Notes under the pieces: generated by a model
What the model was told of the DNA's origin: nothing
The model's database searches: none
What the model saw: only the letters and a program-made list of their open reading frames with translations
Program-made: the position numbers and the translations under genes
DNA from: Agelas oroides
Lineage: Eukaryota > Porifera > Demospongiae > Agelasida > Agelasidae
Reading direction: 5' to 3'
DNA length: 64,000 nt
NCBI GenBank assembly: GCA_949130485.1
Contig: OX422196.1
Location: 2,112,388 to 2,176,387 of the forward strand
Shown here: piece after piece, positions 1-64,000 of the stretch
How positions within the stretch are numbered: position 1 is the stretch's first letter
How the letters are laid out: each line of letters begins with the position of its first letter

Positions 1-975
1 CGTCCCCTCATATAGTGACGTCGTTGGAAATTCGCGTACATTCGCGAGTATGCCTAGCCCGGTACAAAGGTTGCACTAATGGAAGGTGCATGTAATCCAG
101 AAGCTATGGGGATGGATAGTTGAAAAATGGCAACCTTTTCTCGGTTCAAAAGGCACACAAAGCTGTACGGGCTTTCCAAATTCGCCTTCCACTGCAACGC
201 CTCATAATACCGCCTATGGAAATTCGCGTACATTCCCGAGTATACCTAGCCCGGTACAAAGGTTGCACTAATGCAAGGTGCATATAATCCAGAAGCTATG
301 GGGATGGAGAGTTGAAAAATGGAAAAAATTTTTCGGTGCAATAGGCGCACAAAGCTGAACAGGCCTTCCAAAGTCGCCGTTCACTGCAGCGCCTTATAGT
401 GGCGTCTATGGAAATTCGCGTACATTCGCGAGTATGCCTATCCCGGTACAAAGGTTGCACTAATGCAAGGTGTATATAATCCAGAAGCTATTGGGATGGA
501 CAGTTGAAATATGGAAACATTTCGTCGGTGCAAAACGCGCACAAAGCTGAATGATCCTTCTAAATTCGCCGTTCACTGTAGCGCCGTATAGTGCCGTCTA
601 CGGAAATTCGCGTACATTCGCGAGTATTCCTAGCCCGGTACAAAGGTTACACTAATGCAAGGTGCATATAATCCAGAAGCTATGGGTATGGAGAGTTGAA
701 AAATGGAAACCTTTTGACGGTGCTAAACGCGCACAAATCTGTACGGGCCTTCCAAAGTCGCCATCCACTGCAGCGCCGTACAGTGCCGTATATGGAAATT
801 CGCGTACATTCGCGAGTTTGCCTAGCTCGGGACAAAGATTGCACTAATACAAGGTGCATATAATCCAGAATCTATAGGGATGGAGAGTTGAAAAATGGAA
901 ACCTTTTAACGGTGCAAAAGGCGCACAAAGCTGTACGGGCCTTCCAAAGTCGCCATCCACTGCAGCGCCGTACAG
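1..975 (+). repeat. 192-bp satellite array, divergent subfamily A
   Basis: About five tandem monomers with an exact 192-bp period: the landmark GGTACAAAGG starts at 61, 253, 445 and 637, and its variant GGGACAAAG at 829. This subfamily differs from the rest of the window: it reads CGCGAGTATGCCTAGCCC where the main family has CGCGACTCTTCCTAGCTC, and GGATGGAGAGTTGAAAAATG where the main family has GCATGAAGAGTTTAAAAATG. The direct repeat ATTCGCG-TAC-ATTCGCG and the TTGCACTAATGCAA inverted repeat are shared with the main family, so both come from one ancestral monomer. Short open frames inside are by-products of the repeat. Confidence 0.95.
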
Positions 976-1045
976 CACCGTCTCCTGTGGCGCAGTATAG
1001 TGCAGTCAATGGATATTCGCGTACATTCGCGACTCTTCCTAACTC
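829..1045 (+). repeat. composite 217-bp monomer at subfamily A/B boundary
   Basis: Landmark spacing jumps from 192 to 217 bp here (829 to 1046). The first part, to about 975 (CTGCAGCGCCGTACAG), is subfamily A. From about 976 (CACCGTCTCCTGTGGCGCAG) it is subfamily B. The extra 25 bp is a segment present in both, so this looks like an out-of-register crossover joining the two subfamilies. Confidence 0.75.
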
Positions 1046-3440
1046 GGTACAAAGGTTGCACTATTGCAAGGTGCATATTATCAAGAAGCTAAGGGCTTGA
1101 ACAGTTTAAAAATGTAAACCCTTTCTCGGTGCAAAAGGCGCACAAAGCTGTACGGGCCTGCCAATATCACCGTCCCCTGCGGCGCAGTATATTGCAGTCA
1201 ATGGAAATTCGCGTACATTCGCGACTCTTCCTTGCTCGGTACAAAGGTTGCACTAATGCACGGTGCATATTATCAAGAAGCTATGGGCATGAAGAGTTTA
1301 AAAATGTAAAACCTTTCTCGGTGCAAAAGGCGAACAAAGCTGTACTGGCCTGCCAATATCACCGTCCCCTGCGGCGCAGTATAGTGCAGTCAATGGAAAT
1401 TCGCGTACATTCGCGACTCTTCCTAAGTCGGTACAAAGGTTGCACTAAAGCATGGTGCATATTACCAAGAAGCTATGGGCATGAAAAGTTAAAAAATTTG
1501 AAACCTTTCTCGGTGCAAAAGGCGTACAAAGCTGTACGGGCATGCCAATATCACCGTCCCTTGCGGCGCAGTATAGTGCAGTTAATGGTAATTCGCGTAC
1601 ATTCGCGACCCTTCCTTGCTCGGTACAAAGGTTGCACTAATGCAAGGTGCATATTATCAAGAAGCTATGGGTATGAAAAGTTTAAAAATATAAACCCTAT
1701 TTCGGTGCAAAAGGCGCACAAAGCTGTACGGGCCTGCCAATATCACCGTCCACAGCGGCAAAGTATAGTGCTGTCAGTGGAAATTCGCGTATATTCACAA
1801 CTCTTCCTAACTCGGTACAAAAGTTGCACTAATGCAAGGTGCATATTATCAAGAAGCTATGGGCTTGAACAGTTTAAAAATGTAAACCCTTTCTCGGTGC
1901 AAAAGGCGCACAAAGCTGTACGGGCCTGCCAATATCACCGTCCCCTGCGGCGCAGTATAGTGCAGTCAATGGTAATTCGCGTATATTCGCGACCCTTCCT
2001 TGCTCGGTACAAAGGTTGCACTAATGCAAGGTGCATATTATCAAGAGGCTATGTGCATGAAGAGTTTAAAAATGTAAAACCTTTCTTGTTGCAAAAGGCG
2101 AACAAAGCTGTGCGGGCCTGCCAATATCACGTCCCCTGCGGCGCAGTATAGTGCAGTCAATGGAAATTCGCGTACATTCGCGCGACTCTTCCTAGTTCGG
2201 TACAAAGGTTGCACTAATGCAAGGTGCATATTATCAAGAAGCTATGGGCATGAAGAGTTTAAAAATTTAAAAACCTTTCTCGGTGCAAAAGGCGTACAAA
2301 GCTGTACGGGCCTGCCAATATCACCGTCCCCTGCGGCGCAGTATAGTGCTGTCAATGGAAATTCACGTATATTCGCGACTCTTCCTAACTCGGTACAAAA
2401 GTTGCACAAATACAAGGTGCATATTATCAAGAAGCTATGGGCTTGAATAGTTTAAAAATGTAAACCCTTTCTCGGTGCAAAAGGCGCACAAAGCTGTACG
2501 GGCCATCCAATATCACCGTCCCTTGCGGCGCAGTATAGTGCAGTCAATGGTAATTCGCGTACATTCGCGACCCTTCCTTGCTCGGTACAAAGGTTGCACT
2601 AATGCAAGGTGCATATTATCAAGAAGCTATGGGTATGAAAAGTTTAAAAATATAAACCCTATTTCGGTGCAAAAGGCGCACAAAGCTGTACGGGCCTGCC
2701 AATATCACCGTCCACAGCGTCAAAGTATAGTGCAGTCAATGGAAATTCGCGTACATTCGCGACTCTTCCTAGCTCGGTACAGAGGATGCACTAATGCATG
2801 GTGCATATTATCAAGAAGCTATGGGCATGAAGAGTTTAAAAATGTAAACCCTTTCTCGGTGCAAAAGTCGCACAAAGCTGTACGGGCCTGCCAAAATCAC
2901 CGTCCCATTCGTCGCAGTATAGTGCAGTCAATTGAAATTCGCGTACATTCGCGACCCTTCCTTGCTCGGTAAAGAGGATGCACTAATGCATGGTGCATAT
3001 TATCAAGAAGCTATGGGCATGAAGAGTTTAAAAATGTAAACCCTTTCTCGATGCAAAAGTAGCACAAAGCTGTACGGGCCTGCCAATATCACCGTCCCAT
3101 TCGTCGCAGTATAGTGCAGTCAATGGAAATTCGCGTACATTCGCGACCCTTCCTTGCTCGGTACAAAGTTTGCACTAATGCAAGGTGCATCTTATCAAGA
3201 AGCTATGGGCATGAGGAGTTTAAAAATGTAAACCCTTTCTCGGTGCAAAAGTCGCACAAATCTGTACGGGCCTGCCAATATCACCGTCCCATTCGTCGCA
3301 GTATAGTGCAGTCAATGGAAATTCGCGTACATTCGCGACCCTTCCTTGCTCGGTACAAAGTTTGCACTAATGCAAGGTGCATCTTATCAAGAAGCTATGG
3401 GCATGAGGAGTTTAAAAATGTAAACCCTTTCTCGCTGCAA
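976..3440 (+). repeat. 192-bp satellite array, main subfamily, plus orientation
   Basis: About thirteen tandem monomers of the main subfamily, read in the orientation whose translation is open (repeating unit beginning QKAHKAVRACQYHRP and ending EEFKNVNPFSV). Small indels and substitutions break the frame at several points, for example near 2131 and 2978. The monomer carries the ATTCGCG direct repeat (example 1207-1223) and the inverted repeat TTGCACTAATGCAA (example 1632-1645). No gene is supported here. Confidence 0.95.
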
Positions 3441-3540
3441 ACGGCACTATAGGGCGCTGTAAGGGACGGCGATATTGGGCGGCCCGTATAGCTTAGTGCG
3501 CCTTTTACACCGAGAAAAGGTTTACATTTTTAAACTCTTC
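3408..3540. other. satellite inversion junction (head-to-head)
   Basis: Plus-oriented monomers stop in mid-unit at about 3440 (CTTTCTCGCTGCAA) and minus-oriented sequence begins with ACGGCACTATAGGG. The nearest mirrored segments are 3408-3440 and about 3503-3540, so the two arms form a very large inverted repeat with roughly 60 bp of asymmetric spacer. The right arm's first unit (GCGCTGTAAGGGACGGCG) closely resembles the unit near 4210, which suggests it derives from the neighbouring minus array. Confidence 0.9.
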
Positions 3541-4395
3541 ATGCCAATAGCTTCTTGATAATATGCACCGTGCATTAGTGCAACCTCTGTACCGAGGTAG
3601 GAAGAGTCGCGAATGTACGCGAATTTCCATTGACTACACTATACTGCGCCGAATGGGACGGTGATATTGGCAGGCCCGTACAGCTTTGTGCGCCTTTTGC
3701 TCCGAGAAAGTGTTTACGTTTTTAAACTCTTCATGCCCATAGCTTCTTGATATGCACCTTGCATTTGTGCAACCTTTGTACCGAGCAAGGATGAGTTGCA
3801 AATGCTCGCGAATTTCCATTGTCTGCACTATACTGCGCCGCAGGGGACGGTGATATTGGCGGGCCCGTACTGCTTTGTGCGCCTTTTGCACCGAGAAAGG
3901 GTTTACATTTGTAACCTCCTCATGTCCACAGCTTCTTGATAATATGCACCTTGCATTAGTGCAACCTCTGTACCGAGCAAGGAAGAGTCGCAAATGTACT
4001 CGAATTGCCAATGACGTCACTATACTGCGCCGAAGTGGACGGTGATATTGGCAGACCCGTACAGCTTTGTGCGCCTTTTGCACCGAGATAGGGTTTACAT
4101 TTTTAAACTCTTCATGCCCATAGCTTCTTGATAATATGCACCGAGAATTAGTGCATCCTCTGCACCGAGCAAGGAAGAGTCGCGAATGTACGCGAATTGC
4201 CATTGACGGCACTATACGGCGCTGTAAGGGACGGCGATATTGGGCGGCCCGTATAGCTTTGTGCGCCTTTTGCACCGAGAAAGGGTTTACATTTTTAAAC
4301 TCTTCATGCCCATAGCTTCTTGATAATATGCACTTTGCATTAGTGCAACCTCTGCACCGAGGTAGGAAGAGTCGCGAATATACGCGAATTTCCAT

Positions 4396-4895
4396 TTACT
4401 GCACTATACAGCGCGGAAGTGGACGGTGATATTGGCAGGCCCGTACAGCTTTGTGCGCCTTTTGCACCGAGAAAGGGTTTACATCTTTAAACTCTTCATG
4501 CCCATAGCTTCTTGATAATATGCACTTTGCATTAGTGCAACCTCTGCACCGAGGTAGGAAGAGTCGCGAATATACGCGAATTTCCATTTACTGCACTATA
4601 CAGCGCGGAAGTGGACGGTGATATTGGCAGGCCCGTACAGCTTTGTGCGCCTTTTGCACCGAGAAAGGGTTTACATCTTTAAACTCTTCATGCCCATAGC
4701 TTCTTGATAATATGCACTTTGCATTAGTGCAACCTCTGCACCGAGGTAGGAAGAGTCGCGAATATACGCGAATTTCCATTTACTGCACTATACAGCGCGG
4801 AAGTGGACGGTGATATTGGCAGGCCCGTACAGCTTTGTGCGCCTTTTGCACCGAGAAAGGGTTTACATCTTTAAACTCTTCATGCCCAAAGCTTC
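4396..4895 (-). repeat. near-identical adjacent monomers (192-bp lag)
   Basis: Units at 4396-4587 and 4588-4779 translate identically over 63 residues, and the copy starting at 4780 continues the same sequence (GCGCGGAAGTGGACGG). Such local identity against a diverged background indicates a recent single-monomer amplification. Confidence 0.85.
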
Positions 4896-6711
4896 TTGAT
4901 AATGTGCACCTTGCATTAGTGCAACCTTTTTACCGAGGAAGGAAGATTCGCGAATGTACGCGAATTACCATTGCCTGCACTATACTGCGCCGCAGGGGAC
5001 GGTGATATTGGCAGGCCCGTACAACTTTGTGCGCCTTTTGCACAGAGAAAGGGTTTTATATTTTTAAAGCTTTCATGCCCATAGCTTCTTGATAATTTGC
5101 AACTTGCATTAGTGCAACTACTGTACCGAGCTAGGAAGAGCCGCGAATGTATGCGAATTTCGATTGACTGCACTATACTGCGCGGTAGTGGACGGTTATA
5201 TTGCCAGACCCGTACAGCTTTGTGCGCCTTTTGCACAGAGAAATGGTTTACATTTTTAAACTCTTCATGCCCATAGCTTCCTGATAATATGCACCGTGCA
5301 ATAGTGTAACCTCTGTACCGAGCTAGGAAGAGTCGCTAATGTACGCCAATTGCCATTGACTGCACTATACTGCGCCGCTGGGGACGGTGATATTTTCAGG
5401 CCCGTACAGTTTTGTGCGCCTTTTGCACCGGGATTGGGTTTGCATTTTTAAACTCTTCATGCCCATAGCTTCATGATAATATGCACCGTGCATTAGTGCA
5501 ACCTTTGTACCGAGCTAGGAAGAGTCGCGAATGTATGCGAATTTCCAATGACTGCACTATACTATGAGGCAGTGGACGGAGATATTGTCAGGCCCGTACA
5601 GCTTTGTGCGCCTTTTGCACCGAGATAGGGTTTGCATTTTTAAACTCTTCATGCCCATAGCTTCTTGATAATATGCACCTTGCATTAGTGCAACTTTTGT
5701 ACCGAGCAAGGAAGAGTCGCGAAAGCACGCGAATTACCATTCACTGCACTACACTGCGCCGCAGGGGACGGTGATATTGGCAGGCCCGTACAGCTTTGTG
5801 CGCCTTTTGCACCGAGAAAGGGTTTACATTTTAAAACTCTTCATGCCCATAGCTTCTTGATAATATGCACCGTGCATTAGTGCAAAATCTGTACCGAGCT
5901 AGGAAGAGTCGCGAATGTACGCGAAATTCCATTGACTACAGTATACTGCGTCGCAGAGGACGGTGATACTGGCAGGGCCGTACAGCATTGTGCGCCTTTT
6001 GCACCGAGAAAGGGTTTACATTTTTAAACTCTTCACGCCCACAGCTTCTTGATAATATGCACCTTGCAATAGTGCAACCTATGTACCGAGCAAGGAAGAG
6101 TCGCGAATGCACGCGACTTACCTTTGACTGCACTGTACTGCGCCGCAGGGGACGGTGATATTGGCAGGCCCGTACAGCTTTGTGCGCCTTTTGCACCGAG
6201 AAAGGGTTTATATTTTTAAACTCTTCATGACCATAGGTTCTTGATAATATGAACCTTACATTAGTGCAACCTTTGTACCGAGGTAGGAAGAGTCGCGAAT
6301 GCACGCGAATTTCCATTGACGGCACTTTACTGCGCGGCAGAGGACGGTGATATTGGCCGGCCAGCACCGATTTGTGCGTCTTTTGCACCGAGAAAGGGTT
6401 TACATTTATAAACTCTTCATGCACATAGCTTCTTGATAATATGCACCTTGCATTAGTGCAACCTTTGTACCGAGCAAGGAAGAGTCGCGAATGTACGTGA
6501 ATTACCATTGACTGCACTATACTGCGCCGCAGGGGAAGGTGACATTGGCCGGCCCGCACCGATTTGTGCGCCTTTTGCACCGAGAAAGGGTTTACATTTT
6601 TAAACTCTTCCTGTACATAGCTTCTTGATAATATGCACCTTGCATTAGTGCAACCTTTGTACCGAGCAAGGAAGGGTCGCGAATGTATGCGAATTACCAT
6701 TGACTGCACTA

Positions 6712-7869
6712 TTCTTCGTGGCAGTGGAAGGTGATATTGTCAGGCCCGTACAGCTTTGTGCGCCTTTTGCACCGAGAAAGGGTTTACATTTGTAAACTCT
6801 TCATGCCCATAGCTTCTTGATAATATGAACCTTACATTAGTGCAACCTTTGTACCGAGCAAGGAAGAGTAGCGAATGTACGCGAATTACCGTTGACAGCA
6901 CTGTACTGCGCCGCAGGGGATGGTGATATTGGCAAGCCCCTACAGCTTTTTACACCTTTTGCACCGAGAAAGGGTTTACATTTTTAAACTCTTCATGCCC
7001 ATAGCTTCTTGATAATATGCACCTTGCATTAGTGCAACCTTCGTACCGAGCAAGGAAGAGTCGCGAATGTACGCGAATTACCATTGACTGCACTATACTG
7101 CGCCGCAGGAGACGGTGATATTGGCAGGCCCGTACAGTTTTTTTGTGCGCCTTTTGCACCGAGAAAGGGTTTACATTTTTACAATCTTCATGCCCATAGC
7201 TTCTTGATAATATGCACCTTGCATTAGTGCAACCTTTGTACCGAGCAAGGAAGGGTCGCGAATGTATGCGAATTACCATTGACTGCACTATTCTTCGTGG
7301 CAGTGGAAGGTGATATTGTCAGGCCCGTACAGCTTTGTGCGCCTTTTGCACCGAGAAAGGGTTTACATTTGTAAACACTTCATGCCCATAGCTTCTTGAT
7401 AATATGAACCTTACATTAGTGCAACCTTTGTACCGAGCAAGGAAGAGTAGCGAATGTACGCGAATTACCGTTGACAGCACTGTACTGCGCCGCAGGGGAT
7501 GGTGATATTGGCAAGCCCCTACAGCTTTTTACACCTTTTGCACCGAGAAAGGGTTTACATTTTTAAACTCTTCATGCCCATAGCTTCTTGATAATATGCA
7601 CCTTGCATTAGTGCAACCTTCGTACCGAGCAAGGAAGAGTCGCGAATGTACGCGAATTACCATTGACTGCACTATACTGCGCCGCAGGAGACGGTGATAT
7701 TGGCAGGCCCGTACAGTTTTTTTGTGCGCCTTTTGCACCGAGAAAGGGTTTACATTTTTACAATCTTCATGCCCATAGCTTCTTGATAATATGCACCTTG
7801 CATTAGTGCAACCTTTGTACCGAGCAAGGAAGGGTCGCGAATGTACGCGAATTACCATTGACTGCACTA
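6712..7869 (-). repeat. tandem duplication of a 3-monomer block (579-bp lag)
   Basis: TTCTTCGTGGCAGTGGAAGG occurs at 6712 and 7291, and the following sequence repeats almost exactly, including a T-run expansion (CAGTTTTTTTGTGCGCC) that makes the block 579 bp instead of 576. Two copies are visible, 6712-7290 and 7291-7869. Confidence 0.9.
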
Positions 7870-9028
7870 TACTTTGCTGCAGGGGACGGTGATATTGGCA
7901 GGCCCGTGCAGCTTTGTGCGCCTAATGCACCGAGATAGGGTTTACAATTTTAAACTCTTCATGACCATAGCTTCTTGATAATATCCACCGTGCATTAGTG
8001 CAACCTCTGTACCGAGCTAGGAAGAGTCGCGAATGTACGCGAATTTCCTTTGACTACACCATACTGGGCCGCAGGTGGCGGTGATATTGGCAGGCCCGTA
8101 CAGCTTTGTGCGCCTTTTGCACCGAGAAAGGGTTTACATTTTGAAACTCTTCATGCCCATACCTTCTTGATAATATGCACCTTGCATTAGTGCAACCTTT
8201 GTACCGAGCAAGAAAGAGTCGCTAATATACGCGAACTACAATTGACTGCACTATACTGCGCAGCAGGGGACGGTGATATTGGCAGGCCAGTAAAGCTTTG
8301 TGCGCCTTTTGCACCGAGAAAAGGTTTACATTTTAAAACTCTTCATGCGCATTGCTTCTTGATAATATGAACCTTACATTAGTGCAACCTTTGTACCGAG
8401 CTAGGAAGAATCGCGAATGCACGCGAATTTCCATTGACGGCGCTATACTTCGCGGCAGAGGACGGTGATATTGGCCGGCCCGCACCGATTTGTGCGCCTT
8501 TTGCACCGAGAAAGGGTTTACATTTTAAAAATTCTTTATGCCCATAGCTTCTTGATAATATGCACCTTGCATTAGTGCAACCTTTGTACCGAGAAAGAAA
8601 GGGTCGCGAATGTGCGCGAATTACCATTGACTGCACTATACTGCGCCGCAGGGGACGATGATATTGGCAGGCCCGTACAGATTTGTGCACCTTTTGCACC
8701 GAGAAAGGGTTTGCATTTTTAAAATCTTCATGCCCATAGCTCCTTTATAATATGCGCCTTGCATTAGTGCAACCTTTGTACCGAGCTAGGAAGAGTCGCG
8801 AATGCACGCGAATTTCCATTGACGGCACCATACTGCACAGCAGAGGACGGTGATATTGGCCGGCCCTCACCGATTTGTACGCCTTTTGCACCGAGAAAGG
8901 GTTTACATTTTTAAAATTCTTCATTCCCATAGCTTCTTGATAATATGCACCTTGCATTAGTGCAACCTTTGTACCGAGCAAGGAAGAGTCGCAAATGTGC
9001 GCGAATTACCATTGACTGCACTATACTG

Positions 9029-9420
9029 CGCCGCAGGTGACGGTGATATTGGCAGGTCCGTACAGCTTTGTTCGCCTTTTGCACCGAGAAAGGGTTTACA
9101 TTTTTAAACTCTTCATGCCCATAGTTTCTTGATAATATGCATCGTGCATTAGTGCAACCTTTGTACCGAGCAAAGAAGAGTCGCGAATGTACGCGAATTT
9201 CCATTGACTGCACTATACTGCGCCGCAGGTGACGGTGATATTGGCAGGTCCGTACAGCTTTGTTCGCCTTTTGCACCGAGAAAGGGTTTACATTTTTAAA
9301 CTCTTCATGCCCATAGTTTCTTGATAATATGCATCGTGCATTAGTGCAACCTTTGTACCGAGCAAAGAAGAGTCGCGAATGTACGCGAATTTCCATTGAC
9401 TGCACTATACTGCGCGCAGG
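9029..9420 (-). repeat. near-identical adjacent monomers (192-bp lag)
   Basis: CGCCGCAGGTGACGG occurs at 9029 and 9221 with nearly identical sequence between. A third copy near 9413 has lost one base (GCGCGCAGGTGACGG), shifting the satellite frame. Confidence 0.85.
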
Positions 9421-9479
9421 TGACGGTGATATTGGCAGGTCCGTACTGCTTTGTTCGCCTTTTGCACCGAGAAAGGGTT

Positions 9480-11020
9480 TACATTTTTAAACTCTTCATG
9501 CCCATAGCTTCTTGATAATATGCACCGTGCATTAGTGCAACCTCTGTACCGAGCTAGGAAGAGTCGCGAATGTACGCGAAATGCCATTGACTGCAATATA
9601 ATGCGCCGCAGGGGACGGTGATATTGGCAGGCCCGTACAAATTTGTGCGCCTTTTGCACCGAGAAAGGGTTTACATTTTTGAACTCTTCGTACCCATATC
9701 TTCTTTATAACATGCACCTTGCATTAGTGCAACCTTTGTACCGAGCTAGGAAGAGTCGCGAATGTACGCGAATTCCCATTGACTGCACTATACTGCGCCG
9801 CAGGGGACGGTGATATTGGCAGGCCCGTACAGCTTTATGCACCTTTTGCAACGAGAAAGGGTTTACATTTTTAAACTCTTCATGACCTTAGCTACTTGAT
9901 AATACGCACCGTGCATTAGTGCAACCTCTGTACCGAGCTAGGAAGAGTCGCGAATGTACGCGAAATTCCTTTGACTGCAATATACTGCGCAGCAGGGGAC
10001 GGTGATATTGGCAGGCCCGTACAGCTTTGTGCGCCTTTTGCACCGAGAAAGGGTTTACATTTTTAAACTCTTCATGCCCATAGCTTCTTGATAATATGCA
10101 CCGTGCATTAGTGCAACCTCTGTACCGAGCTAGGAAGAGTCGCGAATGCACGCGAATTTCCATTGACTGCACTATACTGCGCCGCAGGGGACGGTGATAT
10201 TGGCAGGCCCGTACAGCTTTGTGCGCCTTTTGCACCAAGAAAGGGTTTATATTTTTAAACTCTTCATGCCCGTAGCTTCTTGATAATATGCACCGTGCAT
10301 TAGTGCAACCTCTGTACCGAGCTAGGAAGAGTCGCGAATGTACGTGAAATTCCATTGACTGCAATATAATGCGCCGCAGGGGACGGTGATATTGGCAGGC
10401 CCGTACAAATTTGTGCGCCTTTTGCACCGAGAAAGGGTTTACATTTTTAAACTCTTCGTACCCATATCTTCTTTATAACATGCACCTTGCATTAGTGCAA
10501 CCTTTGTACCGAGCTAGGAAGAGTCGCGAATGTACGCGAATTCCCATTGACTGCACTATACTGCGCCGCAGGGGACGGTGATATTGGCAGGCCCGTACAG
10601 CTTTATGCACCTTTTGCAACGAGAAAGGGTTTACATTTTTAAACTCTTCATGACCTTAGCTTCTTGATAATATGCACCGTGCATTAGTGCAAACTCTGTA
10701 CCGAGCTAAGAAGAGTCGCGAATGTATGCGAATTTCTATTGACTGCACTATACTGCGCCGCAGGGGACGGTGATATTGGCAGGCCCGTACAGCTTTGTGC
10801 GCCTTTTGCACCGAAGTAGCGTTTACATTTTTAAACTCTTCATGCCCTTAGCTACTTGATAATATGCACCGTGCATTAGTGCAACCTTTGTACCGAGCTT
10901 GGAAGAGTCGCGAATGTACGCGAATTTCCATTGACTGCACTATACTGCGCCGTAGGTGACGGTGATATTTGCAGGTCCGTACAGCTTTGTTCGCCTTTTG
11001 CACCGAGAAAGGGTTTACAT
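9480..11020 (-). repeat. 4-monomer higher-order repeat (768-bp lag), two copies
   Basis: ATGCGCCGCAGGGGACGG occurs at 9601 and 10369, and the rare variant GCACCTTTTGCAACGAG at about 9840 recurs about 10608; both lags are 768 bp (4 x 192). The second copy decays into different variants near its end, so the boundaries are approximate. Confidence 0.8.
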
Positions 11021-11497
11021 GTTTAAACTCTTCATGCCCATAGTTTCTTGATAATATGCACCGAGCATTAGTGCAACCTCTGTACCGAGCTAGGAAGAGT
11101 CGCGAATGTACGCGAAATTCAATTGACTGCAATATACTGCGCAGCATGGGACGGTGATATTGGCAGGCCCGTACAGCTTTGTGCGCCTTTTGCACCGAGA
11201 AAGGGTTTACATTTTTAAACTCTTCATGCCCATTGTTTCTTGATAATATGCACCGTGCATTAGTGCAACCTCTGTACCGAGCTAGGAAGAGTCGCGAATG
11301 TACGCGAATTTCCATTGACTGCACTATACTGCGCCGCAGGGGACGGTGATATTGGCAGGCCCGTACAGCTTTGTGCGCCTTTTGCACCAAGAAAGGGTTT
11401 ATATTTTTAAACTCTTCATGCCCATAGCTTCTTGATAATATGCACCGTGCATTAGTGCAACCTCTGTACCGAGCTATGAAGAGTCGCGAATGTACGC

Positions 11498-11545
11498 TTA
11501 TCAGTTATAATTGTAGAGGATGAAAATCCGCGTCTAACTTTGTCT
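11498..11545 (+). pseudogene. LINE-A endonuclease, N-terminal fragment left of the MITE
   Basis: Sixteen codons in frame with the endonuclease gene on the far side of the MITE. The reading is LISYNCRG, an in-frame TGA at 11521-11523, then KSASNFVF. YNCRG fits the first beta strand of LINE apurinic endonucleases, which begins with an Asn. The interruption (613-bp MITE plus a duplicated TTAA, 617 bp) moves the frame by two, and removing that length puts this fragment exactly in register with the NLLNDCDICMIQEHWL stretch that starts at 12165. The TGA shows the copy is decayed independently of the MITE. Confidence 0.8.
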
Positions 11546-11563
11546 TTAACCCTTTATACCCGA

Positions 11564-11583
11564 ATGACGACTATAGTCGTCAT
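11564..11583. repeat. perfect 20-bp palindrome, copy 1 (MITE subterminal)
   Basis: ATGACGACTATAGTCGTCAT is its own reverse complement. It lies just inside the left terminal inverted repeat and is preceded by CCGA and followed by G, the same context as copy 2. Confidence 0.95.
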
Positions 11584-11606
11584 GAATATAGGTACGTTAA
11601 TTCCGA

Positions 11607-11626
11607 ATGACGACTATAGTCGTCAT
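11607..11626. repeat. perfect 20-bp palindrome, copy 2 (MITE subterminal)
   Basis: Second exact copy of the palindrome at 11564-11583, offset 43 bp, again preceded by CCGA and followed by G. The two copies may be transposase or host-factor binding sites; this is inference from position. Confidence 0.95.
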
Positions 11627-12162
11627 GGCCACTATCGAGCAGTTAGCGCTCTATACCCCGCGGCTACGTAGTATATAGTTAGTATGTGCCGCAGGAAGTC
11701 GAATAAAGCATAATTAGCCGGGCTGTCCTATAGGGACTTTCCCCGGAAATCGCGTTCGAAGTTTACCGCTCGATCGTGTTGTACTTAGTACTGCCACAGA
11801 ACAGCTGGTTTCCCACGCGCTACTGGTCCTACCGAATTTGTTCTCGCTAATCATCTAAACAACAGTGAAAACGTACCTTCGCTGGAAGTTTTGCCACGGA
11901 TTTCCAGTCATTTTCCAATACGTAGCGAATACCAGCGCTTCCACCGCTGTATCTTATTCGGACTTCACTGCCAACTCGTATGACTACTTCCTGAGTAAAG
12001 CAGGTTTGTTTTCAACCAAACTAAGCCTAACTACCGATTGTTGAACTCTGCTAGTTCACAAGATATAACGCAATGAATCAACATAGAACAAAATCGCCAT
12101 TTTTATCTTGTTTCTCTCGTAATCACGTGTTTTTTGTGCGCATGCGCATCGGGTGTAAAGGG

Positions 12163-13406
12163 TTAATCTCTTAAATGATTGTGATATCTGTATGATTCAA
12201 GAACATTGGCTCTTCAAAGAACAGTTACAATCTCTTAACATCAGTGATGAATATTCCTCAACTGCTGTTAGTGGTATGGTTAGTACAGAATTTGTTGCTG
12301 GGCGGCCCTTTGGTGGCTGTGCCATACTCTATCGTAAGTCACTCTCTAAATTTATTACAACTATAAAGTCGATTTCAAAAAGATTTTGTGCAATTTCACT
12401 TACCTGTTCCTCAATGTCGATCCTCTTGATTTGTGTTTATCTACCTACCAACTATGGTACTTCTCAAAGTCATGACTTCTACTTGGAGGTTCTGGGTGAG
12501 CTTAAAGGCTTTATTGATGCGCAAGTCTTTGACAAAGTTATTGTTGCTGGTGACTTCAATGTTGATTTTAATCATCGAGGTACCACCTGTGTATACTTGC
12601 AAGCGCTCATGAACGACCTTCAACTGTGTGCTGTTGATCTTCTCCCATGTTATAATATTCATTTCACGTATGAGAGAGATGATGGTCTAGCTCGCTCCTG
12701 GCCGGATCACGTTCTGACCAATTGCCACTGTGTCGACAACATCTCCTCCATTATGTGTATACACTCTCCAGATAACTTTTCCGATCATGTTCCTGTCTTT
12801 TTTGAACTTAACGTATCTCTACCTCATGTGGGCAGTTCTGACACTATTAGCTCGCGTGGTAATACTAGTCTTCATGATAAAATCGACTGGCGTAAAATTG
12901 ACTCTGCCTCAATAGAGGCTTACAAGATTTGTGTTTGGGCAAGTTTGTCCACTCTTTCAGATGAGTTGCAAGATTGCTCAACTCCAGATTGCAAGTCGCA
13001 TCAACCTGCTATTGACTATGCATGTGAAAAGCTGTTTTCTTGTCTGTATCATGCTGGACAACAATGTTTTCCACAGTTCAGTAAACGTGCTAAGGTTATG
13101 GCAGGATGGAATGACTCCGTTAGACTACTTCGCAGTAAAGCTCTATTTTGGAATCGTTTGTGGTCAGATAATGGTTGTCCCTCTAGTGGTGTTCTATCGC
13201 AAATCAGGAAGAAAGCCAAGTCTCGCTACAAGTATGCTGTTAGATCTCTAAAACGTCGGAAAGATCACATCGTCAGTAAGAAAATCAGTTCTGCCTTAAC
13301 TGGGAGACACAATCGTGTTTTCTGGCAAGAAATAAAAAGAGTCAAGCGCTCCAAGACTGCTAAACGCTCACAGTCCTCTATTGTTGATGGTTTTACAAAC
13401 ATGTGA
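12163..13406 (+). pseudogene. LINE-A endonuclease domain (decayed)
   Basis: APE-type endonuclease that would nick target DNA for reverse transcription. The frame is open from 12159 back to back with the MITE end; an ATG at 12192 is internal to the domain, so it is not the natural start. Numbering from that ATG: catalytic Glu in QEHWL (E4), GGCAILYRK at 41-49, VYLPTNYG at 82-89, VAGDFNVDF at 118-126, SWPDHVLTN at 169-177, and SDH at 197-199. A basic, Lys/Arg-rich linker follows (about 310-400). An in-frame TGA at 13404-13406 separates it from the RT part, which continues in the same frame, so the original gene was one EN-RT polypeptide. The 5' end is disrupted by the MITE and a second TGA. Confidence 0.9.
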
Positions 13407-15017
13407 GATATAACAAATAACTTTCATAATAGACTTAGTACTGTTCTCAACTCTGTCGAGGAGGACGTGGCATCCTTTTCTTTTCTGCAAGATTCTAGTT
13501 GTACTGCTAATATATCAATTTTTCCTGAGACTGTATCAGAAGCCTTGGAAAAACTGAGAACCAACAAGCAGGATGGCAGCCAACTCTCTTCAAACCATCT
13601 CCTTCTTGCAGCCCCTGTTCTGGAAGAATTTCTATCAAAATTCTTTACAGTCATTATTAGACATGGGTATATGCCTCAGCTACTCAGGAACTGCATACTG
13701 ATTCCTATTCCTAAGTCAGGGAAGGATCCGTCTCAATCAGACAATTATAGACACATTGCTTTGGCCCCCAATCTGAATAAGGTTCTTGAATGGTGTATAC
13801 TACTACAGTTTGGCTCCTACTTATCAACGTCTGATTTGCAGTTTGGCTTCAAAAGTGGCACTTCCACTGATTCTTGTACAGGTCTGCTAAAGAACACTAT
13901 TGCCCTTCACATCCATCGTAAGACTAAGGTCTATGGCTGCTTTCTAGATGCCAGTAAAGCGTTTGATAGAGTAAGTCATAACACCCTGTTCAATATCCTT
14001 GAGAGGAGAGATGTACCCCCTATTTTACTGCGCTTTCTTTGGTCTTGGTACAAAGACCAGTCTTGCACTGTTAAATGGAACTCCTATGTATCCGACCCCT
14101 TTGGTGTAACAAATGGTGTACGTCAAGGTGGGGTACTATCACCAGTCTTATTTACGGTCTATCTCGATGAGCTGCTCCAGCGCTTGTCTACTCTTGATAT
14201 TGGTTGTCATGTTGGCCATCATTATGTTGGCTCCTTATGTTATGCTGATGATATTGCCCTTCTTGCTCCATCACCCTCTGCTCTCAGAATTCTTCTCAGA
14301 GAATGTGAACTCTTTGCCACTGATCACAATCTTACCTTCAATGCTGCCAAAACTCAGTTAATCTGTTTTCGATCTTCACCTAAGATTAAATGCACTGACA
14401 AATTTTTCTTCTCAGGTCACCTTCTCGAATTCTCTGACACTGTTACCCACCTTGGTCACATTTTACACTGTTCACTTGATGACAGTGATGACATCAAGAG
14501 AGCCACACTTGAAATGTGTAAAAAAGCCAATATTATCTTAAGTACCTTTTCTTCGTGTGATCCGCATGTCAAGACGGTCCTCTTTAACTCACACTGCTTG
14601 TCGTTGTATGGTGGTGCTCTCTGGGACATTACTTGCAGACAGCTTACTTCCTTGGAGGTTGCCTTCAATAATATTCTCAGGCGAATTTGGAGGGTCCCAA
14701 GAAACTGCCACACTCGAATTCTGCATAAAATTGCACATCTTGATAGTGTTCTCAATCGACTTATACGTTTATCTGACCGTTTTTCAAGAAAGACCTGTGA
14801 GTCGAATTCATATTTGCTTCATGACTCCTTTACCCTATTCAACACCAATGTGTTTACTCCAGTTGGCAGCAATCGCTACTGTGCTCACAAATATGTGAAA
14901 TTGTACTTTGAGGAAGACCTTATTTGTGCCGACTTTGCAAGACACCTGCGCATCAGTGACTGCAGTGTAAGAGACTTGGACATTGAGTCAATGATACAAA
15001 TTATTTGTTGTAACTAA
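13407..15017 (+). pseudogene. LINE-A reverse transcriptase domain (decayed continuation of EN)
   Basis: Same frame as the endonuclease, uninterrupted to TAA at 15015-15017. Numbered from a GTG at 13467: LIPIPKSGKD at 78-87, the NYR...N..LE region at 93-108, FLDASKAFD at 159-167 with catalytic Asp 161, NGVRQGGVLSP at 216-226, and the YADD catalytic box at 259-262. Thumb and C-terminal sequence follow; I see no RNase H or zinc-knuckle motif. The RT core itself looks intact; inactivation comes from the TGA at 13404, the TGA at 11521, the MITE and the loss of the 5' half of the element. Domain order EN then RT and a trinucleotide 3' tail exclude R2-like and LTR elements. Confidence 0.92.
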
Positions 15018-15101
15018 TTATCTTCATTTAATTATTTTGGTGTCTTCCTTTACCTTTACTTCTACCCTCCTGTACACCTAAATTTGGTGTGTTTATCGAA
15101 A
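15018..15101 (+). other. LINE-A 3' UTR with terminal hairpin
   Basis: T-rich 84-nt 3' UTR between the RT stop and the tail. ACACC and GGTGT (15074-15090) can pair around a 7-nt TAAATTT loop about 11 nt before the ATT repeat. Some LINE reverse transcriptases recognise a stem-loop at this position; function here is inferred. Confidence 0.5.

Positions 15102-15134
<33 letters not shown>
15102..15134 (+). repeat. (ATT)11 tail of LINE-A
   Basis: Eleven perfect ATT units closing the LINE. The last ATT coincides with the ATT of the satellite (CC-ATT-GACTGC), so the exact junction is ambiguous by 3 bp. Confidence 0.95.
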
Positions 15135-17229
15135 GACTGCAATATAATGCGCCGCAGGGGACGGTGATATTGGCAGGCCCGTCCAGCTTTGTGCGCCTTT
15201 TGCACCGAGAAAGGGTTTACATTTTTAAACTCTTCGTACCCATATCTTCTTTATAACATGCACCTTGCATTAGTGCAACCTTTGTACCGAGCTAGGAAGA
15301 GTCGCGAATGTACGCGAATTACCATTGACTTCACTATACTGCCCCGCAGGGGAAGGTGATATTGGCAGGCCCGTACAGTTTTGTGCGCCTTTTGCACCGA
15401 GAAAGGGTTTATATTTTTAAACTCTTCATGCCCATAGCTTCTTGATAATATGCACCGTGCATTAGTGCAACCTCTGTACCGAGCTAGGAATAGTCGCGAA
15501 TGTACGCGAAATGCCATTGACTGCAATATAATGCGCCGCAGGGGACGGTGATATTGGCAGGCCCGTACAGTGTTGTGCGCCTTTTGCACCGAGAAAGGGT
15601 ATACATTTTTAAACTCTTCGTACCTATATCTTCTTTATAACATGCACCTTGCATTAGTGCAACCTTCGCACCGAGCTAGGAAGAGTCGCGAATGTACGCG
15701 AATTACCAGTGACTGCACTATACTGCACCGCAGGGGACGGTGATATTGGCAGGCCCGTACAGCTTTATGCGCCTTTTGCAACGAGAAAGGGTTTACATTT
15801 TTAAACTCTTCATGCCCTTAGCTACTTGATAATACGCACCGTGCATTAGTGCAAACTCTGTACCGAGCAAGGAAGAGTCGCGAATGTACCCGAATTACCA
15901 TTGACTGCACTATACTGCACCGCAGGGGACGGTGATATTGGCAGGCCCGTACAGCTTTATGCGCCTTTTGCAACGAGAAAGGGTTTACATTTTTAAACTC
16001 TTCATGACCTTAGCTACTTGATAATACGCACCGTGCATTAGTGCAAACTCTGTACCGAGCAAGGAAGAGTCGCGAATGTACGCGAATTACCATTGACTGC
16101 ACCATACTGCACCGTAGGGGACGGTGATATTGGCAGGCCCGTACAGCTTTGTGCGCCTTTTGCACCGAGATAGGGTTTACAATTTTAAACTCTTCATGCC
16201 CTTAGCTACTTGATAATATGCACCGTGCATTAGTGCAACCTTTGTACCGAGCTAGGAAGAGTCGCGAATGTACGCGAATTTCCATTGACTGCACTATAGT
16301 GCGCCGTAGGTGACGGTGATATTGGCAGGTCCGTACAGCTTTGTTCGCCTTTTGCACCGAGAAAGGGTTTACATTTTTAAACTCTTCATGCCCATAGTTT
16401 CTTGATAATATGCACCGTGCATTAGTGCAACCTCTGTACCGAGCTAGGAAGAGTCGCGAATGTACGCGAAATTCCATTGACTGCAATATACTGCGCAGCA
16501 TGGGACGGTGATATTGGCAGGCCCGTACAGTTTTGTGCGCCTTTTACACCGCGAAAGGGTTTACATTTTTAAACTCTTCATGCCCATAGCTTCTTGATAA
16601 TATGCACCGTGCATTAGTGCAACCTCTGTACCGAGCTAGGAAGAGTCGCGCGAATGTACGCGAAATGCCATTGACTGCAATATAATGCGCCGCAGGGGAC
16701 GGTGGTATTGGCAGGCCAGTACAGCTTTGGGCGCCTTTTGCATCGAGAAAGGGTTTACATTATTGAACTCTTCATGCCCATAGCTTCTTGATAATATGCA
16801 TCTTGCATTAGTGCAACCTTTGCACCGAGCTCGGAAGTGTCGCGAATATACGCGAATTTCCATTCACTGCACAATACTGCGCTGCGGGGGACGGTGATAT
16901 TGGCAGGTCCGTACAGCTTTGTGCGCCTTTTGCACCGTGATAGGGTTTACATTTTTAAACTCTTCATGCCCATAGCTTCTTGATAATACGCTCCTTGCAT
17001 TAGTGCAACCTGTGTACCGAGCAAGGAAGAGTCGCGAATGAACACCAATTACCATTGACTGCTCTATACTGCGCCGCAAGGGACGGTGATATTGGCAGGC
17101 CCATACAGCTTTGTGCGCCTTTTGCACCGAGATAGGGTTTAAATTTTTAAACTCTTCATGCCCATAGCTTCTTGATAATATGCACCGTGCATTAGTGCAA
17201 CCTTTGTACCGAGCTAGGAAGAGTCGCGA

Positions 17230-20200
17230 ATGTACGCGAATTTCCATTGACTGCACTATACTGCGCCGCAGGGGACGGTGAATTGGCAGGCCCGTACAGA
17301 TTTGTGCGCCTTTTGCACCGAGAAAGGGTTTACATTTTTAAAATTCTTCATGCCCATAGCTTCTTGATAATATGTACCTTGCATTAGTGCAACCTTTGTA
17401 CCGAGCTAGGAAGAGTCGCGAATGTACGCGAATTACCATTGACTGCACTATACTGCGCATCAGGGGACGGTGATATTGGCAGGCACGTACAGCTTTATGC
17501 GCCTTTTGCAACGAGAAAGGGTTTACATTTTTAAACTCTTCATGCCCTTAGCTACTTGATAATACGCACCGTGCATTAGTGCAAACTCTGTACCGAGCGA
17601 GCAAGAGTCGCGAATGTATGCGAATTACCATTGACTGCACTATACTGCACCGCAAGTGACGGTGATATTGGCAGGACCGTACAGCTTTGTGCGCCTTTTG
17701 CACCGAGATAGGGTTTACATTTTTAAACTCTTCATGCCCTTAGCTACTTGATAATATGCACTGTGCATTAGTGCAACCTTTGTACCGAGCTAAGAAGAGT
17801 CGCGAATTTACGCGAATTTACATTGACTGCAATATACTGCGCCGCAGGGGACGGTGGTATTGGCAGGCCCGTACAGCTTTGTGCGCCTTTTGCACCGAGA
17901 TAGGGTTTACATTTTTAAACTCTTCATGCCCTTAGCTACTTGATAATATGCACCGTGCATTAGTGCAACCTTTGTACCGAGCTAGGAAGAGTCGCGAATG
18001 TACGCGAATTTCCGTTGACTGCACTATACTGCGCCGTAGGTGACGGTGATATTGGCAGTTCGTACAGCTTTGTGCGCCTTTTGCACCGAGAAAGGGTTTA
18101 TATTTTTAAACTCTTCATGCCCATAGCTTCTTGATAATATGCACCGTGCATTAGTGCAACCTCTGTACCTAGCTATGAAGAGTCGCGAATGTACGCGAAA
18201 TTCCATTCACTGCAATATAATGCGCCGCAGGGGACGGTGATATTGGCAGGCCCGTACAGCTTTGTGCGCCTTTTGCACCGAGATAGGGTTTACATTTTTA
18301 AACTCTTCATGCCTTAGCTACTTGATAATATGCACCGTGCATTAGTGCAACCTTTGTACCGAGCTAGGAAGAGTCGCGAATGTACGCGAATTTCCATTGA
18401 CTGCACTATACTGCGCCGTAGGTGACGGTGATATTGGCAGGTCCGTACAGCTTTGTTCGCCTTTTGCACCGAGAAAGGGTTTACATGTTTAAACTCTTTA
18501 TGCCCATAGTTTCTTGATAATATGCACCGAGCATTAGTGCAACCTCTGTACCGAGCTTGGAAGAGTCGCGAATGTACGCGAAATTCCATTGACTGCAATA
18601 TACTGCGCAGCATGGGACGGTGGTATTGGCAGGCCCGTACAGCTTTGTGCGCCTTTTGCACCGCGAAAGGGTTTACATTTTTAAACTCTTCATGCCCATA
18701 GCTTCTTGATAATATGCACCGTGCATTAGTGCAACCTCTGTACCGAGCTAAGGAGAGTCGCGAATTTTCGCGAATTTCCATTGACTGCACTATACTGCGC
18801 CGCAAGGGACGGTGATATTGGCAGGCCCGTACAGCTTTGTCCGCCTTTTGCACCGAGAAAGGGTCTATATTTTTAAACTCTTCATGCCCATAGCTTCTTG
18901 ATAATATGCACCGTGCATTAGTGCAACCTCTGTACCTAGCTATGAAGAGTCGCGAATGTACGCGAAATTCCATTGACTGCAATATACTGCGCAGCAGGGG
19001 ACGGTGATATTGGCTGGCCCGTACAGTTTTGTGCGCCTTTTGCACCGCGAAAGGGTTTACATTTTTAAACTCTTCATGCCCATAGCTTCTTGATAATATG
19101 CACCGTGCATTAGTGCAACCTCTGTACCGAGCTAAGAAGAGTCGCGAATTTACGCGAATTTCCATTGACTGCACTATACTTTGCCACAGTGGATGGTGAT
19201 ATTGGCAGGCTCGTACAGATTTGGCGCCTACTGCACCGAGATAGGGTTTGCATTTTTAAACTCTTCATGCCCATAGCATCTTGATAATATGCACCGTGCA
19301 TTAGTGCAACCTCTGTACCGAGCTAGGAAGAGTCGCGAATGTACGCGAATTTCCATTGACTGCACTATACTGCGCCGCAGGGGACGGTGAATTGGCAGGC
19401 CCGTACAGATTTGTGCGCCTTTTGCACCGAGAAAGGGTTTACATTTTTAAAATTCTTCATGCCCATAGCTTCTTGATAATATGTACCTTGCATTAGTGCA
19501 ACCTTTGTACCGAGCTAGGAAGAGTCGCGAATGTACGCGAATTACCATTGACTGCACTATACTGCACCGCAGGGGACGGTGATATTGGCAGGCACGTACA
19601 GCTTTATGCGCCTTTTGCAACGAGAAAGGGTTTACATTTTTAAACTCTTCATGCCCTTAGCTACTTGATAATACGCACCGTGCATTAGTGCAAACTCTGT
19701 ACCGAGCGAGCAAGAGTCACGAATGTACGCGAATTACCATTGACTGCACTATACTGCACCGCAAGGGACGGTGATATTGGCAGGACCGTACAGCTTTGTG
19801 CGCCTTTTGCACCGAGATAGGGTTTACATTTTTAAACTCTTCATGCACTTAGCTACTTGATAATATGCACTGTGCATTAGTGCAACCTTTGTACCGAGCT
19901 AAGAAGAGTCGCGAATTTACGTGAATTTACATTGACTGCAATATACTGCGCCGCAGGGGACGGTGGTATTGGCAGGCCCGTACAGCTTTGTGCGCCTTTT
20001 GCACCGAGATAGGGTTTACATTTTTAAACTCTTCATGCCCTTAGCTACTTGATAATATGTACCGTGCATTAGTGCAACCTTTGTACCGAGCTAGGAAGAG
20101 TCGCGAATGTACGCGAATTTCCGTTGACTGCACTATACTGCGCCGTAGGTGACGGTGATATTGGCAGTTCGTACAGCTTTGTGCGCCTTTTGCACCGAGA

Positions 20201-21340
20201 AAGGGTTTATATTTTTAAACTCTTCATGCCCATAGCTTCTTGATAATATGTACCGTGCATTAGTGCAACCTCTGTACCTAGCTATGAAGAGTCGCGAATG
20301 TACGCGAAATTCCATTCACTGCAATATAATGCGCCGCAGGGGACGGTGATATTGGCAGGCCCGTACAGCTTTGTGCGCCTTTTGCACCGAGATAGGGTTT
20401 ACATTTTTAAACTCTTCATGCCCTTAGCTACTTGATAATATGCACCGTGCATTAGTGCAACCTTTGTACCGAGCTAGGAAGAGTCGCGAATGTACGCGAA
20501 TTTCCATTGACTGCACTATACTGCGCCGTAGGTGACGGTGATATTGGTAGGTCCGTACAGCTTTGTTCGCCTTTTGCACCGAGAAAGGGTTTACATTTTT
20601 AAACTCTTTATGCCCATAGTTTCTTGATAATATGCACCGAGCATTAGTGCAACCTCTGTACCGAGCTTGGAAGAGTCGCGAATGTACGCGAAATTCCATT
20701 GACTGCAATATACTGCGCAGCATGGGACGGTGGTATTGGCAGGCCCGTACAGCTTTGTGCGCCTTTTGCACCGCGAAAGGGTTTACATTTTTAAACTCTT
20801 CATGCCCATAGCTTCTTGATAATATGCACCGTGCATTAGTGCAACCTCTGTACCGAGCTAAGGAGAGTCGCGAATTTACGCGAATTTCCATTGACTGCAC
20901 TATACTGCGCCGCAAGGGACGGTGATATTGGCAGGCCCGTACAGCTTTGTCCGCCTTTTGCACCGAGAAAGGGTTTATATTTTTAAACTCTTCATGCCCA
21001 TAGCTTCTTGATAATATGCACCGTGCATTAGTGCAACCTCTGTACCTAGCTATGAAGAGTCGCGAATGTACGCGAAATTCCATTGACTGCAATATACTGC
21101 GCAGCAGGGGACGGTGATATTGGCTGGCCCGTACAGTTTTGTGCGCCTTTTGCACCGCGAAAGGGTTTACATTTTTAAACTCTTCATGCCCATAGCTTCT
21201 TGATAATATGCACCGTGCATTAGTGCAACCTCTGTACCGAGCTAAGAAGAGTCGCGAATTTACGCGAATTTCCATTGACTGCACTATACTGCGCCGCAGG
21301 GGACGGTGATATTGGCAGGCCCGTACAGCTTTGTGCGCCT
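17230..21340 (-). repeat. 11-monomer higher-order repeat (2109-bp lag), two copies
   Basis: GGTGAATTGGCAGG, a variant lacking one base, places its AATTGGCAGG at 17281 and 19390, a lag of 2109 bp (11 x 192 minus 3). The intervening variants recur in the same order, including GGCAGTTCGTACAGC (about 18053 and 20162) and GCAGCATGGGACGGTGG (about 18606 and 20715). Copies run from about 17230 to 19338 and from 19339 to 21340. A 286-codon minus-strand frame in copy 1 and a 307-codon frame in copy 2 are satellite frames. Confidence 0.9.
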
Positions 21341-23439
21341 TTTGCACTGAGAAAGGGTTTACATTTTTAAACTCTTCGTACCCATATCTTCTTTATAACA
21401 TGCACCTTGCATTAGTGCAACCTCTGTACCGAGCTAGGAAGAGTCGCGAATGTAAGCTAATTACCATTGACTGCACTATACTGCGCCGCAGGGGACGGTG
21501 ATATTGGCAGGCCCGTACAGCTTTGTGCGCCTTTTGCACCGAGAAAGGGTTTACATTTTTAAACTCTTCGTACCCATATCATCTTTATAACATGCACCTT
21601 GCATTAGTGCAACCTTTGAACCGAGCTAGAAAAAGTCGCGAATGTACGCGAATTACCATTGACTTCACTATACTGCACCGCAGGGGACGGTGATATTGGC
21701 AGGCCCGTACAGCTTTGTGCTCCTTTTGCAGCGAGATAGGGTTTATATTTTTAAACTCTTAATGCACATAGCTTCTTGATAATATGCACCGTGCATTAGT
21801 GCAAACTCTGTACCGAGCTTGGAAGAGTCGCGAATACACGCGAATTACCATTGACGGCACTGTACTTCGCGGCAGTGGACGGTGATATTGCCGGCCCGCA
21901 CCGATTTGTGCGCCATTTGCACCGAGGTAAGCTTTACATTTTTAAACACTTCATGCCCATAGCTTGTTGATAATATGCACCTTGCATTAGTGCAACCTTT
22001 GAACCGAGCAAGGAAGAGTCACGAATGTGCGCGAATTATCATTGACTGCACTATACTGCGCCGCAGAGGACGGTGATATTGGCAGGCCCGTACAGCTTTG
22101 TGCGCCTTTTGCACCGAGAAAGGGTTTACATTTTTAAAATTGTTTATGCCCATAGCTTCTTGATAATATGCACCTTGCATTAGTGCAACCTTTGTACCTA
22201 GCAAGGAAGAATCGCGAATGTAAGCGAATTACCATTGACTGCACTATACTACGCCGCAGTTGACGATGATATTGGCAGGCCCGTACAGCTTTGTGCGCCT
22301 TTTGCACCGAGATAGGGTTTAAATTTTTAAACTCTGCATGCCCATAGCTTCCTGACAATATGCACCTTGCATTAGTGCAACATGTGTACCGAGCAAGGAA
22401 GAGTCGCGAATGCACACGAAATACCATTGACTGCTCTATACTGCGCTGCAGGGGACGGTGAAATTGGCAGGCCCATACAGCTTTTTTGCGCCTTTTGCAC
22501 CGAGATAGGGTTTACATTTTTAAACTCTTCATGCCCATAGCTTCTTGATAATATGCACCTTGCATTAGTGCAACATTTGTACCGAGCTAGGAAGAGTCGC
22601 GTATACACGCGAATTTCCATTGACGGCACTATACTGCGCGTCAGAGGACGGTGATATTACCGGCCCGCACCGATTTGTGCGCCATTTGCACTGAGATAAG
22701 GTTTACATTTTTAAACTCTGCATGCCGATAGCTTCTTGATAATATGCACCTTGCATTAGTGCAACCTCTGTACCGAGCTAGGAAGAGTCGCGAAAGAACG
22801 CGAATTTCCATTGAGTGCACAATACTGCGCAGCAGGGGACGGTGATATTGGCAGGCCCGTACATCTTTGTGCGCCTTTAGCACCGAGATAGGGTTTACAT
22901 TTTTAAATTCTGCATGCCCATAGCTTCCTGATAATATGCACCTTGCATTAGTGCAACATGTGAACCGAGCAAGGAAGAGTCGCGAATGCACACGAATTAC
23001 AATTGACTGCTCTATACTGCGCCGCAACGGACGGTGATATTGGCAGGCCCATACAGCTTTGTGCGCCTTTTGCACCGAGATAGGGTTTACATTTTTAAAC
23101 TCTTCATGCCCATAGCTTCTTGATAATATGCACCTTGCATTAGTGCAACATGTGTACCGAGCAATGAAGAGTCGCGAATGCACACGAATTACAATTGACT
23201 GCTCTATACTGCGCCGCAACGGACGGTGATATTGGCAGGCCCATACAGCTTTGTGCGCCTTTTGCACCGAGATAGGGTTTACATTTTTAAACTCTTCATG
23301 CCCATAGCTTCTTGATAATATGCACCGTGCATTAGTGCAACATTTGTACCGAGCAAGGAAGAGTCGCGAATGCACACGAATTACCATTGACTGCACTATA
23401 CTGCGACGCAAGGGACGGTGATATTGGCAGGCCCGTACA

Positions 23440-24740
23440 GCTTTGCGCGCCTTTTACACCGAGAAAGGGTTTACATTTTTAAACTCTTCATGCCAATAGA
23501 TTCTTGATAATATGCATCGTGCATTAGTGCAACCTTTGTACCGAGCTAGGAAGAGTCGTGAATGTACGCGAATTTCCATTGACAGCACTATACTGCGCCG
23601 CAGGGGACGGTGACATTGGAAGGCCCGTACAGCTTTGCGCGACTTTTGCACCGAGAAAGGGTTTACATTTTTAAACTCTTCATGCCGATAGCTTCTTGAT
23701 AATATTCACCTTGCATAAGTGCAGCCTTTTTACCGAGCTAGGAAGAGTCGCGAATTCACGCGAATTTCCATTGACGGCACTATACTGAGCGGCAGAGGAC
23801 GATGATATTGGCTGGTCCCCACCGATTTGTGCGCCTTTTGCACTGAGAAAGTGTTTACATTTTTAAACTCTTCATGCCCATAGCTTCTTTATAATATGCA
23901 CCATGCATTAGTGCAACCTCTGTACCGAGCTAGGAAGAGTCGCGAAAGTACGAGAATTTCCATAGACTGCACTATACTACGCGTCAGGGGACGGTGATAT
24001 TGGAAGGCCCGTACAGCTTTGCGCACCTTTAGCACCGAGATAGGGTTTACATTTTAAAACTCTTCATGCCCATAGCTTCTTGATAATATGCACCGTGCAT
24101 TAGTGCAACCTCTGTACCTAGCTCGGATGAGTTGCGAATGTACGCGAATTTTCAATTGACTGCACTATACTGCGCGGCAGAGGACGGTGATATTAGCCGC
24201 CCCGCACCGATTTGTGCGCCTTTTGCACCGAGAAAGGGTTTACATTTTTAAACTCTTCATGCCAATAGATTCTTGATAATATGCATCGTGCATTAGTGCA
24301 ACCTTTGTACCGAGCTAGGAAGAGTCGTGAATGTACGCGAATTTCCATTGACAGCACTATACTGCGCCGCAGGGGACGGTGACATTGGAAGGCACGTACA
24401 GCTTTGTGCGCCTTTTGCACTGAGAAAGGGTTTACATTTTGAAACTCTTCGTACCCATATCTTCTTTATAACATGCACCTTGCATTAGTGCAACCTTTGT
24501 ACCGAGCTAGGAAGAGTCGCGAATGTACGCGAATTTCCATTGACTGCACTATACTGCGCCGCAGGTGACGGTGATATTGGCAGGTCCGTACAGCTTTGTT
24601 CGCCTTTTGCACCGTGAAAGGGTTTACATTTTTAAACTCTTCATGCCCATAGCTTCTTGATAATATGCACCGTGCATTAGTGCAACATTTGTACCGAGCT
24701 AGGAAGAGTCGCGAATGTACGCGAATTTCCATTGACTGCT
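23440..24740 (-). repeat. dispersed satellite block, copy 1
   Basis: An ordered block of about 6-7 diagnostic monomers (TGCCAATAGATTCTTG, then CATAAGTGCAGCC, CATAGACTGCACTATACTACG, ATTAGCCGCCCCGC, CGTACCCATATCTTC) that recurs at 26512 (lag 3072 bp, 16 x 192) and about 34760 (lag 8247 bp from copy 2). The marker TGCCAATAGA starts at 23491, 26563 and 34810. Confidence 0.85.
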
Positions 24741-26511
24741 CTATACTGCGCCGCAAGGGACGGGGATATTGTCAGGCCCATACAGCTTTGTGCGCCTTTT
24801 GCACCGAGATAGGGTTTACATTTTTAAACTCTTCATGCCCATAGCTTCTTGATAATATGCACCGTGCATTAGTGCAACATTTGTACCGAGCTAGGAAGAG
24901 TCGCGAATGTACGCGAATTTCCATTGACTGCACTATACTGCGCCGCAGGGGACGGTGATATTGGCATGCCCGTACAGCTTTGTGCGCCTATTGCACAGAG
25001 ATAGGGTTTACATTTTTAAATTCTGCATGCCCATAGCTTCCTGATAATATGCACCTTGCATTAGTGCAACATGTCTACCGAGCAAGGAAGAGTCGCGAAT
25101 GCACACGAATTACAATTGACTGCTCTATACTGCGCCGCAAGGGACGGTGATATTGGCAGGCCCATACAGCTTTGTGCGCCTTTTGCACCGAGATAGGGTT
25201 TACATTTTTAAACTCTTCATGCCCATAGCTTCTTGATAATATGCACCGTGCATTAGTGCAACATTTGTACCGACTAGGAAGAGTCGCGAATGTACGCGAA
25301 TTTCCATTGACTGCTCTATTCTGCGCCGCAAGGGACGGGGATATTGTCAGGCCCATACAGCTTTGTGCGCCTTTTGCACCGAGATAGGGTTTACATTTTT
25401 AAACTCTTCATGCCCATAGCTTCCTGATAATATGCACCTTGCATTAGTGCAACATGTGTACCGAGCAAGGAAGAGTCGCGAATGTACGCGAATTTCCATT
25501 GACTGCACTATACTGCGCCGCAAGGGACGGGGATATTGGCAGGCCCATACAGCTTTGTGCGCCTTTTGCACCGAGATAGGGTTTACATTTTTAAACTCTT
25601 CATGCCCATAGCTTCCTGATAATATGCACCGTGCATTAGTGCAACATTTGTACCGAGCTAGGAAGAGTCGCGAATGTACGCGAATTTCCATTGACTGCTC
25701 TATACTGCGCCGCAGGGGACGGTGATATTGGCAGGCCCGTACAGCTTTGTGCGCCTATTGCACCGAGATAGGGTTTACAATTTTAAACTCTTCATACCCA
25801 TAGCTTCCTGATAATATGCACCTTGCATTAGTGCAACATGTGTACCGAGCTAGGAAGAGTCGCGAATGTACGCGAATTTCCATTGACTGCACTATACTGC
25901 GACGCAAGGGATGGTGATATTGGCAGGCCCGTACAGCTTTGTGCGCCTAGAGCACAGAGATAGGGTTTACATTTTTAAACTCTTCATGCCCATAGCTTCC
26001 TGATAATATGCACCTTGCATTAGTGCAACATGTGTACCGAGCTAAGAAGAGTCGCGAATGTACGCGAAATACCATTGACTGCACTATACTGCACCGCAGG
26101 GGACGGTGATATTGGCAGGCCCGTACAGCTTTGTGCGCCTAGTGCACCGAGATAGGGTTTACATTTTTAAACTCTTCATGCCCATAGCTTCCTGATAATA
26201 TGCACCTTGGATTAGTGCAACATGTGTACCGAGCAAGGAAGAGTCGCGAATGCACACGAATTACAATTGACTGCTCTATACTGCGCCGCAACGGACGGTG
26301 ATATTGGCAGGCCCATACAGCTTTGTGCGCCTTTTGCACCGAGATAGGGTTTACATTTTTAAACTCTTCATGCCCATAGCTTCTTGATAATATGCACCGT
26401 GCATTAGTGCAACATTTGTACCGAGCAAGGAAGAGTCGCGAATGCACACCAATTACCATTGACTGCACTATACTGCGACGCAAGGGACGGTGATATTGGC
26501 AGGCCCGTACA

Positions 26512-27810
26512 GCTTTGCGCGCCTTTTACACCGAGAAAGGGTTTACATTTTTAAACTCTTCATGCCAATAGATTCTTGATAATATGCATCGTGCATTAGT
26601 GCAACCTTTGTACCGAGCTAGGAAGAGTCGTGAATGTACGCGAATTTCCATTGACAGCACTATACTGCGCCGCAGGGGACGGTGACATTGGAAGGCCCGT
26701 ACAGCTTTGTGCGACTTTTGCACCGAGAAAGGGTTTACATTTTTAAACTCTTCATGCCGATAGCTTCTTGATAATATTCACCTTGCATAAGTGCAGCCTT
26801 TTTACCGAGCTAGGAAGAGTCGCGAATTCACGCGAATTTCCATTGACGGCACTATACTGAGCGGCAGAGGACGGTGATATTGGCTGGCCCCCACCGATTT
26901 GTGCGCCTTTTGCACTGAGAAAGTGTTTACATTTTTAAACTCTTCATGCCCATAGCTTCTTTATAATATGCACCATGCATTAGTGCAACCTCTGTACCGA
27001 GCTAGGAAGAGTCGCGAAAGTACGAGAATTTCCATAGACTGCACTATACTACGCGTCAGGGGACGGTGATATTGGAAGGCCCGTACAGCTTTGCGCGCCT
27101 TTAGCACCGAGATAGGGTTTACATTTTAAAACTCTTCATGCCCATAGCTTCTTGATAATATGCACCGTGCATTAGTGCAACCTCTGTACCTAGCTCGGAT
27201 GAGTTGCGAATGTACGCGAATTTTCAATTGACTGCACTATACTGCGCGGCAGAGGACGGTGATATTAGCCGCCCCGCACCGATTTGTGCGCCTTTTGCAC
27301 CGAGAAAGGGTTTACATTTTTAAACTCTTCATGCCAATAGATTCTTGATAATATGCATCGTGCATTAGTGCAACCTTTGTACCGAGCTAGGAAGAGTCGT
27401 GAATGTACGCGAATTTCCATTGACAGCACTATACTGCGCCGCAGGGGACGGTGACATTGGAAGGCCCGTACAGCTTTGTGCGCCTTTTGCACTGAGAAAG
27501 GGTTTACATTTTTAAACTCTTCGTACCCATATCTTCTTTATAACATGCACCTTGCATTAGTGCAACCTTTGTACCGAGCTAGGAAGAGTCGCGAATGTAC
27601 GCGAATTTCCATTGACTGCACTATACTGCGCCGCAGGTGACGGTGATATTGGCAGGTCCGTACAGCTTTGTTCGCCTTTTGCACCGAGAAAGGGTTTACA
27701 TTTTTAAACTCTTCATGCCCATAGTTTCTTGATAATATGCATCGTGCATTAGTGCAACCTCTATACCGAGCTAGGAAGAGTCGCTAATATACGCGAACTA
27801 CAATTGACTG
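26512..27810 (-). repeat. dispersed satellite block, copy 2
   Basis: Same order of diagnostic monomers as the block at 23440, exactly 3072 bp downstream, with a few substitutions. The end section (CGTACCCATATCTTCTTT followed by GGTGACGG and TTGTTCGCC units) recurs again near 30400 and 31360, showing nested duplications. Confidence 0.85.
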
Positions 27811-30800
27811 CACTATACTGCGCAGCAGGGGACGGTGATATTGGCAGGCCAGTAAAGCTTTGTGCGCCTTTTGCACCGAGATAGGGTTTACATTTTTAAA
27901 CTCTTCATGCCCATAGCTTCTTGATAATATGCAACGTGCATTAGTGCAACATTTCTACCGAGCTAGGAAGAGTCGCGAATGTACGCGAATTTCCATTGAC
28001 TGCTCTATACTGCGCCGCAAGGGACGGGGATATTGTCAGGCCCATACAGCTTTGTGCGCCTTTTGCACCGAGATAGGGTTTACATTTTTAAACTCTTCAT
28101 GCCCATAGCTTCTTGATAATATGCACCTTGCATTAGTGCAACATGTGTACCGAGCAAGGAAGAGTCGCGAATGCACACGAATTACAATTGACTGCTCTAT
28201 ACTGCGCCGCAAGGGACGGTGATATTGGCAGGCCCATACAGCTTTGTGCGCCTTTTGCACCGAGATAGGGTTTACATTTTTAAACTCTTCATGCCCATAG
28301 CTTCTTTATAATATGCACCGTGCATTAGTGCAACATTTGTACCGACTAGGAAGAGTCGCGAATGTACGCGAATTTCCATTGACTGCTCTATACTGCGCCG
28401 CAAGGGACGGGGATATTTTCAGGCCCATACAGCTTTGTGCGCCTTTTGCACCGAGATAGGGTTTACATTTTTAAACTCTTCATGCCCATAGCTTCTTTAT
28501 AATATGCACCGTGCATTAGTGCAACATTTGTACCGAGCTAGGAAGAGTCGCGAATGTACGCGAATTTTCATTGACTGCACTATACTGCGCCGCAGGTGAC
28601 GGTGATATTGGCCGGCCCGTACAGCTTTGTGCGCCTATTGCACAGAGATAGGGTTTACATTTTTAAATTCTGCATGCCCATAGCTTCCTGATAATATGCA
28701 CCTTGCATTAGTGCAACATGTGTACCGAGCAAGGAAGAGTCGCGAATGTACGCGAATTTCCATTGACTGCACTATACTGCGCCGCAAGGGACGGGGATAT
28801 TCTCAGGCCCATACAGATTTGTGCGCCTTTTGCACCGAGATAGGGTTTACATTTTTAAACTCTTCATGCCCATAGCTTCCTGATAATATGCACCGTTCAT
28901 TAGTGCAACATTTGTACCGAGCTAGGAAGAGTCGCGAATGTACGCGAATTTCCATTGACTGCACTATACTGCGCCGTAGGGGACGGTGATATTGGCAGGC
29001 CCGTACAGCTTTGTGCGCCTATTGCACAGAGATAGGGTTTACAATTTTAAACTCTTCATACCCATAGCTTCCTGATAATATGCACCTTGCATTAGTGCAA
29101 CATGTGTACCGAGCAAGGAAGAGTCGCGAATGTACGCGAAATACCATTGACTTCACTATACTGCCCCGCAGGGGACGGTGATATTGGCAGGCCCGTACAG
29201 CTTTGTGCGCCTATTGCACAGAGATAGGGTTTACATTTTTAAACTCTTCATACTCATAGCTTCCTGATAATATTCACCTTGCATTAGTGCAACATGTGTA
29301 CCGAGCAAGGAAGAGTCGCGAATGCACACGAATTACAATTGACTGCTCTATACTGCGCCGCAAGGGACGGTGATATTGGCAGGCCCGTACAGCTTTGTGC
29401 GCCTTTTGCTCCGAGATAGGGTTTACATTTTTAAACACTTCATGCCCATAGCTTCCTGATAATATGCACCTTGCATTAGTGCAACATGTGTACCGAGCAA
29501 GGAAGAGTCGCGAATGCACACGAATTACAATTGACTGCTCTATACTGCGCCGCAACGGACGGTGATATTGGCATGCCCTTACAGCTTTGTGCGCCTTTTG
29601 CTCCGATATAGGGTTTACATTTTTAAACTCTTCATGCCCATAGCTTCCTGATAATATGCACCTTGCATTAGTGCAACATGTGTACCGAGCAAGGAAGAGT
29701 CGCGAATGCACACGAATTACAATTGACTGCTCTATACTGCGCCGCAAGGGACGGTGATATTGGCAGGCCCATACAGCTTTGTGCGCCTTTTGCACCGAGA
29801 TAGGGTTTACATTTTTAAACTCTTCATGCCCATAGCTTCTTGATAATATGCACCGTGCATTAGTGCAACATTTGTACCGAGCTAGGAAGAGTCGCGAATG
29901 TACGCGAATTTCCATTGACTGCACTATACTGCGACCCAAGGGACGGTGATATTGGGAGGCCCGTACAGCTTTGTGCGCCTAGTGCACAGAGATAGGGTTT
30001 ACATTTTTAAACTCTTCATGCCCACAGCTTCCTGATAATATGCACCTTGCATTAGTGCAACATGTGTACCGAACTAAGAAGAGTCGCGAATGTACGCGAA
30101 ATACCATTGACTTCACTATACTGCCCCGCAGGGGACGGTGATATTGGCAGGTCCGTACAGCTTTGTGCGCCTAGTGCACAGAGATAGGGTTTACATTTTT
30201 AAACTCTTCATGCCCATAGCTTCTTGATAATATGCACCGTGCATTAGTGCAACATTTGTACCGAGCTAGGAAGAGTCGTGAATGTACGCGAATTTCCATT
30301 GACAGCACTATACTGCGCCGCAGGGGACGGTGACATTGGAAGGCCCGTACAGCTTTGTGCGCCTTTTGCACTGAGAAAGGGTTTACATTTTTAAACTCTT
30401 CGTACCCATATCTTCTTTATAACATGCACCTTGCATTAGTGCAACCTTTGTACCGAGCTAGGAAGAGTCGCGAATGTACGCGAATTTCCATTGACTGCAC
30501 TATACTGCGCCGCAGGTGACGGTGATATTGGCAGGTCCGTACAGCTTTGTTCGCCTTTTGCACCGAGAAAGGGTTTACATTTTTAAACTCTTCATGCCCA
30601 TAGTTTCTTGATAATATGCATCGTGCATTAGTGCAACCTCTATACCGAGCTAGGAAGAGTCGCTAATATACGCGAACTACAATTGACTGCACTATACTGC
30701 GCAGCAGGGGACGGTGATATTGGCAGGCCAGTAAAGCTTTGTGTGCCTTTTGCACCGAGATAGGGTTTACATTTTTAAACTCTTCATGCCCATAGCTTCT

Positions 30801-33800
30801 TGATAATATGCACCGTGCATTATTGCAACATTTGTACCGAGCTTGGAAGAGTCGCGAATGTACGCGAATTTCCATTGACTGCTCTATACTGCGCCGCAAG
30901 GGACGGGGATATTGTCAGGCCCATACAGCTTTGTGCGCCTTTTGCACCGAGATAGGGTTTACATTTTTAAACTCTTCATGCCCATAGCTTCTTGATAATA
31001 TGCACCGTGCATTAGTGAAACATTTGTACCGAGCTAGGAAGAGTCGCGAATGTACGCGAATTTCCATTGACTGCTCTATACTGCGCCGCAAGGGACGGTG
31101 ATATTGTCAGGCCCATACAGCTTTGTGCGCCTTTTGCACCGAGAAAGGGTTTACATTTTTAAACTCTTCATGCCCATAGCTTCTTGATAATATGCACTGT
31201 GCATTAGTGCAACATTTGTACCGAGCTAGGAAGAGTCGTGAATGTACGCGAATTTCCATTGACAGCACTATACTGCGCCGCAGGGGACGGTGACATTGGA
31301 AGGCCCGTTCAGCTTTGTGCGCCTTTTGCACTGAGAAAGGGTTTACATTTTTTCAACTCTTCGTACCCATATCTTCTTTATAACATGCACCTTGCATTAG
31401 TGCAACCTTTGTACCGAGCTAGGAAGAGTCGCGAATGTACGCGAATTTCCATTGACTGCACTATACTGCGCCGCAGGTGACGGTGATATTGGCAGGTCCG
31501 TACAGCTTTGTTCGCCTTTTGCACCGAGAAAGGGTTTACATTTTTAAACTCTTCATGCCCATAGTTTCTTAATAATATGCATCGTGCATTAGTGCAACCT
31601 CTATACCGAGCTAGGAAGAGTCGCTAATATACGCGAACTACAATTGACTGCACTATACTGCGCAGCAGGGGACGGTGATATTGGCAGGCCAGTAAAGTTT
31701 TGTGTTCCTTTTGCACCGAGATAGGGTTTACATTTTTAAACTCTTCATGCCCATAGCTTCTTGATAATATGCACCGTGCATTAGTGCAACATTTGTACCG
31801 AGCTAGGAAGAGTCGCGAATGCACACAAATTACAATTGACTGCTCTATACTGCGCCGCAACGGACGGTGATATTGGCAGGCCCATACAGCTTTGTGCGCC
31901 TTTTGCACCGAGATAGGGTTTACATTTTTAAACTCTTCATGCCCATATCTTCTTGATAATATGCACCGTGCATTAGTGCAACATTTGTACCGAGCTAGGA
32001 AGAGTCGCGAATGTACGCGAATTTCCATTGACTGCACTATACTGCGACGCAAGGGACGGTGATATTGGCAGGCCCGTACAGCTTTGTGCGCCTATTGCAC
32101 AGAGATAGGGTTTACATTTTTAAACTCTTCATGCCCATAGCTTCCTGATAATATGCACCTTGCATTAGTGCAACATGTGTACAGAGCTAAGAAGAGTCGC
32201 GAATGTACGCGAAATACCATTGACTTCACTATACTGCCCGGCAGGGGACGGTGATATTGGCAGGCCCGTACAGCTTTGTGCGCCTAGTGCACAGAGATAG
32301 GGTTTACATTTTTAAACTCTTCATGCACATAGCTTCCTGATAATATGCACCTTGCATTAGTGCAACATGTGTACCGAGCTAAGAAGAGTCGCGAATGTAC
32401 ACGAATTACAATTGACTGCTCTATACTGCGCCGAAACGGACGGTGATATTGGCAGGCCCATACAGCTTTGTGCGCCTTTTGCACCGAGATAGGGTTTACA
32501 TTTTTGAACTCTTCTTGCCCATAGCTTCTTGATAATATGCACCGTGCATTAGTGCAACATTTGTACCGAGCTAGGAAGAGTCGCGAATGCACGCGAATTT
32601 CCATTGACTGCACTATACTGCGCCGCAGAGGACGGTGATATTGGCAGGCCCGTACAGCTTTGTGCGCCTATTGCATAGAGATAGGGTTTACATTTTTAAA
32701 TTCTGCATGCCCATAGCTTCCTGATAATATGCACCTTGCATTAGTGCAACATGTGTACCGAGCAAGGAAGAGTCGCGAATGCACACGAATTACAATTGAC
32801 TGCTCTATACTGCGCCGCAAGGGACGGTGATATTGGCAGGCCCATACAGCTTTGTGCGCCTTTTGCACCGAGATAGGGTTTACATTTTTAACCTCTTCAT
32901 GCCCATATCTTCTTGATAATATGCACCGTGCATTAGTGCAACATTTCTACCGAGCTAGGAAGAGTCGCGAATGTACGCGAATTTCCATTGACTACTCTAT
33001 ACGACGCCGCAAGGGACGGGGATATTGTCAGGCCCATACAGCTTTGTTCGCCTTTTGCACCGAGAAAGGGTTTACATTTTTAAACTCTTCATGCCCATAG
33101 TTTCTTGATAATATGCATCGTGCATTAGTGCAACCTCTATACCGAGCTAGGAAGAGTCGCTAATATACGCGAACTACAATTGACTGCACTATACTGCGCA
33201 GCAGGGGACGGTGATATTGGCAGGCCAGTAAAGCTTTGTGTGCCTTTTGCACCGAGATAGGGTTTACATTTTTAAACTCTTCATGCCCATAGCTTCTTGA
33301 TAATATGCACCGTGCATTATTGCAACATTTGTACCGAGCTTGGAAGAGTCGCGAATGTACGCGAATTTCCATTGACTGCTCTATACTGCGCCGCAAGGGA
33401 CGGGGATATTGTCAGGCCCATACAGCTTTGTGCGCCTTTTGCACCGAGATAGGGTTTACATTTTTAAACTCTTCATGCCCATAGCTTCCTGATAATATGC
33501 ACCGTGCATTAGTGCAACATTTGTACCGAGCTAGGAAGAGTCGCGAATGTACGCGAATTTCCATTGACTGCTCTATACTGCGCCGCAGGGGACGGTGATA
33601 TTGGCAGGCCCGTACAGCTTTTTGCGCCTATTGCACAGAGATAGGGTTTACAATTTTAAACTCTTCATACCCATAGCTTCCTGATAATATGCACCTTGCA
33701 TTAGTGCAACATGTGTACCGAGCAAGGAAGAGTCGCGAATGTACGCGAAATACCATTGACTTCAATATACTGCCCCGCAGAGGACGGTGATATTGGCAGG

Positions 33801-34759
33801 CCCGTACAGCTTTGTGCGCCTATTGCACAGAGATAGGGTTTACATTTTAAACTCTTCATACCCATAGCTTCCTGATAATATTCACCTTGCATTAGTGCAA
33901 CATGTGTACCGAGCAAGGAAGAGTCGCGAATGCACACGAATTACAATTGACTGCTCTATACTTCGCCGCAAGGGACGGTGATATTGGCAGGCCCGTACAG
34001 CTTTGTGCGCCTTTTGCTCCGAGATAGGGTTTACATTTTCATGCCCATAGCTTCTTGATAATATGCACCGTGCATTAGTGCAACATTTGTACCGAGCTAG
34101 GAAGAGTCGCGAATGTACGCGAATTTCCATTGACTGCACTATACTGCGACGCAAGGGACGGTGATATAGGCAGGCCCGTACAGCTTTGTGCGCCTAGAGC
34201 ACAGAGATAGGGTTTACATTTTTAAACTCTTCATGCCCATAGCTTCTTGATAATATGCACCTTGCATTAGTGCAACATGTGTACCGAGCTAAGAAGAGTC
34301 GCGAATGTACGCGAAATACCATTGACTGCACTGTACTGCCCCGCAGGGGACGGTGATATTGGCAGGCCCGTACAGCTTTGTGCGCCTAGTGCACAGAGAT
34401 AGGGTTTACATTTTTAAACTCTTCATGCACATAGCTTCCTGATAATATGCACCTTGCATTAGTGCAACATGTGTACCGAGCAAGGAAGAGTCGCGAATGT
34501 ACACGAATTACAATTGACTGCTCTATACTGCGCCGCAACGGACGGTGATATTGGCAGGCCCATACAGCTTTGTGCGCCTTTTGCACCGAGATAGGGTTTA
34601 CATTTTTAAACTCTTCATGCCCATAGCTTCTTGATAATATGCACCGTGCATTAGTGCAACATTTGTACCGAGCAAGGAAGAGTCGCGAATGCACACGAAT
34701 TACCATTGACTACACTATACTGCGACGCAAGGGACGGTGATATTGGCAGGCCCGTACAG

Positions 34760-35760
34760 CTTTGCGCGCCTTTTACACCGAGAAAGGGTTTACATTTTTA
34801 AACTCTTCATGCCAATAGATTCTTGATAATATGCATCGTGCATTAGTGCAACCTTTGTACCGAGCTAGGAAGAGTCGTGAATGTACGCGAATTTCCATTG
34901 ACAGCACTATACTGCGCAGCAGGGGACGGTGACATTGGAAGGCCCGTACAGCTTTGTGCGACTTTTGCACCGAGAAAGGGTTTACATTTTTAAACTCTTC
35001 ATGCCGATAGCTTCTTGATAATATTCACCTTGCATAAGTGCAGCCTTTTTACCGAGCTAGGAAGAGTCGCGAATTCACGCGAATTTCCATTGACGGCACT
35101 ATACTGAGCGGCAGAGGACGATGATATTGGCTGGCCCCCACCGATTTGTGCGCCTTTTGCACTGAGAAAGTGTTTACATTTTTAAACTCTTCATGCCCAT
35201 AGCTTCTTTATAATATGCACCATGCATTAGTGCAACCTCTGTACCGAGCTAGGAAGAGTCGCGAAAGTACGAGAATTTCCATAGACTGCACTATACTACG
35301 CGTCAGGGGACGGTGATATTGGAAGGCCCGTACAGCTTTGCGCGCCTTTAGCACCGAGATAGGGTTTACATTTTAAAACTCTTCATGCCCATAGCTTCTT
35401 GATAATATGCACCGTGCATTAGTGCAACCTCTGTACCTAGCTCGGATGAGTTGCGAATGTACGCGAATTTTCAATTGACTGCACTATACTGCGCGGCAGA
35501 GGACGGTGATATTAGCTGCCCCGCACCGATTTGTGCGCCTTTTGCACCGAGAAAGGGTTTACATTTTTAAACTCTTCATGCCAATAGATTCTTGATAATA
35601 TGCATCGTGCATTAGTGCAACCTTTGTACCGAGCTAGGAAGAGTCGTGAATGTACGCGAATCTCCATTGACAGCACTATACTGCGCCGCAGGGGACGGTG
35701 ACATTGGAAGGCCCGTACAGCTTTGTGCGCCTTTTGCACTGAGAAAGGGTTTACATTTTT
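34760..35760 (-). repeat. dispersed satellite block, copy 3
   Basis: Third copy of the block, 8247 bp after copy 2 (marker TGCCAATAGA at 34810). It runs directly into the 1151-bp tandem higher-order repeat. Confidence 0.8.
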
Positions 35761-35799
35761 AAACTCTTCATGCCCATAGCTTCTTGATAATATGCATCG

Positions 35800-38250
35800 T
35801 GCATTAGTGCAACCTTTGTACCGAGCTAGGAAGAGTCGTGAATGTACGCGAATTTCCATTGACAGCATTATACTGCGCCGCAGGGGACGGTGACATTGGA
35901 AGGCCCGTACAGCTTTGTGCGACTTTTGCACCGAGAAAGGGTTTACATTTTTAAACTCTTCATGCCGATAGCTTCTTGATAATATTCACCTTGCATAAGT
36001 GCAACCTTTTTACCGAGCTAGGAAGAGTCGCGAATTCACGCGAATTTCCATTGACGGCACTATACTGCGCGGCAGAGAACGGTGATATTGGCTGGCCCCC
36101 ACCGATTTGTGCGCCTTTTGCACCGAGAAAGTGTTTACATTTTTAAACTCTTCATGCCCATAGCTTCTTTATAATATGCACCGTGCATTAGTGCAACCTC
36201 TGTACCGAGCTAGGAAGAGTCGCGAATGTACGCGAATTTGCATTGACTGCACCATACTGAGCCGCATGGGACGGTGATATTGGCAGGCCCTAACAGCTTT
36301 GTGCGCCTTTTGCACCGAGAAAGGGTTTACATTTTTAAACTCTGCATGCCCATAGCTTCTTGATAATATGCACGTTGCATTAGTGCAACCTTTCTACCGA
36401 GCAAGGAAGGTCGCGAATTCACACGAATTACCATTGACTGCACTATACTGCGCCGCAAGGGACGGTGATATTGGCAGGCCCGTACAGCTTTGCGCGCCTT
36501 TAGCACCGAGATAGGGTTTACATTTTTAAACTCTTCATGCCTACAGCTTCTTGATAATATGCACCGTGCATTAGTGCAACCTCTGTACCGAGCTAGGAAG
36601 AGTCGCGAATGTACGCGAATTTCCATTGACTGCACCATACTGCGCCGCAGGGGACGGTGATATTGGCAGGACCGTACAGCTTTGTGCACCTTTTAAACCG
36701 AGAAAGGGTTTACATTTTTAAAATCTGCATGCCCATAGGTTCTTGATAATATGCACCTTGCATTAGTGCAACCTTTGTACCGAGCAAGGAAAAGTCGCGA
36801 ATGCACACGAATTACCATTGACTGCACTATAATGCGCCGCAAGGGACGGTGATATTGGCAGGCCCGTACAGCTCCGCGCGCCTTTAGCACCGAGATAGGG
36901 TTTACATTTTAAAATTATTCATGCCCATAGCTTCATGATAATATGCACCGTGCATTAGTGCAACCTCTGTACCGAGCTAGGAAGAGTCGTGAATGTACGC
37001 GAATTTCCATTGACAGCATTATACTGCGCCGCAGGGGACGGTGACATTGGAAGGCCCGTACAGCTTTGTGCGACTTTTGCACCGAGAAAGGGTTTACATT
37101 TTTAAACTCTTCATGCCGATAGCTTCTTGATAATATTCACCTTGCATAAGTGCAACCTTTTTACCGAGCTAGGAAGAGTCGCGAATTCACGCGAATTTCC
37201 ATTGACGGCACTATACTGCGCGGCAGAGAACGGTGATATTGGCTGGCCCCCACCGATTTGTGCGCCTTTTGCACCGAGAAAGTGTTTACATTTTTAAGCT
37301 CTTCATGCCCATAGCTTCTTTATAATATGCACCGTGCATTAGTGCAACCTCTGTACCGAGCTAGGAAGAGTCGCGAATGTACGCGAATTTGCATTGACTG
37401 CACCATACTGAGCCGCATGGGACGGTGATATTGGCAGGCCCTAACAGCTTTGTGCGCCTTTTGCACCGAGAAAGGGTTTACATTTTTAAACTCTGCATGC
37501 CCATAGCTTCTTGATAATATGCACGTTGCATTAGTGCAACCTTTGTACCGAGCAAGGAAGGTCGCGAATTCACACGAATTACCATTGACTGCACTATACT
37601 GCGCCGCAAGGGACGGTGATATTGGCAGGCCCGTACAGCTTTGCGCGCCTTTAGCACCGAGATAGGGTTTACATTTTTAAACTCTTCATGCCTACAGCTT
37701 CTTGATAATATGCACCGTGCATTAGTGCAACCTCTGTACCGAGCTAGGAAGAGTCGCGAATGTACGCGAATTTCCATTGACTGCACCATACTGCGCCGCA
37801 GGGGACGGTGATATTGGCAGGACCGTACAGCTTTGTGCACCTTTTACACCGAGAAAGGGTTTACATTTTTAAAATCTGCATGCCCATAGGTTCTTGATAA
37901 TATGCACCTTGCATTAGTGCAACCTTTGTACCGAGCAAGGAAAAGTCGCGAATGCACACGAATTACCATTGACTGCACTATAATGCGCCGCAAGGGACGG
38001 TGATATTGGCAGGCCCGTACAGCTCCGCGCGCCTTTAGCACCGAGATAGGGTTTACATTTTAAAATTATTCATGCCCATAGCTTCATGATAATATGCACC
38101 GTGCATTAGTGCAACCTCTGTACCGAGCTAGGAAGAGTCGTGAATGTACGCGAATTTCCATTGACAGCATTATACTGCGCCGCAGGGGACGGTGACATTG
38201 GAAGGCCCGTACAGCTTTGTGCGACTTTTGCACCGAGAAAGGGTTTACAT
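35800..38250 (-). repeat. 6-monomer higher-order repeat (1151-bp lag)
   Basis: GACAGCATTATACTGCGCC starts at 35861, 37012 and 38163, both lags exactly 1151 bp (6 x 192 minus 1). The first two copies are almost identical: for example the unusual CAGCTCCGCGCGCC and GGAAGGTCGCGAATTCAC variants recur at the same offset, and a 120-codon minus-strand frame is shared with one residue different. The third copy decays after about 350 bp. This is the clearest recent amplification in the window. Confidence 0.92.
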
Positions 38251-40699
38251 TTTTATACTCTTCATGCCGATAGCTTCTTGATAATATTCACCTTGCATAA
38301 GTGCAACCTTTTTACCGAGCTAGGAAGAGTCGCGAATTCACGCGAATTTCCAATGACGGCACTATACTGCGCGGCAGAGGAAGGTGATATTGGCTGGCCC
38401 CCACCGATTTATGCGCCTTTTGCACCGAGAAAGTGTTTACATTTTCAAACTCTTCATGCCCATAGCTTCTTTATAATATGCACAGTGCGTTAGTGCATCC
38501 TCTGAACCGAGCTAGGAAGAGTCGCGAAAGTACTAGAATTTCCATAGACTGCACTATACTACGCCTCAGGGGACGGTGATATTGGAAGGCCCGTAAAGCT
38601 TTGCGCGCCTTTAGCACCGAGATAGGGTTTACATTTTGAAACTCTTCATGCCCATAGATTCTTTATAATATGTACCTTGCATTAGTGTAACCTCGGTACC
38701 GAGCTCGGATGAGTCGCGAATGTATGCGAATTTCCATTGACTGCACTATACTGCGCCGCAGGGGACGGTGATATTGGCAGGCCCGTAGAGCTTTGTGCGC
38801 CTATTGCACCGATATAGGGTTTACATTTTTAAACTCTTCATGCCCATAGCTTCTTGATAATATGCACCTTGCATTAGTGCAACATTGGTACCTAGCTAGG
38901 AAGAGTCGCGAATATACGCGAATTACAATTGACTGCACTATACTGCACCGCAGGAGACGGTGATATTGGCAGGCCCGTGCAGCTTTGTGCGCCTATTGCA
39001 CCGATTTAGGGTTTACATTTTTAAACTCTTCATACCCATAGCTTCTTGATAATAAGCACCGTGCATTAGTGCAATCTCTGTACCGACCTAGGGAGAGTCG
39101 CGAATGTACGCGAATTTCCTTTGACGGCACTATACTGCGCGGCAGAGGACGGTGATATTAGCCGCCCCGCACCGATTTTTGCGCCCTTTGCACCGAGAAA
39201 GGGTTTACATTTTTAAACTCTTCATGCCCATAGCTTCTTGATAATATGCACCTTGCATGAGTGCAACCTTTGTACCGAGCAAGGAAGAGTCGCGAATCTA
39301 CGCGAATTACCATTGACTGCACTATACTGCGCCGCAGGGGACGGTGATAGGCAGGTCCTTACAGCTTTGTGCGTCTTTTGCACCGAGAAAGGGTTTACAT
39401 TTTTAAACTCTTCATGCTCATATCTTCTTGATAATATGCACCGTGTATTAGTGCAATCTCTGCACCGAGCTAGGAAGAGTCGTGAATGTAAGCGAATTTC
39501 CATTGACGGCACTATACTGCGCGGCAGAGGACGGTGATATTAGCCGCCCCGCACCGATTTGTGCGCCTTTTGCACCGAGAAAGGGTTTACATTTTTAAAC
39601 TCTTCATGCTCATATCTTCTTGATAATATGCACCGTGTATTAGTGCAATCTCTGCACCGAGCTAGGAAGAGTCGTGAATGTAAGCGAATTTCCATTGACG
39701 GCACTATACTGCGCGGCAGAGGACGGTGATATTAGCCGCCCCGCACCGATTTGTGCGCCATTTGCACCGAGAAATGGTTTACAATTTTAAACTCTTCATG
39801 CCCATAGCTTCTTGATAATATGCACCTTGCATGAGTGCAACCTTTGTACCGAGGAAGGAAGAGTCGCGAATGTACGCGAATTACCATTGACAGCATTATA
39901 CCGCTCCGCAGGGGACGGTGATACTGGCAGGTCCGTACAGCTTTGTGCGCCTATTGCACCGAGATAGGGTTTACATTTTGTAACTCTTCATGCCTATAGC
40001 TTCTTGATAATATGCACCGTGCATTAGTGCAAACTCTGTACCGAGCTAGGAAGAGTCGCGAATGTACGCGAATTTCCATTGACGGCACTATACTGCGCGG
40101 CAGAGGACGGTGATATTAGCCGCCCGGCACTGATTTGTGCGCCTTTTGCACCGAGAAAGGGTTTTCATTTTAAACTATTCATGCCCATAGCTTCTTGATA
40201 ATATGCACCTTGCATTAGTGCAACCTTTGTACCGAGCAAGGAAGATTCGCGAATGTACGCGAATTTCCATTGACTGCACTATACTGTGCGGCAGAGGACG
40301 GTGATATTGGCCGCCCCGCACCGATTTGTGCGCCATTTGCACCGAGAAAGGGTTTACGTTTTTAATCTCTTCATGCCCATAGCTTCTTGATAATATGCAC
40401 CTTGCATTAGTGCAACCATTGTACCGAGCAAAGAAGAGTCGCGAATGTAAGCGAATTTCTATTGACTGCACTGTACTGCGCCGCAAGGGACGGTGATATT
40501 GGCAGAAGCTTTGTGCGCCTATTGCACCGTGATAGGGTTTACATTTTTAAACTCTTCATGCCCATAGCTTCTGGATAATATGCACCGTGCATTAGTGCAA
40601 CCTCAGTACCGAGCTAGGAAGAGTCGCGAATGTACGCGAATTTCCATTGACTGCACTATACTGGGCTCAGGGGACGGTGATATTGGCAGGAACGTACAG

Positions 40700-40940
40700 C
40701 TTAGTGCGCCTTTTGCACCGAGAAAGGGTTTTCATTTTTAAACTCTTCATGCCCATAGTTTCTTGTTAATATGCACCTTGCATTAGTACAACCTTTGCAC
40801 CGAGATTGGAAGAGTCGCGAATGTACGCGAATATCCAATGCCGGCACTGTACTGCGCGGCAGTGGACAGTGATATTGGCCGGCCCGCACCGATTTGTGCG
40901 CCTTTTGCACAAAGAAAGGGTTTACATTTTTAAACTCTTA
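40700..40940 (-). repeat. long-range duplicated satellite segment, copy 1
   Basis: Carries the rare string ATCCAATGCCGGCACTGTAC and GCACAAAGAAAGG. The same string is found about 17.3 kb away (CCGGCACTGT at 40841 and 58129), on the other side of LINE-B. Confidence 0.8.
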
Positions 40941-43439
40941 ATGCCCATAGCTTCTTGATAATATACACCGTGTATTAGTGCAACCTCTGTACCGAACTAG
41001 GAAGAGTCGCGAATGTACGCGAATTTCCATTGTCGGCATTATACTGCGCGGCAGAGGACGGTGATAATGGACGCCCAGCACCGATTTGTGCGCCTTTTGC
41101 ACCGAGAAAGGGTTTACATTTTTGAACTCTTCATGCCCATAGTTTCTTTATAATATGCGCCTTGCATTAGTGCAACCTTTGTACCGAGCAAGGAAGAGTC
41201 GCGAATGTACGCGAATTTCCATTGACTGAACTATACTGCACCGCAAGGGACGGTGATATTGGCAAGTCCATACAGCTTTGTGCGCCTATTGCACCGAGAT
41301 AGGGTTTACAGTTTTTAGCTCTTCATGACCATAGCTTCTTGATAATATGCACATTTCATTAGTGCAAACTTTGTACCGAGCTAGGAAGAGTCGCGAATGT
41401 ACGCGAATTTCCATTGACTGCACTATACTGCGCCGCAGGGGACGGAGATATTGGCAGGGCCGTACAGCTTTGTGCGCCTTTTGCACCGAGAAAGGGTTTA
41501 CATTTTTAAACTCTTCATGCCCATAGCTTCTTTATAATATGCACCTTGCATTAGTGCAACCTTTGTACCGAGCTTGGAAGAGTCGCGAATTTACGCGAAT
41601 ATCCATTGACTACACTATACTTCGCCGCAGGGGACGGTGATATTAGCAGGCCCGTACAACTTTGTGCGCCTTTTGCACCGAAAAAGGGTTTACATTTTTA
41701 AACTCTTCATGCCCATAGCTTCTTGATGATAAGCACCGTGCATTAGTGCAACCTCTGTACCGAGCTAGGATGAATCGCGAATGTACGCGAATTTCCATTG
41801 ACTGCACTATACTGCGCATCAGGGGACGGTGATATTGGCAGGCCAGTACAGCTTTGATCGCCTTTTGCACCGAGAAAGGGTTTACATTTTTAAACTCTTC
41901 ATGCCCATACCTTCTTGATAATATGCACCTTGTATTAGTGCAACCTTTGTACCGAGCTAGGAAGAGTCGCGAATGTACGCGAATTTCCATTGACTGCACT
42001 ATACTGCGCCGCAAGGGACGGTGATATTGGCAGGCCGGTACAGCTTTGTTCGCCTTTTGCACCGAGAAAAGGTTTGCATTTTTAATCTCTTCATACCCAT
42101 AGCTTCTTTATAATATGCACATTGCATTAGTGCAACCTTTGTATCGAGCTTGGAAGAGTCGCGAATGTACGCGAATATCCATTGACTGCACAATACTTCG
42201 CCGCAGGGGACGGTGATATTAGCAGGCCCGTACAGCTTTGTGCGCCTTTTGCACCGAAAAAGGGTTTACATTTTTAAACTCTTCATGCCCATAGCTTCTT
42301 GATGATAAGCACCGTGCATTAGTGCAACCTCTGTACCGAGCTAGGAAGAGTCGCGAATGTACGCGAATTTCCATTGACTGCACTATACTGCGCCGCAAGG
42401 GACGGTGATATTTACAGGCCCGTACAGCTTTGTGCGCCTTATGCACCGAGAAAGGGTTTACATTTTTAAACTCTTCATGCCCATAGCTTCTTTATAATAC
42501 GCACCTTGCATTAGTGCAACCTTTGTACCGAGCTAGGAAGAGTCGCGAATGTACGCGAATTTCCATTGACTGCACTATACTGCGCCGTAGGGGACGGTGA
42601 TATTGGCAGGACTGTACAGCTTTGTGCGCTTATTGCACCGAGATAGGGTTTACATTTTTAAACTCTTCATGCCCATAGCTTCTTTATAATATCCACCTTG
42701 CATTAGTGCAACCTTTGTACCGCGTTGGGAAGAGTCGCGAATGTACGCAACTTTCCATTGACTGCACTATACTGCGCCGCAGGGGACGGTGATATTGACA
42801 GGCCCGTACAGCTATCTACGCCATTTGCACCGAGAAAGGGTTTACATTTTTAAACACTTCATGCCCTTAGCTTGTTTATAATATGCACCTTGCATTAGAT
42901 GCAACCTTTGTACCGAGATAGGAGTCGCGAATGTACTCGAATTTCCACAGACTGCACTATACTGCGCCGTAGGGGACGGTGATGTTGGCAGGCCCGTACA
43001 GCTTTGTGCGCCTATTGCACCGAGATAGGGTTTACATTTTTAAACTCTTCATGCCCATTGCATCTTGATAAAAAGCACCGTGTATTAGTGTAACCTCTGT
43101 ACAGAGTTAGGAAGAGTCGCGAATGTACGCGAATTTCCATTGACTGCACTATACTGCGCCGCAGTGGATGGTGATATTGGCAGGCCCGTACAGCATTGTG
43201 CGCCTTTTGCACCGAGAAAGGGTTTACATTTTTAAACTCTTCATGCCCATAGCTTCTTTATAACACGCACCTTGCATTAGTGCAACCTTTGTACCGAGCT
43301 AGGAAGAGTCGCGAATGTACGCGAATTTCCATTGACTGCACAATACTGCGCGGCAGTGGACAGTGATATTGGCAGACCCGTACAGCTTTGTGCGCCTTTT
43401 GCACCGAGAAAGGGTTTACATTTTTAAACTCTTCATGCC

Positions 43440-46230
43440 CATACCTTCTTGATAATATGCACCTTGCATTAGTGCAACCTTTGTACCGAGATAGGAAGAG
43501 TCGCGAATGTACGCGAATTTCCATTGACTGCACTATACTGCACCTCAGTGGACGGTGATATTGGCAGGCCCGTACAGCTTTGATCGCCTTTTGCACCGAG
43601 AAAGGGTTTATATTTTTAAACTCTTCATCCCAATAGCTTCTTGATAATATCCACCTTGCATTAGTGCAACCATTGTGCCGCGTTGGGAAGAGTCGCGAAT
43701 GTACGCAACTTTCCTTTGACTGCACTATACTGCGCCGAAGGGGACGGTGATATTGACAGGCCCGTACAGCTACGTACGCCATTTGCACCGAGAAAGGGTT
43801 TACATTTTTAAACTCTTCATGCCCATAGCTCCTTGATAATATACACCTTGCATTAGTGAAACCTTTGTACCGAGTTAGGAAGAGTCGCGAATATAAGCGA
43901 ATTTCCATTGACCGCACTATTCTTCGCCGCAAGGGACGGTGATATTGGCAAGCCCGTACAGCTTTGTGCGCCTTTTGCAACGAGAAAAGTTTTATATTTT
44001 TAAACTCTTCATGCCCATAGCTTCTTGATAATATGCACCTTGCATTAGTGCAACCTTTGTACCGAGCTAGGAAGAGTCGCGAATGTACGCAACTTTCCAT
44101 TGACTGCCCTATACTGCGCATCAAGGGACGGTGATATTGGCAGGCCCGTACAGCTTTGATCGCCTTTTGCACCGAGAAAGGGTTTACATTTTTAAAGTCT
44201 TTCAGCCCATACCTTCTTGATGATATGCACCTTGCATTAGTGCAACCTTTGTACCGAGATAGGAAGAGTCGCGAATGTACGCGAATTTCCATTGACTGCA
44301 CTATACTGCACCGCAGTGGACGGTGATATTGGCAGGCCCGTACAGCTTTGATCGCCTTTTGCACCGAGAAAGGGTTTACATTTTTAAACTCTTCATCCCA
44401 ATAGCTTCTTGATAATATCCACCTTGCATTAGTGCAACCATTGTGCCGCGTTGGGAAGAGTCGCGAATGTACGCAACTTTCCTTTGACTGCACTATACTG
44501 CGCCGAAGGGGACGGTGATATTGACAGGCCCGTACAGCTACGTACGCCATTTGCACCGAGAAAGGGTTTACATTTTTAAACTCTTCATGCCCATAGCTCC
44601 TTGATAATATACACCTTGCATTAGTGAAACCTTTGTACCGAGTTAGGAAGAGTCGCGAATGTAAGCGAATTTCCATTGACCGCACTATTCTTCGCCGCAA
44701 GGGACGGTGATATTGGCAAGCCCGTACAGCTTTGTGCGCCTTTTGCAACGAGAAAAGTTTTATATTTTTAAACTCTTCATGCCCATAGCTTCTTGATAAA
44801 ATGCACCTTGCATTTGTGCAACCTTTGTACCGAGCTAGGAAGAGTCGCGAATGTACGCAACTTTCCATTGACTGCCCTATACTGCGCATCAGGGGACGGT
44901 GATATTGGCAGGCCCGTACAGCTTTGATCGCCTTTTGCACCGAGAAAGGGTTTACATTTTTAAAGTCTTTCAGCCCATACCTTCTTGATGATATGCACCT
45001 TGCATTAGTGCAACCTTTGTACCGCGTTAGGAAGAGTCGCGAATGTACGCAAATTTCCATTGACTGCACTACACTGCGCCGCAGGGGACGGTGATATTGA
45101 CAGGCCCGTACAGCTATGTACGCCATTTGCACCGAGAAAGTGTTTACATTTTTAAACTCTTCATGCCAATAGCTTCTTGATAATATGCACCTTGCATTAG
45201 TGCAACCTTTGTACCGAGTTAGGAATAGTCGCGAATGAACGCGAATTTCCATTGACTGCACTATTGTGCGCCGCAAGGGACGGTGATATTGGCAAGCACG
45301 TACAGCTTTGTGCGCCTTTTGCACCGAGAAAGGGTTTATATTTTTAAACTCTTCATGCCCATAGCTTCTCGATAATATGCACCTTGCATTAGTGCAACCT
45401 TTGTACCGAGCTAGGAAGAGTCGCGAATGTACGCAACTTTCCATTGACTGCACTATACTGCGCATCAGGGGACGGTGATATTGGCAAGCCCGTACAGCTT
45501 TGATCGCCTTTTGCACCGAGAAAGGGTTTACATTTTTAAAGTCTTCCTGCCCATACCTTCTTGATAATATGCACCTTGCATTAGTGTAACCTTTGTACCG
45601 AGATAGGAAGAGTCGCGAATGTACGCGAATTTCCATTGACTGCACTATACTGCACCGCAGTGGAAGGTGATATTGACAGGCCCGTACAGCTTTGATCGCC
45701 TTTTGCACCGAGAAAGGGTTTACATTTTTAAACTCTTCATGCCAATAGCTTCTTGATAATATCCACCTTGTATTAGTGCAACCTTTGAACCGCGTTGGGA
45801 AGAGTCGCGAATGTACGCAAATTTCCATTGACTGCACTATACTGCGCCGCAGGGGACGGTGATATTGACAGGCCCGTACAGCTATGTACGCCATTTGCAC
45901 CGAGAAAGGGTTTACATTTTTAAACTCTTCATGCCAATAGCTTCTTGATAATATGCACCTTGCATTAGTGCAACATTTGTACCGAGTTAGGAAGAGTCGC
46001 GAATGAACGCGAATTTCCATTGACTGCACTATTCTGCGCCGCAAGGGAAGGTGATATTGGCAAGCACGTACAGCTTTGTGCGCCTTTTGCACCGAGAAAG
46101 GGTTTATATTTTTAAACTCTTCATGCCCATAGCTTCTTGATAATATGCACCTTGCATTAGTGCAACCTTTGTACCGAGCTAGGAAGAATCGCGAATGTAC
46201 GCGAATTTCTATTGACTGCACTATACTGCG
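43440..46230 (-). repeat. 4-monomer higher-order repeat (768-bp lag)
   Basis: CTCTTCATCCCAATAGC occurs at 43621 and 44389 (lag 768), and the accompanying GTGCCGCGTTGGG, ACCGCACTATTCTTCGCC and TTTAAAGTCTTTCAGCCC variants recur in order. A more diverged third round (45160 onward) shares the pattern. Because no indel off the multiple of three occurs, the satellite frame stays open for 991 codons across this block. Confidence 0.85.
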
Positions 46231-48599
46231 CATCAGATGACGGTGATATTGGCAGGCCCGTACAGCTTTGTGCGTTTTTTCACCGAGAAAGGGTTTGCAT
46301 TTTGTAACTCTTCATGCCCAGAGCTTCTTCATAATATGCACTTTGCATTAGTGCAACCATTGTACCGAGATAGGAAGGGTCGCGAATGTACTCTAATTTC
46401 CACAGACTGCACTACACTGCGCCGCAGAGGACGGTGACATTAGCAGTCCCGTACAGCTTTGTGCGCCTATTGCACCGATATAGGGTTTACATTTTTAATC
46501 TCTTCATGCCCATAGCTTCTTGATAATAAGCACCGTGGATTAGTGCAACCTCTGTACCGAGCTATGAAGAGTCGCGAATGTACTCGAATTTCCATTGACT
46601 GCACTATACTGCGCCGTAGGGGACGGTGATATTGGCAGACCCGTACAGCTTTGTGCGCCATTTGGACCGAGGAAGGGTTTACATTTTTAAACTCTTCATG
46701 CCCATAGCTTATTGATAATATGCACCTTGCATTAGTGTAACCGTTGTACCGAGTTGGGAAGAGTCGCGAATGTACGCGAATTTCCATTGACTGCATTCTA
46801 CTGCGCCGCAGGGGACGGTGATATTGGCAGGCCCGTACAGCTTTGTTCGCCGTTTGCACCGAGGAAGGGTTTACATTTTTAAACTCTTCATGCCAATAGC
46901 TTCTTGATAATATCCACCTTGCATTAGTGCAACCTTTGTACCGCGTTGTGAAGAGTCGCGAATGTACGCAACTTTCCATTGACTGCACAATACTGCGCCG
47001 CAGGGGACGGTGATATTGGCAGGCCAGTACAGCTATGTACGCCATTTGCACTGCGGAAGGGTTTACATTTTTAAACTCTTCATGCCCATAGCTCCTTGAT
47101 AATATGTACCTTGCATTAGTGAAACCTTTGTACCGAGTTAGGAAGAGTTGCGAATGTACGCGAATATCCATTGACTCTACTATACTGCGCCGCATGGGAA
47201 GGTGATATTGGCAGGCCCGTACAGCTTTGTGCGCCTTTTGCACCGAGAAAGGGTTTATATTTTTAAACTCTTCATGCCCGTATCTTCTTGATAATATGCA
47301 CCTTGCATTAGTGCAACCTTTGTACCGAGCTAGGAAGAGTCGCGAATGCACGCGAATTTCCATTGACTGCACTATACTGCACAGCAGGGGACGGTGATAT
47401 TTGCAGGCCCGTACAGCTCTGTACGCCTTTTGCACCGAGATAGGGTTTACATTGTAAAGCTCTTCATGCCCATAGTTTCTTGATAATATGGACCGTGCAT
47501 TATTGCAACCTCTGTACCCAGCTAGGAAGAATCGCGAATGTACGCGAATTTCCATTGACTGCACTATACTGCGCCGCAGGGGACGGTGATAAAGGCCGGC
47601 CCGCACCGATTTTTGCGCCTTTTGCACCAAGAAAGGGTTTACATTTTTAAACTCTTCATGCCCATAGCTTGTTGATAATATGCACTGTGCATTTGTGCAA
47701 CCTCTGTACCGAGCTAGGAAGAGTCGCGAATGTACGCAAATTTCCATTGACTGCACTATACTGCGCCGCAAGGGACGGTGATATTGGCAGGCCGGTACAG
47801 CTTTGTTCGCCTTTTGCACCGAGAAAAGGTTTGCATTTTTAAACTCTTCATACCCATAGCTTCTTTATAATATGCACCTTGCATTAGTGCAACCTTTGTA
47901 CCGAGCTTGGAAGAGTCGCGAATGTACGCGAATATCCAATGACTGCACTATACTTCGCCGCAGGGGACGGTGATATTAGCAGGCCCGAACAGCCTTGTCC
48001 GCCTTTTGCACCGAGAAAGGGTTTACATTTTTAAACTCTTCATGCCCATAGCTTCTTGATGATAAGCACCGTGCATTAGTTCAACCTCTGTACCGAGCTA
48101 GGAAGAGTCGCGAATGTACGTGAATTTCCATTGACTGCACTATACTGCGCCGCAGGGGACGGTGATATTGACAGGACAGTACAGCTTTGTGCGCCTTATG
48201 CACCGAGATATGGTTTACATTTTGAAACTCTTCATGCCCTTAGCTTCTAGATACAAAGCACCGTGCATTAGTGCAACCTCTGTACAGAGTTAGGAAGAGT
48301 CGCGAATGTACGCGAATTTCCATTGACTGCACTATACTGCGCCGCAGGGGACGGTGATATTGGCAGGCCCGTGCAGCTTTGTGCGCTTTTTGCACCGAGA
48401 AAGGGTTTACATTTTTAAACTCTTCATGCCCATAGCTTCTTTATAATACGCACCTTGCATTAATGCAACCTTTGTTCCGAGCTAGGAAGAGTCGCGAATG
48501 TACGCGAATTTCCATTGACTGCACTATACTGCGCATCATGGGACGGTGATATTGGCAGGTCCGTAGAGCTTTGATCGCCTTTTGCACCAGGAAAGGGTT

Positions 48600-50130
48600 T
48601 ACAATTTTAAACTCTTCATGTCCATACCTTCTTGATAATATGCACCGTGCATTAGTGCAACCTTTGTACCGAGATAGGAAGAGTCGCGAATGTACGCGAA
48701 TTTCCATTGACTGCACTATACTGCGCGGCAGTGGACAGTGATATTCGCCGGCCCGCACCGATTTGTGCGCCTTTTGCACCAATAAAGGGTTTACATTTTT
48801 AAACTCTTCATGCCCATACCTTCTTGATAATATCCACCTTGCATTAGTGCAACCTTTGTACCGCGTTGGGAAGAGTCGCGAATGTACGCAACTTTCCATT
48901 GATTGCACTATACTGCGCCGAAGGGGACGGTGATATTGATAGGCCCGTGCAGCTATGTACGCCATTTGCACCGAGAAATGGTTTACATTTTTAAACTCTT
49001 CATGCCAATAGCTTCTTGATAATATGCACCTTGTATTAGTGCAACCTTTGTACCGAGTTAGGAAGAGTCGCGAATGAACGCGAATTTCCATTGACTGCAC
49101 TATTCTGCCCCGCAAGGGACGGTGATATTGGCAAGCCCGTACAGCTTTGTGCGCCATTTGCACCGAGAATGGGTTTATATTTTTAAACTCTTCATGCCCA
49201 TACCTTCTTGATAATATGCACCTTGCATTAGTGCAACCTTTGTACCGAGATAGGAAGAGTCGCGAATGTACGCGAATTTCCATTGACTGCACTATACTGC
49301 GCGGCAGTGGACAGTGATATTCGCCGGCCCGCACCGATTTGTGCGCCTTTTGCACAAATAAAGGGTTTACATTTTTAAACTCTTCATGCCCATAGCTTCT
49401 TGATAATATGCACCGTGCATTAGTGCAACCTCTGTACCGAAATAGGAGGAGTCGCGAATGTACGCGAATTTCCATTGTCGGCACAATACTGCGTGGCAGA
49501 GGACGGTGATATTCGCTGCCCCACACCGATTTGTGCGCCTTTTGCACCGAGAAAGGGTTTACATTTTTAAACTCTTCATGCCCATACCTTCTTGATAATA
49601 TCCACCTTGTATTAGTGCAACCTTTGTACCGCGTTGGGAAGAGTCGCGAATGTACGCAACTTTCCATTGACAGCACTATACTGCGCCGCAGGGGACGGTG
49701 ATATTGACAGGCCCGTACAGCTATGTACGCCATTTGCACCGAGAAAGGGTTTACATTTTTAAACTCTTCATGCCAATAGCTTCTTGATAATATGCACCTT
49801 GTATTAGTGCAACCTTTGTACCGAGTTAGGAAGAGTCGCGAATGAACGCGAATTTCCATTGACTGCACTATTCTGCCCCGCAAGGGACGGTGATATTGGC
49901 AAGCCCGTACAGCTTTGTGCGCCATTTGCACCGAGAAAGGGTTTATATTTGTAAACACTTCATGCCCATAGCTTCTTGATAATATGCACCTTGCATTAGT
50001 GCAACCTTTGTACCGTGTTAGGAAGAGTCGCGAATGTACGCGAATTTCCATTGTCTGCACTATACTGCGCATCAGGGGACGGTGATATTGGCAGGCCCGT
50101 ACAGCTTTGATCGCCTTTTGCACCGAGAAA
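48600..50130 (-). repeat. 4-monomer higher-order repeat (768-bp lag)
   Basis: TATCCACCTTG after CCCATACCTTCTTGATAA starts at 48831 and 49599, lag 768 bp. Flanking variants (GAACGCGAATTTCC, CTATTCTGCCCCGCAAGGG) recur at the same offset. Confidence 0.85.
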
Positions 50131-50418
50131 GGGTTTACATTTTTAAACTCTTCATGCCCATACCTTCTTGATAATATGCACCTTGCATTAGTGCAACCTT
50201 TGTACCGAGCTAGGAAGAGTCGCGAATGTACGCAACTTTCCATTGACTGCACTATACTGCGCCGCAGGGGACGGTGATATTGACAGTCCCGTACTGCTAT
50301 GTACGCCATTTGCACCGAGAAAAGGTTTACATTTTTAAACTCTTCACGCCCATAGCTTCTTTATAATATGCACCTAGCATTAGATGCAACCTTTGTACCG
50401 AGATAGGAAGAGTCGCGA

Positions 50419-50448
50419 ATTATTATTATTATTATTATTATTATTATT
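50419..50448 (-). repeat. trinucleotide tail of LINE-B
   Basis: Ten ATT units on the plus strand, so (AAT)10 on the element's sense strand. The terminal AAT coincides with AAT of the satellite motif CGCGAAT. Confidence 0.95.
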
Positions 50449-50701
50449 GCTTTACAGCACAGTGAAGATTTGGACAGGGTGAATGAAGAACAGAAGTTGG
50501 TGCTGAATGAAGATGAAAGTTAGAGATTGTACCGTGCTGAAGGACTACTATGGATAAAGAATAGCAGCCTGGACAAAAAACACAAACAAGCTAGTGGTGA
50601 CAAACAATAATTATAGTTTACAAATTATTTATAAATTAAAATCAAAGTTGAAGTTAGTCACGTTGTTTTTCTGTGGTGGCTGAAGAACTTGCACATGCTT
50701 G
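50449..50701 (-). other. LINE-B 3' UTR
   Basis: About 253 bp of A/T-rich non-coding sequence between the ORF2 stop and the trinucleotide tail. A plus-strand frame at 50699-50968 is a shadow of ORF2. No polyadenylation signal is needed for this tail type and I see no convincing conserved structure. Confidence 0.7.
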
Positions 50702-53668
50702 TTACTCAATTTGAAAGTTCGACTTTGGAATAAGAGAACATTTGCTGCATGGGCAGCAGAAATGGTATGTGCATGTAATTTCGCTGTCAAAGTTATGAAC
50801 AAAGGAGAGCCAGAAGATGTCTTTGAGCTTGCGCTTTATTGTGTCATAGCTGGAATCCAAGTCTATAGATGGGAGGGAGTTCCACAGGAGAGGAAGCCTA
50901 CTGAAATAGAAGTTTTTGTGTCTGGTAGTTTTTACAATAGGCTGAATGAGTTTCCTGTGGCTGCCTGATCTTGTAGGGTTAGTACTAAAAGAAATATATT
51001 GTAGGATGTCGAAAGAACTGCATTGGAGTCTCGACTGCTTTAAGCTTCTGACAAAAAAGAATATGTCTTGTAATTCAAAGGTCATCATAAGAGGGAGCAG
51101 ATGTAGTTTCATGAGACGACTCTTGTAATCAAGCGAATTGTCGTTAAGGATGAATTTAGTAGCCCTGCGTTGGATTTGTTCTAAGCTTTTGATATCTTTG
51201 ATTAAGGCTGGTTTCCAGATCTGGGAGCCATAGAGTAGCTGTGAACGAACCAGTGAGATGTATAAACGTTTCCTAGTTACAATATTATTGGTTGCTGAAA
51301 AGGATCTGCGAAGCAGACCGAGAATTCGATAGGCATTGCAAGTGATTTGAGTTATGTGCTTCGACCAAGAGAGATCATGAGACATAGTGATGCCTAAATC
51401 CTTATGATAAGAACATGCTACAACTTCGCAGTTGTTGATGTAGTAGGGGAGGAGACTGCTGGCATTCCTTGAGGAGCCTGACGTGAAAGATATTAGTGAG
51501 CACTTCGACTCATTGAAGAGAAGACTCCAATCTGAACTCCAAGTGGATAGTTGATCTAGATCAGATTGTAGGAGTTGACAGTCCAAAATAGAAGAAATGG
51601 GAGACAAACATTTGGTGTCATCAGCAAACAGTAATATCAGTGAGTGATGAACATATTGAGGTAGATCATTGATAAATATTAAAAATAATAGAGGTCCAAG
51701 TATGCTGCCCTGGGGAACCCCGGAGAGGACTGGCAGTATTGCAGAGTTGCAGCCATTTATTGAAACGTGTTGGACTCTATTTGTCAGGTATTCACGGATC
51801 CACAGCCAAACACTTCCAGTAACACCGATATTCCAGATTTTTGAGAGTAGTTCATGGTGGGGCACTGTATCGAAGGCCTTTTTGAAATCTAAGTAAATGA
51901 CATCACAAGCACCGTTGCTGTTGAGAATGTGATAAACTCTGTCCAAAAATACTAGAAGTTGCTGAGTGGTGGACCGATGTTTGAGAAAACCAAACTGGAA
52001 CTGAGAAATTATGTCGTTAGAGATAATAAATTTGCATAGATAGTTATATATTAAGCGTTCAAGGACTTTTGAGGCTATGCATAGAAGTGACACTGGTCGG
52101 TAGTTGTTGACTGAGGTTCTTTCTCCAGATTTGAAAATAGGAGTTATAGAATGATGTTTCCATTCCGAAGGAATAGCATGGTTAAGGATGCTTAGAGAGA
52201 ACAAGTGGTGAAGGGGGATATAGAGAGCTGGAGCACAATGCTTGAGAAGTTTAGAACCAATGCAGTCGACGCCCATTGATTTGGCTGGATCTAATGAAGA
52301 TAGAGCCGAAAAGACTTCAAGTTCTGTGAAAGAAATGTTTGCAATAGAAGGGTAGGACACAATAGGCTCGGAAGAGGGTAGGGGCAGGGTACCAGTTGGA
52401 CTGGGATTATACACTGAGTGGAAGAAGGAGTTGAACAAATTAGCTTTCTCTAGGTCAGAGGTAGCACTAGCCGAGTTGAGAAAAACGGTGGATGGAATAG
52501 AGCAGTTATTAGAAAGTGAGCGAATATAATCGTAGATTTTTGAATTACAGTTACCGGCACAGTTTGCAACAAGTTGAGACTCATAGAGTGATTTGGCAGA
52601 TTGGATTTTATCACTAAGGGCTGAAGTTTGCTGCTCAAGTTTGTTTCGTAAGTAGGATGTTGGTTTTTTGGATACTTTCTTGCGAAGGGTATGGAGGCAT
52701 TTGGATAGATGTCTGAGTTCGGGTGTGTACCAGCGAGGGTATTGATGACGGTGCAATCTGACCCTGGGAATGAACAAGTTCATTCCTTCATAGATGGCTG
52801 ACTTGATTGTGTTCCATACCGAATCAACATCATGTGATAAAAGGCATGTGGTGAAGTTGAAATCAAGAAGAAAAGAGCAAAGACTGTTGTAGTCAGCCTT
52901 GGGGTAATCATAAACATATATTGGAGAGGAGCAAGAGGAAGATGGTACCGAGGCTGACAAACGGAAGGTGAGAGTGAAGTGGTCAGAAATAATCAGATGG
53001 CCACAAGAGTGAATTGTGAGATCTCTGACAGAGTCCTCTGAATTGGTAATGATGAGGTCAAGAATGTTGCCTTTTGAGTGGGTAGAAGTGTCAACTACTT
53101 GGAAGAGTGCGTTATCAAAGATGAAGTCACAGAAGGCTCTGGAAGCAGATGAGCTTGCTGATAGGTTGTCCCAGTTAATATCAGGGAGGTTAAAATCACC
53201 AACAAGGACTAATGAATTTCTTGGGTAAGAGTTAATCAGTGTGGAGAAGTACTGGATGACTTCAGTCAGCTGTAAGTCGTCAGTGCAAGGCGGGATGTAG
53301 ATACAGCAGAGAGTAATTGGTTTTCTGAGCATTAAGTTGACTGATACAACTTCGATTGAATTGGAAACGAGAGCAGTAGATATTTTAACAGTGATTGTAG
53401 GAATTGTGTCTCGGACAGCTATCATTGCTCCGCCACCACGAGAATGTCTGTCTTTACGGAAAATACAGTAATTGGTGGGTAAAATTTCCTGATCAAAGAT
53501 GGAATCGGATAGCCATGTTTCAGATACAAGGACAATATCGTAATTGGATGAATAAATTAGAGATTGGAATTTGGACAATTTATTAACAAGGCTTCTTGCA
53601 TTGTAGTAGCAACATGTGATCGGATTATTGAATGAGTCAATTCTAGAATTGTGGCTGGGGCTGCATAG
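50702..53668 (-). CDS. LINE-B ORF2: endonuclease-reverse transcriptase
   Basis: Enzyme of target-primed retrotransposition: nicks DNA and copies the element RNA. The frame opens directly after the ORF1 stop (53671-53669) and has no ATG before the catalytic core; the first Met is AMIAV, beyond the catalytic Glu. A TTG at 53578 lies inside the domain. From that TTG (residue 1): the preceding 30 codons include YYNARSLVNK, the first strand of the endonuclease; SETWL with E20; VGDFN at 126-130; NILDLIITN at 171-179; SDH at 198-200. RT: SITPIFKSGE at 477-486, NNYRPVSL at 491-498, YLDFKKAFDTV at 562-572 (D564), GVPQGSILGPLLF at 620-632, FADD at 651-654. The C-terminus carries clustered Cys (936, 941, 942, 944, 947). 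No RNase H. All catalytic motifs look intact. Expression probably depends on decoding the upstream UGA. Confidence 0.92.
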   Translation of the reverse strand, partial: LCSPSHNSRIDSFNNPITCCYYNARSLVNKLSKFQSLIYSSNYDIVLVSETWLSDSIFDQEILPTNYCIFRKDRHSRGGGAMIAVRDTIPTITVKISTALVSNSIEVVSVNLMLRKPITLCCIYIPPCTDDLQLTEVIQYFSTLINSYPRNSLVLVGDFNLPDINWDNLSASSSASRAFCDFIFDNALFQVVDTSTHSKGNILDLIITNSEDSVRDLTIHSCGHLIISDHFTLTFRLSASVPSSSCSSPIYVYDYPKADYNSLCSFLLDFNFTTCLLSHDVDSVWNTIKSAIYEGMNLFIPRVRLHRHQYPRWYTPELRHLSKCLHTLRKKVSKKPTSYLRNKLEQQTSALSDKIQSAKSLYESQLVANCAGNCNSKIYDYIRSLSNNCSIPSTVFLNSASATSDLEKANLFNSFFHSVYNPSPTGTLPLPSSEPIVSYPSIANISFTELEVFSALSSLDPAKSMGVDCIGSKLLKHCAPALYIPLHHLFSLSILNHAIPSEWKHHSITPIFKSGERTSVNNYRPVSLLCIASKVLERLIYNYLCKFIISNDIISQFQFGFLKHRSTTQQLLVFLDRVYHILNSNGACDVIYLDFKKAFDTVPHHELLSKIWNIGVTGSVWLWIREYLTNRVQHVSINGCNSAILPVLSGVPQGSILGPLLFLIFINDLPQYVHHSLILLFADDTKCLSPISSILDCQLLQSDLDQLSTWSSDWSLLFNESKCSLISFTSGSSRNASSLLPYYINNCEVVACSYHKDLGITMSHDLSWSKHITQITCNAYRILGLLRRSFSATNNIVTRKRLYISLVRSQLLYGSQIWKPALIKDIKSLEQIQRRATKFILNDNSLDYKSRLMKLHLLPLMMTFELQDIFFFVRSLKQSRLQCSSFDILQYISFSTNPTRSGSHRKLIQPIVKTTRHKNFYFSRLPLLWNSLPSIDLDSSYDTIKRKLKDIFWLSFVHNFDSEITCTYHFCCPCSKCSLIPKSNFQIE

Positions 53669-53671
53669 TCA
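53666..53671 (-). promoter_or_regulatory. UGA-CUA stop between ORF1 and ORF2, candidate readthrough site
   Basis: On the minus strand the sequence is GAT-TGA-CTA-TGC. TGA ends ORF1 and the same frame continues into ORF2 without an ATG for more than 75 codons. UGA followed by CUA is an established leaky-stop context in viral and animal mRNAs. The alternative is a recent nonsense mutation in a formerly fused gene. Confidence 0.55.
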
Positions 53672-54757
53672 ATCAGAGGCTGTGACCGGAACCACGTTGG
53701 GAGGGTCATGATTGTCAGAGGAAACAATAGGTTGAATAGCAGAAGCCATACTGGGTTCAGAGAGTAAAGTATTGTCGCTGGTTTCCTCTGAGTCTGAAGG
53801 AATGACAGGGGTATGAAGCTTGAATTCGGAAGCATTAGCTGAGCCATATTTTATCTTCCTGACGAAAATGCTGTTGCCACGAATTCTAATGTCTTTTTTG
53901 TCTGTGCCCGATTCGATAAGTAGCTTCCTTTGACGTAACAAAGTAGCTTCAGTGGACCTTTCAAGGGGGGACTGGTGGGGTTTAATAAAGACTCCAGGAG
54001 TCTCAGACTGAACTAATTTCTGCCGACTGGCCAAAATGCTCAGCACATCACAAGAGCGATTGAGTTTAGCCAGCAAGGGGCGGTTACGACCCTCGGTGTA
54101 CCTACCCAACCTCACACTGTCACGAATTGCTTGGCTTGGAATGTCGGGGCAAATGCCCTGAATTATATCACTTACAGACTTCATATCATTGCTTGTTCTC
54201 ACATGCCTTGGAGTACCCTTCTTACACTCTTTGATACCATAGATTATTACATTGAATCTACGTTCGTCAGGGCTTACCAACTTGACTCTTTCAGGGTAGC
54301 TGGCAGACTTGGAAGCGATGCTAGGCTTTGTCTTGGTCTTTGTCTTTATCTTCACCATTGAGCTCCACTCACCGTTGCTTTGCAGAGCCGCGTTAGCACT
54401 GCCTTCGGGCTGCTGTTCAGTCTCCGCATCGTTAGAAGACGCTAAGGAGCAATTCTCACAAGGTAGCCTCTCTCTTGCTAGCTGTTCTTTCGTGGCGGTA
54501 AGTTCAGCTTTAAGACTCTCTAGCTCGGCAGCCAGTTGTGAGACTCGCTCGTTTTGAAGTTGCTGGTTACAGACCATACACACAAAGGGGCGGCCGGTAG
54601 AGTTGAATTGTTTGTAGTGAGTAGCAGAGACGCCTGCACAGTAACGGTGAAATGTCAGCCTACACTGGCCCTCGCACTGAATACAGTCTTCTTTGCTGTC
54701 AACAATGGGGCGACAACAGAGGTCGCATGAGCTAGCTGCCTTCTTCTTTGGTGGCAT
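53669..54757 (-). CDS. LINE-B ORF1: PHD-finger, coiled-coil nucleic-acid-binding protein
   Basis: 362 residues from the ATG at 54757 (MPPKKKAASS). The open frame extends upstream into the satellite, but that part is satellite translation and the ATG 42 bp inside the element is the sensible start. A PHD-like zinc finger occupies residues 11-63 with C11, C14, C25, C28, C32, H37, C40, C60 and C63. A heptad-rich coiled coil follows (about 64-97), then a second Cys pair (C100, C103), a Lys/Thr stretch (136-144), and RRFNVIIYGIKE at 166-177, which resembles the start of the RRM-like domain of LINE ORF1 proteins. The protein would bind element RNA as a multimer; PHD fingers usually read histone tails, so a targeting role is possible but unproven. 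Ends at TGA in frame with ORF2. Confidence 0.85.
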   Translation of the reverse strand: MPPKKKAASSCDLCCRPIVDSKEDCIQCEGQCRLTFHRYCAGVSATHYKQFNSTGRPFVCMVCNQQLQNERVSQLAAELESLKAELTATKEQLARERLPCENCSLASSNDAETEQQPEGSANAALQSNGEWSSMVKIKTKTKTKPSIASKSASYPERVKLVSPDERRFNVIIYGIKECKKGTPRHVRTSNDMKSVSDIIQGICPDIPSQAIRDSVRLGRYTEGRNRPLLAKLNRSCDVLSILASRQKLVQSETPGVFIKPHQSPLERSTEATLLRQRKLLIESGTDKKDIRIRGNSIFVRKIKYGSANASEFKLHTPVIPSDSEETSDNTLLSEPSMASAIQPIVSSDNHDPPNVVPVTASD

Positions 54758-54799
54758 AGTATTCAAAATTTTGCCGAGAGACTCAGTTGTAGTGCCACT
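54758..54799 (-). other. LINE-B 5' leader
   Basis: Only about 42 bp lie between the satellite junction and the ORF1 ATG. The element is either essentially full length with a very short leader or slightly 5'-truncated. No promoter motif is evident. Confidence 0.6.
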
Positions 54800-54939
54800 A
54801 TTAGTGCAACCTTTGTACCGAGCTAGGAAGAGTCGCGAATGTACGCGAATTTCCATTGACTGCACTATACTGCACCGCAGGGGACGGTGATATTGGCAGG
54901 CCCGTACAGCTTTGATCGCCTTTTGCACCGAGAAAGGGT

Positions 54940-55330
54940 TTACATTTATAAACTCTTCATGCCCATAGCTTCTTGATAATATGCACTTTGCATTAGTGCA
55001 ACCTCTGCACCGAGCTAGGAAGAGTCGCGAATGTACGCGAATTTCCATTGACTGCACTATACTGCGCCGCAGGGAACGGTGATATTGGCAGGCCAGTACA
55101 GCTTTGATCGCCTTTTGCACCGAGAAAGGGTTTACATTTATAAACTCTTCATGCCCATAGCTTCTTGATAATATGCACTTTGCATTAGTGCAACCTCTGC
55201 ACCGAGCTAGGAAGAGTCGCGAATGTACGCGAATTTCCATTGACTGCACTATACTGCGCTGCAGGGAACGGTGATATTGGCAGGCCAGTACAGCTTTGAG
55301 CGCCTTTTGCACCGAGAAAGGGTTTACATT
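54940..55330 (-). repeat. near-identical adjacent monomers (192-bp lag)
   Basis: GCAACCTCTGCACCGAGCTAGG and the following GCAGGGAACGG variant recur exactly 192 bp apart (about 54987 and 55179). Confidence 0.85.
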
Positions 55331-55379
55331 TTTAAACTCTTCATGCCCATAGCTTCTATATAATATGCACCTTGCATAA

Positions 55380-56470
55380 GTGCAACCTTTGTACCGAGCT
55401 AGGAAGAATCGCGAATGTACGCGAATTTCCATTGACTGCACTGTACTGCGCATCAGGGGACGGTGATATTGGCAGGCCCGTACAGCTTTGTGCGCGTTTT
55501 GCACCGAGAAAGGGTTTACATTTTTTAACTCTTCATGCCCAGAGCTTCTTGATAATATGCACTTTGCATTAGTGCAACCTTTGTACCGAGATAGGAAGGG
55601 TCGCGAATGAACGCTAATTTCCACAGACTGCACTATACTGCGCCGCAGAGGACGGTGACATTAGCAGTCCCGTACAGCTTTGTGCGCCTATTGCACCGAG
55701 ATAGGGTTTACATTTTTAAACTCTTCATGCCCATAGCTTCTTGATAATAAGCACCGTGCATTAGTGCAACCTCTGTACCGAGCTATGAAGAGTCGCAAAT
55801 GTACGCGAATTTCCATTGACTGCACTATACTGCGCCGTAAGGGACGGTGATATTGGCAGACCCGTACAGCTTTGTGCGCCTTTTTCACCGAGAAAGGGTT
55901 TATATTTTTAAACTCTTCATGCCCATAGCTTCTTTATAATATGCACCTTGCATTAGTGCAACCTTTGTACCGAGCTAGGAAGAATCGCGAATGCATGTAC
56001 GCGAATTTCCATTGACTGCACTATACTGCGCATCAGGTGACGGTGATATTGGCAGGCCCGTACAGCTTTGTGCGCGTTTTGCGCCGAGAAAGGGTTTACA
56101 TTTTTTAACTCTTCATGCCCAGAGCTTCTTGATAATATGCACCTTTCATTAGTGCAACCTTTGTACCGTGATAGGAAGGGTCGCGAATGTACGCTAATTT
56201 CCACAGACTGCACTATACTGCGCCGCAGAGGACGGTGACATTAGCAGTCCCGTACAGCTTTGTGCGCCTATTGCACCGAGATAGGGTTTACATTTTTAAA
56301 CTCTTCATGCCCATAGCTTCTTGATAATAAGCACCGTGCATTAGTGCAACCTCTGTACCGAGCTATGAAGAGTCGCGAATGTACGCGAATTACCATTGAC
56401 TGCACTATACTGCGCCGTAGGGGACGGTGATATTGGCAGACCCGTACAGCTTTGTGCGCCATTTGCACCG
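55380..56470 (-). repeat. tandem duplication of a 3-monomer block (580-bp lag)
   Basis: GCCCAGAGCTTCTTG occurs at 55537 and 56117, lag 580 bp (3 x 192 plus 4). The 4-bp excess matches an ATGC insertion near 55992 (CGAATGCATGTACGCG). Neighbouring variants recur in the same order. Confidence 0.85.
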
Positions 56471-57989
56471 AGGAAGGTTTTACATTCTTAAACTCTTCAT
56501 GCCCATAGCTTCTTTACAATATGCACCTTGCATTAGTGCAACCTTTGTACCGAGTTAGGAAGAGTCGCGAATGTACGCGAATATCCATTGACTGTACTAT
56601 ACAGCGCCGCAGGGGACGGTGATATTTGCAGGCCCGTACAGCTTTGTTGGCCTTTTGCACCGAGAAAGGGTTTACATTTTTAAACTCTTCATGCCCATAG
56701 CTTATTGATAATATGCACCTTGTATTAGTGTAACCGTTGTACCGAGTTGGGAAGAGTCGCGCGAATGTACGCGAATTTCCATTGACTGCTCTCTACTGCG
56801 CCGCAGGGGACGGTGATATTGGAAGGCCCGTAGTGCTTTGTTCGCAGTTTGCACCGAGAAAGGGTTTACATTTTTAAACTCTTCATGCCAATAGCTTCTT
56901 GATAATATCCACCTTGCGTTAGTGCAACCTTTGTACCGCGTTGTGAAGAGTCGCGAATGTACGCAACTTTCCATTGACTGCACAATACTGCGCCGCAGAG
57001 GACGGTGATATTGGCTGGCCCGTACAGCTATGTACGCCATTTGCACTGAGGAAGGGTTTACATTTTTAAACTCTTCATGCCCATAGCTTCTTTATAATAT
57101 GAACCTTGCATTAGTGCAACCTTTGTACCGAGCAAAGAAGAGTCGCGAATGTACGCGAATTTCTATTGACTGCACTGTTCTGCGCCGCAAAGGACGGTGA
57201 TATTAGCCGCCCCGCACCGATTTGTGCGCCTTTTGCACCGTGAAAGGTTTTACATTTGTAAACTCTTCATGCCCATAGCTTCTTGATAACATGCACCGTG
57301 CATTAGTGCAACCTCTTTACCGAGCTAAGAAGAGTCGCGAATATACGCGAATTTCCATTGACTGCACTATACTGCGCCGCAGGGAACGGTGATATTGGCA
57401 GGTCCGTACAGATTTGTGCGCCTATTGCACCGTGATAGGGTTTACATTTTCAAACTCTTCATACCCATAGCTTCTTGATAATATGCACCTTGCATTAGTG
57501 CAACCTTTGTACCGAGCAAGGAAGAGTCGCGAATGTACGCGAATTTCTATTGACTGCACTGCACTGCGCCGCAAGGGACGGTGATATTGGCAGGACCGTA
57601 CAGATTTGTGCGTCTATTGCACCGTGATAGGGTTTACATTTTTAAACTCTTAATGCCCATAGCTTCTTGATAATATGCACCGTGCATTAGTGCAACCTCA
57701 GTACCGAGCTAGGAAGAGTCGCGAATGTACGCGAATTTCAATTCACGGTACTATACTGCGCGGCAGTGGACGGTGATATTAGCCGCCCCGCACCGATTTG
57801 TGCGCCTTTTGCACCGAGAAAGGGTTTACGTTTTTAAACTATTCATGCCCATAGCTTCTTGATAATATGCACCGTGCCTTAGTGCAACCTCTGTACCGAG
57901 CTAGGAAGAGTCGCGAATGTACGCGAATTTGAATTCACGGTACTATACTGCGCGGCAGAGGACGGTGATATTGGCCGCCCTGCACCGAT

Positions 57990-58220
57990 TTTTGCACCTT
58001 TTGCACCGAGAAAGGGTTTTCATTTTTAAACTCTTCATGCCGATAGTTTCTTGTTAATATGCACCTTGCATTAGTACAACCTTTGCACCGAGATTGGAAG
58101 AGTCGCGAATGTACGCGAATATCCAATGCCGGCACTGTACTGCGCGGCAGTGGACAGTGATATTGGCCGGCCCGCACCGATTTGTGCGCCTTTTGCACAA
58201 AGAAAGGGTTTACATATTTA
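57990..58220 (-). repeat. long-range duplicated satellite segment, copy 2
   Basis: Partner of the segment at 40700-40940. It shares GTTTCTTGTTAATATGCACC, GCACCGAGATTGGAAGAG and the CCGGCACTGT marker, with few differences. Confidence 0.8.
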
Positions 58221-60339
58221 AACTCTTAATGCCCATAGCTTCTTGATAATATGCACCGTGTATTAGTGCAACCTCTGTACCGAGCTAGGAAGAGTCGCGA
58301 ATGTACGCGAATTTCTATTGACTGCACTATACAGCGCATCAGGGGACGGTGATATTGGCAGGCCCGTACAGCTTTGTGCGCCTTATGCACCGAGAAAGGG
58401 TTTACTTTTTAAACTTTTCATGCCTATAGCTTCTGTATAATATACACCTTGCATTAGATGCAACCTTTGTACCGAGATAGGAAGAGTCGCGAATGTACGC
58501 GAATTTCCATTGACTGCACTATACTGCGCAGCAGTGGACGGTGATATTGGCAGGCCCGTGCAGTTTTTTGTGCGCCTTTTGCAACGAGAAAGGGTTTACA
58601 TTTTTAAACTCTTCATGCCCATAGCTTCTTTATAATACGCACCTTGCATTAATGCAACCTTTGTTCCGAGCTAGGAAGTGTCGCGAATGTACGCGAATTT
58701 CCATTGATTGCACTATACTGCGCATCAGGGGACGGTGATATTGGCAGGCCCGTACAGCTTTGTGCGCCTTTTGCACCGAGAAAGGGTTTACATTTTTAAA
58801 CTCTTCATGCCCATACCTTCTTGATAATATGCACCTTGCATTAGTGCAACCTTTGTACCGAGATAGGAAGAGTCGCGAATGTACGCGAATTTCCATTGAC
58901 TGCACTGTACTGCGCCGCAAGGGACGGTGATATTTGCAGGCCGGTACAGCTTCGTTCGCCTTTTGCACCGAGAAAAGGTTTGCATTTTTAAACTCTTCAT
59001 ACCCATAGCTTCTTTATAATATGCACATTGCATTAGTGCAACCTTTGTATCGAGCTTGGAAGAGTCGCGAATGTACGCGAATATCCATTGACTGCACAAT
59101 ACTTCGCCGCAGGGGACGGTGATATTAGCAGGCCCGTACAGCTTTGTGCGCCTTTTGCACCGAAAAAGGGTTTACATTTTTAAACTCTTCATGCCCATAG
59201 CTTCTTGATGATAAGCACCGTGCATTAGTGCAACCTCTGTACCGAGCTAGGAAGAGTCGCGAATATACGCGAATTTCCACAGACTGCACTATACTGCGCC
59301 GTAGGGGACGGTGATATTGGCAGGCCCGTACAGCTTTGTGCGCCTATTGCACCGAGAAAGGGTTTACATTTTTAAACTCTTCATGCCCATAGCTTCTTTA
59401 TAATACGCACCTTGCATTAGTGCAACCTTTGTACCGAGCTAGGAAGAGTCGCGAATGTACGCGAATTTCCATTGACTGCACTATACTGCACCGCAGTGGA
59501 AGGTGATATTGGCAGGCCCGTACAGCTTTGATCGCCTTTTGCACCGAGAAAGGGTTTACATTTTTAAACTCTTCATGCCAATAGTTTCTTGATAATATAC
59601 ACCTTGCATTAGTGCAACCTTTGTACCGCGTTGGGAAGAGTCGCGAATGTACGCAACTTTCCATTGACTGCACTACACAGCGCGGCAGGGGACGATGATA
59701 TTGACAGGCCCGTACAGCTATGTACGCCATTTGCACCAAGAAAGGGTTTACATTTTTAAACTCTTCATGCCAATAGCTTCTTGATAATATGCACCTTGCA
59801 TTAGTGCAACCTTTGTACCGATTTAGGAAGAGTCGCGAATGAACGCGAATTTCCATTGACTGCACTATACTGCGCGGCAGGGGTCGGTGATATTGACAGT
59901 CCCGTACAGCTATGTACGCCATTTGCACCGAGAAAGGGTTTACATTTTTAAACTCTTCATGCCAATAGCTTCTTGATAATATGCACCTTGCATTAGTGCA
60001 ACTTTTGTACTGATTTAGGAAGAGTCGCGAATGAACGCGAATTTCCATTGACTGCACTATTCTGCGCCGCAAGGGACGGTGATATTGGCAAGCCCGTACA
60101 GCTTTGTGCGCCTTTTGCACCGAGATAGTGTTTATATTTTTAAACTCTTCATGCCCATAGCTTCTTGATAATATACACCTTGTATTAGTGCAACCTTTGC
60201 ACCGAGCTAGGAAGAGTCGCGAATGTACTCGAATTTCCATTGACTGCACTATACTGCACCGCAGTGGACGGTGATATTGACAGGCCCGTACAGCTATGTA
60301 CGCCATTTGCACCGAGAAAGGGTTTACATTTTTAAACTC

Positions 60340-61500
60340 TTCATGCCCATAGCTTCTTTATAATACGCACCTTGCATTAGTGCAACCTTTGCACCGAGCT
60401 AGGAAGAGTCGCGAATGTACGCGAATTTCCATTGACTGCACTATACTGCGCGGCAGTGGACAGTTATATTGTCCGGCCCGCACCGATTTGTGCGCCTTTT
60501 GCACCAAGAAAGGGTTTACATTTTTAAACTCTTCATTCCCATAGCTTCTTGATAATATGCACCGTGCATTAGTGCAACCTCTGTACCGAACTAGGAGGAG
60601 TCGCGAATGTACGCGAATTTCCATTGTCGGCACTAAACTGCTTTGCAGAGGACGGTGATATTGGCCGCCCCGCACCGATTTGTGCGCCTTTTGCATCGAG
60701 AAAGGGTTTACATTTTTGAACTCTTCATGCCCATAGCTTCTTTATAATATGCACCTTGCATTAGTGCAACCTTTGTACCGAGCTAGGAAGAGTCGTGAAT
60801 GTACGCAAATATCCATTGACTGCACTATACTGCGCCGCAGGGGACGGTGATATTGGCAGACCCGTACAGCTTTGTGCGCCTTTTGCACCGAGATAGTGTT
60901 TACATTTTTAAACTCTTCATGCACATAGTTTCTTGATAATATGCACCGTGCATTAGTGCAACCTCTGTACCGAACTAGGAAGAGTCGCAAATGTACGCGA
61001 ATTTCCATTGTCTGCACAATACTGCGTTGCAGGGGACTGTGATATTGGCAGGCCCGTACAGCTTTGTGCGCCTTTTGCACCGAGAAAAGGTTTACATTTT
61101 TAAACTCTTCATGCCCATAGCTTCTTTATAATACGCACCTTGCATTAGTGCAACCTTTGCACCGAGCTAGGAAGAGTCGCGAATGTACGCGAATTTCCAT
61201 TGACTGCACTATACTGCGCGGCAGTGGACAGTGATATTGTCCGGCCCGCACCGATTTGTGCGCCTTTTGCACCAGGAAAGGGTTTACATTTTTAAACTCT
61301 TCATTCCCATAGCTTCTTGATAATATGCACCGTGCATTAGTGCAACCTCTGTACCGAACTAGGAGGAGTCGCGAATGTACGCGAATTTCCATTGTCGGCA
61401 CTAAACTGCTTTGCAGAGGACGGTGATATTGGCCGCCCCGCACCGATTTGTGCGCCTTTTGCATCGAGAAAGGTTTACATTTTTGAACTCTTCATGCCCA
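60340..61500 (-). repeat. 4-monomer higher-order repeat (768-bp lag)
   Basis: The stretches 60358-60696 and 61126-61464 translate to 112 residues that differ at one position, offset exactly 768 bp. Rare variants such as CACTAAACTGCTTTGCAG recur at the same offset. Confidence 0.88.
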
Positions 61501-64000
61501 TAGCTTCTTTATAATATGCACCTTGCATTAGTGCAACCTTTGTACCGAGATAGGAAGGGTCGCGAATGTACGCGAATTTCCATTGACTGCACTATACTGC
61601 ACCGCAGTGGACGGTGATATTTGCAGGCCCGTACAGCTTTGATCGCCTTTTGCACCGAGAAAGGGTTTACATTTTTAAACACTTCATGCCCATAGCTTCT
61701 TTATAATATGCACCTTGCATTAGTGCAACCTTTGTACCGAGCTAGGAAGAGTCGCGAATGTACGCAACTTTCCATTGACTGCACTATACTGCGCATCAGG
61801 GGACGGTGATATTGGCAGGCCCGTACAGCTTTGATCGCCTTTTGCACCGAGAAAGGGTTTACATTTTTAAAGTCTTCATGCCCATACCTTCTTGATAATA
61901 TGCATCTTGCATTAGTGCAACCTTTGTACCGAGCTAGGAAGAGTCGCGAATGCACGCGAACTTTCATTGACTGCACTATACTGCACAGCAGGGGACGGTG
62001 ATATTTGCAGGCCCGTACAGCTTTTTACGCCTTTTGCACCGAGATAGGGTTTACATTTTAAAGCTCTTCATGCCCATAGTTTCTTGATAATATGGACCGT
62101 GCATTATTGCAACCTCTGTACCCAGCTAGGAAGAATCGCGAATGTACGCGAATTTCCATTGACTGCACTATACTGCGCCGCAGGGGACGGTGATAAAGGC
62201 CGTCCCGCACCAATTTTTGCGCCTTTTGCACCAAGAAAGGGTTTACATTTTTAAACTCTTCATGCCCATATCTTGTTGATAATATGCACCGTACATTTGT
62301 GCAACCTCTGTACCGAGCTAGGAAGAGTCGTGAATGTACGCAAATTTCCATTGACTGCACCATACTGCGCCGCAAGGGACGGTGATATTGGCAGGCCGGT
62401 ACAGCTTTGTTCGCCTTTTGCACCGAGAAAAGGTTTGCATTTTTAAACTCTTAATACCCATAGCTTCTTTATAATATGCACCTTGCATTAGTGCAACCTT
62501 TGTACCGAGCTTGGAAGAGTCGCGAATGTACGAGAATATCCATTGACTGCACTATACTTCGCAGCAGGGGACGGTGATATTAGCAGGCCCGTACAGCTTT
62601 GTGTGCCTTTTGCACCGAGAAAGGGTTTACAATTTTAATTTCTTCATGCCCATAGCTTCTTGATGATAAGCACCGTGCATTAGTGCAACCTCTGTACCGA
62701 GCTAGGAAGAGTCGCGAATGTACGCGAATTTCCATTGACTGCACTATACTGCGCCGCAGGGTACGGTGATATTGACAGGCCCGTACAGCTTTGTGCGCCT
62801 TATGCACCGAGAAAGGGTTTACATTTTTAAACTCTTCATGCCCATAGCTTCTTTATAATATGCACCTTGCATTAGATGCAACCTTTGTACCGAGATAAGA
62901 GGAGTCGCGAATGTACGCGAATTTCCACAGACTGCACTATACTGCGCCGTAGGGTACGGTGATATTGGCACGCCCGTACAGCTTTGTGCGCCTATTGCAC
63001 CGAGATATGGTTTACATATTTAAACTCTTCATGCCCATAGCTTCTTGATACAAAGCACCGTGCATTAGTGCAACCTCTGTACAGAGTTAGGAAGAGTCGC
63101 GAATGTACGCGAATTTCCATTGACTGCACTATACTGCGCCGCAGGGGACGGTGATATTGGCAGGCCCGTGCAGCTTTGTGCGCCTTTTGCACCGAGAAAG
63201 GGTTTACATTTTGAAACTCTTCATGCCCATAGCTTCTTTATAATACGCACCTTGCATTAATGCAACCTTTGTTCCGAGCTAGGAAGAGTCGCGAATGTAC
63301 GCGAATTTCCATTCACTGCACTATACTTCGCGGCAGTGGACAGTGATATTCGCCGGCCCGCACCGATTTGTGTGCCTTTTGCACCAATAAAGGGTTTACA
63401 TTTTTAAACACTTCATGCCCATACCTTCTTGATAATATCCACCTTGCATTAGTGCAACCTTTGTACCGCGTTGGGAAGAGTCGCGAATGTACGCGACTTT
63501 CCATTGACTGCACTATACTGCGCCGAAGGGGACGGTGATATTGACAGGCCCTTACAGCTATGTACGCCATTTGCACCGAGAAATGGTTTACATTTTTAAA
63601 CTCTTCATGTCCATAGCTTCTTTATAATATGCACCTTGCATTAGTGCAACCTTTGTACCGAGTTAGGAAGAGTCGCGAATGTACGCGAATATCCATTGAC
63701 TGTACTATACAGCGCCGCAGGGGACGGTGATATTGGCAGGCTCGCACAGCTTTGTTCGCCTTTTGCTCCGAGAAAGGGTTTACATTTTTAAACTCTTCAT
63801 GCCCATAGCTTATTGATAATATGCACCTTGCATTAGTATAACCGTTGTACCGAGTTGGGAAGAGTCGCGAATGTACGCGAATTTCCATTGACTGCATTCT
63901 ACTGCGCAGCAGGGGACGGTGATATTGGCAGACCCGTACAGCTTTGTGCGCCATTTGCACAGAGGAAGGGTTTACATTTTTAAACTCTTCATGCCCATAG

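Follow-up and report, generated by a model that had tools for sequence, protein, structure and literature searches.

A conserved UGA-CUA context between ORF1 and ORF2 of LINEs from the sponge Agelas oroides suggests readthrough expression of ORF2

Introduction

To our knowledge, the route by which two-ORF LINEs express ORF2 is unsettled for most clades, and we know of no CR1-like element described with a TGA-CTA junction. The ORF1s of CR1-like elements bear PHD domains. In gammaretroviral Gag-Pol, a stop codon separates the structural and polymerase parts.

Type II readthrough uses UGA followed by CUA or CGG, as in the alphavirus replicase and others, and in most viral cases an extended stem-loop begins roughly 8 nt 3' of the stop codon; gammaretroviral readthrough uses UAG-G and a compact pseudoknot (PMC3542737). 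UGA-CUAG has been shown to work in four human genes (OPRK1, OPRL1, MAPK10 and AQP4), and in mammals the 12 nt 3' of the stop suffice for maximal readthrough (PMC4132726). Accidental stops in human L1 ORF2 are also thought to be read through (PMC4176336). Viruses and a small number of mammalian genes already provide examples of the UGA-CUA context.

Here we describe this context in LINE-B, an element lying in a window of 64,000 nucleotides (the whole stretch that was analysed, from contig OX422196.1 of A. oroides). Like CR1-like LINEs, LINE-B has an APE endonuclease and a reverse transcriptase (RT), and by predicted fold its ORF1 may also include a PHD-like part. Like gammaretroviral Gag-Pol it places a stop between structural and polymerase parts, although the element types are unrelated. 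Viral type II readthrough likewise has UGA and then CUA, with the polymerase in the product beyond the stop (PMC3542737), but the LINE-B signal sits on a chromosomal LINE. The four human genes have a conserved UGA-CUA in common with it; there readthrough adds a C-terminal extension, whereas in LINE-B it would add a whole 988-residue enzyme. Leakage in human L1 ORF2 occurs at a low level at premature mutations in defective copies (PMC4176336), in contrast to the conserved inter-ORF signal of LINE-B. SART1, which reinitiates, and LINEs with 2A skipping face the same task of obtaining several proteins from one RNA (PMC5972666, PMC4981915), but their signals differ.

Results

LINE-B appears to be a full-length two-ORF LINE, and because its other copies are 96-100% identical we read it as recently active (Table 1). 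ORF2 matches Exo_endo_phos (1.2e-7), Exo_endo_phos_2 (2.2e-12) and RVT_1 (3.1e-34) in Pfam, which places an APE-type endonuclease before the RT, the CR1-like order. The ORF1 finger has no Pfam match above cut-off, but its predicted model, built from a four-row alignment, matches Pygo PHD fingers in Foldseek. Residues 166-306 resemble human L1 ORF1p (2yko, E 1.3e-4), with a low TM-score to the whole model.

Table 1. Features of the LINE-B copy, in positions of the window
Feature	Position	Strand	Remarks
LINE-B element	50419..54800	minus	5' boundary approximate; sits within 192-bp satellite array
ORF1	53669..54757	minus	362 codons + TGA; contains a PHD-like finger, a coiled coil and an RRM/CTD-like part
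PHD-like zinc finger of ORF1	54569..54727	minus	residues 11-63; conserved Cys/His; predicted fold, Foldseek
RRM/CTD-like part of ORF1	53840..54262	minus	residues 166-306; Foldseek
TGA, proposed leaky stop of ORF1	53669..53671	minus	
CTA, conserved 3' half of the proposed readthrough hexamer	53666..53668	minus	
Linker from stop to endonuclease	53621..53665	minus	weakly constrained
ORF2	50702..53668	minus	988 codons + TAA (50704-50702)
APE-type endonuclease domain of ORF2	52976..53605	minus	residues 22-231; Pfam PF03372, PF14529
Reverse transcriptase domain of ORF2	51488..52111	minus	residues 520-727; Pfam PF00078
C-terminal Cys-rich stretch CTYHFCCPCSKC	50738..50773	minus	from translation; similar in families C, D, G
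3' tail (TAA)n	50419..50448	minus	

From its ATG at 54757, ORF1 runs to the TGA, CTA follows directly, and the ORF2 frame continues uninterrupted for 988 codons; coordinates and frame thus bear out an earlier sequence-only reading, in which the two ORFs share one frame with a single TGA-CTA between them. That reading also correctly placed YYNARSLVNK within the thirty codons between the stop and the TTG at 53578 (they include CYYNARSLVNK), and put the first ORF2 Met beyond the catalytic Glu of the endonuclease, as we find (codon 82 at 53425 against codon 50 at 53521). It further claimed that LINE-B ORF2 has no ordinary AUG start. Of the seven families checked, E and F carry an in-frame AUG at codon 16 of ORF2. 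The other five have no AUG before the Glu, and their first in-frame Met, at codon 82 (B1), 325 (C), 71 (D), 341 (G) or 93 (H), lies past it in each case.

Copies of the junction were fetched from the same 259-Mb genome and duplicate loci were combined by hand into places. Copies ending short 3' of the stop (for example L028, L031, L042, L043, L045 and L046) were left out of the count, and hexamer-bearing copies frameshifted nearby (L015, L022, L049 and L050) were kept in it. TGA-CTA is present at 28 of the 30 places covering the junction, in six families whose ORF2 identity falls as low as 34% (B1 10/10, B2 5/5, C 2/2, D 5/6, E 5/5, F 1/2). The exceptions are an otherwise broken family-D copy with CGA-CTA (L067) and a decayed family-F copy with TGA-ATA (L079). 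Sense codons in the majority of intact copies would have pointed to a nonsense mutation; here a sense codon occurs at one place, in that broken family-D copy. Two more families, G (L154) and H (L155), both carry the hexamer (2/2); they come from LINE-bearing contigs within two bacterial MAGs and were found by an ORF2 profile scan of a genome contig collection in which the junction played no part in selection.

ORF2 lies in the frame of ORF1 in all eight families; of the two routes to a separate start that the earlier reading had named as counter-evidence, a frame offset occurs in none and an AUG before the Glu, among the seven families checked, only in E and F. ORF2 is full-length and open in B1, C, D, F and G; in F this is a single copy, and its ORF1 appears truncated. 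The hexamer's surroundings vary, which for flanking codons was the check proposed in that reading: the codon before the stop and the bases after CTA differ among families, and the distance from the stop to the Asn of NARS ranges from 10 to 70 codons. The next base is T in five families, C in two and G in H only, so that seven of the eight lack the full CUAG of the human genes.

Synonymous sites are saturated between B1 and C and between B1 and D; with differing flanking codons and linker length, this leaves only the hexamer held constant. Between B1 and B2, dN/dS is 0.21 in ORF1 and 0.11 in ORF2 (372 codons compared). Over the 81 ORF2 codons ahead of the first Met it is 0.13 (B1 against one B2 copy), and across the first 16, CTA included, 0.50. 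The region upstream of any LINE-B ORF2 AUG is under purifying selection, and coding selection persists in frame past the stop. B1, C, D and E share 29 invariant Leu columns, of which only the one at the junction keeps a single codon (CTA); in the other 28 the codon varies. CTA accounts for 146 of 5,658 codons, and a chance match of five further families would have a probability of about 1e-8, assuming that families are independent.

No 3' RNA structure common to the junctions was found in seven sequences (80-nt windows, 120-nt folds); the 80 nt from the stop onward gave z between -0.9 and 0.8, with no extended stem-loop of the viral kind. Windows beginning 60 nt upstream of the stop gave z of -4.2, -2.5 and -2.2 in two B2 copies and E, and +0.6 in B1. 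A family-C window at +100 gave -3.2.

In trees confined to elements of this genome and the two MAG contigs, B1, C, D, E, G and H are united in a single clade (support 100/100); B2 was placed with B1 by identity. Family F sits among LINEs with frameshift-type junctions. More distant relatives have either a -1 overlap of ORF1 and ORF2 or one single frame, and those with other junctions carry -1 frameshift-like sites, which would yield the same ORF1-ORF2 fusion. Other LINEs of this genome contain 2A-like motifs; the LINE-B translation showed none. A single-protein scan of the genome contig collection found no relative outside the genome, and four scans of a viral contig collection found no relatives. 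A plasmid scan returned 14 records, all below 60% identity and each with less than 80% of the query covered, with 9 annotated ltrA among the 10 matches listed.

Discussion

We propose, with a probability of roughly 0.88, that LINE-B ORF2 is made as an ORF1-ORF2 fusion through programmed type II readthrough of UGA-CUA. Ribosomes translating ORF1 would mostly terminate at the UGA; because CUA comes next, a fraction would decode it by a near-cognate tRNA and proceed into ORF2. The RNA-binding protein of ORF1 would thus be in excess over the endonuclease-RT, as viral Gag is over Gag-Pol. The shared frame, the conserved hexamer and coding selection across the region are direct observations, and they correspond to what type II readthrough presents: UGA then CUA, a stop and context kept while neutral sites diverge, and in-frame coding selection beyond the stop. 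The suggestion of the sequence-only reading that UGA-CUA is a leaky context, and a readthrough fusion plausible, probably stands, given the hexamer kept across families, the single frame and the match to the type II literature. We infer that readthrough occurs, at some rate and with some amino acid inserted (Trp, Arg or Cys would be expected at UGA), and that the fusion is the form in which the enzyme works. We found no LINE making ORF2 through UGA-CUA in the literature searched.

Termination followed by reinitiation, perhaps at a non-AUG codon by the stop, would instead release a separate ORF2 protein. SART1 and possibly human L1 use this route (PMC5972666), and the early in-frame AUG of families E and F would suit it. 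However, in B1, C, D, G and H the first in-frame Met comes too late to preserve the endonuclease Glu, CTATG, with its out-of-frame ATG, is confined to B1 and E, and reinitiation offers no reason for keeping CTA or a single frame. We consider it improbable.

A lone TGA between two long same-frame stretches also invites the idea that it is a sense or selenocysteine codon, or is removed by editing or splicing. Eight ORFs (five ORF2s and three ORF1s, 5,658 codons, delimited by stops though several cover whole proteins) nevertheless hold 74 TGG and zero TGA. An Rfam search at E up to 5 returned no SECIS, its lone match (E 3.2) falling far under its cut-off, and none of these processes accounts for the conservation of CTA, which makes them very unlikely. 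The 18 host gene ends read (histone, 11 of 20 fetched; actin, 7 of 10) include no TGA; all are TAA and so speak neither for nor against TGA as a host terminator. A role for the hexamer as splice branch point was dropped by reasoning, as this would not link it to the ORF boundary or require CTA.

Hardly credible is the alternative named in the sequence-only reading, a nonsense mutation in a once-fused ORF1-ORF2 gene (here spread from one master copy). In its favour, CpG mutation readily turns CGA into TGA, one family-D copy has CGA, and LINE-A, also in the window, carries a TGA of this kind. That control TGA is CGA or CAA, and hence sense, in 12 of 14 copies, the pattern expected of a mutation. 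The LINE-B stop and following codon, in contrast, are common to eight families, of which six make up a single deeply diverged clade, and five families keep a full-length open ORF2, so that the explanation fits the LINE-A TGA and fails for LINE-B.

Returning to UGA-CUA readthrough, we lean slightly toward the view that it is an old, standing route by which a LINE clade obtains ORF2 solely as an ORF1-ORF2 fusion, that family F, of the frameshifting group, acquired the hexamer independently, and that LINEs can swap a -1 frameshift for a leaky stop with the fusion kept. The signal is only six bases, preserved across deep divergence. If the proposal is true, LINE-B ORF2 would be part of a Gag-Pol-like fusion and not a free enzyme, and three recoding devices (a leaky stop, a -1 frameshift and 2A-like motifs) would then appear to be used by related LINEs of one genome.

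Structure of the LINE-B junction

Most of the window consists of a 192-bp satellite in which two LINEs, LINE-A and LINE-B, are inserted. The surrounding assembly comprises 141 contigs and 259 Mb, and its LINEs, histone genes and spliced actin genes mark it as eukaryotic. The satellite unit equals 64 codons, and the satellite yields long open frames, such as one of 624 codons at 48441-50315, which probably have no coding meaning.

In LINE-B, ORF1 and ORF2 share one frame and meet at TGA-CTA. ORF2 has Pfam matches to an APE-type endonuclease domain followed by a reverse transcriptase domain; the endonuclease Glu is ORF2 codon 50, and the earliest ORF2 Met is codon 82, further 3'. The sequence-only reading had described an ORF1 TGA, 988 in-frame codons beyond it and a first Met past the Glu, and this description is exact, with matching coordinates.

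Features of the two LINEs (window coordinates) and loci with slippery heptamers
Feature	Position	Strand	Detail
LINE-B	~54800 to (TAA)n tail end 50419	minus	
LINE-B (TAA)n tail	50448-50419	minus	
ORF1 (translation)	ATG 54757, stop TGA 53671-53669	minus	362 codons
ORF2 (translation)	to TAA 50704-50702	minus	988 codons, ORF1's frame
LINE-A in-frame TGA	13404-13406		between endonuclease and RT; next codon GAT
-1 slippery-heptamer loci			L051, L055, L056, L059, L061, L063, L065, L070, L074, L076, L080, L081, L083, L085-L090, L093

No Pfam match above the cut-off was found for ORF1. In a model from a four-row alignment (pTM 0.40, mean pLDDT 66), the N-terminus looks like Pygo PHD fingers and the second half like the RRM and CTD of human L1 ORF1p (Foldseek 2yko, E 1.3e-4, with a TM-score against the whole model of only 0.27); 11 of 1,404 Foldseek matches had E 0.001 or better. 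Because of these similarities, the predicted ORF1 reads as a PHD-like finger, a coiled coil and an RNA-binding part. Its leader is seemingly very short, under ~45 nt (window 54758-54800 and the copies L002, L005, L008, L012 and L027), and is unlike among copies within one family, so that LINE-B appears to start almost at the ORF1 ATG.

Conservation of the hexamer

Searching the genome with ORF2, with the ORF1 and junction stretch, and with the ORF2s of relatives, which gives lower bounds on copy number, recovered LINE-B's own family (B1) and families B2 (about 72-77% identical to B1), C (59%), D (42%), E (41-42%) and F, the last 34% identical to D and E. TGACTA stands at the junction in 28 of 30 fetched places, a count that omits copies truncated 3' of the stop (B1 10/10, B2 5/5, C 2/2, D 5/6, E 5/5, F 1/2). 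The exceptions are a broken D copy with CGA-CTA (L067) and a decayed F copy with TGA-ATA (L079).

An ORF2 profile scan of prokaryote genomes added families G and H, on contigs L154 and L155 of the Candidatus Poribacteria MAGs Plut_88891 and Plut_88864. Both contigs encode LINE ORF1 and ORF2 and are therefore probably eukaryotic contamination. We take "Plut" to denote the coral Porites lutea. Their junctions, in frame between the ORFs, read AAT GAC TGA CTA CAT (G) and TCG CAA TGA CTA GTG (H). G groups with B1 and C (support 88/88) and H with D and E (91/92), and the six families form a single clade (100/100). Together these results indicate that the hexamer is older than the split of the six and also occurs in DNA from another source than the window's genome. 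The ORF2 of G also ends in TGA then CTA (L154:4357-4362), which may be chance or a further leaky stop.

The sequence-only reading had proposed asking whether TGA-CTA is kept while its flanks vary, and so it is: between families the preceding codon differs (GAT, CAA, TCA, CAC, GAC), as do the bases 3' of the hexamer and the distance from the stop to the NARS Asn (22 codons in B1, 70 in C, 11 in D, 10 in E, 35 in F, 10 in G, 11 in H). Synonymous sites are saturated between B1 and C and between B1 and D. Across B1, C, D and E, a single codon is kept in 23 of 171 invariant columns (Met and Trp excluded) and in one of 29 invariant Leu columns, the CTA at the junction; with G and H added, none of 20 aligned invariant Leu columns keeps a single codon, the junction Leu being split across columns. 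CTA makes up 2.6% of 5,658 codons, and the probability of its matching by chance in five further families would be ~1e-8, with families taken as independent.

Comparison of B1 with one B2 copy gave dN/dS of 0.21 in ORF1, 0.11 in ORF2 (372 codons) and 0.13 over the 81 ORF2 codons 5' of the first Met, which indicates that coding selection continues 3' of the ORF1 stop, but 0.50 in the 16-codon linker.

Proposed readthrough and its alternatives

We hypothesize that ORF2 is made by readthrough of the ORF1 stop, as first proposed, and give this high probability given the shared frame, hexamer conservation and selection past the stop, all observed at the junction. Termination followed by reinitiation, releasing a separate ORF2 protein, is improbable: it offers no reason for retaining CTA and the frame, and an AUG 5' of the endonuclease Glu is absent in five of seven families. 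It is less probable still that the TGA is a sense codon, encodes selenocysteine, or is removed by editing or splicing. TGA is absent from 5,658 codons (in stop-delimited, largely full-length frames), no selenocysteine element was found, and editing or splicing gives no cause for CTA retention. Least credible is the alternative raised at the outset, a single nonsense mutation in a formerly fused gene, which leaves the hexamer of eight families unexplained.

LINE-A illustrates such a mutation. Its TGA, common to the window and one other copy, is an ordinary nonsense mutation: among the 14 of 15 fetched places that cover the site (window counted), 11 read CGA and one CAA, 12 in all, against two with TGA. 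The LINE-B pattern is unlike this.

UGA-CUA is described as a type II readthrough context used by some alphaviruses (PMC3542737), and UGA-CUAG as a driver of readthrough in four human genes, reaching about 31% for OPRL1 in HEK-293T cells; the 12 nt that follow the stop are enough for a maximal level (PMC4132726). As no 3' stem is shared across the seven junctions examined, the hexamer alone would be the signal in LINE-B, much as in the mammalian UGA-CUAG genes. ORF2 would then be produced solely as an ORF1-ORF2 fusion; we infer that readthrough occurs, at some rate and with some inserted residue, and that the fusion is active.

Other candidate recoding devices and a probable second origin

In 23 related loci the ORF1 frame, judged by eye, is unlike that of ORF2 (L071, L073, L075, L078, L082, L091 and L092, 5'-cut or unclear, were omitted). 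Among the 21 that could be anchored, 20 have a -1-shift overlap in which an XXXYYYZ heptamer lies in register; in 11 of these loci it is TTTTTTA. They are fewer than 20 separate cases because several loci share one family. The 21 overlaps hold 24 heptamers in register versus 11 in the other two registers combined. Eight further loci (L053, L054, L057, L060, L062, L064, L066, L072) have a single frame and a 2A-like NPGP motif, the L060 sequence being cut just before it. Such motifs, e.g. GDVHSNPGP, GDVEANPGP and GNIEANPGP, lie 5' of a cysteine-rich and endonuclease part.

Family F, with its TGA-CTA, is sister to one element of the frameshift type (L080/L094; support 100/100). A single clade of all readthrough families is rejected (p-AU 0.013; 0.034 with G and H). 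This is moderate evidence, since the tested group had not been set in advance and the tree has long branches. Most probably the hexamer arose a second time in F, although that family is represented by a single open-ORF2 copy.

We know of no described LINE that uses this recoding signal. Titles and abstract openings yielded no paper on stop readthrough as a route to LINE ORF2, and an earlier mention is possible. The nearest case is a proposed low-level readthrough of premature stops within ORF2 of defective human L1 (PMC4176336). Passages of a 2016 recoding review (PMC5009743) and a reinitiation review (PMC5972666) name frameshifting and reinitiation for non-LTR elements, and a word search of PMC4120745 and PMC2881922 gave no mention of stop codons or readthrough. 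LINE-B and its relatives would thus carry a recoding signal of a known kind in a kind of element with no known described case, deeply conserved and probably with a second origin.
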